Below are positions 1 through 64,000 of a DNA stretch of 64,000 bases, piece by piece. The notes beneath the pieces are model-generated. The model was given only the letters and a program-made list of their open reading frames with translations. It did not search any database and was not told the origin of the DNA. This stretch comes from Streptomyces phaeochromogenes. Lineage in GTDB: Bacteria > Actinomycetota > Actinomycetes > Streptomycetales > Streptomycetaceae. Position numbers and translations under genes: made by a program. Where the stretch lies: assembly GCF_001418655.1 (NCBI RefSeq), contig NZ_LIQZ01000405.1, positions 1 to 64,000 on the forward strand, read 5' to 3'. Within the stretch, counting starts at the first letter, position 1, and each line of letters begins with the position of its first letter.

Positions 1-1092
1 ATGTTCCGCATGCCGATCTTCGTGTGGAACGTGCTGCTCACCGCGGTCCTCGTGCTGCTCGCCTTCCCCGTGCTCGCCGCCGCGCTGTTCGCGCTGGAGG
101 CGGATCGGAAATTCGGCGCACACATCTTCGATGCCGCAAACGGTGGTGCCCTGTTGTGGCAGCACCTGTTCTGGTTCTTCGGGCATCCAGAGGTGTACAT
201 CATCGCGCTGCCGTTCTTCGGCATCATCAGCGAGGTCATCCCGGTCTTCTCCCGCAAGCCGATGTTCGGCTACATGGGCCTGATCGGCGCGACCATCGCC
301 ATCGCGGGCCTGTCGGTGACGGTGTGGGCGCACCACATGTACGTCACCGGCGGTGTGCTGCTGCCGTTCTTCTCCTTCATGACGTTCCTCATCGCCGTGC
401 CAACGGGTGTGAAGTTCTTCAACTGGATCGGCACGATGTGGAAGGGATCGTTGTCCTTCGAGACACCGATGCTGTGGGCCACCGGCTTCCTGATCACCTT
501 CACCTTCGGTGGTCTGACCGGTGTCATCCTGGCCTCGCCGCCGATGGACTTCCACGTCTCGGACTCGTACTTCGTGGTGGCGCACTTCCACTACGTGGTC
601 TTCGGCACTGTGGTGTTCGCGATGTTCTCCGGCTTCCACTTCTGGTGGCCGAAGTTCACCGGCAAGATGCTCGACGAACGCCTCGGCAAGATCACCTTCT
701 GGACGCTGTTCATCGGCTTCCACGGCACCTTCCTCGTCCAGCACTGGCTGGGCACGAACGGAATGCAGCGCCGGATTCCCGACTATCTGGCCGTGGAGGG
801 GCTGACGGTCCTCAACACGGTGTCCAGCATCTTCTCCTTCGTCCTCGGGCTGTCCCTGCTGCCGTTCTTCTACAACGTCTGGAAGACGGCGAAGTACGGC
901 GAGAAGGTCGAGGTCGACGACCCGTGGGGTTACGGCCGTTCGCTGGAGTGGGCCACGTCCTGCCCGCCGCCGCGGCACAACTTCCTCACGCTGCCGCGGA
1001 TCCGTTCCGAATCCCCCGCCTTCGACCTGCACCATCCCGAAATCGGTGCCGTGGCCGGGCAGTTGCCTGCGCCGGAGAGGGTTCTGCGGTGA
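1..1092 (+). CDS. ctaD: Cytochrome c oxidase subunit I (aa3-type), 5'-truncated by window edge
   Basis: Catalytic subunit of the terminal oxidase, reducing oxygen at the heme a3/CuB centre in the membrane. The visible 363 residues are the C-terminal two thirds of a protein usually near 560-580 residues, so the true start lies before base 1 and the ATG at base 1 is internal. The CuB motif HPEVY (His62 and the Tyr66 cross-link residue), the CuB pair His111-His112 in WAHHMY, and the heme ligands in HFH (195-197) are all present, with several hydrophobic helices. The stop overlaps the GTG of the next gene, suggesting translational coupling. Subunits II and III are not in the window, so this may be a second, detached ctaD copy; that last point is inference. 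Confidence 0.95.
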
Positions 1093-1445
1093 CGACGATG
1101 GACGAACGGCCGGTCGATGCTGGGGCGTTGATCCACGAGTTGGAGGGTCATCTTCTGATCGAGGCCACCCGGGGTGAGGGGCGGGCGGAAGCGGGCCGCT
1201 TCACACGGCAGTTCGGGTGGCTCACCGACAGTCAGCGGGCCGAGGTCGAGGAGCGGTTCGCGGAGGAGTACGTGTCGCTGGCGCGGCTTTCCTGGCGGCG
1301 GACCGTTCAGCGGGGTGCTGAACTGCGGGGCGAGTACGAGGAGGCGTACCGGGTGTTGCGTCGGCGGCTGCTCTCGGTGTGGCTGTTCGGGGTGGCGCTC
1401 ATCGGCGGGGCTGCCGTTGTGCTGGTGTCGCTGGCCCGGCAATGA
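1089..1445 (+). CDS. Small C-terminally anchored membrane protein coupled to ctaD
   Basis: A 118-residue protein of no recognised family. The GTG start overlaps the ctaD stop as GTGA, so it is probably translated by coupling; an in-frame ATG lies three codons later. The first ~90 residues are charged and probably helical, rich in Glu and Arg. The last ~22 residues form one hydrophobic segment ([20 protein letters not shown]), giving a predicted tail-anchored topology. Position alone suggests a role in oxidase assembly or stability, which is inference. A strong hairpin lies 44 bases after the stop. Confidence 0.7.
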
Positions 1446-1488
1446 CGGACCGAGCATCACTCCAGGACCGGTTGTGATCCGGAGGTGC

Positions 1489-1522
1489 GGGGCTTCCCGC
1501 GGCCGAAGTCGCGGGAAGCCCC
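1489..1522. terminator. Bidirectional hairpin terminator between ctaD unit and MDR gene
   Basis: Perfect 13-bp arms, GGGGCTTCCCGCG and CGCGGGAAGCCCC, around an 8-base loop. It sits between two convergent genes. There is no U-tract, as is common for Streptomyces terminators. Confidence 0.75.
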
Positions 1523-1538
1523 GAGCGGTGGGACAAGC

Positions 1539-2444
1539 TCAGACGCAGACCACGATCTTCCCCCGCGTGTGTCCGCGCTCGGCGTATGCGTGCGCCTCCG
1601 CGATCCGTTCGAGTGGGTAGGACCGCTCGATGCGCGGTGTGTAGCGGCCTTGGCGGCCTAGTTCGCCCGCCTCGGCGAGGAGAGTGGAGTCGTTCTCCGC
1701 GTTGGCCATGTGCACACCCAGGCGATGCGCGTTGGTGTGGTCGGCGACCGTCGAGACGTGGGCAGGGTCGCCGACGATCGCGACGATTTCGGCGAGGGAC
1801 CCGGAGGCCGCGGTGTCGAGCGCGATGTCGACACCGTCCGGAGCCAGGGTGGCGAGGCGCTCCGCGAGGCCGGTGCCGTAGGTGGTGGGAACGGCTCCGA
1901 GAGAGGTGAGGAACTCGTGGTTGCGCTCGCCGGCCGTCCCGATCACGGTGGCGCCCTGAGCCACCGCGATCTCGACCGCCGCACTGCCCACGCCTCCGGC
2001 GGCGCCCTCGACGAGAAGGGTGCGCCCCCGCAGGGGACCGAGCGCCTTCAGCCCGCCCATCGCGGTCACGGATGCCAGACCGGCGCCGGCGGCCTCCTCG
2101 TCTGTCCACGTGGTGGGCGCGTGGGCCCAGGCCGAGAGCACGGCCAGCTCCGCTGTCGCGCCGGTGACGCCGCCCAGCCCGAAGACACGGTCGCCGATGC
2201 TCACCCCCCGCACGCCCTCACCGATCTCGTCGACCACGCCGACGGCATCACGCCCGGGAATCGCGGGCAGGTCCACGGGGAGCACCTCGTGCACCGCACC
2301 GGAGCGCACCTTCCAGTCGACGGGATTGACGCCGGCCGCCGCGACGCGGACGCGGATCTCGCCGGGCCCGGGATGCGGGTCCGGCGCCTGCTCGACCACC
2401 AGGGTCTCCACACCGCCGTACTCGTGATAGCGGACTGCGCGCAT
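1539..2444 (-). CDS. NADPH:quinone oxidoreductase-like MDR-family enzyme
   Basis: A 301-residue medium-chain dehydrogenase/reductase without zinc-ligand cysteines, so most likely a quinone- or enone-reducing NADPH enzyme. The GroES-like N-terminal half includes the MDR signature around PGRDAVGVVDEIGEGV (63-78). The Rossmann nucleotide-binding motif is GAAGGVG (148-153). The ATG at 2444 is preceded by a GGAAAGG ribosome site, whereas the open frame continues upstream without one. A MerR-type promoter with a 19-bp spacer lies about 85 bases upstream, and a broken MerR gene is divergently placed. The original arrangement was therefore a MerR-controlled oxidoreductase. The substrate is unknown. 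Confidence 0.85.
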   Translation of the reverse strand: MRAVRYHEYGGVETLVVEQAPDPHPGPGEIRVRVAAAGVNPVDWKVRSGAVHEVLPVDLPAIPGRDAVGVVDEIGEGVRGVSIGDRVFGLGGVTGATAELAVLSAWAHAPTTWTDEEAAGAGLASVTAMGGLKALGPLRGRTLLVEGAAGGVGSAAVEIAVAQGATVIGTAGERNHEFLTSLGAVPTTYGTGLAERLATLAPDGVDIALDTAASGSLAEIVAIVGDPAHVSTVADHTNAHRLGVHMANAENDSTLLAEAGELGRQGRYTPRIERSYPLERIAEAHAYAERGHTRGKIVVCV

Positions 2445-2527
2445 GACGTGCTGCCTTTCCACACGGCCTGAACCGGCCGTTCGTGAAGTCAGTGGGGCGA
2501 ATGTTCGGCAAGCGCCGACGCCCACCA

Positions 2528-2558
2528 CGCTAAAACCTGACGTTGGTGTCAGGTGCAA
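2528..2558 (-). promoter_or_regulatory. MerR-type promoter with elongated spacer and dyad operator
   Basis: On the minus strand TTGCAC (2558-2553) and TTAGCG (2533-2528) are separated by 19 bp. Inside the spacer lies a perfect 7-bp dyad, ACCTGAC-N6-GTCAGGT (2535-2554). An overlong spacer carrying a dyad is the hallmark of MerR-activated promoters. It faces the MDR gene. Confidence 0.7.
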
Positions 2559-2587
2559 GTCGAACCTGCCGGACGAGAGAAGGACCT

Positions 2588-2754
2588 GTGCGCATCGGTC
2601 AGGTCGCCGAGCAGGGGGAGTGAGCATCCGCGCGCTGCGCTACTACGAAGTGGACTCGGGTGAGGCGGAGTCGGCGCCGTGGCCGGTCCACGGCGACGAG
2701 GACGAAGTGGGTCCCGTCCTCGCCGCCGTGAACCGGCCGGCCAGTGGAGGCTGA
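2588..2754 (+). pseudogene. MerR-family regulator remnant, frameshifted and truncated
   Basis: Starting at the GTG at 2588 the frame reads VRIGQVAEQGE and then hits TGA. Shifting one base after the fourth-helix region restores GVSIRALRYYE, the classic MerR recognition-helix sequence. After about 40 codons the similarity to MerR ends and the frame stops at 2754. The remnant is divergent from the MDR oxidoreductase and flanks the MerR-type promoter, exactly where an active regulator is expected. I therefore call it a decayed gene: one frameshift within the HTH plus loss of the dimerisation and effector parts. A sequencing error could explain the frameshift but not the truncation. Confidence 0.7.
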
Positions 2755-2818
2755 AGCACTGTGAGCCGCCGGCGCCCTGCCCCGCAGGTCGGGGCGTTGC
2801 GGCCCTGGCGACGGCCTC

Positions 2819-4258
2819 CTACGCCACGGTGACGTGCACCGTCATCTCGTCGGCCCCGGGTGTGCCCACCGTCTCGATGGTGACCCCTGTCCAGGTGCCC
2901 TGGGGCAGGTTCAGCGCCGGAGCCGTTTTCTCGCCGACGGTGGTGTTGTCCTTGAACGGGTACAGGTCGTCGCTGTCACCGCGGTTGCCCCGGCCGAACA
3001 TCCGGGAGAGGTCGCCGCGGCCGTCCGCCTGGAGGAGTTCGATGGCCAGGTTCTGCTCGTCGTTGACGTTGTCGATCGATTCGTCGACGACGTAGACGGC
3101 GATCCCCTCATCGGGCAGGAAGGCGTCCTGGCCTCGACGGCGACGGTACTCGACGAGTATGTACTGGCTGTCGGACATGGTCGCGGGGTTCTGGATGAAC
3201 ACCGCTTCGCCGTCCTCCGCGGCGGGCCGCAGCCTGATGTCCCGGGTGGTCTTGTTCACCACCTGGGGCTCGATCCAGCCGTGGAACATGCGCAGCATGG
3301 CGGTCGGGAAGACCGGGGTCAGACCGCCGTTGCCCCATGAACCGCCCGCCATCAGGCAGTAGTTGCCGAGTCCGGCCGAGCGGGTCAGCTGCTGCTGGCC
3401 GGTGTCGTAATAGTCGGCCCAGCGTGCCGCGAGGTGGCCCCACTCGTGGGCGCAGACGCCGACGGCACTGTCCTCGGGGACGGTCAGGAAGGTGCGCGCG
3501 GACAGGCCCGGACCGACGTCGACTCCCCCGGGGATCGTCCACTTGAGGCTCCACAGGTCGCCGCGCTGGGTCGTCTGCTCGGCGCCGCGTCCGGCGTGGA
3601 TGACGAACAGGGCGGTGACGACTCCTTCGTCGAGTGCGTCGAAGGAGGTGAAGTCGACTCCGGCGTCCCGGGCCGCCAGTACGGCGTCGCGCGCCAACCC
3701 CTGTGAGTTGCGCGGGAAGTTGGCGTTCATGCCGGAGTTGCCGTCGGCGTAGAACGACAGCGGCTGCGGCATCCGGAACCAGCCGTGCACCGCGCCCTGG
3801 ACGTCGATGCCCGTGCTCGGTGACGTGTCGAAGGCGCTGACGTCGCGGTAGAACGAGCGCATGCTGCCGGTCGGGAACTCGTCGAGGCCGAACAGCATGC
3901 TGTCGTAGTGGCCGGGGCCGTGGTCGACCTCGTGCGGCTGGTCGGGAAAGTCGACGAGCAGCACCAACGTCCGGATGGTTCCCCGGAGTTGGGCCGACGG
4001 CCGGGTGATCAGCTGCTTGTCGGTGCTGGGGCCCGGGTCGATGGCTCCGTCGTCGAGGCCGACGAGGTTCTCGCCCCGCCGTCCCGCGCGCCAGACGGTG
4101 TAGTACTCCTCGAACGTCATGTTCCCTGGCAGGCGGCGCTGCTTGAGCAGTTCGAGATAGCGGGCGTACAGCTGCGCCAGGGCCTGGGGCGACAGCGGTA
4201 CCGGACAGACTGCGGCGCAGTCGTGGACTGGTCGTACAGGGCTGAGCGTATGACGCAT
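2819..4258 (-). CDS. M6-family (immune inhibitor A-like) metalloprotease
   Basis: A 479-residue zinc protease. The metal site is HEWGH at 271-275 followed by [10 protein letters not shown], matching the extended M6 pattern, although the glycine usual in that family is replaced. The surrounding region (about 95-380) carries the family features VLLVDFPD and [12 protein letters not shown]. The C-terminal ~100 residues look like a beta-rich accessory domain. No convincing signal peptide is seen; the N-terminus contains two cysteines and mildly hydrophobic stretches only, so the export route is unclear. The ATG has AGGGGG seven bases upstream. It is monocistronic, with the TetR gene upstream in the same direction. 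Confidence 0.85.
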
Positions 4259-4452
4259 CAGGCACCCCCTTCAGGGGACGAACCCCTCTTGCCGGACACG
4301 GAGAATCCAGAAAAATCCGGCCATGCGAAGGCCGTACACCTTCTCATAGTTGGGGCCGAGATTGCTGTCAACGTGCAGTCGTACAGCGGAACTTGGGCGT
4401 GCCGAAACGGAACTCTCCGGTCCCCCGGCCGGGCCCGGCCCTCGGCCCGGGT

Positions 4453-5115
4453 CTACGAGCCCTCCGGACGCCATCCCGCCGGGCGCAGGATCCCCAGGAG
4501 CAACCCCACGAGTTCGTCCACCACCTCGTCCAGGGTCGCGTCGACCCAACCCGAACTCCAGTCGTGCAGCAGGCCGTTGACACTGCCGATGAACGCCGCG
4601 GCGGCGATCCGGTAATCGCGGGGGACCGCCTCGCCCCGGTCCGCGGCGGCCGTGGCCTCGGCGCAGACGAAGTCGATCCAGCGGGAACGGCGGGCCAGCC
4701 GTTGCCGTTCGAGCCGTGGGCTGACGCCGATGATCTCGACGAAGGTGATGCGCAGGCGGCGCGGATCGCCGGTGACGTTGGCGGCGTAGGCGCGGAAGGC
4801 GGCCGTGGCGCGTCCCTCGATCGGCAGTCCGTCCGCCTCGGCGAGGCCGGTCAGGGCGGCCTCCTCGGCCCAGTCGTTGACCTGGAGGTGGAGGGCGGCC
4901 AGTACGTCTTCGAGGGTGCGGAACTCCTCGTAGAACTGGCGGGTGGACAGGCCTGCGGCCTCGCTCAGGGCTGAGACGGTCGTGGCGCGGTAGCCGGGGG
5001 CGTCCCCGAACAGCTGGAGTCCGGCGTCCAGGAATCTCCGGCGACGCTCGGACTTCCGCTCCTCGGCGGTCTTGCCACCGTAACGGCCGGTCGGCGCTCT
5101 GAGCCTGCCCGCCAC
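4453..5115 (-). CDS. TetR/AcrR-family transcriptional regulator
   Basis: A 220-residue regulator. The HTH spans about residues 22-68, containing RFLDAGLQLFG and the recognition segment GLSTRQFYEEF. The rest is an all-helical ligand and dimer domain typical of the family. It is divergent from the secreted beta-propeller gene at 5272. The 156-bp gap contains a near-central dyad, CTTACT-N4-AGTAAG, a likely operator for itself and the divergent gene. A related site lies in front of the GH5 gene at 8504. The ligand is unknown. Confidence 0.9.
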   Translation of the reverse strand: MAGRLRAPTGRYGGKTAEERKSERRRRFLDAGLQLFGDAPGYRATTVSALSEAAGLSTRQFYEEFRTLEDVLAALHLQVNDWAEEAALTGLAEADGLPIEGRATAAFRAYAANVTGDPRRLRITFVEIIGVSPRLERQRLARRSRWIDFVCAEATAAADRGEAVPRDYRIAAAAFIGSVNGLLHDWSSGWVDATLDEVVDELVGLLLGILRPAGWRPEGS

Positions 5116-5185
5116 TGAACCTCCCTGATCGGCCCGATGGCCAATCTTGTCCTGTCCGGAGTCTTGTGGAGAGCGGGCCCCTCTC

Positions 5186-5201
5186 CTTACTTTCCAGTAA
5201 G
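5186..5201. promoter_or_regulatory. Dyad operator candidate between tetR and beta-propeller genes
   Basis: CTTACT-TTCC-AGTAAG, perfect 6-bp arms. It lies 70 bases from each of the two divergent start codons, as expected for a TetR operator. A close variant occurs at 8546-8561. Confidence 0.55.
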
Positions 5202-5271
5202 TCCAATCTGAACGTACGCGTTTTCAGATTCTCGACCTTGTCATGCTCCCCACACATAGGAGAGATCGGTC

Positions 5272-6522
5272 ATGTCTGCCTTCAGAGCCCGGCACGCCTG
5301 GTCCATCGCAGCCGCCCTCGTCCTGGCCGTCACCGCGCCGGCCACCGTGTCCGCCGCACCGAACGCCTCCGCGGATCTGCGAGAGGTGATGTTCGTCGGT
5401 AACAACTGGGAGGGCACCGCCGACGTCATCAAGTCCACGGGCGACTTCGCGAAGGTCGGCCGGATCAACGTCATCCCGGACAAGGACGCGCGGATGGCGG
5501 AGATCAACGCCGACCCGATCAAGTGGATCGCCTTCATGACCATCCGCAACAGCGTGGGCGAGGGTCACGACCAGTTCGTCGACGACATGTACTCCACCCC
5601 CGACGGCAGGTCGATGGTGGTATCCCGGCCGAGCTTCGCCGACGTGGTCTCGATCGACCTCGCCTCGGGCGACATCAACTGGCGCTTCCCCGTGTCGGGC
5701 TTCCGCGCCGACCACATGGCGGTCTCCCCCGACGGCACCCGGGTCGCCGTCTCGGCCTCCACCTCCAACACCGTGCATGTGCTGGACATCAACACGGGCA
5801 AACAGGCGGGCTCGTTCGCCACGGGTGACAAGCCGCACGAGAACATCTTCACCAGCGACGGCAAGCAGATCTGGAACATGGGGATCGGCGACGTCAACAC
5901 CGCGACCGACGCCCCGTGGCTGGACTGGACGAAGGGCGACCGGAAGATCACGGTCGTCGACGCGACCACGTTCAAGCAGGTCAAGGTCATCGACATGCGG
6001 CAGCGGCTCGACGCGATCGGCCTCACCGACTACTCCGACGCGGTCCGCCCGGCCGCCTTCAGCCCGGACGAGTCGAAGCTGTACTTCCAGGTGTCGTTCT
6101 TCAACGGCTTCTTCGAGTACGACATCGCCACGGACCGGATCACCCGCACCAAGACTCTGCCGATGAACCCCGCGACCAGCACCGACCGCACCACCTGGGT
6201 CAACGACTCGCGCCACCACGGCATCTCGATGAAGCCCGACGGCACGAAGATCTGTGTCGCGGGCACGATGGACGACTACGCGACCGTCGTCGACCGCGCC
6301 ACCCTCCAGGAGGGCCCGCTCGTCACCGCCTCCAAGCCCTACTGGGCGACCGTCAGCGGTGACGGCAAGTCCTGCGTGGTCTCCGAGAGCGGCGCCGACC
6401 AGGTCACGGCGATCGACTTCACCACCGGCAGGAAGACGGTGTCCGTGCCGGTCGGCGACCACCCGCAGCGCGTCCGCCTGGCCCACGTCCCGGCCAACTG
6501 GACGGGGACGACCGCCGACTGA
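5272..6522 (+). CDS. Secreted YncE-like beta-propeller protein
   Basis: A 416-residue protein with a Sec signal peptide (charged n-region, then SIAAALVLAVTAPATVSAAP; cleavage near residue 29-34). The mature part contains repeated blades of the type VSPDGTRVAVSASTSNTVHVLDI and SPDESKLYFQV, the signature of YncE/lactonase-type beta-propellers. No catalytic residues can be assigned. It is divergent from the TetR gene at 4453 and shares a regulatory gap with it, so induction by the TetR ligand is likely. A strong hairpin follows the stop. The role could be binding of an extracellular ligand; that is inference. Confidence 0.8.
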   Translation: MSAFRARHAWSIAAALVLAVTAPATVSAAPNASADLREVMFVGNNWEGTADVIKSTGDFAKVGRINVIPDKDARMAEINADPIKWIAFMTIRNSVGEGHDQFVDDMYSTPDGRSMVVSRPSFADVVSIDLASGDINWRFPVSGFRADHMAVSPDGTRVAVSASTSNTVHVLDINTGKQAGSFATGDKPHENIFTSDGKQIWNMGIGDVNTATDAPWLDWTKGDRKITVVDATTFKQVKVIDMRQRLDAIGLTDYSDAVRPAAFSPDESKLYFQVSFFNGFFEYDIATDRITRTKTLPMNPATSTDRTTWVNDSRHHGISMKPDGTKICVAGTMDDYATVVDRATLQEGPLVTASKPYWATVSGDGKSCVVSESGADQVTAIDFTTGRKTVSVPVGDHPQRVRLAHVPANWTGTTAD

Positions 6523-6536
6523 CCTGCTCCGCCCGG

Positions 6537-6567
6537 CAGCCCCGCGCCCCTTGGGGGCGCGGGGCTG
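6537..6567. terminator. Strong GC hairpin terminator, part of a Streptomyces repetitive element
   Basis: Perfect 14-bp arms, CAGCCCCGCGCCCC and GGGGCGCGGGGCTG, with loop TTG, 15 bases after the beta-propeller stop. The bases after it (to about 6625: GCGGCTCCGCCGCGTGGGCG, then CGACCAGCCACGACG) resemble an abundant Streptomyces intergenic repeat that I recognise. A related copy lies at 27282-27330. Confidence 0.75.
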
Positions 6568-6644
6568 TGACATTTTGCGGCTCCGCCGCGTGGGCGCGAC
6601 CAGCCACGACGAGCCGGCAGACGGAATACCCTCCAGCAGAGCCT

Positions 6645-8504
6645 CTAGTTGAACTCGGACGCCATCCAGGAAGCCAGCTCCGAACGCGCCGCGCTCAGCA
6701 CCGCAGCGGACGGCGCGGTCGCACCATTGGTGACCAGGGCATAGTGCAACGTGCCCGAGTCTGCCGCGGTGAGCAACAGCCGCCGACTGCCCGTGCCACC
6801 CGGCTCGGCCGCCGTGGCGATCGGAGTGGTGCGGGTGTACGCGGGCGGACCGAACACCGTCCCGAGGTCGGAGACCACCGTGGTCGACGCGCTCGGGAAG
6901 GACGCCGGAAGATGCAGTTCCGTCGGCTCGGCGCTGCCGTCGGAGCGCCAGACCTGCAGCGCGTACTGCCCCGAGCCCACCAGCTGGGCGACGTTCGGCA
7001 GGGAACTGGGCACCGGGTTCCACGTCAGTGTCGTGGAACCGTCCCTTGAGCGGTCCTCGTAGGTGAAGGCGAGCGAGCGGCCCGCCGTGGCGCTGGGGTA
7101 GACGCGGTCGAGCATCCGGGCGTCCTGGCGCAGTACGGCCTTGCCGGAGTCGTCGAGGCGTACCGCGGACAGGTCCTCGTCGTTCCAGGCGTCGCCCGCG
7201 GTCTGCACCTCGTTCGGGTTGTCGTTCATCAGCTCGTGGTGGCGGCCGTTGTAGATGTCCCACTGCCACTGGGAGCCGGACAGGACGGGACCCGAACTCG
7301 CTGGATCCGCCCACCAGTTGGCACCCTTCACCCGGGAGTCGAGGGCCTGGTACATCGCCTTGTAGACCGTCGGCGCCTTGTCGGAGACAGAGCCGCTGAG
7401 CGGGTGCCCGAACTCGCTGATGATCGCCGTCGTCCCGGTGGCCGTGGCCCGGTCGCGGACGGTGCCGAAGTCGCCGACGTACTGGCCGTCCTCCGCCTTG
7501 CCCCACATGAAGACACCGGAGATGGCCTTCTGGTCGTAGAAGTGGGTGTTGAAGACGTAGCGCGAGCCGAGCGTCGAGTCGAGCAGGCCGCCCTCCTGCT
7601 TCTGGAAGTCGATGTTGGCGTTCCAGAAGAGGTTCGGCTCGACGAAGGCCGGCTTGGCCTGCCAGCCCGCCGCGTCCATACGGGCACGGAACTTGACGTA
7701 GAACGGCCACAGGACGTCCTTCTCCCACGCCCGGCTGGTCTGGCCCGAGTCGTAGGTGCCCGCGTGCGGCTCGTTCCACGGGTCGAAGCCGACGACGCCC
7801 GCGAACTGGGTCGCGGTGAGGTTCTGCCTCACGTACGTCATCGTCTTCTGGGCGGTGTCGAGGAAGGCGTCCTGAAGGCCGTACTCGTTGTGCCAGAAGT
7901 CGTAAGTCGCCTGTGTCACGGCCGCGTTGGAGGTGATGTTCTGGCCCCAGAACGGGCAGATGCCGCAGTACTCGTCGGGGTAGTCACCGAGGTCGACGGC
8001 CCACTTGGGGGCGCCGTCGCCGGTGTACCAGCTGTCCGAGTCGAACAGCCAGCGGGAGTAGAGGTCCTGGTGGAAGTCGGGGTACACGCGGATGCCGGCG
8101 TCCACGAACGCACGGATCTGGTCGGTCGCGGCGGCCAGGTAGGCGGAGTCCACCTGGCCGCGCGTGGGCTCCGCGTAGGCCCAGGAGAGCAGGAAGCGGA
8201 CGGAGTTGCCGCCGCCGAGCGCCCGCAGCGCGGTCGCGGACTTCTTGGCGTCCGCGACCGAGGCGAAGGGCAGGCCGTTGTTCTCCTTGAGTTTCGTCTC
8301 GCCGGAGACGTTGTAGCCGCGCAGCACGACCTCGCGGCCGAGGCCGTCGGTGAAGCGGCCGTTCTGGACCGTGAGGGTCGCGGCGGCGGCCGGGTCGAAC
8401 CACAGATCGTCGGGGAGGGCTGAGGCGGGCTGAGCTCCGGTGGTCGTCAGGAGACCGGTCAGGAGTACGAGGACGCCGAGCAGATGCACACGCAACTTCG
8501 ACAT
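6645..8504 (-). CDS. Secreted GH5 glycoside hydrolase, endoglycoceramidase-like
   Basis: A 619-residue secreted enzyme with a signal peptide (MSKLRVHLLGVLVLLTGLLT, cleavage near residue 29). The GH5 barrel spans about 50-450. The acid/base glutamate is E245 in DPWNEPH and the nucleophile is E364 in IISEFGHP. The segment DFHQDLYSR (143-151) matches the DxHQDxYSR element of endoglycoceramidase-type GH5 members rather than true cellulases. The C-terminal ~150 residues look like a beta-sandwich. The ATG at 8504 has no clear ribosome site; a TTG at 8540 is possible but would lengthen the n-region. A dyad resembling the TetR-gap operator lies 42 bases upstream. Confidence 0.85.
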   Translation of the reverse strand: MSKLRVHLLGVLVLLTGLLTTTGAQPASALPDDLWFDPAAAATLTVQNGRFTDGLGREVVLRGYNVSGETKLKENNGLPFASVADAKKSATALRALGGGNSVRFLLSWAYAEPTRGQVDSAYLAAATDQIRAFVDAGIRVYPDFHQDLYSRWLFDSDSWYTGDGAPKWAVDLGDYPDEYCGICPFWGQNITSNAAVTQATYDFWHNEYGLQDAFLDTAQKTMTYVRQNLTATQFAGVVGFDPWNEPHAGTYDSGQTSRAWEKDVLWPFYVKFRARMDAAGWQAKPAFVEPNLFWNANIDFQKQEGGLLDSTLGSRYVFNTHFYDQKAISGVFMWGKAEDGQYVGDFGTVRDRATATGTTAIISEFGHPLSGSVSDKAPTVYKAMYQALDSRVKGANWWADPASSGPVLSGSQWQWDIYNGRHHELMNDNPNEVQTAGDAWNDEDLSAVRLDDSGKAVLRQDARMLDRVYPSATAGRSLAFTYEDRSRDGSTTLTWNPVPSSLPNVAQLVGSGQYALQVWRSDGSAEPTELHLPASFPSASTTVVSDLGTVFGPPAYTRTTPIATAAEPGGTGSRRLLLTAADSGTLHYALVTNGATAPSAAVLSAARSELASWMASEFN

Positions 8505-8545
8505 GTGCACAACAGTCGCGGTGCCTCTTCGGCCCGTCAAGACTC

Positions 8546-8561
8546 CTGACTTGAGAGTAAG
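8546..8561. promoter_or_regulatory. Operator candidate upstream of GH5 gene
   Basis: On the minus strand CTTACT-CTCA-AGTCAG, differing in one arm base from the dyad between tetR and the propeller gene, with matching flanks (GA before, GAG after). A longer overlapping dyad TGACTT-N6-AAGTCA covers 8547-8564. Confidence 0.45.
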
Positions 8562-8601
8562 TCACCTTTTCCGGAATGGAGTTGTGCCGGTCACCCGCCG
8601 A

Positions 8602-10569
8602 TCATCCGCCGATTCGCCGCGTCACGTTCAGCAGGTACTCCTTGCGGTTGAGCGGGTTGTGATCGGTACGCGGCCGGTCCCGGACCGTGCCTCGCGCGAG
8701 CGGCGCGTAGTGGTCGAACGCGGCCTCCAGCTCGCCCTCTCCGCTGGTCAGACCCGGTAGCTGTTGCTCAAGCCCGTGCACCTGGGCCGCCGGGATCGCA
8801 CCCTCCAGCACACATGACGTGCCCCGCGTCTCCGTCGTCCTGGGCACCGCCCGCAGCCCGGCGAGGACCGGGAGCAGGGCGCCCAGCGAGTCCACCGGGG
8901 CCTCCAGGCGGAATCGGTGCATCGGCTCGTACACCTGACTGCCGGCCTCTCGCAGCGCGTCCATCAGGACGAGCGGGGTGAGGCCGCGGAAGTCCGCTCC
9001 CGTGCTCGACATGCTCTTGTCGAAGCCCTGGTGGGCGTGGCTCTGCCGGGGCGAGTACCCGGAGTGCGTCATGGTGACCGTGCAGTCGGGGACCCGCCAG
9101 CCGTGGATTCCCTGGTCCAGGGTCTCCCTCACGGTGTCCTCGACCGCCTTGAAGAAGGCGTACGGCATGGCTCCGAGCTCGACCTCCAGCCGGAACTCCA
9201 CGCCGGAGCCGACCGGCGCCGGATCGACGCGCAGTCCGACCGTGGCGAGGAACGGGTTGGGTTCCTTGCCGTTGAACTCGACCGCCGCGCCACTGCCCAC
9301 GGGCCGCTCGACACAGATCGTCGTCGTCTCGCGGAAGCCGACGTCCAGGCCGAACTCGTCGGCCAGGGTCGCCTGGACGACCTCCTTCTGCACCTCGCCG
9401 TAGAGGGACACCGAGATCTCCCGCCGCGTCCCGTCCAGCCGCAGGTTGATCAGCGGGTCCTGCTCGGCGAGCTGGGTGAGTGCGGTGTGCAGGGCGCCCT
9501 TGTCGGCCGGACGGTTCGACACGACGACGGTTTCGAGGGTCGGCGGAGCGAAGAAGTGCTCGTACGACGGGCGCGGCACGCCGATGCTGTCGCCGATCCT
9601 GATGCCGTCGAGGCCCCACAGCTTGCCGATCCGGCCGGCGGCCAGCAGGCCGTCCCGGGTGTCCGAGCCGCGTTCGAAGACACGGACCGCGGTGACCTTG
9701 CCTTCCTTGCCGCCTCCGAAGGTCACCCGGTCGCGGGTGCGGAGGGCCCCGGAGAACATCCGCGCGTACGCGACCCGCTCCCCCGCCCGGCCCCGCTCGA
9801 CCTTGAACACCGTGCCGGAGACCTGTCCTTCGGTGTCGCTGTCGCCGGCGGGGAGCAGGTCCCTGATGCCGGTGATCAGCTCGTCCACGCCCGCGCCCGT
9901 CATGGCGGAGCCGAAGAACACCGGGTGCACGAGGGCCCGCCCGGTCTGGTCCGCGAGTGCCGCGCGGAACAGGGCGTCCGGCACCCCGCCCTCGACGTAC
10001 GCGGTGAGCAGCCGGTCGTCGTGGTCGGCAAGCACATCGAGCGCGTCCGGGGCGAGACCCGGGGCGAAACGCGCCTGGGGCGTGCCCTGTCCGACCGTCC
10101 GGCCCATCGGGACCACGGCCGGGGTGAGACGCTCGGTGACGGCCCTGAGTACGGCCTCGTCCCGTGCGCCCCGGCGGTCGATCTTGTTGACGAAGACGAG
10201 CGTGGGAACGCGCAGCCGTCGCAGTGTCCGCATCAGGACACGCGTCTGCGCCTGGACGCCCTCCACGGCCGAGATCACTAGCACCGCGCCGTCGAGCACG
10301 CTCAGCACCCGCTCCACCTCGGCGATGAAGTCCGGGTGGCCGGGTGTGTCGATCAGATTGACCGTCACGTCGTCGATCTCGAACGAGACGACGGCCGACT
10401 TGATGGTGATACCGCGCTGTCGTTCCAGCGCGAGCGAGTCGGTCTGGGTGCTGCCGTCGTCGACGCTGCCGATCTCGTCGATGATCCCGACGGTGTGCAG
10501 CAGCCGCTCGGTCAGGCTTGTCTTACCCGCGTCTACGTGCGCCAGAATTCCAAGGTTCAGCGTGTGCAC
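8602..10569 (-). CDS. Tet(M)/Otr(A)-type ribosomal protection GTPase
   Basis: A 655-residue EF-G-like translational GTPase of the tetracycline ribosomal protection family, which dislodges drug from the 30S subunit. The G motifs are AHVDAGKT (10-17), RGIT (52-55), DTPGH (74-78) and NKID (128-131). Length matches Tet(M)/Otr(A). The C-terminal block with STGADFRGLTPLVLMDAL matches the region of Tet(M) that ends in the decoding-site loop. The start is GTG with AGGA eleven bases upstream; the closer ATG is out of frame. No tetracycline biosynthesis genes are nearby, so this is a stand-alone gene, either intrinsic resistance or a related factor of unknown specificity. Confidence 0.88.
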   Translation of the reverse strand: MHTLNLGILAHVDAGKTSLTERLLHTVGIIDEIGSVDDGSTQTDSLALERQRGITIKSAVVSFEIDDVTVNLIDTPGHPDFIAEVERVLSVLDGAVLVISAVEGVQAQTRVLMRTLRRLRVPTLVFVNKIDRRGARDEAVLRAVTERLTPAVVPMGRTVGQGTPQARFAPGLAPDALDVLADHDDRLLTAYVEGGVPDALFRAALADQTGRALVHPVFFGSAMTGAGVDELITGIRDLLPAGDSDTEGQVSGTVFKVERGRAGERVAYARMFSGALRTRDRVTFGGGKEGKVTAVRVFERGSDTRDGLLAAGRIGKLWGLDGIRIGDSIGVPRPSYEHFFAPPTLETVVVSNRPADKGALHTALTQLAEQDPLINLRLDGTRREISVSLYGEVQKEVVQATLADEFGLDVGFRETTTICVERPVGSGAAVEFNGKEPNPFLATVGLRVDPAPVGSGVEFRLEVELGAMPYAFFKAVEDTVRETLDQGIHGWRVPDCTVTMTHSGYSPRQSHAHQGFDKSMSSTGADFRGLTPLVLMDALREAGSQVYEPMHRFRLEAPVDSLGALLPVLAGLRAVPRTTETRGTSCVLEGAIPAAQVHGLEQQLPGLTSGEGELEAAFDHYAPLARGTVRDRPRTDHNPLNRKEYLLNVTRRIGG

Positions 10570-11068
10570 CGCTTGTCATGTCCTTTGAAGTGAGAGGGAT
10601 TCCTTCCTGGGTGGACATGAACGGTGCGCGCATTGCTGCTCCTTGATTCCGGTCGACTGTGCCTCGCGGCTGATCCCTTTCAGTCCATCAGTCCCTGGCA
10701 TCCGCGAGCAACGGAATATCCGGGAGGACCTGGAGCGGGGCGGTACCCAAGCCGACTCGGCGAGCTTCCGCAGGGCTTTCTCGACCGGTGGGGGGGCAGC
10801 GCCGTATGGCGCGTGGCGCGGTGGTCGTCGTGGTGTCGGGCGGCTGGGAGCGTGGCGGACCCGGGCTGCTCGCGGCCCGGGTGCGACGCTTGCACCGGCC
10901 TGCGCACCGGGTGATCCGGGCCGATCCACGCGAGGACCGTCCCGGCTACTCGCCCCCGGCCGCGGGTATGGCGGCGGCGCTGCCGAGCGTTGACCATTCG
11001 TCGAGGGCACAGAGGACACAGACTGGCCGCACCGGAACGTCCGGCGGTGGTGGTGAGAGGAGCGGGCG
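10570..11068. other. 499-bp intergenic region between divergent GTPase and xdhC genes
   Basis: Several open frames cross this stretch on both strands, but none has a good ribosome site or recognisable product and most run into xdhC antisense. It must hold the promoters of both divergent genes. The only clear site is GAGAGGAG, the xdhC ribosome site at 11055-11062. I see no RNA gene or repeat. Confidence 0.5.
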
Positions 11069-12172
11069 ATGCGTGAGATCCTCCCGGCGCTCGGCCGGTG
11101 GTATGCGGAGGGCTCCCCCTTCGGTCTCGCCACGGTCGTCGCCGTCAGCCGGAGCGCGCCACGGGATCCGGGCGCCTCCATGGCCGTCGGGCCCGGTGAC
11201 GAGGTCGTGGGCAGCGTCTCCGGCGGCTGTGTCGAGGGGGCGGTGTTCGAGCTGGCCCAGGACGTGGTGGAGTCAGGCGAGGCCCGACTGGAGACCTTCG
11301 GGTACAGCGACGAGGACGCGTTCGCCGTCGGTCTGACCTGCGGCGGGGAGATCACCCTCCTCGTACGGCCCGTCACGGCCGCGCTCGATCCGTCCTTCGG
11401 GGCGGTCGCGGAGTCGGTGGCCGCGGCCCGTCCGGTGACCGTGGCGACGGTGATCGACGGCCCGGCTCAGCTTGGCGCGACCCTCGCGGTCTGGGAGGAC
11501 GAGGTGTCGGGCACGCTCGGCACGACGGGCCTGGATGTGGCGGTGACCGCCGACGCGCGGGGCGAACTGGCCCTGGGCGCCACCGGGCAGCGGCACTACG
11601 GCCCGCGCGGCGAGCGACGCGAGGACGCGGTGACGGTCTTCCTGCACTCCTTCGCTCCCCCGCCGCGCATGCTGGTCTTCGGGGCGATCGACTACGCGGC
11701 TGCCGTGGCCCGGATCGGCTCCTTCCTCGGCTACCGCGTCACCGTGTGCGACGCCCGGCCCGTCTTCGCCACCCCGAAACGCTTCCCGGCGGGCGTGGAG
11801 GTCGTCGTCGAGTGGCCGCACCGCTATCTGCACGCCACCCCGACCGACGAACGCACGGTGATCTGCGTCCTCACCCACGACCCCAAGTTCGACGTGCCGC
11901 TCCTGGAGGAGGCGCTGCGCCGGCCGGCCGCGTACATCGGGGCCATGGGCAGCCGGCGTACGCACGACGACCGGATGAAGCGGCTGCGGGACGGCGGGCT
12001 CGGCGAGGCCGAACTGGCGCGGCTGCGCTCGCCGGTCGGCCTCGACCTCGGAGCGCGTACGCCGGAGGAGGTGGCCGTGTCCGTCGCCGCCGAGATCGTC
12101 GCGCTGCGCTGGGGCGGCAGTGGCGCCCCGCTGATGGCGACGGCCGGGGAGATCCACCCGCGGGAGCGATGA
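11069..12172 (+). CDS. XdhC/CoxI-family molybdenum-enzyme maturation protein
   Basis: A 367-residue XdhC/CoxI protein. This family binds molybdenum cofactor and helps insert the sulfurated form into xanthine dehydrogenase-type hydroxylases. The N-terminal domain carries the conserved SGGCVEG (51-57) with its cysteine. The C-terminal half is a Rossmann-like XdhC_C domain beginning near LVFGAIDYA, followed by IGAMGSRRTHDDR. The second glycine of the usual GxGxxA nucleotide motif is replaced by Ile-Asp here. The start has AGGAG six bases upstream. No hydroxylase genes are adjacent, so the client must be encoded elsewhere. Confidence 0.88.
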   Translation: MREILPALGRWYAEGSPFGLATVVAVSRSAPRDPGASMAVGPGDEVVGSVSGGCVEGAVFELAQDVVESGEARLETFGYSDEDAFAVGLTCGGEITLLVRPVTAALDPSFGAVAESVAAARPVTVATVIDGPAQLGATLAVWEDEVSGTLGTTGLDVAVTADARGELALGATGQRHYGPRGERREDAVTVFLHSFAPPPRMLVFGAIDYAAAVARIGSFLGYRVTVCDARPVFATPKRFPAGVEVVVEWPHRYLHATPTDERTVICVLTHDPKFDVPLLEEALRRPAAYIGAMGSRRTHDDRMKRLRDGGLGEAELARLRSPVGLDLGARTPEEVAVSVAAEIVALRWGGSGAPLMATAGEIHPRER

Positions 12173-12237
12173 CGAGCCGCGGCCTTCGCGGCGGCCCTCC
12201 TGGACGACGGCCGTCCTGCGCCTGAGACGTCGGCGTG

Positions 12238-13176
12238 TCAGGTCTCCTCGCGGTGGTCGGCGATGATCGCTTCGAGGTGCCGCAGGGCGGTGGTCACTCG
12301 GGCCGGGTCCTCCTGGAAGAAGGGGTCGTCGGGTACGGGCAGTGATCCGGCGAGCGCCCAGCCGCGTCCGCGTGCCCAGGTGGCGTCGTCGTCGCCGAGC
12401 GCCTCGCGGAAGGTGCCGCGTGCCGCGTCGGGCAGAAACTTCCACGCGGGCAGCACGTCGACAGCCGGGTCGCCGACGCCCAGCGTGCCGAAGTCGATGA
12501 CCGCGCTGAGGTGGCCGTCGACGGACAGCAGGTTGCCGGTCGCGAGGTCGCCGTGGAACCAGACCGGCGGTCCGTCCCAGGCCGGTGCCGTAAGTGCCGC
12601 GTCCCACACGGCCGTTACGGCGTCCGTGTCGACCATGCCCTTCAGCTTGGCGATCTTCGGCCGGACCAGGGTGTCGGCGGCCAGCGAGTCGCGTTCGTCG
12701 CCCATGGGTACCCCGCGGAACGCGTTGCTCCACTGCGGTCCTGGACCGTCGGTGGCGTCGATCGTCCGCAACGCCCGGATGAACTCGGCCAGTTGTCCGG
12801 CCGCCGTCACCGGATCGGCGAGCCCCTCGGTGGTCGCCGTCTCGCCCTCCAGCCACCGGTAGACCGACCAGGGGAAGGGATAGCCCTCCCCCGGCGCTCC
12901 CGCCGCGAGCGGTTCGGACACCGTCAGCGGCAGCTGCGGGGCGAGCAGCGGCAGCCAGCGGTGCTCCCGCTCGACCTGTCCGACCCAGCGCGGGTAGCGG
13001 GGCAGCCGTACGGACAGGACGTTGCCGAGCCGGAACGTCGCGTTGTCCATCCCGGACCTGGGCACCGGCGAGATCGGGAGTTCGGCCCACTGGGGGAACT
13101 GGACGGCGAGCAGACGGCGGACCAGATCGGCGTCGATGGTCACGTCGTCGTGGGCATGCGGGTCACCGGATGACAA
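12238..13176 (-). CDS. Aminoglycoside phosphotransferase-family kinase
   Basis: A 312-residue APH/choline-kinase-fold protein. The catalytic loop is WFHGDLATGN (206-215), with the catalytic Asp at 210 and the metal-binding Asn at 215. The second metal site is the Asp in VIDFGTLGVGDP (226 onward). The N-terminal lobe includes SVRLPR, where the usual ATP-binding lysine appears replaced by arginine. The start is TTG, chosen because AGGAG lies seven bases upstream. The substrate cannot be assigned: the family includes antibiotic, homoserine and sugar kinases, and there is no resistance context. Confidence 0.85.
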   Translation of the reverse strand: MSSGDPHAHDDVTIDADLVRRLLAVQFPQWAELPISPVPRSGMDNATFRLGNVLSVRLPRYPRWVGQVEREHRWLPLLAPQLPLTVSEPLAAGAPGEGYPFPWSVYRWLEGETATTEGLADPVTAAGQLAEFIRALRTIDATDGPGPQWSNAFRGVPMGDERDSLAADTLVRPKIAKLKGMVDTDAVTAVWDAALTAPAWDGPPVWFHGDLATGNLLSVDGHLSAVIDFGTLGVGDPAVDVLPAWKFLPDAARGTFREALGDDDATWARGRGWALAGSLPVPDDPFFQEDPARVTTALRHLEAIIADHREET

Positions 13177-13263
13177 GGGTCAACTCCTGGATGCGGACCG
13201 GGAAGCGGCCGACCCATCCCATCCTCCGGAACATGCACCGTCCACTGATTTTCTGCCCGCCCG

Positions 13264-13779
13264 TCAACCGTCCGCTGATTCTCGGGGCGGCAGCCGGTGG
13301 AGTCGTACCTCGGTGAGCTCGCCGTCCTTCACCACCGCCGTCATGTACGTGCAGTGCGGCTGGCTTCGGCGGTCGGTGGGCGAGCCCGGGTTGAGGAGGC
13401 GCAGGCCGGTCGGGGCCGTGGTGTCCCAGGGGATGTGGCTGTGGCCGAAGACCAGGACGTCGAGGTCCGGGAAGCGGGTGGCGCAGCGCGTCTCGCGGCC
13501 TTGGGCGGCGCCGGTCTCGTGGACGACCCCGACGCACAGGCCGTCCAGGTCGGCCCGGGCGATCTCGGGGAGGCGGGCCCTCAGCTCGGGGCCGTCGTTG
13601 TTGCCGTACACGCCGATGAACCGGTTCGAGCGGCTCTCCAGGAGGTCGAGGGTGGCGGTGTCCACCCAGTCGCCGGCGTGGATCACGACGTCGGCGCGCG
13701 GGAGTTCGGCGAGGAGCGGCGCGGGGAGCCGCTTGGCGCGCTTGGGGAGGTGGGTGTCGGACATCAGGAGGAGGCGCAC
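13264..13779 (-). CDS. YfcE/MJ0936-type metallophosphoesterase
   Basis: A 171-residue calcineurin-like phosphodiesterase of the compact YfcE/MJ0936 family. All metal ligands are visible: D8 and H10 (SDTH), D37 (GDW), the GNND motif (59-62), H87, and GHSH (112-115). The closing NPGSPTDRR is typical. The GTG start lies only four bases after the stop of the upstream phosphatase gene, so the two are probably co-transcribed. The natural substrate is unknown; relatives cleave bis-p-nitrophenyl phosphate and cyclic nucleotides. Confidence 0.88.
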   Translation of the reverse strand: MRLLLMSDTHLPKRAKRLPAPLLAELPRADVVIHAGDWVDTATLDLLESRSNRFIGVYGNNDGPELRARLPEIARADLDGLCVGVVHETGAAQGRETRCATRFPDLDVLVFGHSHIPWDTTAPTGLRLLNPGSPTDRRSQPHCTYMTAVVKDGELTEVRLHRLPPRESADG

Positions 13780-13783
13780 GTGA

Positions 13784-16279
13784 TCAGCCTAGGACGGGCG
13801 GTTCCGTGAGGGGTGGTCCGGTCGCGGGCGGTTCCGTCACTGCGATCTCGGCCCACACCTGCTTGCCGCCGCTGACCGGGACCGTTCCCCAGATCGCGGA
13901 GAGTGCCTCGACGAGGAGGATGCCACGGCCGCCGGTGGCCTCCCAGCCGATGCTGGTGGGCTTGATGGGCGTACGCGGTGAGGCGTCGGCGACGGCGATG
14001 CGCAGACGGTCGTTGATGAGGGTGAGGTCGAAACGGACCTGGCCGTCGGTGTGCACGAGGGCGTTGGTGACCAGTTCGGAGACGATCAGGAGGATGGCGT
14101 CGTGCTCCTCCGTCACGCCCCAGGCGCGCAGGGTGCGCCGGGTGAAGCGGCGGGCGTGGCGGACGGCCTCGGGTACGCGCCACACGGTCCAGCTCTCGCG
14201 CAGCGGCCTCAGGTCGAGTCCGTCGTAGCGCATGAGGAGCAGGGCCACGTCGTCGCTGCGGTTGGCGCCCGCGAGCAGGGCGTCGGCGACGAGTCCGAGG
14301 TGGGCGGGGTCGGCGGCGGACAGCTCGTCGGCCAGCCGGTTCAGGCCGTCCTCCATGTCGAGCTCGGAGGACTCGACGAGGCCGTCGGTGGTGAGGGCCA
14401 CGATGGTGCCGGGCCGCAGCGGCAGCGGGCTCATCGGGAAGTCGGCCTGGGTGATGACGCCGAGCGGTGGTCCGCCCTCGGTGACGACGATCTCGGTGGT
14501 GCCGTCCGGGTGGCGCAGGACGGGCGGCAGATGCCCGGCACGTACGCACCAGGCCGTGCCCTCCGCCATGTCGACGTCGACGTAGCAGCAGGTGGCGAAG
14601 AGGTCGGTCTCCATGTCCATGAGCAGCCGGTTGGCGTGCGAGACGACCACGTCCGGCGGGTGGCCCTCGACGGCGTACGCGCGTAGCGCGGTGCGCATCT
14701 GGCCCATGAGGGTGGCGGCCTGGGCGTTGTGCCCCTGGACGTCGCCGATGACGAGGGCGACGTGGCTGTCGGGCAGCGGGATCACGTCGTACCAGTCGCC
14801 GCCGACCTCCAGGCCCGCCGTGGTGGGCAGATAGCGGGCGACGGCCTCCGCGCCCGGCAGGGGAGGCAGTCTGCGCGGGAGGAGGGTGCGCTGGAGCATG
14901 CCGACGAGTTCGTGTTCGGCGTCGAAGGCGTGGGCGCGCATCAGGGCCTGGCCCGCGAGGCCTGCGGAGGCGGTGAGCAGGGCACGCTCGTCGGGGCCGA
15001 AGTCGTGCGGGGTGTCCCAGCCGATGAGGCAGGCGCCGGCCATCGCGCCGCTGCCGGCCGGCAGCGGCAGGATGGCGAGGCCGCCGGGGCCGACCTCGGC
15101 GAGGGTGGCCTCCAGTGGGGTTCCGGCGGGCCAGATGGCCGCGCGTCCGTCGCGCAGGGCGGCAGCCAGGGTCGGCATGGTGCGTACGGGTGCGTCGGGC
15201 CACTCCGAGCGCCACTCCGAGCGCCAGACCTCGGGCCAGGCCTCCGGTTCGGGCGGGTCCAGGACGGTGACGACGAGGCGGTCGCCCTCCAGTTCGGCCA
15301 GGGCGATCCGGTCGGCCTTCAGGGGCCGGCGCAGGGCGGTGACAACGGCCTGGCTGACGTCGTGGACGGTGCCCGCGGTGGCGAGGGCCGCGGCGAGGCG
15401 CTGGACACGGGCGACCTCGTTGCCGCCGGAGCGCAGCTTGGAGGCGTCGGCGACGGTCCCCACCAGCCGGGACGGGCGCCCGTCGGCGGCCGGCAGCAGG
15501 CGCGCGCGCAGCCTGAGCCACCGCTGGTCGCCCGAGGGCTGGAGGATGCGGAACTCCAGCTCGCGCTCGCCGATCGACGTGTGGTCGGACTCCACCACGG
15601 ACATCAGCGAGGGCAGGTCCTCCGGCACGGTCATGCCCAGCAGGGTCTCGACCTTGCCGTCGAACTCGTCGGGGGCGAGCCCGAACAGCTCCAGCATCTC
15701 GTCGTCGACCTCGACGCGCCCGGTGTCCATGGCCAGGCTGAACGAGCTGCTGGGCAGGTCCTCGGAGTCCGCGGACCGGGTGGAGGGCGGGAAGGAGACG
15801 GCCTCGGCGAGCAGTTCGAGGCAGCTGCGGTCCTCGGTGTCGAAGCCGCCCGGGTTCTCGTTCACGGCGACCAGACAGCCGCCGCCGCGCCCGTCCGGGG
15901 GCAGCGGCAGGGCGGCCAGCCAGAAGTCCCCCGCGGGCATCGGGCGGGCACCGGGGCGCACGGCGAGTTCCTCGGGGCTGAGCCACAGGGGCCGGCCGAT
16001 CCGGTAGGCGTCCGCCGCGGGCGAGCCGCCGGAGAGGGGGTAGCTGTCGCGCAGCCCGTACAGGGACCGGGGTACGCCCGCCGCCTCGATCAGACACAGT
16101 TGGTCACCGCTGTCGCCCGGCGCGTAGACGGTGGCGAGTGTCGCGCCACCGAACACGAGTACCTGCTCGAGCACGCTCCGTAGTCGTTCGGGGGCCCCGA
16201 GGTCCGCGTGAAGCGTCTTGAGGGCAAGTTCGGTACGCAGCGTTCTCGTTCTGCGTTCCGCAGCGCCCTCACTGACCAC
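13784..16279 (-). CDS. PAS/GAF-SpoIIE phosphatase with anti-sigma-type ATPase domain
   Basis: An 831-residue cytoplasmic regulator. In order: an N-terminal GAF-like region (about 20-160), a PAS-like region (175-280), a second GAF (300-460), a PP2C/SpoIIE phosphatase (about 480-680, with GGDWYDV and VIGDVQGHN metal sites), and a HATPase_c domain (about 700-815, N-box SELVTNALVH). This layout combines an anti-anti-sigma phosphatase with an RsbW-like kinase in one chain, so it could both phosphorylate and dephosphorylate STAS proteins. The STAS gene at 46808 is a possible but unproven partner. The start is GTG. No transmembrane segment is seen. Confidence 0.9.
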   Translation of the reverse strand: MVSEGAAERRTRTLRTELALKTLHADLGAPERLRSVLEQVLVFGGATLATVYAPGDSGDQLCLIEAAGVPRSLYGLRDSYPLSGGSPAADAYRIGRPLWLSPEELAVRPGARPMPAGDFWLAALPLPPDGRGGGCLVAVNENPGGFDTEDRSCLELLAEAVSFPPSTRSADSEDLPSSSFSLAMDTGRVEVDDEMLELFGLAPDEFDGKVETLLGMTVPEDLPSLMSVVESDHTSIGERELEFRILQPSGDQRWLRLRARLLPAADGRPSRLVGTVADASKLRSGGNEVARVQRLAAALATAGTVHDVSQAVVTALRRPLKADRIALAELEGDRLVVTVLDPPEPEAWPEVWRSEWRSEWPDAPVRTMPTLAAALRDGRAAIWPAGTPLEATLAEVGPGGLAILPLPAGSGAMAGACLIGWDTPHDFGPDERALLTASAGLAGQALMRAHAFDAEHELVGMLQRTLLPRRLPPLPGAEAVARYLPTTAGLEVGGDWYDVIPLPDSHVALVIGDVQGHNAQAATLMGQMRTALRAYAVEGHPPDVVVSHANRLLMDMETDLFATCCYVDVDMAEGTAWCVRAGHLPPVLRHPDGTTEIVVTEGGPPLGVITQADFPMSPLPLRPGTIVALTTDGLVESSELDMEDGLNRLADELSAADPAHLGLVADALLAGANRSDDVALLLMRYDGLDLRPLRESWTVWRVPEAVRHARRFTRRTLRAWGVTEEHDAILLIVSELVTNALVHTDGQVRFDLTLINDRLRIAVADASPRTPIKPTSIGWEATGGRGILLVEALSAIWGTVPVSGGKQVWAEIAVTEPPATGPPLTEPPVLG

Positions 16280-16339
16280 GTCCGCAATTACAGCGCTTCC
16301 TGGACGGCGGCGCAGCCCCTGTGACCGTTCGGAGGCAGG

Positions 16340-17038
16340 TCATGGGTCGGGCGGGACCCGGAAGCGGGGCCTCCGGGCGGGGCCGCCGGTCCCTATGTCT
16401 CCGTATGTCTGGGAGCACGGCGTGTCGAATGGAACGTCCGGCATCAGTTTGCGCCAGCGGTCCCGGTCGACGGCGGGCCCCACCACATCGCAGATGTGGC
16501 GCGTCGCCCGGCCTGCGTCGAGGTCCCAGAGGCGGATCGTGTCGTTGCCGCTCGACACGAGGGTGCTTCCGCCGGGGGAGAAGGCGACCGTGATGGCGCC
16601 CAGCGTGTGGCCGGTGAGCGTGGCGGTACGCCGTTCGGAGGCGATGTCCCAGAGCTGGACCGTCCCGTCGGAGTTCGCGACGGCCAGGGAGGTGCCGCCG
16701 GCGTCCACGGCGATCCCGTAGACAGTTCCGGCCGAGATGTCGAGCGTCGCGCGCCGGGTGCGCGTACGGACGTCCCACAGGTGGACCGTCCCGTCGTTGT
16801 TGCCCATGATCAGGGTGCGGCCGTCCGGGGCATACGCGAGGTCGAACGTCATGCCGGCGTGGTTGTCGAGGACCGCCGGGGAGCGGCCCGACCGTGCGTC
16901 CCACAGGCGCAGGGTGCTGTCCTCGCCCACCGAGGCGATCGTCCGGCCGTCGGGGCTGAACTCCACACCGAACGCCGCGCCCTCGTGACCCTTCATCGTC
17001 ATCCGGGTCCGGAACCTGTCGGTGCCCCACACCGTCAC
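16340..17038 (-). CDS. Orphan WD40-repeat protein, likely remnant of an nSTAND effector
   Basis: A 232-residue protein made almost entirely of five WD40 repeats (for example TLRLWDARSG, TVHLWDVRTR, TVQLWDIASE, TIRLWDLDAG). The tail DRWRKLMPDVPFDTPC resembles the end of large actinobacterial WD40 proteins that carry trypsin/caspase and nSTAND ATPase domains. Those upstream domains are absent here. The GTG start has GGAGGGG four to five bases upstream, so translation is plausible. Directly upstream is a broken EACC1-like gene, the usual partner of such effectors. I infer an internal deletion of a much longer gene. Confidence 0.7.
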   Translation of the reverse strand: MTVWGTDRFRTRMTMKGHEGAAFGVEFSPDGRTIASVGEDSTLRLWDARSGRSPAVLDNHAGMTFDLAYAPDGRTLIMGNNDGTVHLWDVRTRTRRATLDISAGTVYGIAVDAGGTSLAVANSDGTVQLWDIASERRTATLTGHTLGAITVAFSPGGSTLVSSGNDTIRLWDLDAGRATRHICDVVGPAVDRDRWRKLMPDVPFDTPCSQTYGDIGTGGPARRPRFRVPPDP

Positions 17039-17356
17039 GTTGCCCCTCCGCGTCCGCCGCCCGGACCCGGCTGGTGGACACCTCGACGGTGATGCCGGTC
17101 GACGTGGTGACCGAGCACGTCATGTCGACAGCGCGCTGGCGTATCCAGCCGACGAGAGCGGCGACGAAGGCGCCTATGCCTCCTTGGGCGACGGCTATCA
17201 GGACTTCTGGTCCACCGGGCCCAACGTCCCTTCCTCCGGCGGCGGTTCGACCGTTCGCACCCTGCCGCGCAGCTCCCGTTCCGCGGTGAGCCACAGGGCC
17301 AGCGAACGCAGTTGGCCGGACTGGTTGGCGCCGTCGAGACGCACGCTCACATCCAT
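17039..17356 (-). pseudogene. EACC1-like (effector-associated constant component 1) gene with -1 frameshift
   Basis: From ATG 17356 the frame reads MDVSVRLDGANQSGQLRSLA, then ends at a TGA at 17200. The -1 frame from about 17220 continues with GPGGPEVLIAVAQGGIGAF, WIRQRAVDMTCSV and ITVEVSTSRVRAADAEG, which together match the usual ~120-residue EACC1 layout. Adding one G to TTGGGCCCGG would restore a single frame. The site itself reads G GGC CCG in the zero frame, the X XXY YYZ pattern of slip sites. EACC1 genes normally precede effector/nSTAND genes in actinobacterial conflict loci. The restored frame has no stop before the WD40 start. Confidence 0.6.
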
Positions 17357-17623
17357 GGGGTCCCCCTTCGCACCGTGACCGGCGCACCGCCATTGGCAGA
17401 GATCTGTGATGGTGCCAGCGGTCCGCGCCATATGCACCGGTCAAGCTCCAATTGAATATCCATGAGGCAAATGCGGCGATCTGCGGCACTGCTCCGACCG
17501 CGACCGCCCGAAAGAGACCGAACACGACTCGACCCGTGCATTCCTCACGGTCACCTCGTGACAGCCGTGACTGTCCCGGCCCTCGGCTGGGTGGAAGGCT
17601 CGGCAGCCGTCGAGGGGAATGCG

Positions 17624-20389
17624 ATGGACGAGCGGTACGAGGTCTACGCGCTGGCCGACAGGTTCTTCTACGAGACACCGGACCGGCTGACCGGAGAGGG
17701 GCGCGGCGAAGCGCCCGGCTACGAGACCGCCCGGCGGGCGGTGCCCGAGGGATGGCGGGCGGCCCGGATCGGGGACTGGCTGACGATGACCCCCGTCGAC
17801 GGGGAGGGCCGGCCACGGTCCGGCCCGGTCCAGGGGTGGAAGATCCACGCCTCGGCCACCCGGGAGAACGCGGAACGCATCGCGGCGGCCGTCTGGGACT
17901 ACTGCGTGCCCCGGCTGATCCCCTTCAAGTTCGTGCCGGGTCCGCATCTGCTGCATCTGCGGAACGTCAAGTACGCCGCCCGCGACGCGAGCGGCAAGTT
18001 CGTCACCGTCTATCCGGCGGACGAGAAGCAACTCCAGGTCGTGCTGGAGGAGTTGGGCGCCCTCCTGAAGGGCCTCGAAGGGCCGTACATCCTCACCGAC
18101 CTGCGCTGGAACGACGGTCCGCTGTATGTGCGCTACGGGGCGTTCGCGCGGTCCTTCGTCGTCGACGAGCGCGGCAGGCTGGTGCCCGCGGTGACGGACG
18201 GCGAGGGCCGGCTGGTATCGGACCGGCGGGCGCCCTCCTTCCAGGTGCCGGAGTGGGTGACCCTGCCCGCGTTCCTCGAACCGCAGCTCGCCGCGCGCAA
18301 CACGACGACGGTCGGTGAACTGCCGTACCGCATCGAGAAGGCGCTGCACTTCTCCAACGGCGGTGGCGTGTACTCAGGCGTCGACACCCGCGACGGAAGC
18401 AGGGTCGTCCTCAAGGAGGGCCGGCCGCACGCGGGGCTCGCCGCCGACGGGGCGGACGCCGTGGCCCGGCTCGCCCGGGAGAAGTACGCCCTGGAGCGGG
18501 TGTCCGGGCTCGGTGTCGTGCCCGAGGTGCGCGACTGGTTCCCGCTCGGCGACCACCGCTTCCTCGTCATGGACTTCCTGGAGGGCCGGCCACTCAACTC
18601 CTTCTTCGCCGAACGCCATCCGCTGCTCACCGCCGCCCCGGATCCCGCCGCCGTCGCCGACTACACGGCCTGGGCGCTGCGGGTTCACGGGCTGGTCGAG
18701 GCGGCGGTCGAGGCGGTGCACGCGCGTGGCATCGCCTTCAACGACCTGCACATGTTCAACATCATGGTCGCCCCCGACGAACAGTCGGTCGCGCTCCTCG
18801 ACTTCGAGGCGGCGGCGCCGATCGAGGAGGACGGTCGCCAAGTCGTCGCCCACCCCGGGTTCTTCGCACCGCCGGACCGGACGGGCGCGGACGTGGACCG
18901 GTACGCGCTGGCGTGCCTGCGGCTCGCGATGTTCATGCCGGTCACCACACTGTTCGTGATGGACCGCGCGAAGGCGGCGCACCTCGCCGAGATCATCACG
19001 GACCAATTCCCCGGCGTACCAAGGGAGTTCCTGGCCGAGGCGGTCGCCGAGATCACCCGGGACCCGGCGTCCCGCCCGGCCGCTTCGCCGACTGCTGCCG
19101 CCGCGACCTCACCCTCCCCCGCCACTGCTTCGCCGTCCTCCGCGGCCGTCCTGCCACCCCCCGCGGCCGTCCTGCCGTCCCGCGCGAACGCCTCGCCGTA
19201 CGCCGCACTCGCCGAGCCCGGTGACTGGCCCTACAGCCGCGACTCGATGGTCAAGGCGATCCTCGCCTCGGCCACGCCGGAACGCGACGACCGGCTCTTC
19301 CCCGGCGACATCGCCCAGTTCTCCGACGGCGGCGGACTCGGGCTCGCGTACGGGGCGGCGGGCGTGCTGTACGCCCTGGCGGAGACCGGCGCGGACCGGT
19401 ACGAGGAGGGCGAGCGCTGGCTGCTCGACCACACCGACCCGGTGCCGACGGGAACGCCGCTCGGCCTGTACGACGGTCTCGCGGGCGTCGCGTACGTCCT
19501 CGACCTGCTCGGGCACCGGCAGCGGGCACTGGACCTCGTCGACACCGTGCTCAAGGAGAAGTGGCGGAAGCTGTCCTCGGACCTGAAGGGCGGGCTCGCC
19601 GGGCTCGGCCTGGTGCTCGACCGGCTGGCGCGCACGACCGGGGAGCCGGAACTGGACCTCCGGGCGGCGGAGGTGGCGCGGATCCTCCGGGAGCGCCTGG
19701 CCGAGCCCGGGCCCGAGCCGAAGAAGCGCCGTGCCGGACTCCTCCGCGGCGCGAGCGGGCCCGCGCTGTTCCTGCTGCGCCGGTACGAGTCGACCGGTGA
19801 TCCCGAGCTGCTGGCATCGGCCGCCGAGGCGCTGCGACGGGACCTGGAGTGCTGCGTCGTCCAGCACGGCGGCGGCCTGGAGGTCGACGAGGGCCGACGC
19901 ACCATGCCCTACCTCGGCGACGGCAGCGCCGGAATCGGCCTGGTCGTCGACGACTACCTCGCGCACGCCGGCGGTGGCCGGAGCGAGGGCGGCCGAGCCG
20001 GGCACGGCCGGGGCGAGGACGACAGGCGCGCGAACGGCCAAGTCGCTCACGGCCCGGACGAGTTCGAGCGGGCCCGCTCGCAGATCCTGACCGCCGCCAC
20101 CTCCCGCTTCTACGCGCAGCCCGGACTGTTCCAGGGCCGGGCGGGCATGATCCTGCATCTGAGCCGCACCGGCGCCGACCCCGGGCAGGTCGCCGCGCAG
20201 ATCGCCGGGCTCGGCTGGTTCGCGATGCCCTACCAGGGCCAACTGGCCTTCCCCGGGCACCAGATGATGCGCCTCTCCATGGACCTGGGCACCGGAACGG
20301 CAGGGTGTCTGCTGGCGCTCGGCGCCGCCCTCGACGGTGCGGCCCTCGCCCATCTGCCGTTCCTGCCGCCGCTTCCACGGCGGCCCTGA
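17624..20389 (+). CDS. lanKC: Class III lanthionine synthetase (RamC/AmfT-like LanKC)
   Basis: A 921-residue trifunctional enzyme that phosphorylates, eliminates and cyclises Ser/Cys residues of the precursor at 20471. The N-terminal lyase-like part (1-220) contains FKFVPGPHLLHLRNVKY. The kinase-like domain (about 235-480) has an ATP lysine K264, catalytic loop FNDLHMFN (D374, N379) and DFE at 393-395 in place of DFG. An Ala/Pro/Ser-rich linker (about 483-533) precedes the LanC-like cyclase, which has G-rich helices but lacks the zinc ligands of class I/II cyclases, as expected for class III. ATG 17624 is chosen for GAGGGGA six bases upstream; longer in-frame starts lack one. Confidence 0.93.
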   Translation: MDERYEVYALADRFFYETPDRLTGEGRGEAPGYETARRAVPEGWRAARIGDWLTMTPVDGEGRPRSGPVQGWKIHASATRENAERIAAAVWDYCVPRLIPFKFVPGPHLLHLRNVKYAARDASGKFVTVYPADEKQLQVVLEELGALLKGLEGPYILTDLRWNDGPLYVRYGAFARSFVVDERGRLVPAVTDGEGRLVSDRRAPSFQVPEWVTLPAFLEPQLAARNTTTVGELPYRIEKALHFSNGGGVYSGVDTRDGSRVVLKEGRPHAGLAADGADAVARLAREKYALERVSGLGVVPEVRDWFPLGDHRFLVMDFLEGRPLNSFFAERHPLLTAAPDPAAVADYTAWALRVHGLVEAAVEAVHARGIAFNDLHMFNIMVAPDEQSVALLDFEAAAPIEEDGRQVVAHPGFFAPPDRTGADVDRYALACLRLAMFMPVTTLFVMDRAKAAHLAEIITDQFPGVPREFLAEAVAEITRDPASRPAASPTAAAATSPSPATASPSSAAVLPPPAAVLPSRANASPYAALAEPGDWPYSRDSMVKAILASATPERDDRLFPGDIAQFSDGGGLGLAYGAAGVLYALAETGADRYEEGERWLLDHTDPVPTGTPLGLYDGLAGVAYVLDLLGHRQRALDLVDTVLKEKWRKLSSDLKGGLAGLGLVLDRLARTTGEPELDLRAAEVARILRERLAEPGPEPKKRRAGLLRGASGPALFLLRRYESTGDPELLASAAEALRRDLECCVVQHGGGLEVDEGRRTMPYLGDGSAGIGLVVDDYLAHAGGGRSEGGRAGHGRGEDDRRANGQVAHGPDEFERARSQILTAATSRFYAQPGLFQGRAGMILHLSRTGADPGQVAAQIAGLGWFAMPYQGQLAFPGHQMMRLSMDLGTGTAGCLLALGAALDGAALAHLPFLPPLPRRP

Positions 20390-20470
20390 GACGCGGTTCC
20401 GCCGTCCGGCGGAGTCGTGACACCAAACCCCGTCCCCACAGGGCGACTTCACAGAGAAAAGGACATCACC

Positions 20471-20587
20471 ATGGCACTTCTCGACCTGCAGACGATGGAA
20501 TCCGACGAGCAGACGGACGGCGGCGCGAACAGCACCCTCAGCCTGCTCTCGTGCATCAGCGCGGCCAGCGTCACCCTGTGTCTCTGA
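20471..20587 (+). CDS. amfS: SapB/AmfS-type class III lanthipeptide precursor
   Basis: A 38-residue precursor, too short for usual ORF cut-offs. The leader begins MALLDLQTME, matching the LLDLQ recognition motif of AmfS/RamS leaders. The core holds two copies of S-x-x-S-x3-C: Ser21/Ser24/Cys28 and Ser30/Ser33/Cys37, each expected to form a lanthionine (or labionin-type) ring. Ser27 lies inside ring one and may stay unmodified or dehydrate. Only Ile29 separates the rings, against two residues in SapB and AmfS. AAAAGGA precedes the ATG by nine bases. It lies 81 bases after LanKC. The product is predicted to be a surfactant morphogen aiding aerial hyphae. Confidence 0.93.
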   Translation: MALLDLQTMESDEQTDGGANSTLSLLSCISAASVTLCL

Positions 20588-22386
20588 CAGCACCGCGTTC
20601 TCACGGCTCCGGGCGGTTCCCGATCCCCAGTGGGGAGGGGCCGCCCGGGGCCTCGCACGGCGGTGCGCTGTTGCGCGCGGCAACCCGGCACAGCGGCTTC
20701 CGCTGCGCGGCCCTCGCCTTCCTGTCCCTGGCCGGGACAGCAGCGGGCCTGCTGCTGCCTGCCGCGCTGGGCCGGGCGCTCGACGCCATGCTGGCGGCCC
20801 CCTCCCGGGCCACCAACTGGGTGCTCTACTGCACGGCCTTGATGCTGGTGCTCGCCGTGCTCGACGCGTGCGAGACCGTACTGGGCGCGACCACGAACGC
20901 CCGCGCCACGGCGTGGCTGCGCGAGCGGCTCACCGGACATGTACTGGACGTGGGACCGCGGGCCGGGCACCGCTTCGGGCCGGGTGAACTCGTCGCGCGC
21001 CTCGTCGGCAACGCCGCGCAGGCCGGAACGGCCCCCGCCACACTGGCAGGGCTCTTCGCCGCGCTGGCCGCTCCGCTCGGGGCGGTCGTGGCGCTCTGGC
21101 TGATCGATCCCCGGCTGGCACTCGTGTTCCTGGGCGGGGTGCCCGTCGTCGTGGCGGTGCTCCGGGCCTTCGCGCGCAACTCCTCGCGGTGCGTGGCGCG
21201 TTACCAGGAAGCGCAGGGGCGGATCGCGGGCGCGCTGGCGGAGGCGATCGGCGGCACGCGCACCATCGCGGCGGGCGGTACCGCCGACAAGGAGGTGGCG
21301 CGGATCCTGCGGCCACTGCCCGAACTGTCCCGCGAGGGCCACCGGATGTGGCGAGTCCAGGGGCGTGCCGCCGCACAGGCCGTCGGGGTGGCGCCGCTGC
21401 TGCAGATCGTGGTGCTGGCCACGGCCGGGCTGCTCCTCACCCAACACCGGCTCTCCGTCGGTGAGTTGCTCGCCGCCTCCCGGTACGCCGTACTGGCGAC
21501 CGGCGTCGGCGTGCTCGTCGGCCGGCTCGGCGGGCTGATCGAGGCCCGGGCTTCGGCACGCCGACTCGGCGAGGTGCTGGACGAGCCGGAGACCGCGTAC
21601 GGGACACGCCATCTCCCGCCGGGGCAGGGAAAGTTGGAGCTGCGCGCGGTGGCCGCCCGGAACCGCGACGGCCGTACCGTGCTGGACGGTGTCGACCTCG
21701 TCGTGCCCGGCGGAACCACCATGGCCGTCGTCGGGCGCTCGGGTGCGGGCAAATCCCTGCTGGCCGCGCTCGCCGGGCGGCTGGCCGACCCGGACTCCGG
21801 CGAGGTGCTCCTCGACGGGGTACCGCTTCGCGAACTGGACCGACCCACACTGCGACACGCGATCGGCTACGCCTTCGAACGCCCCGCCCTGCTCGGCGAG
21901 ACCGTCGAGGACACGATCGGCTTCGGCCACCCGACACCGCACCCGGACCGGGTCCGGGAGGCCGCCCGAACCGCCCGCGCCGACGACTTCGTACGCCGTC
22001 TCCCCCACGGCTACGCGACACCCTGCGCCGCGGCCCCCCTGTCCGGCGGTGAGGCCCAACGCCTCGGTCTGGCAAGGGCGTTCGCACGCGGCGGGCGGCT
22101 GCTGATCCTGGACGACGCGCTGTCGAGCCTCGACACGGTGACGGAACACCACGTCACGGAGGCACTCTTCCGGCGCACACCGGGGTACGGCCGCCTGGTC
22201 GTCGCCCACCGGGCATCGACAGCCGCCCGGGCGGACTCGGTGGCCTGGCTGGACGGTGGGCGGGTGCGGGCCGTCGGCCGGCATGCGGAGTTGTGGGCAC
22301 AGCCCGGATACCGGGCCGTGTTCGGGAGCGATACGGGCGACAAGGCCAACCACACAGGCGACGAGCGGAACGGAGGGAGTTCGTGA
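20578..22386 (+). CDS. ABC transporter permease/ATPase for class III lanthipeptide (RamA/AmfB-like)
   Basis: A ~602-residue half-transporter: six-helix membrane domain (about 30-320) followed by an ATPase. Walker A is GRSGAGKS (386-393), the signature is LSGGE (488-492), and Walker B is LLILDDALSSLD. It pairs with the next gene to export the modified peptide. The GTG at 20578 overlaps the precursor's last codons and has no ribosome site, so translation may be coupled; a TTG at 20671 behind GGGGAGGGG is the alternative. The stop overlaps the next GTG as GTGA. This protein is not a C39-type exporter, so leader removal must be done elsewhere. Confidence 0.87.
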   Translation: MSLTAPRSHGSGRFPIPSGEGPPGASHGGALLRAATRHSGFRCAALAFLSLAGTAAGLLLPAALGRALDAMLAAPSRATNWVLYCTALMLVLAVLDACETVLGATTNARATAWLRERLTGHVLDVGPRAGHRFGPGELVARLVGNAAQAGTAPATLAGLFAALAAPLGAVVALWLIDPRLALVFLGGVPVVVAVLRAFARNSSRCVARYQEAQGRIAGALAEAIGGTRTIAAGGTADKEVARILRPLPELSREGHRMWRVQGRAAAQAVGVAPLLQIVVLATAGLLLTQHRLSVGELLAASRYAVLATGVGVLVGRLGGLIEARASARRLGEVLDEPETAYGTRHLPPGQGKLELRAVAARNRDGRTVLDGVDLVVPGGTTMAVVGRSGAGKSLLAALAGRLADPDSGEVLLDGVPLRELDRPTLRHAIGYAFERPALLGETVEDTIGFGHPTPHPDRVREAARTARADDFVRRLPHGYATPCAAAPLSGGEAQRLGLARAFARGGRLLILDDALSSLDTVTEHHVTEALFRRTPGYGRLVVAHRASTAARADSVAWLDGGRVRAVGRHAELWAQPGYRAVFGSDTGDKANHTGDERNGGSS

Positions 22387-24404
22387 GCGGGGACCCGCCG
22401 GTCGACCTGCGGCCCGGAGGCGAGCCGCCGCCTGGCGCCCGCCGCCCCGGCGCCACCACCTCGGACAGGCACAACAGCGTCCACCGGCGCGGGCTCCGCT
22501 TCCTCCGGGCCAGGCAGCGCGTGGTCGGGCGGCTCGCCGCGTGGTCCGTGCTGGAGACGGCGCAGACCTTCCTCACCGGGTACGCGCTGGCGCGGGCCCT
22601 CGACGCCGGGTTCCTGGCCGGTCGGGTGGACGTCGGGCTCGGCTGGCTCGCGACGGCCGCTCTCGCCGTGGTCGTCGGGGCGTACGGGACCGGGCGGGTC
22701 TACGGGGCCGTGGCCGCGCTGGTCGAGCCGTTGCGGGACCGGCTCGTGCGGCACGTGGTCGAGCGCGGGGTGTGGGACGCCGACCGGGGCGCGCTGTCCC
22801 GGCTCACCCAGCAGGTGGAGATCGCCCGGGACACCTTCGCCGGACTGGTGATGGTGTCGCGCTCGTTCGTGTTCACCGCCGCCGGCGCCCTGATCGGCCT
22901 CTTCTCGCTCGCGCCGCCGCTGCTGCTCGTGGTGGCGCCACCACTCGCGGCCGGGGTCGCCCTGTTCGCCCTGACACTGCGTCCGCTGACCCGCCGCCAG
23001 GAGGCCTTCCTCGTCGCCGACGAGGAACTCGCCGACCGACTCGGCACGGTCTGCCCGGGATTGCGGGACATCACGGCCGCCGGTGCCGAGGACCAGGTCG
23101 CAGCCGACGCGGGGGCGCTCATCGCGGCCGAGCAGTACGCCGCGCGGTCCCTGGCCCGCTGGGGCGTCCTGCGGGTGGTGGCCCTGGCGATCGGCGGACA
23201 GCTCCCGATCGTCCTCCTGCTCGCGACCGCGCCCTGGCTCCTCGCACACGGGGTCACCCCCGGCGCGCTGGTGGGCGCCCTCGCCTATGTCACGCAGTCC
23301 CTGCTCCCGGCCCTCCAGAACCTGATCCACGGCCTGGGCACGAGCGGCTCCCGGCTGGCGGTCGTCCTCCGCCGACTCGCACCGGACACTCCGGCACCCA
23401 CGAACGCTCCCGCCCCTGCCCCTGCCGCCGCTCCGGACACGACATCCGCACAGGGCGCCGCGCCGCCCGGCCAACCCGCCGCCGTCACCCTCTCCTCCCT
23501 CACCCTCTCCTCCCTCACCTTCGCCTACGGTCCCGCCAGCGAGCCGGTGATCGACGGCCTCGACCTGTCCGTCCCCCACGGCACCCACCTGGCGATCGTG
23601 GGCCCCAGCGGCATCGGCAAGTCCACGCTCACCGCCCTCATGGCCGGGCTCCTCACGCCGACCCGGGGATCCGTCGACGTACACCCGGCGCCCGACGGCC
23701 CCGACCCCGGCCACCCCGGGCACCCCATCCGCGTACTGATCCCGCAGGAGGCGTACGTCTTCACGGGGACGCTCGCCGAGAACCTCGGCCAGTTGCGGCC
23801 GGACCCCGTGCCCGAGCGGGAGCTGCTGGCCGCGGCCGAGGCCCTCGGGCTGGGCGCGCTGCTCGACAGGCTGGGCGGGCCGACGGCCGAGGTCGACCCC
23901 GGGACCCTGTCCTCGGGCGAGCGCCAGCTCGTCGCGCTGACCCGCGCCTACCTCGCGCGGGCCCCCCTCGCCCTGCTGGACGAGGCGACCTGTCACCTGG
24001 ACCCGGCGGCCGAGGAGCGCGTGGAGCGCGCCTTCGCCCGGCGGGGCGGCACCCTCGTGGTCGTGGCGCACCGCATCAGCTCTGCCCTCCGCGCCGACCG
24101 GGTACTGGTCATGGACGGCCGGCGGACCACGTACGGCAGCCACGGCGACCTGCTGGGGCGGTCCCCCCTCTACCGCGACCTGGTCGGTGCCTGGTCGCCG
24201 GCCGGCGGAGCGCCGGCCGCTCCGGCCGCCCATCGGCCGGGGACGTCACACCCAGCCCTCCCCCTGCGAGATCCGGATGGCGTCGACACGGTTGCGGGCG
24301 CCGGTCTTCCGCGTGATCGCCGCCATGTAGTTGCGTACGGTCCCGTTGGACAGATGAAGACTTCCGGCGATCTCCGCGACGGAGGCACCCTCGGCGGCCA
24401 GTGA
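22383..24404 (+). CDS. ABC transporter permease/ATPase for class III lanthipeptide (RamB/AmfA-like)
   Basis: A 673-residue half-transporter, partner of the preceding gene. The membrane domain covers about 45-310. An Ala/Pro-rich linker (about 335-370) precedes the ATPase, whose Walker A is GPSGIGKST (407-415) and signature LSSGE. The GTG start has GGAGGGAG ten bases upstream and overlaps the previous stop. The last ~55 residues extend past the normal ABC end and run antisense through the RamR-like gene, overlapping it by 159 bp; this tail is low in structure and may be dispensable. Confidence 0.87.
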   Translation: MSGDPPVDLRPGGEPPPGARRPGATTSDRHNSVHRRGLRFLRARQRVVGRLAAWSVLETAQTFLTGYALARALDAGFLAGRVDVGLGWLATAALAVVVGAYGTGRVYGAVAALVEPLRDRLVRHVVERGVWDADRGALSRLTQQVEIARDTFAGLVMVSRSFVFTAAGALIGLFSLAPPLLLVVAPPLAAGVALFALTLRPLTRRQEAFLVADEELADRLGTVCPGLRDITAAGAEDQVAADAGALIAAEQYAARSLARWGVLRVVALAIGGQLPIVLLLATAPWLLAHGVTPGALVGALAYVTQSLLPALQNLIHGLGTSGSRLAVVLRRLAPDTPAPTNAPAPAPAAAPDTTSAQGAAPPGQPAAVTLSSLTLSSLTFAYGPASEPVIDGLDLSVPHGTHLAIVGPSGIGKSTLTALMAGLLTPTRGSVDVHPAPDGPDPGHPGHPIRVLIPQEAYVFTGTLAENLGQLRPDPVPERELLAAAEALGLGALLDRLGGPTAEVDPGTLSSGERQLVALTRAYLARAPLALLDEATCHLDPAAEERVERAFARRGGTLVVVAHRISSALRADRVLVMDGRRTTYGSHGDLLGRSPLYRDLVGAWSPAGGAPAAPAAHRPGTSHPALPLRDPDGVDTVAGAGLPRDRRHVVAYGPVGQMKTSGDLRDGGTLGGQ

Positions 24405-24848
24405 CAGCACGCTCAGCTCCCTGCTGGTCAGCGGCATCCGGGCAGCTCTGAGGAAGCCGAAGCCGAGCGAGTCGTCGACGAAGCGTTCGCCCGCGGCCAC
24501 CCGCCGTATCGCGGAGACCAGCCGCTCCGGCGAGCCCTCCTTGTCGACGTAGCCGAGCGCCCCGGCGTCGAACGCTCGCCGCAGGAGACCGGGTCTTCGC
24601 GCCGTGGCCAGCACCAGCAGGCGAGGGTCCGCCGTGCCCCGCCCGCACAGGTCGCCGAGCGGCGGCATCTCGTGCGAGTCGACGCGTTCGAGATCCGCCG
24701 CGCAGACGTCGGGCCGCAGCGATCGGGCGCTCCCGGACGCACCGCGCCACTCGGCGTCGAACACCGTCAAGTCGGATACACGGCGCAGCCACTCCGCCAG
24801 GACCGACCGCACCAGACACACGTCGTGCACCAGAAGCACCCGGATCAC
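24246..24848 (-). CDS. RamR/AmfR-like atypical response regulator (LuxR-type HTH)
   Basis: A 200-residue regulator with a receiver-like domain (1-120) and a LuxR-type HTH (about 135-195, LTSRELSVLSLAAEGASVAEIA). The usual acidic pair of receivers is replaced by His-Asp in VLLVHD, a feature I associate with RamR/AmfR proteins, so it is probably active without a cognate kinase. The GTG start has GAAGGGA five bases upstream. Unlike the S. coelicolor ram locus as I know it, this gene is convergent with the transporter genes. It is predicted to activate the LanKC operon. Confidence 0.88.
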   Translation of the reverse strand: MIRVLLVHDVCLVRSVLAEWLRRVSDLTVFDAEWRGASGSARSLRPDVCAADLERVDSHEMPPLGDLCGRGTADPRLLVLATARRPGLLRRAFDAGALGYVDKEGSPERLVSAIRRVAAGERFVDDSLGFGFLRAARMPLTSRELSVLSLAAEGASVAEIAGSLHLSNGTVRNYMAAITRKTGARNRVDAIRISQGEGWV

Positions 24849-25104
24849 GTCCGTCCCTTCCCCCTCCCCCTGCCGATTCCGTCGTGCTCTGCGCGTGTGC
24901 CCAATGACAGGCGCGTCCCACTTCTCTCCTGTCCCGGGCGTGAAGAACCGGCCATGGTCGGTGACCGAGGCGCCGAGGACGGTGCCGGTGGCGTCGAAGC
25001 CGGTGGCCGTGGCGCCCCGGGCCCCTCGCCGTGCGGGAACCGCCCTCCCGGGGGAGCCTTGTGCCCTGGGCTCCTTCGCGTGTCCGTGGGAGGAGGTGGT
25101 CGGC

Positions 25105-27267
25105 GTGTCCGACTGGCACGTGTCCGGGCAGGGACGGGACGCCGCCCCGCCGCCGGTCGGCCGGCCGTTGCTGTCGCTGACGCTCGCCGCGCTCATGGAC
25201 GACGTGCACGCGCACTCGGGCGCGGTGTATCTGCTCACTCCCGGCGAGCCGGTCCTTGAGATGGCGGTGATGGCCGGGCTGCCCAGGGCCTTCGCGGCGC
25301 CCTGGGAGCGGGTGGGCCTGAGCGCGCCGATCCCGGTGGCGGAGGCGGCGCGCGACCGGCGGCTCGTGTGGGTGAGCGGTGAGGAGGACATGGCCCGCCA
25401 CTATCCGCGGATCGCCGTCGTCCTGCCGTACCCGTTCGCGCTGGCCGCGCTGCCGGTGGCGACCGACCGGGCCACCTACGGGGCGGTCTTCGTGACCTGG
25501 CCCGGCTCGCACCCCCCGGAGCTGTCCGACCGGGAGCGGGACCATCTCATCGCCGCCTGTGACCGGCTCGCGCTGCGCCTGGAGCGGGCCGTCGAGGAGG
25601 GCCGGCCGATTCATCCCGAGCCTGATCTGATCGCTCCGGCGTCGGTGGCGACCGTGGCCGGAACACTCGGCGCGGTGGAGGCGGTGCGGATGGTGGCGCG
25701 GCTGCCGTACGGGCTCTGCGCGCTCGATCTGCACGGCCGGATCAGCTTCGCCAACGCGGCGGCGGCCGACCTGCTCGGCCTGCCGGTCAGCGGGCTGCTC
25801 GGCACCCAGCTGTGGGCGACCGTGCCGTGGCTCAACGATCCGGTCTACGAGGACCGCTACCGGGCCGCGCTGCTCAGCCAGCAGGCGACGTCGTTCGTGG
25901 CGCTCCGGCCGCCCTCGGACTGGCTGTCGTTCCGGCTCTATCCCAGTACGAACGGGCTGAGCCTGCGCATCACCCGGGCGCGGGCCGTGGCGCGGGAGGG
26001 CCCTGCGGGCTTCCGGCACGCCGACACCGGCACGCGCCTCGTGACCATCTCGCAGGTGCTGAGCCTGGCCGGGGCGCTCACCGAGGCGGTCGGTGTGCAG
26101 GACGTGGTGCAGCTGGTCGCGGACGAGATCGCGCCCGCCGTCGGCAGCCAGGCGCTGGTGCTCCTCGGCTCCCAAGCGGGCCGACTGCACGTCCTCGGGC
26201 ACCGCGGCTATCCGGATCCGCATGTCGTGGAGCGCTTCGACGGGATGCCGCTGACCGACCAGACACCCGGGGCGCACGCGCTGAGAAGCGGTGTGCCGAC
26301 CTTCTTCGACTCGCGTCAGCAGTTGGAGCGCCTGTACCCGGCCCGGAACGCCACGCCCGACGGCATGGCGGCCTGGGCGTTCCTGCCGCTCATCGCGTCC
26401 GGGCGGCCGGTGGGCACCTGTGTCCTCGCGTACGCCGACCCGCATCCCTTCCCGGCCGACGAGCGCGCCGTGCTGACCAGCCTCAGCGGGCTGATCGCGC
26501 AGGCGCTGGAACGGGCCCGTCTCTACGACGCCAAGCACCAGCTGGCGCACGGTCTGCAGGCCGCGCTCCTGCCGCACTCGCTGCCGTCCCTGCCCGGCAT
26601 CGAGGCGGCTGCCCGCTATCTGCCCGCGACCCAGGGCATGGAGATCGGCGGGGACTTCTACGACCTGGTGCCGACGGGCGGCGAGGGCGCGACCGGCGGC
26701 CAGGCCGCGGCGGTGATCGGGGACGTGCAGGGCCACAACGTCACCGCGGCCGGCCTGATGGGTCAGATCCGTACCGCCGTACGTGCCTACACGACCGTCG
26801 GCCAGCCGCCCGGGGAGGTCATGAGCAGCACCAACCGGCTGCTGATCGACCTGGGTACGGAACTCTTCGCGAGCTGTGTCTATCTGCGTCTGGACCCGGC
26901 GCACGGGCAGCTCGTGATGGCCCGGGCGGGGCATCCGCCACCCCTGCTGAGAAAGCCGGACGGGAAGGTACGGGTCCTCGACCTGGCCGGCGGGCCGCTG
27001 CTCGGCATCGACCCGGCCGCCACCTATCCGACCACCGACGTCGCGCTGCCGCCCGGGTCACTGCTCGCCCTCTACACCGACGGGCTCATCGAGTCCCCCG
27101 GCGTCGACATCGAGGACGCCCTGGCCGGGCTGGCCCAACGCCTCAGCGAGATCGGCGACCGCCCCCTCGACGAGGTGGCCGACTCCCTCGTGGAACACAG
27201 CGGAACAGCGGAACAACGGGTGGACGACGTGGCCCTGCTGCTGCTCCGCGCCCGCCCCACGTCGTAA
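25105..27267 (+). CDS. GAF/PAS-SpoIIE (PP2C-type) phosphatase
   Basis: A 720-residue cytoplasmic phosphatase. In order: GAF-like (about 20-165), PAS-like (190-300, GLCALDLHGRISFANAAAAD), a second GAF (about 320-470) and the PP2C/SpoIIE domain (about 490-718) with GGDFYDL and VIGDVQGHN metal sites and YTDGLIES. It lacks the C-terminal ATPase found in the paralogue at 13784, so it can only dephosphorylate. GTG 25105 is chosen because GGAGGAGG lies about eight bases upstream; the frame is open further back without a ribosome site. It is divergent from the RamR-like gene. Its STAS target is unknown. Confidence 0.88.
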   Translation: MSDWHVSGQGRDAAPPPVGRPLLSLTLAALMDDVHAHSGAVYLLTPGEPVLEMAVMAGLPRAFAAPWERVGLSAPIPVAEAARDRRLVWVSGEEDMARHYPRIAVVLPYPFALAALPVATDRATYGAVFVTWPGSHPPELSDRERDHLIAACDRLALRLERAVEEGRPIHPEPDLIAPASVATVAGTLGAVEAVRMVARLPYGLCALDLHGRISFANAAAADLLGLPVSGLLGTQLWATVPWLNDPVYEDRYRAALLSQQATSFVALRPPSDWLSFRLYPSTNGLSLRITRARAVAREGPAGFRHADTGTRLVTISQVLSLAGALTEAVGVQDVVQLVADEIAPAVGSQALVLLGSQAGRLHVLGHRGYPDPHVVERFDGMPLTDQTPGAHALRSGVPTFFDSRQQLERLYPARNATPDGMAAWAFLPLIASGRPVGTCVLAYADPHPFPADERAVLTSLSGLIAQALERARLYDAKHQLAHGLQAALLPHSLPSLPGIEAAARYLPATQGMEIGGDFYDLVPTGGEGATGGQAAAVIGDVQGHNVTAAGLMGQIRTAVRAYTTVGQPPGEVMSSTNRLLIDLGTELFASCVYLRLDPAHGQLVMARAGHPPPLLRKPDGKVRVLDLAGGPLLGIDPAATYPTTDVALPPGSLLALYTDGLIESPGVDIEDALAGLAQRLSEIGDRPLDEVADSLVEHSGTAEQRVDDVALLLLRARPTS

Positions 27268-27281
27268 GGGGCCGCGGCCCT

Positions 27282-27330
27282 TCAGGGGCACGGGGAACTG
27301 CGCGCCCGGCCCCCACGCCCCGCACGCAAC
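27282..27330. repeat. Copy of a Streptomyces intergenic repetitive element
   Basis: TTCAGGGGCACGGGGAACTG followed by CGCGCCCGGCCCCCACGCC resembles the abundant GGGGCGCGGGGAACTGCGCG-type element of Streptomyces. It is preceded by a 12-bp palindrome GGGCCGCGGCCC (27269-27280). A second relative is at 6537-6625. Confidence 0.5.
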
Positions 27331-27358
27331 ACGCCACCCCGAGGCGGCCCCACGCACA

Positions 27359-27392
27359 GAGCGGCCCGGCCCCCAAAGGGACCGAGCCGCTC
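27359..27392. terminator. Bidirectional hairpin between convergent phosphatase and protease genes
   Basis: Outer arms GAGCGGC and GCCGCTC, with further pairing inside (CGG...CCC...GGG...CCG) around an AAA loop. It lies 46 bases from the protease stop. Confidence 0.65.
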
Positions 27393-27437
27393 CAAACCAA
27401 CTGACAAGCGTTACCGACGTACGTTCAGGTCACGGGG

Positions 27438-28772
27438 TCACTGACGGTTCGTGAGACCCGACTCGTCGTCCACGCCGTTGCCGTTCTGGTCCTCGACCTG
27501 ACCGTTCTGGTCCTCGACGCCGCCGACCTGCTCCTCGCCGCCGACCTCTTCGCCGCCGACAGCGTCGCCACCGGCACCGGCCTCTTCGCCAGCTCCGGCT
27601 TCCTCACCGGCACCGGCCTCTTCACCGGCGCCGGCCTCCTCGCCGGCACCGGCACCCGCGTCGCCCGCACCGAGCGTCGCGCCGACCGCGGCCAGCGCGG
27701 TGGTCACCGGCTGGAAGAAGGTCTCGCCGCCGACGGTGCAGTCGCCGCTGCCGCCGGAGGTCAGGCCGATCGCGCTGCCGTCCGCGGTGAACAGGGAGCC
27801 GCCGCTGTCGCCGGGCTCGGCGCAGACGTTGGTCTGGATGAGACCGGTGACCGTGCCCTCCGGATAGTTCACGGTGGCATTGAGACCGGTGACCTCACCG
27901 TCGTTCAGGCCGGTGGTGCTGCCCATCCGGATGACGGCCTGGCCGACCGCGGCCTCCGCGGCCTGGGTGATCTCCACCGACTGCTGGCCGGTGTTCACGG
28001 TGCTGGGTGCCTCGGTCGCCGGGTCGTCGTACTTGACGAGGGCGAAGTCGCCGTCACCGGGGAACGTGGCGGCCTCGACCGTACCGATCGGTGCGCCGGC
28101 CTCGGAGTCCGACCACTCGGCAGCGGCGACACCGCAGTGACCCGCCGTCAGGAAGGCCGGGGAGCCGTCGTCGGCGACGACGTTGAAGCCGAGCGAGCAG
28201 CGTGCGCCGCCGCCGAAGATGGCGTCGCCGCCCTCGACGAACGTCTTGAACGTGCCGGCCGACTTCTTGATGGTCGCCATGCCCGAACCGAGGGTGCTGA
28301 CGGTCGACTCGAGCTGGTCCCACTTTGCGCCCGTGACGGTGCTGTCGGCGGTGACCTGGATCTTGTTCGTCCTGGGATCGACGGCCCACGAGGTGCCGGG
28401 GATGGTCGCGTCGGCCTTCAGCGTCTGCGAGGCCGCCGTGAGCTCCTTGGTGCTGTTGTCGACCTGCTGGACGACGGCACCGGCCTCCTCGGCCTGAACG
28501 ATGATGTTGTTGTCGTCGCCCACGACGTTGATGATGAGCTGCTGCTTGCCCGAGTCGTAGTACGCACCGGCATAGGCTTCACCGAGCAGTTCGGCCAGCT
28601 GCGAGGCGAGGTCGGACGCCTCCGCGGCCTTCACCGTTCTGGGGGCGGCACCTTCCGTCGCATCGGTCTGGGACGCCATCGCGTTGGGCAGGATGAGTGC
28701 CGCCGCGCCGAGCGCCACCACGCTTCCTGCGGCTATGACGGCCTTGCGCTTGGGTATCCGCTTGTGACTCAA
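27438..28772 (-). CDS. Secreted S1-family (streptogrisin-like) serine protease with acidic repeat tail
   Basis: A 444-residue zymogen. Signal peptide 1-33 (KAVIAAGSVVALGAAALILP), alpha-lytic-type prodomain to about 180, then the protease: His212 (LTAGHC), Asp242 (GDFALVKYD) and Ser323 (GDSGGS), with disulfide pairs likely C192-C213 and C317-C345. After the catalytic domain, about 75 residues form an acidic low-complexity tail with four GAGEEA copies (375-400) and a Gln/Asn/Asp-rich end (EDQNGQVEDQNGNGVDDESG). No sortase signal is present. The TTG start is set by AGGAGGT seven bases upstream. The tail may bind cations or the cell wall; that is inference. Confidence 0.92.
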   Translation of the reverse strand: MSHKRIPKRKAVIAAGSVVALGAAALILPNAMASQTDATEGAAPRTVKAAEASDLASQLAELLGEAYAGAYYDSGKQQLIINVVGDDNNIIVQAEEAGAVVQQVDNSTKELTAASQTLKADATIPGTSWAVDPRTNKIQVTADSTVTGAKWDQLESTVSTLGSGMATIKKSAGTFKTFVEGGDAIFGGGARCSLGFNVVADDGSPAFLTAGHCGVAAAEWSDSEAGAPIGTVEAATFPGDGDFALVKYDDPATEAPSTVNTGQQSVEITQAAEAAVGQAVIRMGSTTGLNDGEVTGLNATVNYPEGTVTGLIQTNVCAEPGDSGGSLFTADGSAIGLTSGGSGDCTVGGETFFQPVTTALAAVGATLGAGDAGAGAGEEAGAGEEAGAGEEAGAGEEAGAGGDAVGGEEVGGEEQVGGVEDQNGQVEDQNGNGVDDESGLTNRQ

Positions 28773-28957
28773 CTTCTTGACCTCCTGGGGACTGGGGGGT
28801 CCGAGCCGCCGTCTGGCAGCTGACTGCGGGCGCCTGGATGGCTGTAGGTACGCAAGCGGTGCGTGTGGCGTTCAACGTCTTTCCTCAACTTCCTTTGCGA
28901 AAGCATGATTCAGCCGTGCCGGGTGACCCGTCGCCGATGCCGGGGAACAATGCCCGC

Positions 28958-29371
28958 ATGACGCTGACCACCGCTGATGCGGACAAGATCCTCTCGGCGA
29001 ACTTCGCCCCCTGGGTTCTCGAACTCGGTCTGTCGGTCGAGGAGTTGGGCGACCGTCGGGCGGTGCTGCGGCTGCCCTGGTCCGATCGGCTCGCCCGGGA
29101 GGGCGGCTCGCTGTCGGGGCAGGCCCTGATGGCCGCGGCGGACACGGCGACGGTGATCGCGGTGTCGGCGGCGCGTGGCGCCTACGGGCCGATGACCACG
29201 GTCCAGCAGTCCACGTCCTTCCAGCGTGCGGTCATGGAGGCGGACGTCCTGATCGAGGCGGTCGTGACGAAACTGGGCCGCCGGACGGCCTTCGCCGACA
29301 TCACGATGACCGCGGAGGGCACGGAGGAGATCGCGGCCCGCGCGAGCGCGGTGTACGCACTGCTCGGCTGA
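28958..29371 (+). CDS. PaaI-type hotdog thioesterase
   Basis: A 137-residue single hotdog-fold protein of the PaaI/YbgC-like acyl-CoA thioesterase group. The central helix carries GGSLSGQALMAAADTATVIAV, close to the usual HGGxxxxLxDxxxxxA motif but with Ser in place of the first motif histidine region. The C-terminal strand contains ADITMTAEG. ATG 28958 is preceded by GGGGAAC at ~10 bases; ATG 28937 is an alternative. It is divergent from the protease gene. The acyl substrate is unknown. Confidence 0.82.
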   Translation: MTLTTADADKILSANFAPWVLELGLSVEELGDRRAVLRLPWSDRLAREGGSLSGQALMAAADTATVIAVSAARGAYGPMTTVQQSTSFQRAVMEADVLIEAVVTKLGRRTAFADITMTAEGTEEIAARASAVYALLG

Positions 29372-29474
29372 TTCGCGGTCCGCTGCCGGACGCGGAGCCG
29401 CCCATGTGAGTTGCCGGCGGCGAAAGGCCGACATTCGGGCGCACCGACGGCCATTCGGGTCTATTCCCGTGATG

Positions 29475-29502
29475 CCATTGGAAATCCGATGCCCTCCAAT
29501 GG
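29475..29502. repeat. Inverted repeat upstream of PfpI promoter
   Basis: CCATTGGA-N12-TCCAATGG, perfect 8-bp arms, ending nine bases before the -35 element of the predicted promoter. Likely a regulator binding site. Confidence 0.5.
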
Positions 29503-29510
29503 ATCCCCTA

Positions 29511-29540
29511 TTGGATATCGGTGTCCCGTCGGCCTACTTT
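29511..29540 (+). promoter_or_regulatory. Predicted promoter giving a leaderless PfpI-gene mRNA
   Basis: TTGGAT-N18-TACTTT, with the -10 hexamer ending seven bases before ATG 29547. There is no ribosome site in between, so the transcript probably starts at the AUG. Confidence 0.45.
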
Positions 29541-29546
29541 CGAGGC

Positions 29547-30242
29547 ATGGCAAAGATTCTTTTCGTAGTGACCGGTACCGACTTCTGGACTCTCGCCGAC
29601 GGCACCAAGCACCCCACCGGCTTCTGGGCCGAGGAGGCCGTCGCCCCGCACAAGGCGTTCAAGGCTGCGGGGTACGAGGTCGTCGTGGCCACCCCGGGCG
29701 GCGTCGTGCCGACCGTGGACCGGGGCAGCCTGGCTCCCGAGTTCAACGGCGGCGAGGAGGGCGCCGCCGAGGTCACCGCCGCTCTCGGGGCGTTCGCCGA
29801 GCTCCAGCACCCCATCCGTGTGGAGGACGTGGACCTGGCCGAGTACGCGGCCGTCTTCTACCCCGGCGGCCACGGCCCCATGGAGGACCTCGCCGTCAAC
29901 GCGGACTCGGGGCGGCTCCTCACCCTCGCCCTGGAGTCCGGCAAGCCGCTCGGTGTCGTCTGCCACGCCCCGGCCGCACTGCTGGCCGCCACGAAGGAGG
30001 ACGGCTCCAACGCCTTCGCGGGCTACCGGCTGACCGGCTTCACCAACACCGAGGAGACCCAGGCCGGTTTCGCCGACAAGGCCAAGTGGCTGCTGCAGGA
30101 CCGGTTGGTGGAGGCCGGCGCCGACTTCCAGGAGAGCGAGCCGTGGGCGCCGTACGTGGTCGTCGACCGCAACCTCGTCACGGGCCAGAACCCCGCCTCC
30201 TCCGCGCCGCTCGCCGCCGAGCTCCTGAAGAAGCTCGGCTGA
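29547..30242 (+). CDS. DJ-1/PfpI-family (Hsp31-like) glutamine amidotransferase-fold protein
   Basis: A 231-residue type-1 glutamine amidotransferase-like protein. The nucleophile is Cys139 followed by His140 in GVVCHAPAALL; YPGGHGPMEDL (105-115) is the conserved oxyanion region, and the acidic partner is expected near E29-E30. Length and the long insertion after residue 10 fit the Hsp31/YhbO-like chaperone-glyoxalase group rather than the short proteases. A leaderless start is predicted. A large hairpin follows 120 bases after the stop. The substrate may be methylglyoxal or glycated proteins; that follows from the family, not from this sequence. Confidence 0.85.
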   Translation: MAKILFVVTGTDFWTLADGTKHPTGFWAEEAVAPHKAFKAAGYEVVVATPGGVVPTVDRGSLAPEFNGGEEGAAEVTAALGAFAELQHPIRVEDVDLAEYAAVFYPGGHGPMEDLAVNADSGRLLTLALESGKPLGVVCHAPAALLAATKEDGSNAFAGYRLTGFTNTEETQAGFADKAKWLLQDRLVEAGADFQESEPWAPYVVVDRNLVTGQNPASSAPLAAELLKKLG

Positions 30243-30364
30243 CGCCACTCCCGTAACAGAGGCCATCGGCTTGCACTCCGCCACCACGCGGTAACAGCCC
30301 GTTCGAGTCAGGGAGCGGAATCCCGGCTTCAGCAAATCTGCACATCGAATACGCACCCGGGTCA

Positions 30365-30404
30365 CGGCACGCGACGAATCCACACAGTGGATCGTCGCGT
30401 GCCG
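30365..30404. terminator. Long hairpin after the PfpI gene
   Basis: Arms of 18-19 bases, CGGCACGCGACGA(A)TCCAC against GTGGATCGTCGCGTGCCG, interrupted by one bulged A and closed by loop ACA. CGTCTTT follows on the plus strand. It probably ends the PfpI transcript and insulates the peptide operon. Confidence 0.65.
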
Positions 30405-30724
30405 CGTCTTTGGAGAGGTGTGCCCGATTCGGGCCGGCACTCTTTGTTGCCGAAATGTGAATCACCCCGGGGGCATGTGAAGAAGTCGCCACCGAGACGT
30501 GCGCACGCCTGCACCGTTGGGTCGATCCGGCTGTCAAATGCCCTGATCACATGGGTCGTTGATTGGATGAGTGGCGCGGCAGCGTGCTTTGATCCATTGC
30601 ACCGCGGGGGTCGTTCGACGGTTCCCGGTTCCGGGTTCCGGACGCCCGCGGTCGCGGCCGTCCATCTGTCCCCAGAGGGGGCCGCTCCCCCCTTGTGAAT
30701 ATCAATAGGAAGGGAAGTTCCATC
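30405..30724. other. 320-bp leader/promoter region of the NHLM peptide operon
   Basis: No supported gene. It contains short G/C repeats (GTTCCCG, GTTCCGG, GTTCCGG at 30618-30640) that resemble the arms of the hairpin at 30969. The ribosome site GGAAGGGAAG lies just before the peptide ATG. A promoter must lie here but I cannot place it firmly. Confidence 0.4.
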
Positions 30725-30940
30725 ATGAACTCCACCCCCCAGGTTGCCACCGTCGAGATCTCCGACGCTGAGCTCGACAACGTCTCCGGTGGCCTCTCGG
30801 TCAACGCGCTCGGCACCGTCACGGGCGTCGTCGACGGCATCGCCCCGGTTTCCGGCCTGGTCGACACCGTCGTGGGCACCGTTGAGGGCGCGACCGGCCT
30901 GAACACCGCCCCGGTCACCGGCCTGGTCGCCGGCATCTGA
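30725..30940 (+). CDS. Double-glycine-leader peptide, Cys-free Gly/Val-rich core (NHLM cargo)
   Basis: A 71-residue secreted-peptide precursor. The 23-residue leader ends in ELDNVSGG, with Leu at -7, Val at -4 and Ile at -12, the classic signature cleaved by C39 peptidase exporters. The 48-residue core has no Cys, no Lys/Arg and no aromatic residue; it is built of Gly, Val, Thr, Ala with the near-repeat APVSGLV / APVTGLV and GxxxG spacing. Similar proteins are labelled type A2 lantipeptide in databases, but no cysteine is available for lanthionine. It leads an operon of HlyD and two ABC exporters. It may act as an unmodified membrane-active or signalling peptide; that is inference. Confidence 0.85.
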   Translation: MNSTPQVATVEISDAELDNVSGGLSVNALGTVTGVVDGIAPVSGLVDTVVGTVEGATGLNTAPVTGLVAGI

Positions 30941-30968
30941 TCACTCTGTGATCGCATAGCGTGCCGTG

Positions 30969-30999
30969 AGTCCCGGAACCGCTTCCCGGTTCCGGGACT
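30969..30999. terminator. Hairpin between peptide gene and exporter genes
   Basis: Perfect 13-bp arms AGTCCCGGAACCG and CGGTTCCGGGACT, loop CTTCC, 29 bases after the peptide stop. With only a TT following, it is likely a partial terminator that keeps peptide transcripts above exporter transcripts, or a 3' stabiliser. Confidence 0.7.
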
Positions 31000-31047
31000 T
31001 ACGGATGTCGTAGTTCGGATCTCATTTCTCGCAGGTGAGGGAAGACC

Positions 31048-31854
31048 GTGCAGTTCCGCCAACAGGCCCTCGCCAAGCTGCAGTCGCCGGAGGAGCTCGA
31101 CCTCCCGGTGCGCTTCGCCCGCCCCCAGGGCTGGCTCGTGCTGTTCGTGACGGTGGTCGTCATGGCCGCCGCGTCGGTCTGGGCCGTGACGGGCTCCGTG
31201 GCGTCCACGGTCAGCGCGCCCGCCATCCTCACGCACGGGCAGGGCAGTTACCTCCTGCAGAGCCCCGTCTCCGGCCAGGTCACCGCGGTCGTCGCCGAGC
31301 AGGGCCAACGGATCGCCGCGAACGCCCCCGTGCTCAAGGTCCGTACCGCGAAGGGCGAGACGGTCGTACGCAGTGTCGCCGCGGGCCGGGTCACCGGGCT
31401 CGCCGCCACGATCGGCGCGATCATCAGCACCGGTACGAACGTGGCCGCCGTGGAGAAGGTCGCCGACACCGACGACCCGCTGTACGCGACGGTGTACGTG
31501 CCCGCCGAGAACGCCGCCATGATTCCCTCGGACGCGGCCGTCGACCTCACCGTCCAGTCCGCGCCGACCCAGCAGTACGGGGTGCTGCGCGGCCATGTGA
31601 AGTCGGTCGACCGGGCCGCCCAGTCGGAGCAGCAGATCGCCGCCTTCCTCGGTGACAGCCAGCTGGGTGAGCAGTTCACGAAGAAGGGCAGGCCGGTGGC
31701 CGTCCTCGTCCGGCTCGACCGTTCGTCGGGCACGAAGTCCGGCTACAAGTGGTCGTCGGCGGACGGTCCGCCGTTCCGGCTGAGCTCCATGACCGTGGCC
31801 TCCGGCTCGATCCGCCTGGAGGACCAGCGCCCGATCGATTGGCTGCTGCCGTGA
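31048..31854 (+). CDS. HlyD-family secretion protein of NHLM peptide exporter
   Basis: A 268-residue membrane fusion protein. One N-terminal transmembrane helix (about 28-50, GWLVLFVTVVVMAAASVWAV) is followed by a biotinyl-lipoyl-like domain (LLQSPVSGQVTAVVAEQGQ) and a beta-barrel. It is shorter than Gram-negative HlyD proteins and lacks a long coiled coil, as expected for a Gram-positive exporter. The start is GTG. The stop overlaps the next GTG as GTGA, so subunits are probably made in fixed ratio. The family call follows NHLM bacteriocin secretion proteins. Confidence 0.87.
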   Translation: MQFRQQALAKLQSPEELDLPVRFARPQGWLVLFVTVVVMAAASVWAVTGSVASTVSAPAILTHGQGSYLLQSPVSGQVTAVVAEQGQRIAANAPVLKVRTAKGETVVRSVAAGRVTGLAATIGAIISTGTNVAAVEKVADTDDPLYATVYVPAENAAMIPSDAAVDLTVQSAPTQQYGVLRGHVKSVDRAAQSEQQIAAFLGDSQLGEQFTKKGRPVAVLVRLDRSSGTKSGYKWSSADGPPFRLSSMTVASGSIRLEDQRPIDWLLP

Positions 31855-34115
31855 GCGCGACCGACGAGTCCACCACCGCGGCCGGCCGGGAGTCACAACT
31901 GCCGCCGCCCGTACGGGGCCGCCGCAAGGCCACCCCGCCCAAGCGCACCGTCCCCAAGGGCCGGGTCAGGACCGTCCGTACGCCCACCGTCCTCCAGATG
32001 GAGGCCGTGGAGTGCGGCGCCGCCTCGCTCGCGATGGTGCTCGGTCACTACGGACGGCACATCCCGCTGGAGGAGCTGCGCATCGCCTGCGGTGTCTCGC
32101 GCGACGGCTCCCGGGCCAGCAACCTCCTGAAAGCGGCGCGGAGTTACGGCCTGACCGCCAAGGGCATGCAGATGGACACGGTCGCGCTCGCCGAGGTGCG
32201 GGCTCCGGCGATCCTGTTCTGGGAGTTCAACCACTACGTCGTCTACGACGGCATGGGGCGCCGCTTCGGCCGGCGCGGCGTGCACATCAACGACCCCGGC
32301 AAGGGCCGTCGTTTCGTGCCCATGGAGGACTTCGACACCAGCTTCACCGGTGTCGTGCTGGTCCTGGAGCCGGGTCCGGACTTCAGGAAGGGCGGACGCA
32401 AGCCCGGCGTCATGGGCGCCATGCCGGCCCGGCTGCGCGGCACCTCGGGCACGATGCCCGCCGCCGTCCTGGCGAGCCTGCTGCTGGTCGCGGTCGGAGC
32501 GGCGGTGCCCGCGCTCAGCCGAACGTACATCGACATGTTCCTGATCGGCGGGCAGACCTCGCTGCTCGGGGTGCTGTTCTCGTCGATGGGCGCGACGGTG
32601 CTGCTGACGGTCGTGCTGACCTGGCTGCAGCAGACGAACCTGCTGCGCGGCCGCATCATCTCGTCCACGCTCAGCAGCGCGAAGTTCCTCCGGCATCTGA
32701 TGCGGCTGCCGGTCACCTTCTTCTCCCAGCGCAGCCCGGCCGACCTGGTGCAGCGCCTCCAGTCCAACGACGCGGTGGCCGAGACCCTGGCCCGGGACCT
32801 CGCGGCGGCGGGCGTGGACGCGGTGGTCGTCGTCCTCTACGCCGTGCTGCTCTACACATACGATCCGCAGCTCACGGCCGTGGGCATCGGGGTCGCGCTC
32901 CTCAACATCGTGGCGATGCGGGTGGTGATCCGGCTGCGCGCAACGCGTACGGCCAAGCTGCGCGCCGACAGCGCGCGGCTCACCAACACGGCGTACACGG
33001 GCCTCCAGTTGATCGAGACGATGAAGGCGACCGGCGGCGAGGAGGGCTACTTCCGCAAGTGGGCCGGGCAGCACGCCACCACACTGGAGGAGCAGCAGCG
33101 ACTCGGGGTGCCGAGTGCCTGGCTGGGGGTGGTCGCGCCGACGCTCGCGACGCTCAACAGCGCGCTGATCCTGTGGATCGGCGGGATGCGGGCCGTGGAG
33201 GGACACATATCCGTCGGTCTGCTCGTCGCGTTCCAGGCGCTGGTGACCCGCTTCACCGCGCCGATCACCCGGCTCAACGGCGTCGCGGGCCGCATCCAGG
33301 ACTTCGCGGCCGACGTGGCCCGTCTGAAGGACGTCGAGAACTTCGCGGCCGACCCGCTCTACTCGCGCCGCGGCGGGGGCGACAGCACGCGCAGGCTGCA
33401 CGGCCATGTGGAGCTGGAGAACATCACGTTCGGCTACAGCCCGCTCGACAAGCCCCTGCTGTCCGGCTTCTCGCTGACGGTCGGCCCGGGCCAGCAGGTC
33501 GCCCTGGTCGGCGGCTCGGGCAGCGGCAAGTCGACGGTGTCCAGGCTGATTTCGGGACTCTACGCGCCCTGGGAGGGCGTGATCCGTATCGACGACCAGC
33601 GTCTGGACGACATTCCACGCGGTGCGCTGGCGGCCTCCGTCTCCTTCGTCGACCAGGACGTGTTCCTCTTCGAGGGCACGGTCCGCGACAACATCGCGCT
33701 GTGGGACCCGTCGGTCCCGGACGAGGCCGTGGTCGCGGCGCTTGAGGACGCCGCCCTGTACGACGTGGTGATGCGCCGCCCGGGCGGAATCCAGAGCCGG
33801 GTCGAGCAGGACGGGCGGAACTTCTCCGGCGGTCAGCGGCAACGCCTGGAGATCGCAAGGGCGTTGGTGCGCAGGCCCAGCATCCTCGTGCTCGACGAGG
33901 TGACGAGCGCCCTCGACGCGGAGACCGAGCAGCTCGTCATGGACAACCTGCGCAAGCGCGGCTGTGCCTGCGTGGTGATCGCGCACCGGCTCAGCACCGT
34001 GCGCGACAGCGACGAGATCGTGGTGCTCCAGCACGGCACGATCGTGGAACGCGGGCGTCACGACGCCCTGGTGGCGGCCGGCGGCGCGTACGCCGAGCTG
34101 GTCAGGGAGCGATGA
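31851..34115 (+). CDS. NHLM-type ABC exporter with C39 peptidase domain
   Basis: A 754-residue exporter that removes the leader and transports the peptide. The N-terminal C39 domain has Cys55 (QMEAVECGAAS), His128 (FNHYVVYDG) and Asp148 (INDPGKG). The six-helix membrane domain covers about 205-480. The ATPase has Walker A GGSGSGKST (554-562), signature FSGGQRQR and Walker B ILVLDEVTSALD. The cognate substrate is almost certainly the GG-leader peptide at 30725, the only such precursor in the operon. The gene overlaps hlyD by four bases and is one base from the next ABC gene. Confidence 0.93.
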   Translation: MSATDESTTAAGRESQLPPPVRGRRKATPPKRTVPKGRVRTVRTPTVLQMEAVECGAASLAMVLGHYGRHIPLEELRIACGVSRDGSRASNLLKAARSYGLTAKGMQMDTVALAEVRAPAILFWEFNHYVVYDGMGRRFGRRGVHINDPGKGRRFVPMEDFDTSFTGVVLVLEPGPDFRKGGRKPGVMGAMPARLRGTSGTMPAAVLASLLLVAVGAAVPALSRTYIDMFLIGGQTSLLGVLFSSMGATVLLTVVLTWLQQTNLLRGRIISSTLSSAKFLRHLMRLPVTFFSQRSPADLVQRLQSNDAVAETLARDLAAAGVDAVVVVLYAVLLYTYDPQLTAVGIGVALLNIVAMRVVIRLRATRTAKLRADSARLTNTAYTGLQLIETMKATGGEEGYFRKWAGQHATTLEEQQRLGVPSAWLGVVAPTLATLNSALILWIGGMRAVEGHISVGLLVAFQALVTRFTAPITRLNGVAGRIQDFAADVARLKDVENFAADPLYSRRGGGDSTRRLHGHVELENITFGYSPLDKPLLSGFSLTVGPGQQVALVGGSGSGKSTVSRLISGLYAPWEGVIRIDDQRLDDIPRGALAASVSFVDQDVFLFEGTVRDNIALWDPSVPDEAVVAALEDAALYDVVMRRPGGIQSRVEQDGRNFSGGQRQRLEIARALVRRPSILVLDEVTSALDAETEQLVMDNLRKRGCACVVIAHRLSTVRDSDEIVVLQHGTIVERGRHDALVAAGGAYAELVRER

Positions 34116-34116
34116 G

Positions 34117-37011
34117 ATGACATCCGCGTACCCGCAGAACCATCAGAACCCACAAATCCCACAAGACCATCAGCACCCGCAGCACGAGCAGCCCCAACAG
34201 CCCGCCACCGAGGGCGACTACGTGCTCGGCGCGCTCGGCGGCATGGGCACCCCGGTCGACGGCTCCGGCCTCACCCGTCTGGACCTCGAAGGGCCGCACG
34301 TGCTGTGGCTGGTCGTGTCCGGCGCCATGGACCTGTTCGCGGTCGATGCCGCCCAGCAGGGCCACTGGCACCACCTCGGCCGCCTCGAAGCGGGCTCACT
34401 GCTGCTCGGCCCGGTCGCGGGACCCCAGCACACCCTGGTCGGCAGGCCGCTGCGCGAGTGCGTACTGCGCCGGATCGCGCTGCGCGAGCTGTACCAGCCG
34501 CCGCAGACCGAGACCTGGACGTACGACGCGTACGGCAACCCGCAGTACGTCCCCCCGGCCACCAGCCCGCTGGAGTACGCCCTCTCGCTCGGCGTCGGCC
34601 GGGGTCTCGCCATCCTCTTCGAGGCGCCTCTCGCGACCGAGCGGGACGCGGCGCTCACGGACGACGACGTGCTGTGGATGCAGGTGCCGCCTGGCAGTGT
34701 GCAGTACGGCTCCATGTACGGCGCCGAGGCCGCGGCGGACCTGCTGGTGGACCCCGCGATGTGGCAGGCGATGGTCGACCAGCAGTACCGGCTGCTGGCC
34801 ACCCTGGACCGCTGGATCGAGCAGCTGGAGCGCACGCACGAGACCCGTACGGCCGCGGGGATCAAGGCGGGCGAGGCGGTCCGCGCGCAGGCCGACCGGA
34901 CGCTCATCGCCTCCATGTCCAAGCGTTCGGGGTCGGGTCCTGGCGCGGCGGACGCCGATGCCACGTACGCCGCGTGCAGGCTCGTCGCGCAGGCTGCCGG
35001 GATCACACTCGCCGACCCGGCGCAGGGCGGCGCGGAGAGCGACCGGCTCGACCCCGTCGAACGGATCGCGCTCGCCTCCCGGGTCCGGGTGCGTGCCGTA
35101 CGCCTCGACGGGCGCTGGTGGCGCGACAACATCGGGCCGCTCGTCGGGCACCGGGTCGCGTCCGGCGCCCCGGCCGCGCTGCTGTGGCGGCGCGGCGGTT
35201 ATGTGGCGGTGCATCCGTCGAGCGGTCGTGAGACGCCGGTCGAGAAGGCCAACGCGGCGGAGTTCGAGCAGCGGGCCGTCATGTTCTACCGGCCGCTGCC
35301 CGAGCGCCGGCTGAGCCCGTTGCGGCTGCTGCGGTTCAGTCTCCGGGGCACCGGCGGGGACATGCGCAACCTCGCGATCAGTGGTCTGGTGACGGTGGCC
35401 CTCGGTGCGCTGGTGCCGATCGCGACCGGCAAGGTGCTCGGCGAGTTCGTGCCGAAGGCCCAGGAGAGCCTCATCGTCCAGTTCTGTCTGGCCATCATGA
35501 TCGCCAGCGTGGTGTCGGCGGCCTTCATGCTGATGCAGAACCTCACCATGCTGCGGCTGGAGGGCCGGATCGAGGCCACGCTCCAACCGGCCGTGTGGGA
35601 CAGGCTGTTGCGGCTGCCGACGAAGTTCTTCACGTCCCGCTCCACCGGTGAACTGGCCAGTGCGGCCATGGGAATCAGCGCGATCCGCCGGCTGATGGCG
35701 GGCGTCGGCCCGGTGGTGGTCCAGTCGGTGACGGTCGGCGCGATGAACCTCGCGCTGCTCTTCTGGTTCAGCGTGCCGATGGCGCTCGCCGCGATCGGGA
35801 TGCTCGTCGTCATCGCGGCCGTGTTCCTCGGACTCGGGCTGTGGCAGGTGCGCTGGCAGCGCCGGCTGGTCGTACTGAGCAACAAGCTCAACAACCAGGC
35901 GTTCCAGACCCTGCGCGGCCTGCCCAAGCTGCGGGTCGCGGCGGCGGAGAACTACGCGTACGCGGCCTGGGCCGGCGAGTTCGCGCGCAGCCGTGAGCTC
36001 CAGCAGCGCGTGGGCCGGATCAAGAACCTCACGACCGTGCTGGGCGCGGTGTACCTGCCGCTCTGCTCGCTCATCATGTTCATGTTGCTGGCGGGCCCCG
36101 CGCGCGGTTCGCTGTCGGCCGCCGCCTTCCTGACGTTCAACACCTCGATGACCATGCTGCTGACCTCGGTCACCCAGGTGACGGGTGCCTTCGTGTCGAT
36201 GGTCTCCGCGCTGCCGATGTTCGAGGAGATCAGGCCGGTCCTCGACGCGACGCCCGAGGTGCGGGTGGCGAGTACGCGCCCCGCCGAGCTGTCCGGAGCC
36301 ATGGAGGCGAAGAAGCTCTCCTTCCGGTACACCGAGGACGGTCCGCTCGTCCTGGACGACGTGTCCTTCGCGATCCGGCCGGGCGAGTTCGTGGCGGTCG
36401 TCGGCCCCAGCGGCTGCGGCAAGTCGACCCTGCTGCGGCTGCTCATCGGCTTCGACAAGCCGGTCTCGGGCAGCGTCCTGTACGACGGCCAGGACCTGGC
36501 GGCCCTCGACCAGTCCGCCGTACGCCGTCAGTGCGGTGTGGTGCTCCAGCACGCGCAGCCCTTCACCGGGTCGATCCTGGACGTCATCTGCGGCACCGAG
36601 CCCTACACGCCCGAGGAGGCGATGGCAGCCGCCGAGATGGCCGGCCTCGCCGAGGACATCAAGCGCATGCCGATGGGCCTGCACACCATCGTCTCCGGCA
36701 GCGGCGCCGTGTCCGGCGGCCAGCGGCAGCGCCTGATGATCGCCCAGGCGCTGATCCGGCGTCCGCGCATCCTGTTCTTCGACGAGGCGACGAGTGCCCT
36801 CGACAACGAGACCCAGCGCACGGTCATCGAGAGCACCCGCGCCCTCAACGCCACGCGTGTGGTGATCGCGCACCGCCTGTCCACCGTCATGGACGCCGAC
36901 CGCGTCATCGTGATGGAGGACGGCCGGGTCGCCCAACAGGGCCCGCCCGCCCAGCTGTTGGCGGAAACGGGCGGGCGGCTGCACGAGCTGGTGCGGCGGC
37001 AGATGCAGTAG
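34117..37011 (+). CDS. NHLM-type ABC transporter, second ATP-binding/permease subunit
   Basis: A 964-residue protein without a peptidase domain. It starts with a Gln/His/Pro-rich segment (1-32), then a ~370-residue region of the type found only in NHLM systems (residues 35-100 resemble a cyclic-nucleotide-binding-like beta fold). The membrane domain covers about 420-690 and the ATPase has Walker A GPSGCGKST (763-771), signature VSGGQRQR and Walker B ILFFDEATSALD. It probably forms a heterodimer with the C39-containing partner. The role of the long N-terminal region is not known. Confidence 0.9.
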   Translation: MTSAYPQNHQNPQIPQDHQHPQHEQPQQPATEGDYVLGALGGMGTPVDGSGLTRLDLEGPHVLWLVVSGAMDLFAVDAAQQGHWHHLGRLEAGSLLLGPVAGPQHTLVGRPLRECVLRRIALRELYQPPQTETWTYDAYGNPQYVPPATSPLEYALSLGVGRGLAILFEAPLATERDAALTDDDVLWMQVPPGSVQYGSMYGAEAAADLLVDPAMWQAMVDQQYRLLATLDRWIEQLERTHETRTAAGIKAGEAVRAQADRTLIASMSKRSGSGPGAADADATYAACRLVAQAAGITLADPAQGGAESDRLDPVERIALASRVRVRAVRLDGRWWRDNIGPLVGHRVASGAPAALLWRRGGYVAVHPSSGRETPVEKANAAEFEQRAVMFYRPLPERRLSPLRLLRFSLRGTGGDMRNLAISGLVTVALGALVPIATGKVLGEFVPKAQESLIVQFCLAIMIASVVSAAFMLMQNLTMLRLEGRIEATLQPAVWDRLLRLPTKFFTSRSTGELASAAMGISAIRRLMAGVGPVVVQSVTVGAMNLALLFWFSVPMALAAIGMLVVIAAVFLGLGLWQVRWQRRLVVLSNKLNNQAFQTLRGLPKLRVAAAENYAYAAWAGEFARSRELQQRVGRIKNLTTVLGAVYLPLCSLIMFMLLAGPARGSLSAAAFLTFNTSMTMLLTSVTQVTGAFVSMVSALPMFEEIRPVLDATPEVRVASTRPAELSGAMEAKKLSFRYTEDGPLVLDDVSFAIRPGEFVAVVGPSGCGKSTLLRLLIGFDKPVSGSVLYDGQDLAALDQSAVRRQCGVVLQHAQPFTGSILDVICGTEPYTPEEAMAAAEMAGLAEDIKRMPMGLHTIVSGSGAVSGGQRQRLMIAQALIRRPRILFFDEATSALDNETQRTVIESTRALNATRVVIAHRLSTVMDADRVIVMEDGRVAQQGPPAQLLAETGGRLHELVRRQMQ

Positions 37012-37032
37012 CCGGACGCGGCAGGGGGCGGC

Positions 37033-37084
37033 TCAGGCATCCTGCCCCGGGATCGGGCGGCGTCAGGCGTCCTGTCCCGGGATC
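37033..37084. repeat. Two-copy 30-bp tandem duplication at the 3' end of the SRPBCC gene
   Basis: TCAGGCATCCTGCCCCGGGA(TC) at 37033 and TCAGGCGTCCTGTCCCGGGA(TC) at 37063 match 20/22 with a 30-base period. On the minus strand both copies encode IPGQDA followed by TGA in the same frame. Confidence 0.8.
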
Positions 37085-37593
37085 TCGGCTCCGGAGGGGA
37101 CGCCGGCCTCGACGTACGCCCGGTACACGTCCTGCCAGGGCGCACCGGCACCCTCGTGCGGGCCGCCGGTGGAGGCTCCGCGGGTGTGCTCGTCGAGGGA
37201 GGAGAGGCACACCTCCCAGCCTGCGCCGTTGCGGGCGGCCGTGTTCTCGGCCTCCAGGACGTTGGTGAGGGTGAAGCGGGTGCGCTTCTCGTCGAGCTCC
37301 TCCAGATCGAAGTGCAGTTCGTCGCCGCCCCAGCTGAAGGAGAGGTGCCGGGGTGCGTCGACCGCGAGGACGCGTCCGGTGGAGTCGTCCATGTTCGGGT
37401 CGTCGCCGAACCTGATCGTGCCGCCTTCACGCAGCTCGATCTCGACGCTGGAGGGGAACCAGTGGGCCAGTTCCTCCGGCTCGGTGACGAACTCCCAGAC
37501 GCGGTCGACGGGATGGTCGTAGGTGCGGGTGAAGCGGACGGCGGGGCGGCCGTCGGCAAGGGTGAGGTAGGTACCGGTGGGTTCCGTGGACAT
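37063..37593 (-). CDS. SRPBCC/AHSA1-family protein
   Basis: A 176-residue START/SRPBCC-fold protein of the AHSA1 type. The usual landmarks are present: the opening strand FTRTYDHPVDRVWEFVTEPEELAHWF and the central LSFSWGGDELHFDLEEL. It lies six bases after the ArsR gene stop, forming a standard ArsR-AHSA1 operon. This pairing is common in actinobacteria and usually implies a ligand-binding protein under control of its partner. The last six codons and stop are duplicated immediately downstream. The ligand is unknown. Confidence 0.88.
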   Translation of the reverse strand: MSTEPTGTYLTLADGRPAVRFTRTYDHPVDRVWEFVTEPEELAHWFPSSVEIELREGGTIRFGDDPNMDDSTGRVLAVDAPRHLSFSWGGDELHFDLEELDEKRTRFTLTNVLEAENTAARNGAGWEVCLSSLDEHTRGASTGGPHEGAGAPWQDVYRAYVEAGVPSGAEIPGQDA

Positions 37594-37599
37594 GGTGGC

Positions 37600-37998
37600 T
37601 CAGTCCTTCGGGGAGGTGGTTGAAGTGTCTGCGTCCTCTTCGTCCGACGACTCCCCCGGTGCCGCCGCTGTCTCCGCCGCCGTATCCGTCACCGTCTCGT
37701 CCAGGCGTCGGCCCAGCGCGTCCAGGCTCGTGCTCCAGAGCTTGCGGTACGGGGCCAGCCACGCGTCGAGCTCCGCGATCGGCGCCGGGTCGAGCGCGTA
37801 GACGCGGCGCTGCGCGTCCTGTCGTACGCGTACCAGGCCGGCGTCCCGCAGCACCCTCAGATGCTTGGAGGTGCTCGGCTGGCTCAGACCGCACGCCTCG
37901 ACGATCTCACCGACGGGCCTCGGCCGCTCCAGAAGGAGCGCGACGATGGCCCGCCGGTGCGGGTCGGCGAGTGCGGCCCAGAGGGAGTCGTCGGACAT
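37600..37998 (-). CDS. ArsR-family transcriptional regulator
   Basis: A 132-residue winged-helix repressor. The HTH region is PVGEIVEACGLSQPSTSKHL, followed by the wing VRVRQDAQRRVYAL. No metal-binding Cys motif (ELCVCDL type) is seen, so it is not a classical metal sensor. The C-terminal 35 residues are acidic and probably disordered. It is co-transcribed with the SRPBCC gene and likely autoregulated. Confidence 0.9.
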   Translation of the reverse strand: MSDDSLWAALADPHRRAIVALLLERPRPVGEIVEACGLSQPSTSKHLRVLRDAGLVRVRQDAQRRVYALDPAPIAELDAWLAPYRKLWSTSLDALGRRLDETVTDTAAETAAAPGESSDEEDADTSTTSPKD

Positions 37999-38073
37999 GG
38001 CTCCAATATGCCTCTGCGGTTATATGCCAGTCAAGGAATGAGCGGCGGGGACATCTGGCATGCGGCCACGACC

Positions 38074-38907
38074 TCACTCGAGCCAGCGCTGGGGCACCTC
38101 ACCGCCCCGTGTGCACATCTGGGTCGCCAGGACCCGTACGGCCGCCGCGAAGCCCGCGGGACGCGGCAGGAACTCCATGTGGATGCCGGGGAACTCCACC
38201 CAGGGCACGCCGATCCTGCGGGCGATCTCGATCGAGGGCCGCGCGTAGTACGTACCGCGGTCCGCCGAGCCGGCCCCGAGGACGATCGGGAAGGGGGCCG
38301 CGGAGAGGGCGGCCCCGTCCGGCAGGAAGGCGGCGAAGCCCGGCCACTCCCGGCCGAAGAGATGGTCTCCGTTGCCGAGGAACCTCTTCCAGAGGTCCTC
38401 CGGCCACAGATACGTACCCTCGCCGCGCACGGTCTGCGCGAAGAGGCGGCCCGCGGCCGGGGCGCCGCCCCGCGCGTACGCCTCGGCCACCTCGTCGAAG
38501 AAGTCGCGTGCGGCGTCGCCGTCGGACAGGACGTTCACGGCGGGCGGCTCGTGGGCGATCAGCCCGGCGACCACTTCCGGGTGGCGGGCGGCCAGCGTCA
38601 GGCCGATGATCGCGCCGCCGCTGTTGCCGAACACCAGGGCCCGGCCGCCCGCCAGGCCGTCGATGAGCGCGCGGGCGTCGGCGGCCTGGCGGGGCAGCTC
38701 CATGGGCGCGTCGCTCCCGCCCGTACTGCGGGAGTTGCCCCGCCGGTCGTACGTGATCACGGTGAAGGCGTCCGCCAGCTCGTCGGCGATGCCCGTGAAG
38801 TACCCGGCGTCACCCCCTGCGCCGCTGATCAGCAGCAGTGCGGGACCGTCGCCGCGCACCTCGTAGTACAGCTCGGCCCCGTCGGTCTCGAACATGCCCC
38901 TGCGCAT
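38074..38907 (-). CDS. Alpha/beta hydrolase
   Basis: A 277-residue alpha/beta-fold hydrolase. The nucleophile elbow is FGNSGG with Ser96; the oxyanion region is LISGAGGDA (26-34); ITYDRRGNSRS is the conserved post-strand segment; the catalytic His is likely H223-H243 region in PGIHMEF. It is divergent from the MFS gene at 39032 and shares a gap that contains two CGAAAC/GTTTCG dyads, so the two are probably co-regulated. Substrate unknown. ATG 38907 is used; ATG 38895 is also possible. Confidence 0.85.
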   Translation of the reverse strand: MRRGMFETDGAELYYEVRGDGPALLLISGAGGDAGYFTGIADELADAFTVITYDRRGNSRSTGGSDAPMELPRQAADARALIDGLAGGRALVFGNSGGAIIGLTLAARHPEVVAGLIAHEPPAVNVLSDGDAARDFFDEVAEAYARGGAPAAGRLFAQTVRGEGTYLWPEDLWKRFLGNGDHLFGREWPGFAAFLPDGAALSAAPFPIVLGAGSADRGTYYARPSIEIARRIGVPWVEFPGIHMEFLPRPAGFAAAVRVLATQMCTRGGEVPQRWLE

Positions 38908-38926
38908 GTGACCCCTCTCTCAGTAG

Positions 38927-38985
38927 CGAAACTTTGCCGTTTCGATAAAAGTGGTCTAGCCTCAAGGCGTACGAAACGGTTTCGT
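38927..38985. promoter_or_regulatory. Two dyad operators between divergent hydrolase and MFS genes
   Basis: CGAAAC-N6-GTTTCG (38927-38944) and ACGAAAC-G-GTTTCGT (38971-38985). The shared half-site suggests one dimeric repressor, probably TetR-type. The regulator gene is not in this gap. Confidence 0.6.
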
Positions 38986-39031
38986 TTACGTAGCCGTGAG
39001 GCCGAGCGACCTTCCCTGGAGTGATGCTCCG

Positions 39032-40540
39032 ATGTCCCAGACTGAGACTCTTTCCGAAGGTGCCCGTAAGGGCACTCCCGACAAGGCCGACGCGCCGTCG
39101 TCGTCGAAGCGGTGGTGGATCCTCTCGATCATCGCGATCGCCCAGCTGATGGTGGTGCTGGACGCGACCATCGTGAACATCGCCCTGCCGTCGGCGCAGG
39201 CGGACCTCGGCTTCACCGACGGCAACCGTCAGTGGATCGTCACCGCGTACGCGCTGGCGTTCGCCTCACTGCTTCTGCTGGGCGGCCGACTGGCCGACCT
39301 CTTCGGGCGAAAGCCCGTCTTCCTCATCGGTGTCGCGGGATTCGCCGGGGCCTCGGTGCTCGGCGGTGCGGCGAACAGCTTCGGAATGCTGGTCACCGCG
39401 CGCGCACTCCAGGGTGTCTTCGCCGCACTCCTCGCACCCGCCGCGCTCTCGCTCCTGAACACGACCTTCACCGACGCCAAGGAGCGTGCCAAGGCGTTCA
39501 GCGTGTACGGCGCCATCGCCGGCGCGGGCGGTGCGCTCGGACTGCTGCTCGGTGGTGTGCTGACGGACGCGCTGGACTGGCGCTGGACCCTGTACGTCAA
39601 CATCATCTTCGCCGTGATCGCCCTGGTCGGCGGCTGGATGCTGCTGAGCAACCACCGTGACGCCGCGAGCTCCAAGCTGGACCTGCCGGGCGCACTGCTG
39701 GTCTCCTCCGGTCTCTTCGCCCTCGTCTACGGCTTCTCCAACGCCGAGACGCACGACTGGAGTTCACCCCAGACCTGGGGCTTCCTGATCGCCGGCGGGC
39801 TGCTCCTGACGGTGTTCGCCTGGTGGCAGACCCGTGCCGCGCACCCGCTGCTGCCGATGCGCGTCCTGCTCGACCGAAGCCGCGGAGCCTCGTTCCTCGC
39901 CGTGCTCGTGACCGGTGCGGGCATGTTCGGAGTCTTCCTCTTCCTCACCTACTACCTGCAGCTGAACCTCGGCTTCAGCCCGACCAAGACCGGTGTGGCC
40001 TTCCTGCCGATGATGGCGGCCCTGATGGTCATGGCCCAGGTCTCCACCACGAAGCTCGTGCCGCGCATCGGGCCGAAGGTCGTCATCCCGGCAGGCTTCG
40101 CGATCGCCGCGGTCGGCATGGCCTGGCTGACCGGCATCGGAGTCGACTCCAGCTACTCGACCGACGTGCTGCCGCAGCTGCTCCTGATCGGCGCGGGACT
40201 CGGCATCGTGATGCCGCCCGCGATGGCCCTGGCCACGAGCGGGATCGCGCCGGAGGACGCCGGTGTCGCCTCGGCGACGGTCAACGCGATGCAGCAGGTG
40301 GGCGGTTCCATCGGTACGGCTCTGCTGAACACGCTCGCCGCGAGCGCCGCCACCAGCTACCTGTCCGGCAAGGACGCCACGAACAAGCTGGTCCAGGCCC
40401 AGTCGACGATCGAGAGCTACACCACCGCCTTCTGGTGGTCCGCGGGCTTCTTCGCCGTGGGCGCGGTGATCGCCTTCCTCCTCTACCGCCGTGGGGTTCC
40501 CGAGCAGGACGCGGAAGCCGCGCCGGTCGTCCACATGTGA
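39032..40540 (+). CDS. DHA2 (EmrB/QacA)-family MFS drug exporter
   Basis: A 502-residue proton-driven exporter with 14 predicted helices. Helix 1 carries the motif D1 signature LDATIVNIALPSAQADL, and motif A is GRLADLFGRKP. Motif C-like GAGGALGLLLGG lies in helix 5, typical of drug/H+ antiporters. ATG 39032 has GGAG about 13 bases upstream; a GTG-like upstream extension has no better site. It is monocistronic, with a strong terminator 14 bases after the stop. The promoter region carries two dyad operators. The substrate cannot be predicted. Confidence 0.92.
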   Translation: MSQTETLSEGARKGTPDKADAPSSSKRWWILSIIAIAQLMVVLDATIVNIALPSAQADLGFTDGNRQWIVTAYALAFASLLLLGGRLADLFGRKPVFLIGVAGFAGASVLGGAANSFGMLVTARALQGVFAALLAPAALSLLNTTFTDAKERAKAFSVYGAIAGAGGALGLLLGGVLTDALDWRWTLYVNIIFAVIALVGGWMLLSNHRDAASSKLDLPGALLVSSGLFALVYGFSNAETHDWSSPQTWGFLIAGGLLLTVFAWWQTRAAHPLLPMRVLLDRSRGASFLAVLVTGAGMFGVFLFLTYYLQLNLGFSPTKTGVAFLPMMAALMVMAQVSTTKLVPRIGPKVVIPAGFAIAAVGMAWLTGIGVDSSYSTDVLPQLLLIGAGLGIVMPPAMALATSGIAPEDAGVASATVNAMQQVGGSIGTALLNTLAASAATSYLSGKDATNKLVQAQSTIESYTTAFWWSAGFFAVGAVIAFLLYRRGVPEQDAEAAPVVHM

Positions 40541-40553
40541 CCCTCCCGAAGCT

Positions 40554-40589
40554 GAGGGGCCGCCGTCTGCAGGGAGACGGCGGCCCCTC
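40554..40589. terminator. Strong hairpin terminator after DHA2 exporter
   Basis: Perfect 15-bp arms GAGGGGCCGCCGTCT and AGACGGCGGCCCCTC, loop GCAGGG, followed by TTTC. Serves the plus-strand MFS gene and the convergent minus-strand MFS gene. Confidence 0.85.
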
Positions 40590-40624
40590 TTTCATGTCTG
40601 CCTACGGTCACCCGCTCAGGCCGT

Positions 40625-41920
40625 TCACGTCGGCGGCTCGGCACCTCGACGCCTGGGCAGCAGGGCGATCGCCGCCACGGGGAACACGGCGAGGACGAAC
40701 CACGGCACGGCCGGGGGCAGGCCGGTGTCCAGGAGGGAGCCGGTGGCCGCGCTGCCGACCAGCACGATCAGGCCGGAGACCGAGGACAGCGCGCCCGTGT
40801 AGAGGCCGAGCCTGCCGTCGTCGGCGAGATCGGGCACCCAGGCCCGGGCGGCGGGCGCGACGAGCATCTGGCCGAGGGTGAGCAGGACGACGTAACCGGC
40901 CGCGGGCAGGAGCCCCACGGTTCCCGTCCACGCGGCGGGCCTCGCCACGCCGACCACCGCGAAACCGGCCGCGATGAGCAGCAGCCCCGCCGCCATGGAC
41001 CGGCGCAGGTCGAGCCGGTCCCCCGCCCAGCGGGTGAGGGGCAGCTGGGCCGTCACCACCAGCAGCGAGGAGAGCGCGAACAGCCAGGCCAGCGGCGCCT
41101 GCGAGCCCGCCGCACGCTCCACCTCGACGGGCAGGAGCTGGTACAGCTGGTTGTACGCCAGCAGATAGGCGCCGTACGCGCAGCACAGCGCGAGGAAGCC
41201 GCGGTTGCGCACCAGCCGCCGGACACCACCACGGCTCCGCACGCGGGCCCGGCCGGGGATGTGCTGCGGCAGCAGCCACGCGTGCCCGGCCAGGACGAGT
41301 GCGAAGACTCCGGCGCCGGCGAGACAGACGGCGCGGAAGTCCACGGCCAGAAGCAGAGCGCCGATGAACGGGCCGAGGAACGCGCCGGCCTGGCCCGCCA
41401 CGGTGAACAGGGCGAGTACGTGGGTGCGCGGGCCCTCCCCCGCCTCCTCCCGGCTCACCGCCTGCCGGGCCACCTCCGACTCGACGGCCGGCGAGAACAG
41501 CGCGGCGGCGAAGCCGATCAGGAGAACGGCTCCGACGACCGCCCAGCTCGCCTCCGCGAATCCGAGCCAGCCGAATCCGGCGATCCGCAGCACACAGCCG
41601 GCGAGCACCACCGGCCGTACGCCGTACCGGTCCGCCAGCGCCCCGCCCACCACGAACAGCCCCTGCTGGCTGAAGGTCCGCAGCCCCAGCACCAGCCCGA
41701 CCATCCAGCCCGCCATGCCGATCGCCGTACCGAGGTGCTCCGCGAGGAACGGCAGCACCGCGTAGAAACCGATGTTGAACGCAAGCTGGGTGAGGATCAG
41801 GAGCCGGAGCAGCGGCGGGAGCGCGGCGAAGGTCCGCAGCGAGGAAAGGATCCTGCGGCGGGGGCGGTCGGTCTCCGTGCGGCCGTCGGGGGAGGCTCGC
41901 GGAGGCGATTGCTCAGGCAT
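40625..41920 (-). CDS. MFS transporter at the end of a peptide/metal-type ABC operon
   Basis: A 431-residue 12-helix MFS protein. Motif A is GGALADRYGVRP. It overlaps the preceding permease gene by eight bases, so it belongs to the same operon as the lipoprotein (43812) and fused permease (41913). An ABC importer of the Dpp/Nik type next to an MFS exporter is the layout of opine-metallophore (Cnt-like) systems, where the MFS exports the metallophore. No synthase gene is in the window, so this link is inference. Confidence 0.85.
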   Translation of the reverse strand: MPEQSPPRASPDGRTETDRPRRRILSSLRTFAALPPLLRLLILTQLAFNIGFYAVLPFLAEHLGTAIGMAGWMVGLVLGLRTFSQQGLFVVGGALADRYGVRPVVLAGCVLRIAGFGWLGFAEASWAVVGAVLLIGFAAALFSPAVESEVARQAVSREEAGEGPRTHVLALFTVAGQAGAFLGPFIGALLLAVDFRAVCLAGAGVFALVLAGHAWLLPQHIPGRARVRSRGGVRRLVRNRGFLALCCAYGAYLLAYNQLYQLLPVEVERAAGSQAPLAWLFALSSLLVVTAQLPLTRWAGDRLDLRRSMAAGLLLIAAGFAVVGVARPAAWTGTVGLLPAAGYVVLLTLGQMLVAPAARAWVPDLADDGRLGLYTGALSSVSGLIVLVGSAATGSLLDTGLPPAVPWFVLAVFPVAAIALLPRRRGAEPPT

Positions 41921-43796
41921 CGGACGTCACGCCTTCGGGCCGGATCGGGTGGGCGGGGTCCGGTGGTTCGGCCCACGTCGCCTCGGCCTCGGTATTGGCA
42001 TAGGCCTCGGCGTCGCCGGTCTCGCCGGTGTCACCGGAGTCGCGTCGGCGTGCGCAACTCACCCTCCTGGGCCACCGCACCCCGCCTCCACCCGTGACAG
42101 CCACCGCCCCCAGCAGGGCGAGTGCGGCGGCGGGGGCCAGTACCGCCCATGGGGCCCGTTCCGCGTACGGCTGGTTCTCGGACAGGAGCAGGCCCCACTC
42201 CGGGGACGGCGGTTGCGCGCCGAGGCCCAGGAAGCCGAGGGCTGCGAGGGCCAGGGCGACGCCGGGCAGGCGGAGCAGTGCGTGACGTACGACCGGAGGC
42301 AGGACGGCCGGGAGGAGTTCGTGGCGGAGCAGTTGGAGCGGGCCCGCGCCCAGAGCCCGGGTGGCCGTCAAGTGTGTGGTGGCGCGCTCCTGTTGGAGCA
42401 GTGCCGAGGTGTGGGCCGCGAGCGGTGCCCAGGCGACGGCGGTCACCGCGAGGGCCGGGGTCGAGGGGCCGCTGCCCGCGACGCCCGTGACGAGGAGGGC
42501 CGCGAGGACCGGCGGTACGGCGTTGACCGTGTCGACCAGCGGCCCGGAAACCCGTGGCAGCAGGCCCAGGAGAACGCCCAGCACGAGCGCGGTCGCACTC
42601 ACGGCGAGGGCCAGGGCCAGGGTGCTCAGCGCTCCGTGGCCGACCCGGGCCAGCACATCGCGTCCGAGCCCGTCCGTGCCGAACGGGTGCGCCCAGGAAG
42701 GGGATTGGAGCCGGGCGGTGGTGTCGAGTCGCAGCGGATCGCGGGCAAGCCCCAGCGCGACGACCGCGAGCAGCAAGCCGCCGTACAGCAGGGGCAGGGT
42801 CGTGGGCCGGGGCGGTGTCGGGCGGTGCAGCGACAACAGCGCACCGTCGCGCAGGGCCGGGCCGATCAGCAGCCGCGCCGTGAGCCGGGCCGCCCCTCCC
42901 GCGATCGCCGCCAGCAGGACGAGTGCGAGGGTGCCCGCCTGGAGGACGGGCAGGTCCTGCGCCACCGCGGCCTGGAGGGTCAGCCGTCCGAGCCCGGGGA
43001 TGTCGAAGACCTGCTCCACAGCGACCGCGCCGCCGGTCAGGCCGACGACGAACAGGCCGAAGTTCGGGAGCAGTCCGGGCACACAGCGGCGCAGTGCCTG
43101 CCGGGCGATGCTCCGGCCCGGGACTCCTCGCGCGGCGGCTGCAAGCGCCCACTGCTCGGCGAACGCGCCCGGCAGCAGGTCGTCGAGCATCCGCCCGAGC
43201 AGCGCACCCGCGGGCAGGCCGAGCGAGAGCGCGGGCAGCACCATCCACTGGGGCCCGTACCAGCCGAGCGCGGGCAGCCAGCCGAGCTGCACACCGACGA
43301 CGGCGGCCAGCACCGAGGCGGTCAGGAAGTCGGGCAGCGCGGACAGGAGCGCCGATCCGGTGCCCGCCGAGCGCCGGCCGTCGGGCCGCCGCCCCGCACC
43401 GAGCCGCAGCGTCCGGGCGCACACCGCCCCCGCCGTGAGCACCGCGACAGCCAGTGACCCGCCCATCAGCAGGAGCGAGACCCCGAGCGCCTGGAGCACC
43501 GACGGTGTGACCTCCGCACCGGAGATCCACGACCGGCCCGCGTCACCGTGCAGCAGCCCGCCGAACCAGTCGCCGAGCAGCTTCAACGGTCCGGCATCCA
43601 GGCCGAGTTGCGTGCGGATCGCGTCCAGTACCTCGGGCGTCGGGGCGCGTTCGGCGGACCGCGCCCTGAGCACGGTGAGCGCCGGGTCCGTGCGCGACAG
43701 CCAGGGCAGCAGCCCGACACCGCACAGCAGGGCGGCGACGAGGGCGGCGCGCCAGAGCAGCACCGGCGCCCCGCCGCGGAGGACGGCCTTGAGCAC
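41913..43796 (-). CDS. Fused double permease of a dipeptide/nickel-type ABC importer
   Basis: A 627-residue protein holding two permeases in one chain. The N-terminal half (1-320) is DppB-like with its EAA loop around 217-245. The C-terminal half (335-570) is DppC-like, with HPFGTDGLGRDVLAR (370-384) and its EAA loop around 475-500. After residue 570 there is a ~57-residue hydrophilic tail rich in Glu, Asp, Thr and Ala with no family similarity. The expected one or two ATPase genes are absent between this gene and the overlapping MFS gene. The start is GTG, 15 bases after the lipoprotein stop. Confidence 0.85.
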   Translation of the reverse strand: MLKAVLRGGAPVLLWRAALVAALLCGVGLLPWLSRTDPALTVLRARSAERAPTPEVLDAIRTQLGLDAGPLKLLGDWFGGLLHGDAGRSWISGAEVTPSVLQALGVSLLLMGGSLAVAVLTAGAVCARTLRLGAGRRPDGRRSAGTGSALLSALPDFLTASVLAAVVGVQLGWLPALGWYGPQWMVLPALSLGLPAGALLGRMLDDLLPGAFAEQWALAAAARGVPGRSIARQALRRCVPGLLPNFGLFVVGLTGGAVAVEQVFDIPGLGRLTLQAAVAQDLPVLQAGTLALVLLAAIAGGAARLTARLLIGPALRDGALLSLHRPTPPRPTTLPLLYGGLLLAVVALGLARDPLRLDTTARLQSPSWAHPFGTDGLGRDVLARVGHGALSTLALALAVSATALVLGVLLGLLPRVSGPLVDTVNAVPPVLAALLVTGVAGSGPSTPALAVTAVAWAPLAAHTSALLQQERATTHLTATRALGAGPLQLLRHELLPAVLPPVVRHALLRLPGVALALAALGFLGLGAQPPSPEWGLLLSENQPYAERAPWAVLAPAAALALLGAVAVTGGGGVRWPRRVSCARRRDSGDTGETGDAEAYANTEAEATWAEPPDPAHPIRPEGVTSDA

Positions 43797-43811
43797 GTGC
43801 GCCGCCGCCCG

Positions 43812-45311
43812 TCAGCGCCGCGTGCCGACGCCGACGAGGCCGCGCTCGTACGGGTCGAGCTGCACACCGCTGACCGCGGCACCGACGCCGGTGATGATCC
43901 GCTGGTGGACCAGCGGCACGACGGCGTCCGTGCCGAGGATCGCCGCTTCGGCGGTCATCGCCGCGTCCTGCCGCTCGGCGGTGTCGGTGACCTTCTCGGC
44001 CTCGGCGACGGCCTTGTCGACGCTCCTGTCGCACAGCAGCGCGAGGTTGTAACTGCCCTTGCAGGTGTAGTCGCTGGCAAGGATCGAGACGGGGTCTCCG
44101 GTGTCGAGCATGGTGTTGCGGGCGGACACGAACGCGTCGAACTTCCCGGCCAGCGCGTCGCTTTCGAGCCGCGAGTACTCGCGCACCTCCAGCTTCACCG
44201 TGAACCCGGCGTTCTCCAGCTGCTGCTTGAGCACCTGGGCGACCTCGGGCAGCTCGGGCCGGTTGTCGTACGTGGCCACGGTGACCGATGTGCCGTCGAC
44301 GGCCGCCGCTCCGGCCCTCCCGGTCGGCTTGACCCGCTTGTCGGCCGCCCAGGTCAGGGCGGGTCCGTAGATGCCGACGCCGGGGTCGGCGTGCCCTTCG
44401 TAGACGCCCTTGGCGAGGGCCGAGGTGTTGATCGCCTCGCGGGCGGCGGCCCGTGCCTTCGGATCCTTGAAGGCGCCCTTCTCGGTGTTGAGCAGCAGGC
44501 TCGTGGTGCGGGTGGTGGCCGTCTCGCGGCGGGTCACCTCGTCGAGGGAGGTCACCTGCGAGACCGGCACGGCCTCCGCGACGTCGACGCCGCCGGTACG
44601 CAGCGCGTTCGTACGGGCCGTGCCGTCGGCTATGAACCTCGCGTCGACGCCGGAGAACTGGGCGCGGCCACCCCAGTAGTCGTCGAAGCGGTCCAGGGTG
44701 GCCGCGGTGGTGCCGGTGACCTTGGTGAGCTCGAAGGGCCCGGTGGCGGTGCCGACCGGGCTGACGGCGCCCTTCTCAGCGTACGCCTCGGCGGAGAGGA
44801 CCACCAGGCCGGGGCTCGACAGCCGCAGCGGCAGTGCCGGGTCGGGGTCGGCGGTGGTCACCCGGACGCGTCGCTCGCCCGCGGCCTCGGCGGTGAGTTC
44901 GACGCCGGACAGGGCGGCGGTCACGGGCTCGGCGCCCGCGGCGCGGGTGAGGGCCGCGGCGACGGCCTTCGGGGTGACCTCGGTGCCGTCCTGGAAGGCC
45001 GCGTCCCGCAGGGTGAACAGCCAACCGCGGTCGTTCTCACGGCTCCACGACTCGGCGAGCGCGGGAGTGGCGGCGCCGTTGGCGTCGAGGCGGGTCAGTC
45101 CCTCGGTCACGCCGAGCCGGCTGAGAAGCGTGGCGTCGGCCCCGTACGGGTTGAAGTTCTCGGCGGGCGGGAAGGCCATCGCGACCCTCAGGCGGGAGCC
45201 TCCCCCGCCGCCGGAGGACTCCTCCCCGCCCTCGGAGGCGAAGCAGCCGGTGAGCAGAGGGGCGAGCAGCAGGCCGGCGACGAGCCGGCGACGGCGCGGC
45301 AGAAAGCGCAT
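43812..45311 (-). CDS. Lipoprotein solute-binding protein (peptide/nickel family SBP_bac_5)
   Basis: A 499-residue lipoprotein. The signal ends in a lipobox LTGC with the modified Cys23, followed by a Ser/Gly linker. The body matches the DppA/OppA/NikA group: FTLRDAAFQDGTEVTPKAVAAAL is the family signature. It feeds the fused permease downstream. ATG 45311 is chosen because it places the Arg-rich n-region directly before the lipobox. A G9 tract begins 16 bases upstream of the start and could affect expression if its length varies. Ligand could be a peptide or metal chelate. Confidence 0.88.
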   Translation of the reverse strand: MRFLPRRRRLVAGLLLAPLLTGCFASEGGEESSGGGGGSRLRVAMAFPPAENFNPYGADATLLSRLGVTEGLTRLDANGAATPALAESWSRENDRGWLFTLRDAAFQDGTEVTPKAVAAALTRAAGAEPVTAALSGVELTAEAAGERRVRVTTADPDPALPLRLSSPGLVVLSAEAYAEKGAVSPVGTATGPFELTKVTGTTAATLDRFDDYWGGRAQFSGVDARFIADGTARTNALRTGGVDVAEAVPVSQVTSLDEVTRRETATTRTTSLLLNTEKGAFKDPKARAAAREAINTSALAKGVYEGHADPGVGIYGPALTWAADKRVKPTGRAGAAAVDGTSVTVATYDNRPELPEVAQVLKQQLENAGFTVKLEVREYSRLESDALAGKFDAFVSARNTMLDTGDPVSILASDYTCKGSYNLALLCDRSVDKAVAEAEKVTDTAERQDAAMTAEAAILGTDAVVPLVHQRIITGVGAAVSGVQLDPYERGLVGVGTRR

Positions 45312-45326
45312 GGTCTCTTTCTTCGT

Positions 45327-45351
45327 GGGGGGGGGAGATTCGGTGGGGGGG
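45327..45351. repeat. G9 and G7 homopolymer tracts upstream of lipoprotein gene
   Basis: Nine consecutive G (45327-45335) and seven (45345-45351) separated by AGATTCGGT. They lie in the 5' untranslated region of the lipoprotein gene on the minus strand (as C tracts). No comparable tract was noticed elsewhere in the window. Confidence 0.8.
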
Positions 45352-45367
45352 CGACGCACGCACAGTG

Positions 45368-45457
45368 GATGCGTCAGGACAGCGGGTCCGTCAGGGCAGG
45401 GATGTCCCTCAGAGCAGGGAAGTCCGCCAGGCCAGGGAAGTTCGTCAGGCCAGGGGG
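45368..45457. repeat. Five-unit 18-bp degenerate tandem repeat
   Basis: Units begin at 45368, 45386, 45404, 45422 and 45440; the consensus is GTCCGTCAGGCCAGGGAA. The last unit covers the stop codon of the GNAT gene. Because 18 is a multiple of three, TCA (minus-strand TGA) recurs in the same frame in four of the five units. Confidence 0.85.
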
Positions 45458-45978
45458 ACTTCGAAGTGCACGATCCGCTGCCCGCCGCCCGGTTCCTCGC
45501 GCTCGTCGTGGACCACCTTGCCGTGGGACCGCCAGAACGCCTCGGCGCCGGGTACCGCCGGGTCGGTGTGCAGATAGACGGCGCGGTAGCCGCCGTCCGC
45601 CGCCGCGAAGTCGAGGAGCTCGCCGACCAGCCGCCGGGCCAGGCCCTGTCGCCGGTGATCGGCGCGCGTGTACACGCGGCGCAGTTGGGCGGTTTCCCCG
45701 GAGGGGTAGCGCTCGGCGAGGTGGCGCGGGTTGGGCGGGTGAGCCGGGCCCCGGGAGTCGAGCGCGGCGGTCGCGGCCACCGTGCCGTCCCGCTCGTCGA
45801 CCGCGACCAGCAGGGTGTGCCGCTCGGGTGCGAGGTAGAAGGAGTCCAGGTCGATGATGTCGCGGTGCCAGCGCGGTACGTACCCGGTGCCGAAGTCCCG
45901 GTAGACGGTGTCGAGCATCACGGACCGCGCGCCGTCGAGGTCGTCGGGGGTCGCCGTTCTTATGCAGTAGTCGCGCAC
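45445..45978 (-). CDS. GNAT-family N-acetyltransferase
   Basis: A 177-residue acetyl-CoA-dependent transferase. Motif A is QLRRVYTRADHRRQGLARRL, with the acetyl-CoA pyrophosphate loop HRRQGLA; the C-terminal VYLHTDPAVPGAEAFWRSHG is motif B. The GTG at 45978 is preferred: a TATGAT -10 element lies six bases upstream and there is no ribosome site, so the mRNA is probably leaderless. The acceptor substrate is unknown. Confidence 0.85.
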   Translation of the reverse strand: MRDYCIRTATPDDLDGARSVMLDTVYRDFGTGYVPRWHRDIIDLDSFYLAPERHTLLVAVDERDGTVAATAALDSRGPAHPPNPRHLAERYPSGETAQLRRVYTRADHRRQGLARRLVGELLDFAAADGGYRAVYLHTDPAVPGAEAFWRSHGKVVHDEREEPGGGQRIVHFEVPLA

Positions 45979-45984
45979 TTGCGC

Positions 45985-45990
45985 ATCATA
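45985..45990 (-). promoter_or_regulatory. -10 element for leaderless GNAT transcript
   Basis: TATGAT on the minus strand, followed by GCGCAA and then the GTG start codon. No good -35 hexamer is seen at 17-18 bp. Confidence 0.45.
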
Positions 45991-45994
45991 TGCA

Positions 45995-46492
45995 TTAAGG
46001 CTGTGCGGAGCCGTCCGGGGTGTCGTCGCCGTGCCCGTCGGAGGTGGCGTCCACCCGACGCCAGGAGCCCTTCCACACCACCCAGACATGGCCGTCCGGC
46101 CCGTGGTGCACCTTCAGTCCGTCGACGACGGCGAGCAGCGGCAGGTTCTTGGCGCCGACCTGGTCGCAGGAGTCCAGTGAGACCTTGACGTCGTCGGTGG
46201 CGGCCACGGTGATGCCGGTGAGGTCCGCGGTGAGCACGATCCGGCAGGTGTCGGCGGCGCTGCGCGCCAGCAGGCACTTGCTCGCGGAGCGGCCGGCGTC
46301 GAGGACCGGGGTGACGAAGGACAGCGGGGCGTCGATCACCCGCGTCACCGCCGCGGCGGCCTCCTCGGCGGCGAGCTCCCCGTCCGCGCGGGAGAAATGG
46401 GCGGTGAACTCCATCTCCTGCACCGGTTCCATGAGCCCGCACTCGGTCAGCAGTGGCGGACCGCCCGACGGAGTGCGTACCGGCGTTCCCAC
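45995..46492 (-). CDS. Hypothetical protein, unrecognised family
   Basis: A 165-residue soluble protein. No known domain is recognised. It has a central VLTADLTGITVAATDDVKVSLDS region that looks beta-rich, followed by HHGPDGHVWVVWKGSWRRVD, and a charged, Gly/Asp-rich tail. The start is GTG 46492, chosen because a full AAGGAGG sits seven bases upstream; ATG 46531 upstream has no such site. It ends 17 bases before the GNAT start, but that gene has its own promoter element. Confidence 0.7.
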   Translation of the reverse strand: MGTPVRTPSGGPPLLTECGLMEPVQEMEFTAHFSRADGELAAEEAAAAVTRVIDAPLSFVTPVLDAGRSASKCLLARSAADTCRIVLTADLTGITVAATDDVKVSLDSCDQVGAKNLPLLAVVDGLKVHHGPDGHVWVVWKGSWRRVDATSDGHGDDTPDGSAQP

Positions 46493-46807
46493 CGCCAACC
46501 CTCCTTGGTCAGACAGTTCATGGTCAGTCATACGAACACAGCTCGTGAACATTCGTGCGGACAACGGGCAGAAACGCGGCCCGTGACTGCGGCCCGTGAC
46601 CGGGGCAGCACGGCGACCCTACGTCCGCAACACCCCCTTGCACAGGGCATGTTGAGTAAACACAAAGACCAAAAGTCAACCGTTGCAGCTGAAATTCACT
46701 GGGTCGAGTGAACTAGATCTTGTGGACGAGGCGGCATGGATGGTTCGGCCGCGGGCGGGGTAGCTACCGAGATCGAATACGCCCTCCCCTGCAGAGGTGG
46801 AGCCGAC
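46493..46807. other. 315-bp divergent intergenic region
   Basis: No gene is supported. It is relatively A/T-rich around 46650-46720 compared with its surroundings. It holds the ribosome site of the hypothetical gene at one end and a SigB-like promoter for the STAS gene at the other. Confidence 0.5.
46738..46763 (+). promoter_or_regulatory. SigB-type stress promoter candidate for the STAS gene
   Basis: GGAT-N16-GGGTAG, matching the Streptomyces SigB/SigF-group consensus GNNT-N14-16-GGGTAC/T except for the last base. It ends 45 bases before ATG 46808. Confidence 0.45.
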
Positions 46808-47245
46808 ATGTCGCCGGATTCCCAAGACCAGGCCCCCGGGCTGCCCGAGTGCGGCACCGCGGAGTCGGAAGCGCCCACGGCGAGTCCGTACGCCCACAGC
46901 TACGCGAGCGGCGGGTTCACCGTCGTCGAGGTGCTGGGCGAGATCGACATGGCGACGGCCGGTGCCCTGGCCGAGCATCTGGACGCCGTGACCGCGGGCC
47001 GGGCGCCCCAGGTCCTGGTCGACCTCCGCCGGGTCGCCTTCTTCGACTGCTCAGGGCTGCGCGTGCTGTGCAGGGCCGACCGCCGGGCGAAGGAGCGGGG
47101 CGGCTCCCTCCGCCTCGTCTCCGACCAGCCCCGCATCCACCGGCTGTTACGCGCCTCGGGGCTCCTCAGCCGCTTCCCGCCCCTGCCGGCACTTCCTCCT
47201 CCGTCCCGTCCGGGAAGCGCACCACCACCGCTCCCGCCGCGGTGA
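46808..47245 (+). CDS. STAS-domain anti-sigma factor antagonist
   Basis: A 145-residue anti-anti-sigma factor of the RsbV/BldG group. The STAS domain covers about 35-130. The phosphorylation site is Ser82 in FFDCSGLRVL. An unphosphorylated form would bind an RsbW-like kinase and release its sigma factor. The SpoIIE phosphatases at 13784 and 25105 are possible partners, but they are far away. The start has GAGGTGGAG upstream. The Pro-rich last 15 residues overlap the 3' end of the convergent DUF2264 gene by 80 bp. A SigB-like promoter suggests feedback control. Confidence 0.88.
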   Translation: MSPDSQDQAPGLPECGTAESEAPTASPYAHSYASGGFTVVEVLGEIDMATAGALAEHLDAVTAGRAPQVLVDLRRVAFFDCSGLRVLCRADRRAKERGGSLRLVSDQPRIHRLLRASGLLSRFPPLPALPPPSRPGSAPPPLPPR

Positions 47246-49142
47246 CACGTGTACCGGCCCGCGCCCGCAGCGCCTCAGGGTCACAGGGCCGCACCGGATC
47301 GGCGCTCAGCACGACGAGCGTGACCAGGAGATGCGGGCGCCCCGGGTGGCCTGCCAGGCGCAGGCAGGGTGTGGCGGAGTACTCGCCGTAGGCGTTGGCG
47401 CCACGGACCTGTACGACGGCACCGTGCGACGGGCCGTCGGCCCCGGGTTCCTCCCACCCGTGCAGCGCCACGACCGCGCTCGTGAGGCCGTCCGCCTCGC
47501 GACGCGCCAGCGCCCAGCCGGGCCCCGCCGCCTCGGTCAACGGCCCGCTGTCGTCGGCCAGGGCCCAACCCCCTTCGCGTACGACGGCTCCCGGCGGCCC
47601 TTCGAAGCGGTGGACCCGGATCTCCCAGGGGCCGTGGACCACGCTGGTCGTCTCGATGCGGTGGCCCTGGTCGGAGCCCGGCAGGACCGCCCGGTGCCAG
47701 GACGCCGCCCGGCGGCCCTCCGTGCCGAGGGGATGGATCCGGCCTCGTCCGGAGACCGCCGTCCCGTCCGCCGTGAGCAGAGCGAGGTGGCTGTCGGGCC
47801 CGGTCGCGGGACCGTCCACGGGGGTGTCGGGTGCCGTGGCGCTGGAATACGCGAACTTCGCGTAGTGCGGGCTGTCCTCGGCCTCGGCGGGCGGCGGTGG
47901 CAGGCGGTCGCTGCCGTGGTTGACGAGTCGTACGATCCCGTCGGCGGCGGTCGAGTGGAGCAGCCAGCCGGGAGCGGGCAGCGCCAGATACGCGTCCGCG
48001 GTTTCCACCGGGCCCGGTTCCTCGGGAGCCGTCCAGACGGGATGGCCGGCGGGGAGCAGCAGCCCGAGGAACGCTTTGCTCGCCCAGTACGGGGAAGCGG
48101 GACCCGAGTACCGCTGGGTGACGGGAAGGAAGGGCCGGTACCAGCCCAGGCTCAGCAGTCCCCGTTCATCCGGCACCCCGCGTTCGGTGAAGTGCTTGAG
48201 GGCGCCCGAGGCCAGACGGCGGGTGCGGCCGGGCGGCAGCGGGGTCGCGTCGGCGAGCGCTCCGGCCCACAGCGGGGCGGCCGTCGCGTAGCGGTAGGTG
48301 AGGGAGCGGCCCTGGTGGACGGGTGCGCCGTCCGAGCCGAAGAAGTACTGGTGGGTGCCGAGGAACGCGCGCAGGCGGGCCCGGTGGACCTCCGTCAGCG
48401 AGGCGTCCGCGCGGGGTCCGGCGATGCGGGCCCACAGGATCGGGTACAGGTGCAGGGCCCAGCCGTTGTAGTAGTCGAACTTGCGGCCGTCGCCGTCGGT
48501 GTACCAGCCGTCGCCCCGGTACCAGTCCTCCAGCCGCGCCAGGCCGCCGTCGATCTCGGCGCGGCTGTGCGGGGCGCCCACGGAGGCGAGGAACTCCTCG
48601 GTGACGACCTGGAAGAGCCGCCAGTTGGAGTCGTTGGCCCGGGCGCCGACGAATCCGCCGAGCCAGGCGGCCACCCGCTGGCGTACCGCGTCGTCGAGCC
48701 GGTCCCAGATCCACGGCCTGGTCTCGTGCAGGGCGATCGCGATCGAGGCGGCCTCGACCATCGGCTGGGCCCGGTCGGCGATGGGCGGCCAGCGCTCGGC
48801 GCCCTCCGGGTCGGTGCCGGCGGCGAGTCCGGCCGCGTACCGCTCGATCAGCTCCGGCGGGACGCGCCCGCCGGAGCCCGCGATACGGCAGGCGGCAAGC
48901 AGGAACGAGCGGGCGTAGCCCTCCAGGCCGTCGGACCAGGATCCGGCGTGGCCGGGCCGGCCTGGCAGCCGGTACTGGGCCAATTTCCTTGACGCGTAGG
49001 GGAGTAGACCGTCCAGGAGCCGGTCGGCCAGCGCCTCCCAGTGGGCGCGGGTCCAGCCGGTGACGGGTGACCGTACGGGGTCGGGGGGCGGCAGGAAGGA
49101 CGAGTGCGTCGGGTCGGTGAGCGACACGTGCGGCGCGGTCAT
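47166..49142 (-). CDS. DUF2264-domain protein of a sugar-uptake operon
   Basis: A 658-residue soluble protein. The N-terminal ~370 residues form an alpha/alpha-toroid-like region containing the DUF2264 features GWALHLYPILWARI and FFGSDGAPVHQGRSLTYRYA. The C-terminal ~250 residues are beta-rich, as in polysaccharide lyases and unsaturated glucuronyl hydrolases. No signal peptide is present. Its place beside a LacI regulator, a sugar-binding lipoprotein and two permeases suggests it degrades an imported oligosaccharide. The exact chemistry of DUF2264 is not established to my knowledge. Confidence 0.85.
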   Translation of the reverse strand: MTAPHVSLTDPTHSSFLPPPDPVRSPVTGWTRAHWEALADRLLDGLLPYASRKLAQYRLPGRPGHAGSWSDGLEGYARSFLLAACRIAGSGGRVPPELIERYAAGLAAGTDPEGAERWPPIADRAQPMVEAASIAIALHETRPWIWDRLDDAVRQRVAAWLGGFVGARANDSNWRLFQVVTEEFLASVGAPHSRAEIDGGLARLEDWYRGDGWYTDGDGRKFDYYNGWALHLYPILWARIAGPRADASLTEVHRARLRAFLGTHQYFFGSDGAPVHQGRSLTYRYATAAPLWAGALADATPLPPGRTRRLASGALKHFTERGVPDERGLLSLGWYRPFLPVTQRYSGPASPYWASKAFLGLLLPAGHPVWTAPEEPGPVETADAYLALPAPGWLLHSTAADGIVRLVNHGSDRLPPPPAEAEDSPHYAKFAYSSATAPDTPVDGPATGPDSHLALLTADGTAVSGRGRIHPLGTEGRRAASWHRAVLPGSDQGHRIETTSVVHGPWEIRVHRFEGPPGAVVREGGWALADDSGPLTEAAGPGWALARREADGLTSAVVALHGWEEPGADGPSHGAVVQVRGANAYGEYSATPCLRLAGHPGRPHLLVTLVVLSADPVRPCDPEALRARAGTRVTAAGAVVVRFPDGTEEEVPAGAGSG

Positions 49143-49160
49143 ACGGGGGTGGGTCCTCCG

Positions 49161-50264
49161 TCAGTGGGGGTGGTCGGGCGCCTCGTCGCGCGGCGCCTGC
49201 GGGGGCGGCTGGACGCTGTCGCGTACGACGATGTGGGTGCCGAGCAGATGGTGGGCGCCCGCGGCGTGCTCGGGGTCGCGCAGGGCGATGCGTACGGCGG
49301 CCCGGCCGAGTTCCTCGGCGGGGGTGCGCACGGTGGTGAGCGGCGGGTTGAAGTCCTCGGCGAGCGGTATGTCGTTGTAGCCGACGACGGAGATGTCGTG
49401 GGGCACGCGCAGCCCGGCTTCGGTGATGGCCCGCAGGGCTCCGGCGGCGACCATGTCGTCCCCGGCGAAGACGGCCGTGAAGTCCGGTGTCTCCTTGAGG
49501 AGTTGGGTCATCGCGCGGTGGCCCGCCGCCCGGCCGAGGCCGCAGTCGACGACGTGGGCTGCCTCGGGCGGCAGGCCGTGCTCGGCGAGCGCCGCTCGGT
49601 AGCCGGCGACGCGCGCGTCGAGGGCCGTGTTGCCGGGCAGTCCGCCGAGGAACACGATCCCGCGGTGGCCCGCCGAGAGGAGATGGCCGGTGATGGCGTG
49701 CGCGCCGGCCTCGTTGTCGAACTCGACGACGAGCGCGGGGATGTCGGGGTCGGGCGAGGGCCGTCCGCACAGCACGAGGCGCGCGCCGGCCGAGTCGAGG
49801 GCCTGGGCGTAGTGCGCGACGCGCTCGCGGTAGGCGTCGTCCTCGACGACCCCGCCGACGAGGACGACCAGCCGGGCCCCCTCCTCACGCATCAACTGCA
49901 CGAATTCCAGCTCGCGTTGCGGGTCCCCGCCGGTGGTGCCGACCAGGCACAGCCAGCCGCGGGAGGCCGCCTCGGCCTCGACTCCCTCGGCGACCTGCGC
50001 GTAGAAGGGGCTGGTGACCTGACGCAGGACGACGGCGACCATCTTGCGCCCGCCGCCGACCAGGGCGCGGGCGTGCGCGTTGGCCACGTAGTCGAGATCG
50101 CGGGAGGCGCGCAGCACCCGGGCCCGGGTCGACGCGGGCACGGGGTGGTTGCCGCTGAGCACGCGCGAGACGGTGGCCATGGACACGCCTGCCCGCTCGG
50201 CGACCTCGCGAATGGTGACGCGTCGCTTCGCCGTCGGCTCCGCCTCTGCCATGTCGTTGCCCAT
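49161..50264 (-). CDS. LacI-family transcriptional regulator
   Basis: A 367-residue sugar-responsive repressor. The HTH is VTIREVAERAGVSMATVSRVLSG (16-38), with the hinge helix near VPASTRARVLRA. The rest is a periplasmic-binding-like ligand domain. It sits in the sugar operon between DUF2264 and the binding protein. Its probable operators are the AAACGTTT palindromes near the operon start. ATG 50264 is used; ATG 50252 is an alternative behind GGGGAG. Confidence 0.92.
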   Translation of the reverse strand: MGNDMAEAEPTAKRRVTIREVAERAGVSMATVSRVLSGNHPVPASTRARVLRASRDLDYVANAHARALVGGGRKMVAVVLRQVTSPFYAQVAEGVEAEAASRGWLCLVGTTGGDPQRELEFVQLMREEGARLVVLVGGVVEDDAYRERVAHYAQALDSAGARLVLCGRPSPDPDIPALVVEFDNEAGAHAITGHLLSAGHRGIVFLGGLPGNTALDARVAGYRAALAEHGLPPEAAHVVDCGLGRAAGHRAMTQLLKETPDFTAVFAGDDMVAAGALRAITEAGLRVPHDISVVGYNDIPLAEDFNPPLTTVRTPAEELGRAAVRIALRDPEHAAGAHHLLGTHIVVRDSVQPPPQAPRDEAPDHPH

Positions 50265-50303
50265 CTCCCCGTGTCTCCCCTCACAACCGCCCGACCTGCC
50301 GCG

Positions 50304-51962
50304 TCAGTTGTTGGCGGCGTGGTCCTTGGCGAACTCCTCGGCCATTCTGTCGCCACCCCGCTGCCGCCAGGTCCTGACGGTGGCGTCCCATTCCGACAGC
50401 GGAGTGCGTCCCGCGATGATCCCCGTGGCGGTGTCCTTGAGGAGCGTTTCGAGGGTGGTGCCCTGGGCGGTGTACGTCCTGGACTGGAGCCCGTACGAGG
50501 CATTGCGGACGGCGTGCGGAACGGTCTTGACCTGCCAGGCGTGCAGGGCCTTCACCGCGTCGGGCATTCCGGGCACGAACAGTGCCTGGGGTCCTTCGGC
50601 GAGGTACTTCAGCGGCAGGTTGGTGTTGTTCTCGACCTGGCCGAGCGCGTTGGGCTCGGGCGATCCGTCCTTGGCCCTGGTGAAGTGGGTGCCTTCCACG
50701 CCGTAGTGGACGAGTTCCCACTCCTTGCTGCCGAACGGAGCCGCGAGGTAGTCGAGGATGCGCAGCAGCAACTGCACGCGCTCCTTCTTCGCCTTCTTGA
50801 CGACGGTGTAGCCGAACGAGCGGCGTGCTCCGACGATCCCGCCGGGCGTACCGCCCACGCTGTACGGCAGAGCCGGCGCGGGGGTGTACTTGCGGCCCTT
50901 CTCAAGGAACTTGGGGAGGTAGCCGCCGAATCCGTCCTGCAGCGAGCCGACCGTTCCGTTGTAGTAGAGGGCGATCATGTCGATCTGGGAGATGGAGGTC
51001 GCGTCGGGGTGGTAGGAGCCCGCCTTGCGCAGCCCGAGCTGGAAGTCGAGCATCTGCTTGTACCGCTCGTCGGCCACGACCGGCAGGAACGTGCCGTCGT
51101 CCTTCACCGACCAGCCCCGGGCGTGCACCCCGTGCGCCGCCGAGTGGAACCCGTCCCCGAACACGGATCCGACCGCGGCCCCCAGGGCGTACTTCTTCCC
51201 GCCCGTCCCCTTCTTGGCGACCGCCGCGAAGTCCTGGTCGGTCCACCCCTCCGTCATCCCGGCGTCCTCGAAGTACTCGTCGTTGAGCCAGAGCGTGGAT
51301 CCGGGCAACGGCCGCTCCAGCGGAATGCCGTAGATACGGCCACCGATCCGGCCCATGTCGCGCCAGGCGTGCGTCGGGATGTTCGCGAGGTTCGGATAGT
51401 CCTCGACCGCGTCCCCGGAGAGGAACGGCGTGAGGTCCTCGGCTCGCCGCTGCACGAACTGGGCCTCGCGGGGCAGCGCGAACCCGGAGAACATGTTGAT
51501 GATGTCCGGGAGTTCACCCGGATCGCCCGCCATCACGGTGGCCATCTTCTTCTGGTAGTCCGTCTGCGAGATGACCGTGTACTCGATCTTCACACCGAGC
51601 GCCTTCTCCACGGCCTGCCAGAACTTGTTGGCCGAGGCCGGCTTCGGCGGCGTACCGAAGGACACCGACATCACCTTTACGGTGGAGCCGTCCCCCGGTG
51701 TCCGGGACACCGACCGCGTTAGGTCGGCGGGGTAGGAGGTGTAACCGGGCTGAACCCCCTCCGCGGTGGGCGCGAGGTCCGGCTTCGGCCCCGCGAAGGC
51801 CTTGTAGGCGGGCCAAGGGGCAAGCTTCTTACCGGCGTTGGACACCCCGTCACCCCCCGACTCCGTGGAACAGCCGGTCAGGCCGACCGGAGCGGCAATC
51901 GCGACAGCACCCACGGCAGCGGTGCGCATCAGGGCACGACGGGACAGCGGTGTACTGGACAT
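50304..51962 (-). CDS. Sugar ABC transporter lipoprotein, LplA-like, Tat/lipobox signal
   Basis: A 552-residue extracellular solute-binding protein. The signal holds twin arginines (SRRALMR) and a lipobox GLTGC with Cys31, so it is probably a Tat-exported lipoprotein. Length and the segment GDPGELPDIINMFSG fit the large LplA/YtcQ-type binding proteins for plant or cell-wall oligosaccharides. It is followed by permeases of the matching LplB/LplC type upstream. The sugar is not identifiable from sequence. Confidence 0.9.
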   Translation of the reverse strand: MSSTPLSRRALMRTAAVGAVAIAAPVGLTGCSTESGGDGVSNAGKKLAPWPAYKAFAGPKPDLAPTAEGVQPGYTSYPADLTRSVSRTPGDGSTVKVMSVSFGTPPKPASANKFWQAVEKALGVKIEYTVISQTDYQKKMATVMAGDPGELPDIINMFSGFALPREAQFVQRRAEDLTPFLSGDAVEDYPNLANIPTHAWRDMGRIGGRIYGIPLERPLPGSTLWLNDEYFEDAGMTEGWTDQDFAAVAKKGTGGKKYALGAAVGSVFGDGFHSAAHGVHARGWSVKDDGTFLPVVADERYKQMLDFQLGLRKAGSYHPDATSISQIDMIALYYNGTVGSLQDGFGGYLPKFLEKGRKYTPAPALPYSVGGTPGGIVGARRSFGYTVVKKAKKERVQLLLRILDYLAAPFGSKEWELVHYGVEGTHFTRAKDGSPEPNALGQVENNTNLPLKYLAEGPQALFVPGMPDAVKALHAWQVKTVPHAVRNASYGLQSRTYTAQGTTLETLLKDTATGIIAGRTPLSEWDATVRTWRQRGGDRMAEEFAKDHAANN

Positions 51963-51995
51963 AGGTGTTCTCTCCCAGCTCTGGAGGAAAGGCGC

Positions 51996-52883
51996 TCAGC
52001 TCTTGACGGCTCCTGTGAGCACACCCTTCGTGAAGTACTTCTGCAGGAACGGATAGACCAAAAGAATCGGCACCGTGGCGATCACCAGCACAGCCATCTG
52101 CACGGTCTGCGGAGCATTCACGGTGCCCTCGCTGGTCGCGGTGTCCGTGAGCCCCGACCCGGCCACCACATACGTGCGCAGCACCTGTTGAAGCGGCCAG
52201 TGATCGCTCTCCAGATACAGCGAGGCATAGAACCAGGAGTTCCAGTACGCCACCGCGTAGAAGAGACCGACGACGGCGAGCGCGGCCTTGGACAGCGGCA
52301 GCACGACGGACCACAGCACCCGCCAGTCCCCTGCCCCGTCCAGCCGCGCGGCCTCGTACAGCTCGTCGGGTATCGACTGGAAGAAGCCGCGCAGCACCAC
52401 GAGGTTGAACACGTTGATGAGCACGGGGAAGATCAGCGACCCGTACGAGTCCAGCAGGCCCAGCTCCTTGACCAGCAGGAAGCTGGGGATCATGCCGGGC
52501 GGGAAGAGGAACGTGAAGAGGACGAGGATCAGCACGGGCCGGCCGCCGAAGACACCGGGGCGCGACAGGGCGTAGGCGAGCGTGACCGTGCAGAAGAGGC
52601 TGAACAGGGTGCCTACGACGGTCACGCCCGCGCTGACGCCCAGGGCGTGGGTGACGATGCCGCCGTCGAGGATGTCGCGGTACGCCTGGACGGTCGGCTC
52701 GGTGGGCCACAGCACCCAGCCGCCGTTGTCGACGACCTCCTCGGGCGAGGCGAGCGAGGTCGAGAGGATCACCAGGAACGGCACACAGACCAGGAGGACG
52801 ACGGCCACGAGCGCGACGGCCTTCGCCGCCTGGGTCAGGGGCCTGGGCTTCTCCATCCAGGCGGGCCGGGCATGCGCGCTCAC
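51996..52883 (-). CDS. Carbohydrate ABC permease, LplC/YtcP type
   Basis: A 295-residue inner-membrane permease with six predicted helices. The EAA loop is ELYEAARLDGAGDWRVLWSVVLPLS. The C-terminal YPFLQKYFTKGVLTGAVKS is the standard ending of this family. The GTG start overlaps the stop of the partner permease as GTGA. No ATPase is encoded in the operon; Streptomyces commonly uses the shared MsiK ATPase for such systems. Confidence 0.92.
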   Translation of the reverse strand: MSAHARPAWMEKPRPLTQAAKAVALVAVVLLVCVPFLVILSTSLASPEEVVDNGGWVLWPTEPTVQAYRDILDGGIVTHALGVSAGVTVVGTLFSLFCTVTLAYALSRPGVFGGRPVLILVLFTFLFPPGMIPSFLLVKELGLLDSYGSLIFPVLINVFNLVVLRGFFQSIPDELYEAARLDGAGDWRVLWSVVLPLSKAALAVVGLFYAVAYWNSWFYASLYLESDHWPLQQVLRTYVVAGSGLTDTATSEGTVNAPQTVQMAVLVIATVPILLVYPFLQKYFTKGVLTGAVKS

Positions 52884-53875
52884 TTGTAGACCCCCTGTTC
52901 GCCGAGGCGGTGGGCGACCTTGTTGGCCGCGTAGACGAGCAGGGCGCCGATCACGCCCTTGAACAGGCCCGCGGCGGCGGCGAATCCGTAGTCGCCGCCG
53001 ACCATGCCCTGGTAGTAGACGAAGGTGTCGATGATCTCGGCGGCCTCGGGGCCGACCGCGTCGCGCTGGAGGAGCATCTGCTCGAACCCGACGGAGAGGA
53101 TGTCGCCGAGCCGCATGATGAGCAGCAGCACGATCACCGGCCGGATCGCGGGCAGGGTGACGTGCCAGAAGCGCCGCCAGGGTCCGGCACCGTCGATGGC
53201 GGCGGCCTCGTACTGCTGCTCGTCGACCTGGGAGAGCGCGGCGAGGAAGATGATCGTTCCCCAGCCGGCGTCCTTCCAGATCACCTGGGCGACGGTGAGC
53301 GGTCTGAAGGCGTCGGGGTTGCCGATGATGTCGACGGTGCTCAGGCCCGCGTCGCCGAGGTAGCCGTTGACCAGCCCCGTGTCGCCGAGGACCTGCTGGA
53401 ACAGGGCGACCACGATCACCCATGAGATGAAGTGCGGCAGATACGCCACCGACTGCACGAAGCGGCGGACGGTGGTCCAGGTCAGGGTGTGCAGGAGCAG
53501 GGCGAGGGCGAGCGGTACGGGGAAGTAGAAGGCGATCTGGAGGACCGCGATCCAGAGGGTGTTGAGGACCGCGTCCCAGAACTCGGCGTCCTGGAACATC
53601 CGTTGGAAGTTGCCGAGTCCCACCCATGGACTGCCCCAGATGCCGTCGAAGGGCACGTAGTCCTTGAACGCGATGACGTTGCCGGCCAGGGCGCCGTAGT
53701 GGAACAGCAGGAAGTACCCGAGCCCGGGGAGCATCAGCAGGAACAGCGCCCGGCTTCTCCGGCTCCCGCTCCTGCGGTTCTGAAAACGTTTCCTACTCCT
53801 GAACGCACCGGTCGGACGGCGGCTGGATGGGGTCACCGCCTCCGTACCTGCACGCTCCCGCACCACCGCGGCCAC
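52880..53875 (-). CDS. Carbohydrate ABC permease, LplB type
   Basis: A 331-residue permease with six helices. The EAA loop is EQQYEAAAIDGAGPWRRFWHVTLP. The ending ANKVAHRLGEQGVYK is a family hallmark. It is the first gene of the sugar operon. The GTG has AGGAGG four bases upstream. One of the three AAACGTTT sites falls within its first 32 codons (53782-53793), so a repressor bound there would block elongation. Confidence 0.92.
   Translation of the reverse strand: MAAVVRERAGTEAVTPSSRRPTGAFRSRKRFQNRRSGSRRSRALFLLMLPGLGYFLLFHYGALAGNVIAFKDYVPFDGIWGSPWVGLGNFQRMFQDAEFWDAVLNTLWIAVLQIAFYFPVPLALALLLHTLTWTTVRRFVQSVAYLPHFISWVIVVALFQQVLGDTGLVNGYLGDAGLSTVDIIGNPDAFRPLTVAQVIWKDAGWGTIIFLAALSQVDEQQYEAAAIDGAGPWRRFWHVTLPAIRPVIVLLLIMRLGDILSVGFEQMLLQRDAVGPEAAEIIDTFVYYQGMVGGDYGFAAAAGLFKGVIGALLVYAANKVAHRLGEQGVYK
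53782..53793. promoter_or_regulatory. LacI-type operator candidate inside the LplB gene
   Basis: GAAAACGTTTCC with palindromic core AAACGTTT at 53784-53791. Confidence 0.5.
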
Positions 53876-53913
53876 GGAGCCTCCTCACCTCTGGCTGTTG
53901 GGTGAGGGGAAAT

Positions 53914-53925
53914 TAAAACGTTTCC
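53914..53925. promoter_or_regulatory. LacI-type operator candidate upstream of the LplB gene
   Basis: TAAAACGTTTCC on the plus strand, core AAACGTTT at 53916-53923, 39 bases before the GTG; this is the best-placed of three such sites. Confidence 0.6.
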
Positions 53926-54001
53926 AATCCAGGGTCAACACTTCTGACACAGACCGGTAGTTGGCCTTGGTGCGGTAGGCCTGTCGACCTGCGGAGACGG
54001 C

Positions 54002-54718
54002 TTAAAACGTTTTCGTAAGCGCCAGGAGGTACGCGTGGAGAGCCGCCGAGCCCTCCAGCCGGCTCCGGCTCCGCAGGTGCAACTCGCGCTCCCGGCCCGC
54101 CAGTTCGGCCCGTACGCGCTCGGGGCTGCCGGTGGTGCGCAGTTCGGCCAGGACCGACTCGATGGTGGAGAACGGGTGGTGACCGCGCCTCAGCAGTGCC
54201 ACGATCTGGGCCAGCCGCGCTTCCGACGCGGAGTAGCGGCGGTATCCGGTGACCTTCTCCCGCGTCGGCCGCAGCAGGCCACGCGTCTCCCACAGGCGCA
54301 GTACGGGCGTCTGCACTCCGATGGCGTCGGCCACCTCACCGATGCGCATCCCGCCGCGGTCCCGGTCCGGCGGCTCGGTCTCGTGGGTGATCAGCGTGTC
54401 CAGCGCCCGGATGGCCTCGGCGAGTTCGGTCCGCTCCCGGTGGAGTTCGGCGTGACTCTCGTCGAGTACGGCGAGCGCGGTCTCCAGGTCGCCGCCGTGC
54501 ACGGCACGCATGATCGCGCCCGTCGTCGGCCAGCCGTGTCCGACGGCCAGCGCGCGGCCGGCCCTGAGCGCTTCGGCGTGTGCGGTCGTGAACACCCGGT
54601 AGCCGCTGTCCGTGCGCTGGACGGGCGGCAGGATGCCGGTCTCCACGTAGTTGCGGACCTGCTGTGTCGAGATGCCCGCCTCACGCGCGAGGTCGACGGC
54701 CCGCAGTCGGTCGCCCAC
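54002..54718 (-). CDS. TioE-type regulator with two MerR helix-turn-helix domains
   Basis: A 238-residue regulator with two MerR-type HTHs in one chain. The first covers about 4-60 (VDLAREAGISTQQVRNYVETGILPP), the second about 121-190 (MRIGEVADAIGVQTPVLRLWETRGLL). This is the layout of TioE-family proteins of Streptomyces. A helical linker (75-118) could act as a dimerisation or ligand region. The start is GTG. It lies upstream of the sugar operon in the same direction but ends 127 bases before it, with operators between. Confidence 0.87.
   Translation of the reverse strand: MGDRLRAVDLAREAGISTQQVRNYVETGILPPVQRTDSGYRVFTTAHAEALRAGRALAVGHGWPTTGAIMRAVHGGDLETALAVLDESHAELHRERTELAEAIRALDTLITHETEPPDRDRGGMRIGEVADAIGVQTPVLRLWETRGLLRPTREKVTGYRRYSASEARLAQIVALLRRGHHPFSTIESVLAELRTTGSPERVRAELAGRERELHLRSRSRLEGSAALHAYLLALTKTF
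54004..54013. promoter_or_regulatory. LacI-type operator candidate at the 3' end of the MerR gene
   Basis: AAAACGTTTT, a perfect 10-bp palindrome. It also encodes the last codons of the TioE-type regulator, so its conservation has two possible causes. Confidence 0.45.
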
Positions 54719-54890
54719 CCTGCCTCCTCAGCCCGCAGTTTCACCATGATTTGAGGGTTCCAGAGTAGGCCGTGAGCCTGAACTGGCACGAACTCGGGCC
54801 AAGCCTCAAGAAGCAATTCAATGAAACGATTGAAGGAGAGCAGACCGGAACAGGACCGGGGCACAGGACCAGGAAGAGGAGAGCCGCGCC

Positions 54891-55082
54891 ATGAAGTTCG
54901 TTCTCGAAGTCGACATGGGTGACACCGCCTGGGAGGGGAACGCCGCGCGGGAGCTGGGGCGGATCCTCCGCTACTGGGGAGGAAACCTCCAGCACTACGA
55001 GCTGAAGCCGGGCGACGGGGCGGCCGTCTCCGACTCCGACTACCGCGAAGTGGGTTCCTGGAGCATCACCGCTTCGGCCTGA
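54891..55082 (+). CDS. Small conserved hypothetical protein (63 aa)
   Basis: A 63-residue acidic protein beginning MKFVLEVDMGD. It has a central helix-like AARELGRILRYWGGNL and an LQHYELKPGD strand. AGGAGAG lies about nine bases before the ATG, and codon use is typical of the region, so it is a real gene. I recall similar short proteins in many Streptomyces genomes, without known function. It is divergent from the TioE-type regulator and may be under its control; that is inference. A strong terminator follows. Confidence 0.75.
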   Translation: MKFVLEVDMGDTAWEGNAARELGRILRYWGGNLQHYELKPGDGAAVSDSDYREVGSWSITASA

Positions 55083-55133
55083 CGTCGGGTTCGGCTCCGG
55101 ATTGACGCCGTGGCCGTCCCGGGAATGACGCCG

Positions 55134-55174
55134 GGGCCGGCGGAGACGGCCCCACTCCGTCTCCGCCGGCCCCT
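55134..55174. terminator. Strong bidirectional hairpin between small ORF and SSI gene
   Basis: Perfect 17-bp arms GGGGCCGGCGGAGACGG and CCGTCTCCGCCGGCCCC around loop CCCCACT; between convergent genes. Confidence 0.85.
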
Positions 55175-55276
55175 GTTGCGAGATCGCGCGGCACTCCGCG
55201 AGGGGACCCGCACTCCCCATCCGCATCCGCGGGCCACCGTCGACGCACATCGGCGAACCGCGCGACCCCGGTCCCT

Positions 55277-55708
55277 TTAGAACGTGAAGACGGTCGACCC
55301 GTGGGCCCGCTTCACGCACTCGTTGGAGAAGGTGCGTTCATAGGACACCCGCTTGCCCTGCCAGACGCCGTCGACCGTGACGACGACGGGATCGTATTCG
55401 CGGGTGCACATGGCTTCGGTTCTTCCTGGCAGGGTATTGAAGTCCCCTCCGGACGCCCGGAGTTCGGCGCAGGCCGACGCCGCGGCCGGGTGGGTTCCCG
55501 AGGCGGTCGGCGCACAGGTCAGGGTGACCGCGCGTTCGGGGGCGGCGTCGGCCTTGAGCTCGCCGTGGCCCATGGTGAGCACCAGGGAGGAGGGGGCGTA
55601 GAGGGAGTTCGGCGAGGGGGTGGCGGCGAGCGCGGACCCGGTGAGGGGTCCGCATACGGCGGTGGCCGTCAGCGTGATCGTCGCTGCCCAGCGCGCGGTG
55701 TTCGGCAT
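55277..55708 (-). CDS. SSI-family secreted protease inhibitor with Arg at P1
   Basis: A 143-residue Streptomyces subtilisin inhibitor homologue. The signal peptide ends near ALAA (27-30). The mature protein has the family strands [16 protein letters not shown] and [15 protein letters not shown] and the two disulfides C65-C80 and C101-C131. Aligning to SSI puts the reactive site at MCTR-E, so P1 is Arg103. That predicts trypsin-like targets rather than subtilisin, as in plasminostreptin-type members with Lys. ATG 55708 is chosen because GGAAGG lies nine bases upstream; the ATG at 55717 directly abuts that site. Confidence 0.93.
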
Positions 55709-56015
55709 TGTGTGCATCCTTCCGCTCGGTTGGTTGCCGCCGGCTCGGTCGAGTGCCGGTGCGGCGAGCGCGAGTCTGCCGAGTCCGCGCCGGAAACACA
55801 CGTCGACCCCACGCGTTTCAGTAACCTTGCGTATTGAATCAGTGGCGCGAAGTTACGGAATTCGAACGCGCAGACCCCGGAGTTGAGCGGACCCTGCGTC
55901 ACCGAGTGGACACGCTGGCCGGATATGTACTGCTCAGCAATAGGCCTGAAACATTCCGCTTCCAGCTGAGCGCAGACCCCTTGCGTCCGTGGCGCAAGAG
56001 AGTAATCGTCATTAC
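55709..56015. other. 307-bp divergent intergenic region
   Basis: It holds the promoters for the SSI gene and the hypothetical gene at 56016. Around 55820-55870 the sequence is unusually A/T-rich for this genome. I see no convincing promoter hexamers, repeats or RNA gene. Confidence 0.4.
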
Positions 56016-56642
56016 ATGATTACAGCCGAACAGCACGAGAAATTGCGCGGCTGGTTCGCCGGCCGTCTGCCCGACGACCTCTTCGAGAGCCTCGGCGAGG
56101 TCACGGTCGACCGTGAGGAGATCACCGTCGTCGGCCGCATTCCCGAACCGCGGCTCGCGGAGAACGCCTCGGACGCCGAGCGGAAGGCGGCCGTCGACTC
56201 CCGTATCCAGGAGTTCCGCGAGCGCACCCGCGACGCCCGGGTCACCGTGGCCCGCGAGGCCGAGCACCGTTTCGGCAAGAAGGTCTCGTGGGGTGTGGAG
56301 TGCGGCGGCGAGCGAGCCCTGTTCACGCATGTCGCGGCGCCCGTGATGACCCGGCTGCGGCAGCCGCAGCGGCAGGTCCTCGACACCCTGATCGCCGCCG
56401 GCGTCGCCCGCAGCCGCAGCGACGCCCTCGCCTGGTGCGTCCGCCTCGTCGAACGCCACGCGGACGACTGGCTCACGGAGTTGCGGGACTCCCTGGAGCA
56501 CGTACAGCGGGTTCGCGCGCAGGGGCCCGACGGTCCGGAGGCCCGGGACACCCCGCCGAACGAGGCCCCTACCGGTACGTCCGCCGACGCGTCGGACGAG
56601 GCGCCCGCCGATACGGCAAAGGACAAGCCCACCGACAACTGA
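56016..56642 (+). CDS. Hypothetical protein with disordered acidic tail
   Basis: A 208-residue soluble protein. The first 45 residues (LRGWFAGRLPDDLFESLGEV) form a mixed segment; the middle is helical; residues ~110-165 (RQVLDTLIAAGVARSRSDAL...CVRLVERHADDWL) look like a ribbon-helix-helix-type or coiled region. The last ~35 residues are Ala/Pro/Thr/Asp-rich and likely disordered. ATG 56016 is preferred; a GTG nine codons upstream is possible. Function is unknown, and the next gene (NCS1 permease) is 250 bases away with its own start signals. Confidence 0.7.
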   Translation: MITAEQHEKLRGWFAGRLPDDLFESLGEVTVDREEITVVGRIPEPRLAENASDAERKAAVDSRIQEFRERTRDARVTVAREAEHRFGKKVSWGVECGGERALFTHVAAPVMTRLRQPQRQVLDTLIAAGVARSRSDALAWCVRLVERHADDWLTELRDSLEHVQRVRAQGPDGPEARDTPPNEAPTGTSADASDEAPADTAKDKPTDN

Positions 56643-56893
56643 CGACCGACCACCGCCCACCACAGGAACCGATGGCACATTCCTCCACCGGCAACACAAA
56701 AGATGGATGGTTCGTCCACTGGTGCGGCGTTCTGCCCAGCCCGTAACTTCGGCAGATCACCGCACCAAGGGACGGCTTCCCCGCGCTCCGCGCACCCAAG
56801 CGACAGCGACACGCCGTCCGGCCAGCCGCGTCACCACGCGCTCCCCCGCCCTGACGCCCCCTTGGGGTGCCGGTCCTTCGCTGGAGCCCCTCC

Positions 56894-58477
56894 TTGTCCC
56901 AGAACTCCCCCGCCACGCAGCCGCCGTCCCTCACCGAGGTCGAGCCCTACGGCGTCGAGCGGATCCCCGACGCGGACCGCTCCGCGAGCCCGCTCGACCT
57001 CTTCCGGCTCGCCTTCGGCGGGGCCAACACCTTCTCCACCTGCGTACTCGGGGCCTTCCCCATCCTCTTCGGCCTGTCCTTCTGGCAAGGGCTCGCGGCG
57101 ACGCTCCTCGGAGTGATCGCGGGTGCGCTGATCCTGTGTCCGATGGCGGTCTTCGGGCCGGTCAACGGCACGAACAACGCCGTGTCCTCCTCCGCCCACC
57201 TGGGCGTGCACGGCAGGGTCGTCGGTTCGTTCCTGTCGCTGCTCACCGCGGTCGCGTTCTTCTCCATCTCGGTGTGGAGTTCGGGCGACGCCCTGGTCGG
57301 CGGCGCGCACCGGCTCTTCGGACTGAGCCGCAGCGACCTGTCGTACGTCGTCGCGTACGCGCTGTTCGCCGTGCTGGTGCTCGCGGTGTGCGTGTACGGG
57401 TTCCGTTTCATGCTGTTCGTCAACAAGGTCGCGGTGACCTCGGCGACCCTGCTGTTCCTGCTCGGCGCGGTGGCCTTCGCCGGGGACTTCGACCCCTCGT
57501 ACGCGGGGATCTTCACGGCGTCGGCCGACGCGGCGACGCAGGATCTGTTCTGGCCGTCGTTCATCGGCTCCGCGCTGATCGTGCTGTCGAACCCGGTGTC
57601 CTTCGGAGCGTTCCTCGGCGACTGGTCGCGCTACATCCCGGCGAGCACTCCGCGCCGCAGGGTGATCGGCGCCGCGTTCCTGTCGCAGATCTCCACCCTG
57701 CTGCCGTTCGTTTTCGGCCTGGGAACCGCCAGCATCATCGCGGCCAAGGCACCGGAATACGTCGACCCCGCGGCCCCGAACTTCGTGGGCGGACTGCTGG
57801 CGATCTCGCCGAGCTGGTTCTTCCTGCCGGTGTGTCTGCTCGCGCTGATCGGCGGCATGGCGACGGGCACGACCGCGCTGTACGGGACCGGGCTCGACTT
57901 CTCGTCCGTGTTCCCCCGGCTGTCCCGGGTCCAGGCGACGGTGCTGGTGGGCGTGCTGTCCATCGCGTTCATCTTCGTCGGGCGCTTCGGCTTCGACCTC
58001 GTACAGAGCATCTCGACGTTCGCCACGATGATCATCACGTGTACGACGCCGTGGATGGTCGTGATGATGCTGGGCTTCTACACCCGGCGTGGCTGGTACG
58101 ACCCCGACGCGCTGCAGGTCTTCAACCGGCGCCAGCGGGGCGGCCGTTACTGGTTCGCGCACGGCTGGAACTGGCGCGGGATGACCGCCTGGTGGGTCTC
58201 CGCCGTCATCGGCGTCCTCTTCACGAACATCCCCGGCCAGTTCGTGGGCCCGCTCGGTGACCTGGCCGGCGGGGTCGACATCGGCCTGCCGATCTCGCTG
58301 GCCGTGTCCGCCGTGCTGTTCCTGTCGCTGCTGTGGTTCTTCCCCGAACCACGGGCGGCGTACGGGCCGGAGGGCGCTCGCCTGGTCCGTACCGTCGATG
58401 TACCGGTACCACCGATCACCGGACCGGGCAGCGAGGCCGCCGAGAACCGACCGGTACTGGCCGCCGAGAGCCCGTGA
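56894..58477 (+). CDS. NCS1-family nucleobase:cation symporter (cytosine permease-like)
   Basis: A 527-residue transporter with 12 predicted helices of the LeuT fold. Family landmarks are RLAFGGANTFSTCVLGAFPI in helix 1, GPVNGTNNAV in helix 3 and NPVSFGAFLGDWSRYIP. Members carry cytosine, purines, allantoin or thiamin precursors; the substrate here is not certain. The TTG start is chosen because GGAG lies seven bases upstream and the mature MSQNSPATQ N-terminus is family-like. No enzyme for a nucleobase is adjacent. Confidence 0.9.
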   Translation: MSQNSPATQPPSLTEVEPYGVERIPDADRSASPLDLFRLAFGGANTFSTCVLGAFPILFGLSFWQGLAATLLGVIAGALILCPMAVFGPVNGTNNAVSSSAHLGVHGRVVGSFLSLLTAVAFFSISVWSSGDALVGGAHRLFGLSRSDLSYVVAYALFAVLVLAVCVYGFRFMLFVNKVAVTSATLLFLLGAVAFAGDFDPSYAGIFTASADAATQDLFWPSFIGSALIVLSNPVSFGAFLGDWSRYIPASTPRRRVIGAAFLSQISTLLPFVFGLGTASIIAAKAPEYVDPAAPNFVGGLLAISPSWFFLPVCLLALIGGMATGTTALYGTGLDFSSVFPRLSRVQATVLVGVLSIAFIFVGRFGFDLVQSISTFATMIITCTTPWMVVMMLGFYTRRGWYDPDALQVFNRRQRGGRYWFAHGWNWRGMTAWWVSAVIGVLFTNIPGQFVGPLGDLAGGVDIGLPISLAVSAVLFLSLLWFFPEPRAAYGPEGARLVRTVDVPVPPITGPGSEAAENRPVLAAESP

Positions 58478-58576
58478 CGACTTCTGACGGCTTCTGAGCA
58501 CTTCGGAGGGCGAAAACCGGACAGCCCGCTCGGCACGGGGCCGTCGAGGAGCGGTGCCTTCGTAGACTGCCGCGCC

Positions 58577-59575
58577 ATGGAAGAGATCTACGAGCTGGGC
58601 GCGATCACATGTCCGTCCGGTGAGTTGGTGGTCCTCGACGGTGGTCACCTGGGTATGTGGAGCGGAGAGCGGTCGCCGGCGGAGGTGGACCCGGGAGCGT
58701 TCGGCGTCCAGGATCCGGCGGTCGCCGCCGATGTGAGCGGAGCGACCGACTTCACGATCACCGGCCCCGACGCCGACACCGCGGCCCACTCCTTCGGCCG
58801 GCAGCCCGGCCGCATGCTCCACGACATCCCGGCGTCCGGAGTCGCACGGCTGCGTGAACTCTTCGACGCGCACTGCCGGGAGCACGGCTTCGACGCGAGC
58901 CTGGATGCCTGCGAGCGGGTGCCGCACCGGGAGCGGGTCCGGCGGTGCGCGGCGCGGGGCGGCGGCTGCTTCCTGATGCACGGGGTGCCGGTCGTGGCGC
59001 TCGGCGGTCTGCCCCGCGACCGGGCCCTCCCGGTGCTGGCGTCCGGCGCCGGCATAGTGATCCCGGTGGACCCGGCCCCCGCCGCCAAGAGCGTGGAGCT
59101 CGGCGACATCCGGGTCGACTGGGCCCGGCTGCTCTTCGGGGACGCCGATGCGCTCAACGCCTGGCAGCACGACGAACCCGTGGACGGACTGGCCGACGTC
59201 GCGTTCTGGGGCGCCGCCGAGGAGGAGGCCGCCGCCGAGTTCGGGGCTCCCGCGCTCGGTGAGGTGGGCGAGGACGGGGTCAGGGGCTGGACGGGGCTGA
59301 CCGTGCCGGAGGCGATGCGCCGGGCCGGTGCCCTCTTCGACTGGAAAGAGGCCGCCCCGGGGCGGCGGCTGATGGTGGACTTCCGCCCGCACTCCCACCA
59401 CTGGCAGGTCATGCGCGAGGTCCGTGCCTCCGCGGTCGAGTCCGGAACCGTCGAGGTCGGCGGCGCACACGTGCTGTGCACCATGACCGGTCAGGGCGAC
59501 GGCTGGTTCCCCGTGTCGGCGGAGCTCGGCCCGTCCGGCGAACTGGTTGCCGTACGCGTGTCGTTCCCGAGCTGA
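58577..59575 (+). CDS. Hypothetical protein, unrecognised family (332 aa)
   Basis: A 332-residue soluble protein with typical Streptomyces codon use. It opens with LGAITCPSGELVVLDGGHLGMWSG, and the C-terminal HVLCTMTGQGDGWFPVSAE suggests a beta-rich fold. Several cysteines (AHCREHG, DACERV, RRCAARGGGCF) lie in the middle, but no metal motif is clear. I do not recognise the family; a DUF4241-like fold is a guess. It is followed by the lactate-oxidase-like operon after 186 bases. Confidence 0.7.
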   Translation: MEEIYELGAITCPSGELVVLDGGHLGMWSGERSPAEVDPGAFGVQDPAVAADVSGATDFTITGPDADTAAHSFGRQPGRMLHDIPASGVARLRELFDAHCREHGFDASLDACERVPHRERVRRCAARGGGCFLMHGVPVVALGGLPRDRALPVLASGAGIVIPVDPAPAAKSVELGDIRVDWARLLFGDADALNAWQHDEPVDGLADVAFWGAAEEEAAAEFGAPALGEVGEDGVRGWTGLTVPEAMRRAGALFDWKEAAPGRRLMVDFRPHSHHWQVMREVRASAVESGTVEVGGAHVLCTMTGQGDGWFPVSAELGPSGELVAVRVSFPS

Positions 59576-59761
59576 GCCCGGCTCGTTCACCGGCTGAGCC
59601 CGGCGGGCCCGGCGATCTTCGCGTCGACGGTGGACGGATCTTGTCCCGCTCGTCAGGATCGTCGCAGGAACGGCGTGGTGTCCGCGGAAACAGGGCACGG
59701 TCTCCAGCGCGAACGGCACGGTCTCGACGGCGAGATCAAGGGCGAGAGGCGGGACGTACGG

Positions 59762-60931
59762 ATGACGAAGCACTGGGCGGACTTCCAGTACGAGATCTAT
59801 CTGAACGGCATGACGGGCGCGGTGCCCCGGCTGCCCACCGATCTGACCCGGCTGGAGGAGCTGGCCGAGCAGCGGCTCGAACCCGGTCCGTTCGGCTATG
59901 TGGCGGGCAGCGCGGGCAACGGCAGTACGGCGCGGGCGAACCGGGCCGCGCTCGAACGGCGCCGGATCGTGCCCCGCATGCTGCGCGATGTGCACGAACG
60001 CGATCTGTCCGTCGAGGTGCTGGGGCGCCCTCTGCCCGCTCCCCTCGCCCTCGCGCCGGTCGGCGTGCTGTCGATCATGCACCCGGACGCCGAGTCGGCC
60101 GCCGCCCGGGCCGCCGCGGCGCAGGGGGTGCCGTACATCCTGTCGTCCGCGTCCAGCACACCGATGGAGCAGGTCGCGGAGGCGATGGGCGACGCGGAAC
60201 GCTGGTTCCAGCTGTACTGGGCGAAGGACCGCGAGGTCACGAAGAGTTTCCTGAACCGGGCGAAGGCGGCCGGATTCAGCACGCTGTTCGTCACGCTGGA
60301 CACACCGCTGCTCGCCTGGCGGCCACGCGACCTGGACCAGGCGTATCTGCCGTTCCTGCACGGGATCGGCACGGCCAACTACTTCTCCGACCCGGCGTTC
60401 CAGGCGGGTCTGGCCAAGCCGGTGGACGAGGACCCGAACGCGGCGGTCATGCATTTCGTCGGGATGTTCGCCGATCCCGCGAAGACCTGGCCCGACCTGG
60501 AGTTCCTGCGCGAGAACTGGGACGGACCCATCGTCCTCAAGGGCATCCTGCACCCGGACGACGCCCGCCGGGCCGTCACCGCCGGGATGGACGGGGTGGT
60601 CGTCTCCAACCACGGCGGTCGCCAGGTGGCCGGCTCCGTCGGCGCCGCCGACGCGCTGCCCAAGGTGGTCGAGGCGGCCGGTGACCGGCTGACCGTCCTC
60701 TTCGACGGCGGGATCCGCACGGGCGACGACATCTTCAAGGCACTCGCGCTGGGCGCCGAGGCGGTGCTCGTCGGACGTCCGTACGCGTATGGGCTCGGCC
60801 TCGACGGCCAGGCGGGGGTGGAGCACGTCATCCGCTGTCTGCTCGCCGAACTCGACCTCACCCTCGCGCTGTCCGGTCAAGCGGGCCCGGCGACCGTCAG
60901 CGCCGACGACCTGGCCGAGGAGACCGCATGA
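59762..60931 (+). CDS. FMN-dependent alpha-hydroxy-acid oxidase (lactate 2-monooxygenase-like)
   Basis: A 389-residue TIM-barrel flavoenzyme oxidising L-2-hydroxy acids. FMN and active-site residues are present: Lys260 (IVLKGIL), catalytic His284 and Arg287 (SNHGGRQ), Tyr152 and the phosphate loop FDGGIRTGDD. Similarity to lactate 2-monooxygenase is suggested by the N-terminal HWADFQYEIYLNGMTG. It overlaps the next gene, a 2-hydroxyacid dehydrogenase, by ATGA, so the two act together on 2-hydroxy/2-keto acids. ATG 59762 is chosen because GAGAGGCGGGAC precedes it. Confidence 0.92.
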   Translation: MTKHWADFQYEIYLNGMTGAVPRLPTDLTRLEELAEQRLEPGPFGYVAGSAGNGSTARANRAALERRRIVPRMLRDVHERDLSVEVLGRPLPAPLALAPVGVLSIMHPDAESAAARAAAAQGVPYILSSASSTPMEQVAEAMGDAERWFQLYWAKDREVTKSFLNRAKAAGFSTLFVTLDTPLLAWRPRDLDQAYLPFLHGIGTANYFSDPAFQAGLAKPVDEDPNAAVMHFVGMFADPAKTWPDLEFLRENWDGPIVLKGILHPDDARRAVTAGMDGVVVSNHGGRQVAGSVGAADALPKVVEAAGDRLTVLFDGGIRTGDDIFKALALGAEAVLVGRPYAYGLGLDGQAGVEHVIRCLLAELDLTLALSGQAGPATVSADDLAEETA

Positions 60932-61971
60932 CGGGCGACTCCCCCGCCGCTGGCCCTGTCCCGGCTGCCGCTGCCGCTGCCGCTGCCGCTGCCGCTGCCG
61001 CTGCCAAGAACGTCCTGGTTGTCATCTCGCCCCACGTGGGCGGCCGTTCGGGCGGTGCGGGGCTCGCCACGCTGTTCCCGAAGGAGGCCCGCGTCACGGT
61101 CGTCGAGTCGGCCGACGAGGACCCGGCCGCGCTGCGCGAGGCACACGTCGTCCTCACCGGGCTCGCCCCCGTCACCGCCCGACACCTGGCCTCCGCACCG
61201 GAGTTGGAGCTGATCCAGTGCGCCAGCCACGGCTTCGACTACGTGGACCTCGAAGCGGCCCGCGCCCGGAGCATCCCCGTGTGCACCATCGGCTCCAGCG
61301 GCGCCGAGAAGCAGAACGTCGCCGAGCAGACCTTCGCCCTGATGCTCGCCCTCGCCAAGCAGCTGATCCCGGCGCACACCGCGCTCGTCGACGCCGACTG
61401 GGCGCTGCCGCGGCTCCAGCGGTCCATCACCGAACTGTCCGGCAAGACCCTCGGCGTGATCGGGCTCGGCCACATCGGCCAGGAGGTCGCTCGCCGCGCG
61501 GTCGCCTTCGACATGACCGTCCTGTACGCCGGACCGCGATCCGTCGGCCCGGAGACCGAGGCACGGCTCGGCGGCGCCCGCCATGTCGGCCTCGACGAGC
61601 TGCTGCGCGCGTCGGACTACGTCACGCTGCACACGCCGCTCAACGACACGACCCGGCATCTCCTCGACGCCCGGAGACTCGCACTGCTCAGGCCGAGCGC
61701 GTTCGTCGTCAACACCGCGCGGGGCGCGCTGATCGACCAGGACGCCCTCGCAGACGCGCTGGAGTCGGGTGCCCTGGCCGGGGCGGGCATCGACGTCTTC
61801 GACCCCGAACCGCCCACACCGGCCCTGCGGCTGCTCAAGGCCCCGAACGTGGTGCTCTCGCCGCACGTCGCCGGCGTCACCCGCGAGACCCTCGTACGGA
61901 TCGCGCTGGCCGCCGCCCAGAACGTCACCGGGTTCCTGACGGGCGAACCACCCCGGGACGTCGTCTCGTAG
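60928..61971 (+). CDS. D-2-hydroxyacid dehydrogenase with poly-alanine N-terminus
   Basis: A 347-residue NAD(P)-dependent 2-hydroxyacid dehydrogenase. The Rossmann motif is GLGHIG (179-184); the catalytic triad is R265 (NTARGAL), E294 (FDPEPP) and H313 (LSPHVAG). The reduced or oxidised acid is not known; pairing with the hydroxy-acid oxidase suggests interconversion of lactate-like acids. Residues 13-26 are 14 alanines encoded by seven GCTGCC copies, placed before the enzyme fold, which begins about residue 28. The ATG overlaps the previous stop. Confidence 0.92.
   Translation: MTGDSPAAGPVPAAAAAAAAAAAAAAKNVLVVISPHVGGRSGGAGLATLFPKEARVTVVESADEDPAALREAHVVLTGLAPVTARHLASAPELELIQCASHGFDYVDLEAARARSIPVCTIGSSGAEKQNVAEQTFALMLALAKQLIPAHTALVDADWALPRLQRSITELSGKTLGVIGLGHIGQEVARRAVAFDMTVLYAGPRSVGPETEARLGGARHVGLDELLRASDYVTLHTPLNDTTRHLLDARRLALLRPSAFVVNTARGALIDQDALADALESGALAGAGIDVFDPEPPTPALRLLKAPNVVLSPHVAGVTRETLVRIALAAAQNVTGFLTGEPPRDVVS
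60964..61005 (+). repeat. (GCTGCC)7 hexanucleotide tandem repeat in the dehydrogenase gene
   Basis: Seven perfect copies encoding Ala-Ala each. Length changes keep the frame, so the poly-Ala tract can vary between strains without disrupting the enzyme. Confidence 0.95.
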
Positions 61972-61972
61972 C

Positions 61973-62084
61973 ACCCGATCGAAGTAGGACCCGATCGAAG
62001 TAGGACCCGGTCGGCTCAGGACCTGGCCGGCTCAGGACCTGACTGGAACAGGGCCTGGCCGGAACAGGGCCGGGGCGCCGCAGG
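61973..62084. repeat. Seven-unit 16-bp degenerate tandem repeat
   Basis: Units begin at 61973, 61989, 62005, 62021, 62037, 62053 and 62069. Units one and two are identical (ACCCGATCGAAGTAGG); the rest drift (ACCTGGCCGGCTCAGG, GCCTGGCCGGAACAGG) but keep the AGG end. It fills the whole gap between two convergent genes and abuts the stop of the ricin-domain gene. Confidence 0.9.
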
Positions 62085-62090
62085 ATCGGG

Positions 62091-63962
62091 TCAGAGACCG
62101 AGTTTCGAGACCGTCTGCGCCAGCAGAAGAGGCACCGGCGCGACGGGCCGCGGGGCGGAGTCGTCGACGGTGACGGCGCGGCGCTCCGTGTACGGCCCGG
62201 ACACGGTCGTGCTCGGCTCCGGCTCCGCGTCCTTCTCCGCGGCCGACGGCTCCACCTCGCACGGGGACTCGGCACAGTCGGCGTCGGACCCGGGTCCGGA
62301 GTCCGATTTGGCGGCCGTCGGGTCGGCGTCCGGACGGCCTGACGACGGCGCGCCCGTTCCGGCGATCGACAGCGACTCGGGGCTGGCCGTCGTGGCGTCG
62401 GTCAGCCAGCGCTGTTCGTCCGACCTGTCGCGGATCTTCACCACGACCTCCGCGTCCTGGTCCGTGGAGGAGGGCCCGACGGCGAGCCCCTCCTGCCACC
62501 GGGGCAGCAACTCGCCCTGGACGGTGAGGTCGTAGCGCACATCGTCTCCGCGCTTGGCCGACGCGGCGACACAGCGGCCCAGGACGACGACGCCCGCGTC
62601 CACGTGGGAGTCCAGGCACAGCTCGGGCTCGGCGACGCTGCGCAGGAGGCCGTCCTCCTCGTACGACCACTTCTGTGTCTTGGCCGCGGAACACGTCTCC
62701 AGTTCGGTGCCGACACCGGCCTTGGCCCTGCCGTCCTTGATGTCGAGGCAGAGGTCCGCGGCGAGGTTGCGCAGCCGGGTCTGTCCGGGGGGCGTCGGCA
62801 GGCCCGCCGAGTTGGGCGGGGACGAGGACCTGGCGGGCGGGGTCTGTCCGCCCGCCCCCGGGACGATGCTGCTGGACGCGCCTGCTGAGGCAGAGGGATC
62901 CGCGTCGCCGTCGTCCGACGACCAGAGGCTGGCGACCAGGACGGAGGCGAGCAGGGCCACCGAGACCAGGCCCGCTCCGGTGAGGAGCGCCTTCGAGTGC
63001 CGGGAGCCCGGCGAGGAGTGGCGCCCCTGCCGGGACGGCCTGGGCGAGAGCTGGGACAGCAGACGGGGGCGGTCGCCGCTGCCCGGGCGTCTGCCGCCGG
63101 AGCGGCCCGGACGGACGCCCGAGTGACCGCGGCTCGGCCGCGACTCCAGATAGCGGCGGGCGCCCCAGCCGAGCATCGACTCGGCGAGCAGACCGCCCAA
63201 CCCACCCTCGAAATGACTGAGTTGCTCGGCCGCGTAACGGCAGAAGCGGCACTCCAGGAGATGCTGCTGCACATCGGGGAGCAGCGCGCCCCCGCGGCGA
63301 ATCGGAACGTCCAGGAGACGGTTGTAGTAGCGGCAGTCTTTGTTCGGAGCGAGTTCACGATGGGCCCGAACACAGCCCTCGCGGAATTTCTCCCGGGCCT
63401 GCTCCAGAGCTGCCGACGCGGTGTCGGCATCCATACCCAGCAGACCGGCCGGTACGGATATGGGCTCGGCCTCGACCTCGGTGTGCCACAGCACGCACTG
63501 GGCGAGTCCCGGGAGGGACTGGAAAGAACGCTCGGCGAGCTTGCGATTTTCCGGCGTCATGGACTTCGTCGCGCGCATACCGCGACCCCCGGCCGGTTTC
63601 CGGAGATCCGGCAGCACCGCGGATATCCGGTCCTCCGCGGACCATGCCTTGATGATGTCCCGCACGGCCACCAGGAGCTGGGGGCGCAGGGCCACGGCGG
63701 ACCCGGCGCGTCGCAGGCGTTCCAGCACCTGCTGGAAGGCGGCGGCGGTGACCATGGAGGCGACGTTCGCCGAGGAAGCGAGGCAGATGACCGCGTAGTC
63801 GTGCGTCGGCTGCCAGTGTCGCGCGAGCAGCAGCGCCACGGAGTGGGTGAGCTCGCCCTCCGGCTGCGCTCTGAGGAGGGCGGCGAGGCTCTCGTCGGAT
63901 TCCCCGGGAGCGGTACCGGAGCCCGGCGGATACGGGGGACGAGGCGGGTGGGGGGTGTGCAC
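62091..63962 (-). CDS. ECF-sigma-like / zinc-finger / TM / ricin-type lectin fusion protein
   Basis: A 623-residue membrane protein. Residues ~25-125 resemble an ECF sigma region 2; 150-205 (LPGLAQCVLWHTEVEAE...ALEQAREKFREG) resembles region 4. H234-x3-C238-x2-C241 with an upstream Cys210 is the zinc-binding pattern of anti-sigma factors. One helix at 325-347 spans the membrane, and an external ricin B-like lectin domain follows (about 390-520, LCLDIKDGRAKAG...QKWSYEEDG). The last 90 residues are acidic and disordered. GTG 63962 is chosen because GGAAGG lies ten bases upstream; a GTG 11 codons earlier is possible. It may link wall-sugar sensing to transcription; that is inference. Confidence 0.82.
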   Translation of the reverse strand: MHTPHPPRPPYPPGSGTAPGESDESLAALLRAQPEGELTHSVALLLARHWQPTHDYAVICLASSANVASMVTAAAFQQVLERLRRAGSAVALRPQLLVAVRDIIKAWSAEDRISAVLPDLRKPAGGRGMRATKSMTPENRKLAERSFQSLPGLAQCVLWHTEVEAEPISVPAGLLGMDADTASAALEQAREKFREGCVRAHRELAPNKDCRYYNRLLDVPIRRGGALLPDVQQHLLECRFCRYAAEQLSHFEGGLGGLLAESMLGWGARRYLESRPSRGHSGVRPGRSGGRRPGSGDRPRLLSQLSPRPSRQGRHSSPGSRHSKALLTGAGLVSVALLASVLVASLWSSDDGDADPSASAGASSSIVPGAGGQTPPARSSSPPNSAGLPTPPGQTRLRNLAADLCLDIKDGRAKAGVGTELETCSAAKTQKWSYEEDGLLRSVAEPELCLDSHVDAGVVVLGRCVAASAKRGDDVRYDLTVQGELLPRWQEGLAVGPSSTDQDAEVVVKIRDRSDEQRWLTDATTASPESLSIAGTGAPSSGRPDADPTAAKSDSGPGSDADCAESPCEVEPSAAEKDAEPEPSTTVSGPYTERRAVTVDDSAPRPVAPVPLLLAQTVSKLGL

Positions 63963-64000
63963 TGAGCGGTTTCCTTCCAAGGCACAAGGTGTCACACAGA

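Follow-up and report, generated by a model that had tools for sequence, protein, structure and literature searches.

A Streptomyces NHLM-type exporter that probably serves dispersed double-glycine peptides, many preceded by a shared promoter-like element

Streptomyces is the best-studied antibiotic genus. In the pneumococcal Com/Blp regulon, a C39 exporter is combined with several double-glycine peptides and a shared promoter element, and the cognate histidine kinase and immunity genes are known. Within Streptomyces, the relevant sections of a 2019 paper on S. coelicolor SCO0753–SCO0756 describe a hydrophobic peptide without Cys that is probably exported by its gene neighbors, in a gene order said to be conserved in many members of the genus (PMC6629963). 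A mutant with an activated two-component system, whose hyphae are dispersed, is reported there to overexpress SCO0753 more than any other gene, and in the null mutant SCO0753 and the putative secretion system genes were almost silent. The NHLP/N11P precursors carry leaders resembling nitrile hydratase or Nif11, and many of them adjoin cyclodehydratase or LanM genes, according to the sections of PMC2887384 that deal with them.

The window analyzed here (64,000 nt of Streptomyces phaeochromogenes, contig NZ_LIQZ01000405.1) contains an operon on its forward strand that resembles SCO0753–SCO0756 as outlined in those sections, in that the gene for a small hydrophobic peptide lacking Cys precedes those for an HlyD homolog and two ABC proteins. 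The operon is therefore not new, as by gene order it corresponds to the one described in 2019 (PMC6629963). The equation rests on gene order and product description; SCO0753 is given as 77 residues, against 71 here, and the choice of start codon may differ. Neither exporter-less leader genes nor a shared promoter element appears in the account of SCO0753–SCO0756 in the relevant sections of PMC6629963. New here is that the exporter is not dedicated at the genus level, and that many dispersed leader genes carry a shared promoter-like element. The NHLP/N11P systems, as characterized in the corresponding parts of PMC2887384, share with the window operon a TIGR03796/03797 exporter with a TIGR03794-like HlyD subunit and a leader tied to that exporter rather than to modification enzymes, and share with the wider Streptomyces set several precursors per genome and variable cores. 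They differ in that the leader here is short (23 residues), is of the double-glycine type and has no conserved modification gene; no nitrile hydratase-like or Nif11-like leader was found among NCBIfam or Pfam matches at E up to 1.

A 71-residue double-glycine precursor, an HlyD-like protein and two NHLM-type ABC genes are present as the initial annotation had placed them. A bipartite, putative promoter element (positions 30,559–30,594) consists of TTGATTGGATG (30,559–30,569) and CGTGCTTTGATC (30,583–30,594), with 131 nt from its end to the ATG, and a ribosome-binding region, GGAAGGGAAG, can be read at 30,708–30,717. The precursor gene (30,725–30,940) encodes a 23-residue leader, MNSTPQVATVEISDAELDNVSGG (30,725–30,793), and a 48-residue core (30,794–30,940, including the stop codon). 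The genes for the HlyD-like membrane fusion protein (31,048–31,854), ABC1 with its C39 peptidase, permease and ATPase (31,851–34,115), and ABC2, a second permease and ATPase lacking the peptidase (34,117–37,011), follow. The ABC1 open frame spans 31,749–34,115, and its likely start is an in-frame GTG at 31,851 that overlaps the hlyD stop. As the four genes occur in the same order in 78 of 80 named peptide-encoding loci (the best 80 of 376), the arrangement is more than chance; the two exceptions are a 4-kb contig end (L146) and a locus without a full hlyD match (L175).

ABC1 and ABC2 score above the NCBIfam cut-offs for TIGR03796 (1018.6 bits, cut-off 853.3) and TIGR03797 (888.5 bits, cut-off 709.4), respectively. 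HlyD falls just below that for TIGR03794 (150.2 bits, cut-off 156.2), and its place in the gene order fits. The C39 domain of ABC1 (PF03412, 119.8 bits) is an intact peptidase, and all 26 exporter loci that were scanned have the Cys, His and Asp motifs. ABC1 gives a full-length match (residues 81–784) to the PCAT1-type structure 4ry2 (E 5.7e-99), and ComA (PDB 8hf7) is also matched; unlike PCAT1-type transporters, ABC1 is paired with a peptidase-less ABC2 and an HlyD-like protein. The leader shows the double-glycine pattern E/L...V/I.GG beside this peptidase, with M1, E11, D14, L17, V20, G22 and G23 invariant among 24 aligned leaders. From what is known of the family, cleavage by the C39 domain would follow Gly23 of the precursor, and ABC1, ABC2 and HlyD would together export the 48-residue core with no further modification.

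The core, LSVNALGTVTGVVDGIAPVSGLVDTVVGTVEGATGLNTAPVTGLVAGI, has no C, K, R, H, F, W or Y and contains GxxxG motifs (GVVDG, GTVEG) and two APVxGLV repeats; its initial description as lacking Cys, basic and aromatic residues and bearing these repeats is thus confirmed in the translation. AlphaFold2 gave an uninformative helical model (pLDDT 60.5). Profile searches against solved structures returned four weak matches (best E 0.027, caveolae proteins), which were attributed to composition, and P0001 family matches to ATP synthase and FapA were set aside as composition-driven. The view that the database label "type A2 lantipeptide" misfits this peptide is upheld: PF04604 scores 13.7 bits, short of its 21.7-bit cut-off, and Cys occurs in 0 of 40 exporter-linked cores. 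It also holds that no lanthionine, radical SAM or cyclodehydratase gene, and no LanM or other synthetase, is found among annotated conserved neighbors or window flanks, the annotation having covered conserved clusters and these flanks rather than every gene per locus. The lanthipeptide reading of the exporter-linked peptide was rejected on these grounds. A modified peptide, lanthipeptide or other, whose enzyme is encoded elsewhere is very unlikely for the same reasons, even though the core contains Thr and Ser, Cys is present in 17 of 83 exporter-less cores, and the label is attached to a 100% match quoted in a passage of PMC13047742. An unmodified core fits these data.

The core is well conserved throughout, many positions being 95–100% identical among 81 sequences, and it evolves faster than the leader (dN/dS 0.49 vs. 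0.23). That difference could reflect a class II-like bacteriocin: a GxxxG-rich, membrane-active core would do the killing, and further bacteriocins would come from the exporter-less genes. The double-glycine leader, the C39 exporter and the Gly-rich hydrophobic core would suit such a peptide, as would a match to PF10439, and the extra precursors with varied cores and some tandem pairs (L230, L256, L257) recall two-peptide bacteriocins. However, both dN/dS values are below 1, and the PF10439 match reaches 12.6 bits where the cut-off is 27.1. Basic residues are absent from the core, as Lys and Arg are from 39 of the 40 linked ones, and neither an immunity-like neighbor nor a small extra gene is conserved in exporter loci. 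We regard this explanation as unlikely.

Leader-type genes are widespread in Streptomyces despite how well studied the genus is, with 446 leader matches in 286 of 392 sampled genomes. In raw counts that ignore kinship, 284 genomes have both the leader profile and hlyD, 2 the leader only, 4 hlyD only and 102 neither. The expectation that the peptide always lies with the three exporter genes is therefore borne out, both in the named loci (78 of the best 80 of 376) and in 284 of the 290 genomes having either component. Diverged NHLM exporters occur without a leader in two genomes (G062, G210). Two others (G336, G370) retain an exporter-less leader gene and give no match to the NHLM ABC2; the peptide might be exported there by another route, or its gene might be decaying. 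The exporter had also been called dedicated and purpose-built, and at the genus level this fails: 127 of the 286 leader-positive genomes, all 127 with hlyD, carry two to five leader-type genes, often distant from the exporter, with other cores and often with the same promoter-like element. Likewise, the precursor is the only cargo candidate in its own genome, where a single leader match was found (702 contigs, 94% complete), but many relatives carry more.

To characterize the additional genes, 80 regions were hand-picked, mostly non-top leader matches of 118 multi-copy genomes, several of which turned out to be exporter-linked. "Exporter-less" denotes no exporter match of at least 40% identity in the fetched stretch, which extended roughly 4 kb in either direction (roughly 9 kb for the first 13). 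Four leader matches with cores of 14–15 residues (L258, L259; Cys-rich) and a duplicate (L102) were left out, and the remaining 123 cores, of which 40 had an exporter gene within the stretch fetched and 83 had none, were clustered by average linkage; single linkage was discarded, as it lumped Gly-rich families. All 33 members of the main exporter-linked group are linked, whereas no linked member occurs in the seven largest of the remaining groups (24, 10, 9, 8, 7, 6 and 5 cores); group 9 combines both kinds (1 of 3 linked). The 83 exporter-less peptides thus have cores of other families, next to which the leader stays conserved.

Exporter-linked and exporter-less leader genes are both preceded by an element that is rare elsewhere. 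The pattern TGG-N16-17-GTGCTTTGATC precedes 77 of 125 leader genes, counted on the loci in which it was discovered, and occurs nowhere else in 1,338,433 bases, with a reversed control also giving 0; shuffled promoter controls were plain letter shuffles. Across 101 whole genomes, which overlap with these loci, the 12-mer CGTGCTTTGATC has 66 matches in 51 genomes, 60 of them at leader genes (56 + 4), against 3 for the reversed pattern. The genome of the window has this 12-mer once and TTGATTGGATG once. The exact element is mostly missing from exporter-less groups 3 (1 of 9) and 7 (0 of 5) and from exporter-linked group 8 (1 of 4), so that one regulon does not cover all leader genes. The ribosome-binding sequence GAAGGGAA precedes many exporter-less leader genes too, and the 5′UTRs of exporter-linked genes can be aligned over their length with those of exporter-less group 1.

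The gaps in groups 3 and 7 and the two genomes with a leader gene but no exporter would fit exporter-less genes that are independent of this exporter, as duplicated leaders using other C39 transporters or as decaying copies. This is rather improbable, given that any leader occurs in just 2 of 104 exporter-negative genomes while at least two occur in 127 of 288 exporter-positive ones, that the leader is conserved beside unrelated cores, and that decaying copies would not be expected to share the element. With such leader genes elsewhere in relatives' chromosomes, the distribution suggests that a whole family of secreted peptides shares one pump. The best reading is one export hub and dispersed, unmodified double-glycine peptides that form a set defined largely by their promoter, and it is probable that a single NHLM exporter in Streptomyces handles both its own core and the dispersed precursors. 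The latter have the same leader, in many cases the same element, and quite different cores; they would most likely be co-expressed with the operon and exported in trans.

A quorum or developmental pheromone sensed by a histidine kinase, like the Com/Blp peptides, would be consistent with the two-component control reported in the sections of PMC6629963 on this operon, with conservation of the whole core, and with the ECF sigma or HTH-DUF5753/DUF397 regulator genes that adjoin some exporter-less genes. Against it, a histidine kinase gene is not a conserved operon neighbor, and the length and hydrophobicity of the core would be unusual in a pheromone; we consider this role doubtful. In deeper lineages, no conserved fifth gene was found beside the operon at the exporter loci of relatives. 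An S1 (alpha-lytic type) protease homolog is inside the fetched stretch of 78 of the named loci (best 80 of 376), but at 70% identity or more it is present, among relatives, at 14 of 28 exporter loci and at none in the deepest lineages. Because of this absence, and because a SpoIIE phosphatase gene is similarly spread (73 of the best 80 of 376), the protease was rejected as a fifth component in favor of the simpler regional synteny, though it may have a role.

The products would most likely be extracellular and act on the producer's hyphae or its neighbors, at the surface or as signals, rather than by killing with immunity, a role drawn from one transcriptome correlation and the absent immunity gene. 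The resemblance to Com/Blp lies in an ABC1 of the same C39 exporter family as ComA, several double-glycine peptides and a shared element; the genus and element differ, and no conserved histidine kinase or immunity neighbor was found here. Whether the pneumococcal double-glycine regulons have an actinobacterial counterpart here is evenly balanced in our judgment: a single-copy NHLM exporter, a conserved 23-residue leader and a dedicated bipartite element would have recruited dispersed genes with many unrelated, mostly Cys-free, unmodified cores, probably for hyphal surface or colony behavior. If exporter-less genes depend on this exporter, deleting it in a laboratory strain would silence a whole class of secreted peptides, and the promoter element offers a simple handle toward finding the regulator, for which SCO5283 would be the first candidate. 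Labels of the "type A2 lantipeptide" kind on such peptides would, if this holds, mislead genome mining.

The transcribed regions around the precursor were also inspected for RNA structure. A 5′UTR RNA element was rejected, as 35 sequences gave no consensus fold (3 pairs, −0.58 kcal/mol), and positions 30,000–31,200 contain no Rfam family at gathering level (best c-di-GMP-I, 16.1 bits vs. 59). The gap between precursor and hlyD contains a strong 18-bp hairpin with a 5-nt loop and no T-run (30,964–31,004, z −4.66). An arm of at least 12 bp is found in 76 of the named loci (best 80 of 376) against 13 of 80 shuffled sequences, and the hairpin is possibly an attenuator or an mRNA stabilizer.

The operon comprises four genes on the plus strand. 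A 71-residue precursor ORF (30725-30940) comes first, followed by an HlyD-like gene (31048-31854). Two ABC genes come next, one with a C39 domain (ORF 31749-34115, likely start 31851) and the other at 34117-37011. The ABC products score above the curated thresholds of TIGR03796 and TIGR03797, respectively, and the HlyD-like product falls just short of that of TIGR03794. The window sequence bears out the initial annotation of the precursor, with its leader (MNSTPQVATVEISDAELDNVSGG) and a 48-residue core free of Cys, basic and aromatic residues. A scan of named genomes returned at least 596 pattern matches, and 376 among the matches listed encode a relative. The best 80 of these 376 loci, all titled Streptomyces bar one 'Kitasatospora aureofaciens' and one 'Actinobacteria bacterium', carry the four genes in a single order in 78 cases; the window is accordingly treated as probable Streptomyces DNA.

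The operon itself is already known. Streptomyces coelicolor SCO0753-0756 have the same gene order, by which, and not by sequence, the window precursor gene is equated with SCO0753. The latter has been described as a hydrophobic cysteine-free peptide, conserved across many Streptomyces, whose neighbors are its probable exporters; it tops the list of overexpressed genes when the two-component kinase SCO5282 is present as an activating allele, and is nearly silent, with its secretion genes, in the null mutant (PMC6629963). Deletion of aor1 raises SCO0753 (PMC5733086), while SCO0756 is listed with up-regulated efflux genes (PMC5882110) and placed in a table under 'bacteriocin biosynthesis' (PMC6414726). 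An antiSMASH-detected gene was labelled 'type A2 lantipeptide' via a BLAST match (PMC13047742).

Pooled dN/dS is lowest for the leader (0.23; 81 precursors, 72 distinct), followed by hlyD (0.28; 73 sequences) and the core (0.49; same precursors). The core is thus under purifying selection, weaker than that on the leader, and nothing points to an arms race at the depth of 81 precursors.

Leader and exporter are linked genus-wide. A 24-residue leader-only profile (A1; E 1e-3 or better) matches 286 of 392 genus genomes, and hlyD (E 1e-10 or better) matches 288; both are found in 284, the leader only in 2, hlyD only in 4 and neither in 102 (Fisher p 1.4e-86, uncorrected for relatedness). The leader-only genomes, G336 and G370, contain a leader gene and have no ABC2 match at E 1e-80. 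Among the hlyD-only genomes, G028 carries hlyD on a 3.2-kb contig, G399 shows a weak match to the leader 3.8 kb upstream of ABC2, and the exporters of G062 and G210 are diverged (43-46% identity), with no leader in either genome. Twenty-four genomes outside the genus gave no leader match at E 1e-3 (two at 0.06 and 0.09), and all 81 positives among 119 genomes drawn from the order belong to the window's own genus.

Leader genes are also dispersed, with other cores. The 286 leader-positive genomes hold 446 leader matches (one in 159 genomes, two in 99, three in 24, four in 3 and five in 1). Stretches were fetched for 32 places (including the contig of the window itself), 6 exporter loci, 4 further leader places with one overlapping stretch, and 80 more places, and all were searched with the leader profile. 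Removal of four short Cys-rich cores and one duplicate left 123 cores, 40 with an exporter gene in the stretch and 83 without, which were grouped by average linkage. Group 0 (GTVEG/APVSG core) is exporter-linked in 33/33 cases and group 8 in 4/4; groups 1-7 (n = 24, 10, 9, 8, 7, 6, and 5) have no linked member, and group 9 is mixed (1/3). Exporter-linked cores contain Cys in 0/40, and are Lys/Arg-free in 39/40 and aromatic-free in 39/40; the corresponding values for exporter-less cores are 17/83, 51/83, and 25/83. At three loci (L230, L256, L257) leader-type precursors with differing cores form tandem pairs, reminiscent of two-peptide systems. At two others (L258, L259), peptides of 37-38 residues are encoded in tandem. 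They combine a related leader with a core of 14-15 residues that is very rich in Cys (e.g., DNTYCCCCCPCCTCT), have only weakly similar ABC genes nearby and are probably another system.

Upstream of the window precursor gene lies a bipartite promoter-like element (30559-30594), TTGATTGGATG followed after 13 nt by CGTGCTTTGATC, which is shared among leader genes and highly specific to them. Matches to at least 10 of the 11 letters of GTGCTTTGATC are found in the 320 nt preceding the leader genes of groups 0 (30/33), 1 (22/24), 2 (9/10), 4 (8/8), 5 (7/7), and 6 (6/6); such matches are scarce in groups 3 (1/9), 7 (0/5), and 8 (1/4), and a variant with GTGCTTACATC is found in four members of group 7 and three of group 8. 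The best score in 615 shuffled sequences is 9 letters. With one mismatch and a correctly spaced TGG, the element precedes 77 of 125 leader genes and occurs nowhere else in 1,338,433 bases, a count made on the loci where the motif was discovered. Dropping the TGG requirement gives 84 leader genes and 3 matches elsewhere, and the reversed 11-mer gives 0 in the same bases. The exact 12-mer CGTGCTTTGATC has 66 matches in 51 of 101 genus genomes, many of which supplied the motif (reversed control, 3); 56 precede leader matches by 53-153 nt, and another four also proved to lie at leader genes (G103, G120, G082, G113). The remaining six (L303-L308, in G036, G072, G095, G073, G014, and G089, respectively) have no leader nearby and lack TGG at the usual spacing; they are taken as chance matches. 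The 5′UTRs of groups 0 and 1 are alignable along their full length; a consensus RNA fold sought in the 5′UTRs was not found. Searches of an open-access library, which leaves out subscription papers, turned up no report of exporter-less leader genes or the element; this is weak evidence of absence.

As to mechanism and peptide function, we infer: the precursor would be cleaved after GG and the peptide exported, probably unmodified, exporter-less peptides may be exported in trans, and dispersed leader genes and the operon may be co-expressed. The arrangement is similar to that of the pneumococcal Com/Blp peptides. It also pairs a conserved leader with the three exporter families to which profiling linked leader conservation in NHLP/N11P precursors (PMC2887384). 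The window system differs in having a short non-NHLP leader and a promoter element and in lacking conserved modification genes.

No modification enzyme is present in the neighbor clusters annotated, which cover a subset of genes. Among the best 80 of the 376 named loci, a SpoIIE phosphatase is common (73/80) and S1 protease homologs lie near the precursor in 78/80; the latter are found at 14/28 exporter loci of relatives. In deeper lineages the linked precursor keeps only the exporter genes as neighbors. Both the phosphatase and the protease read as synteny, although for the protease (window 27438-28772, minus strand; secreted, with an alpha-lytic prodomain and a Gly/Glu-rich tail) the choice is between synteny and a role in maturation or turnover. 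The window flanks also encode a thioesterase, DJ-1/PfpI, AHSA1, an ArsR-type regulator, a hydrolase, an MFS protein, and a solute-binding protein. Near exporter-less precursors of groups 1, 2, 3, 5, and 7, DUF397 genes (at 12 of 81 exporter-less loci) and HTH_31-DUF5753 genes (at 11 of 81) were noted, both as raw counts. All five exporter-less precursors of group 7 (L060, L184, L189, L191, L196) have an ECF sigma-factor-like gene ~0.8-0.9 kb downstream on the same strand. A 129-residue protein with no Pfam match is encoded downstream, in opposite orientation, at 5/6 group 6 loci (L098 and L101 among them) and two others; at L101 it is followed by an RHS-repeat protein that carries a T7SS-signal domain.
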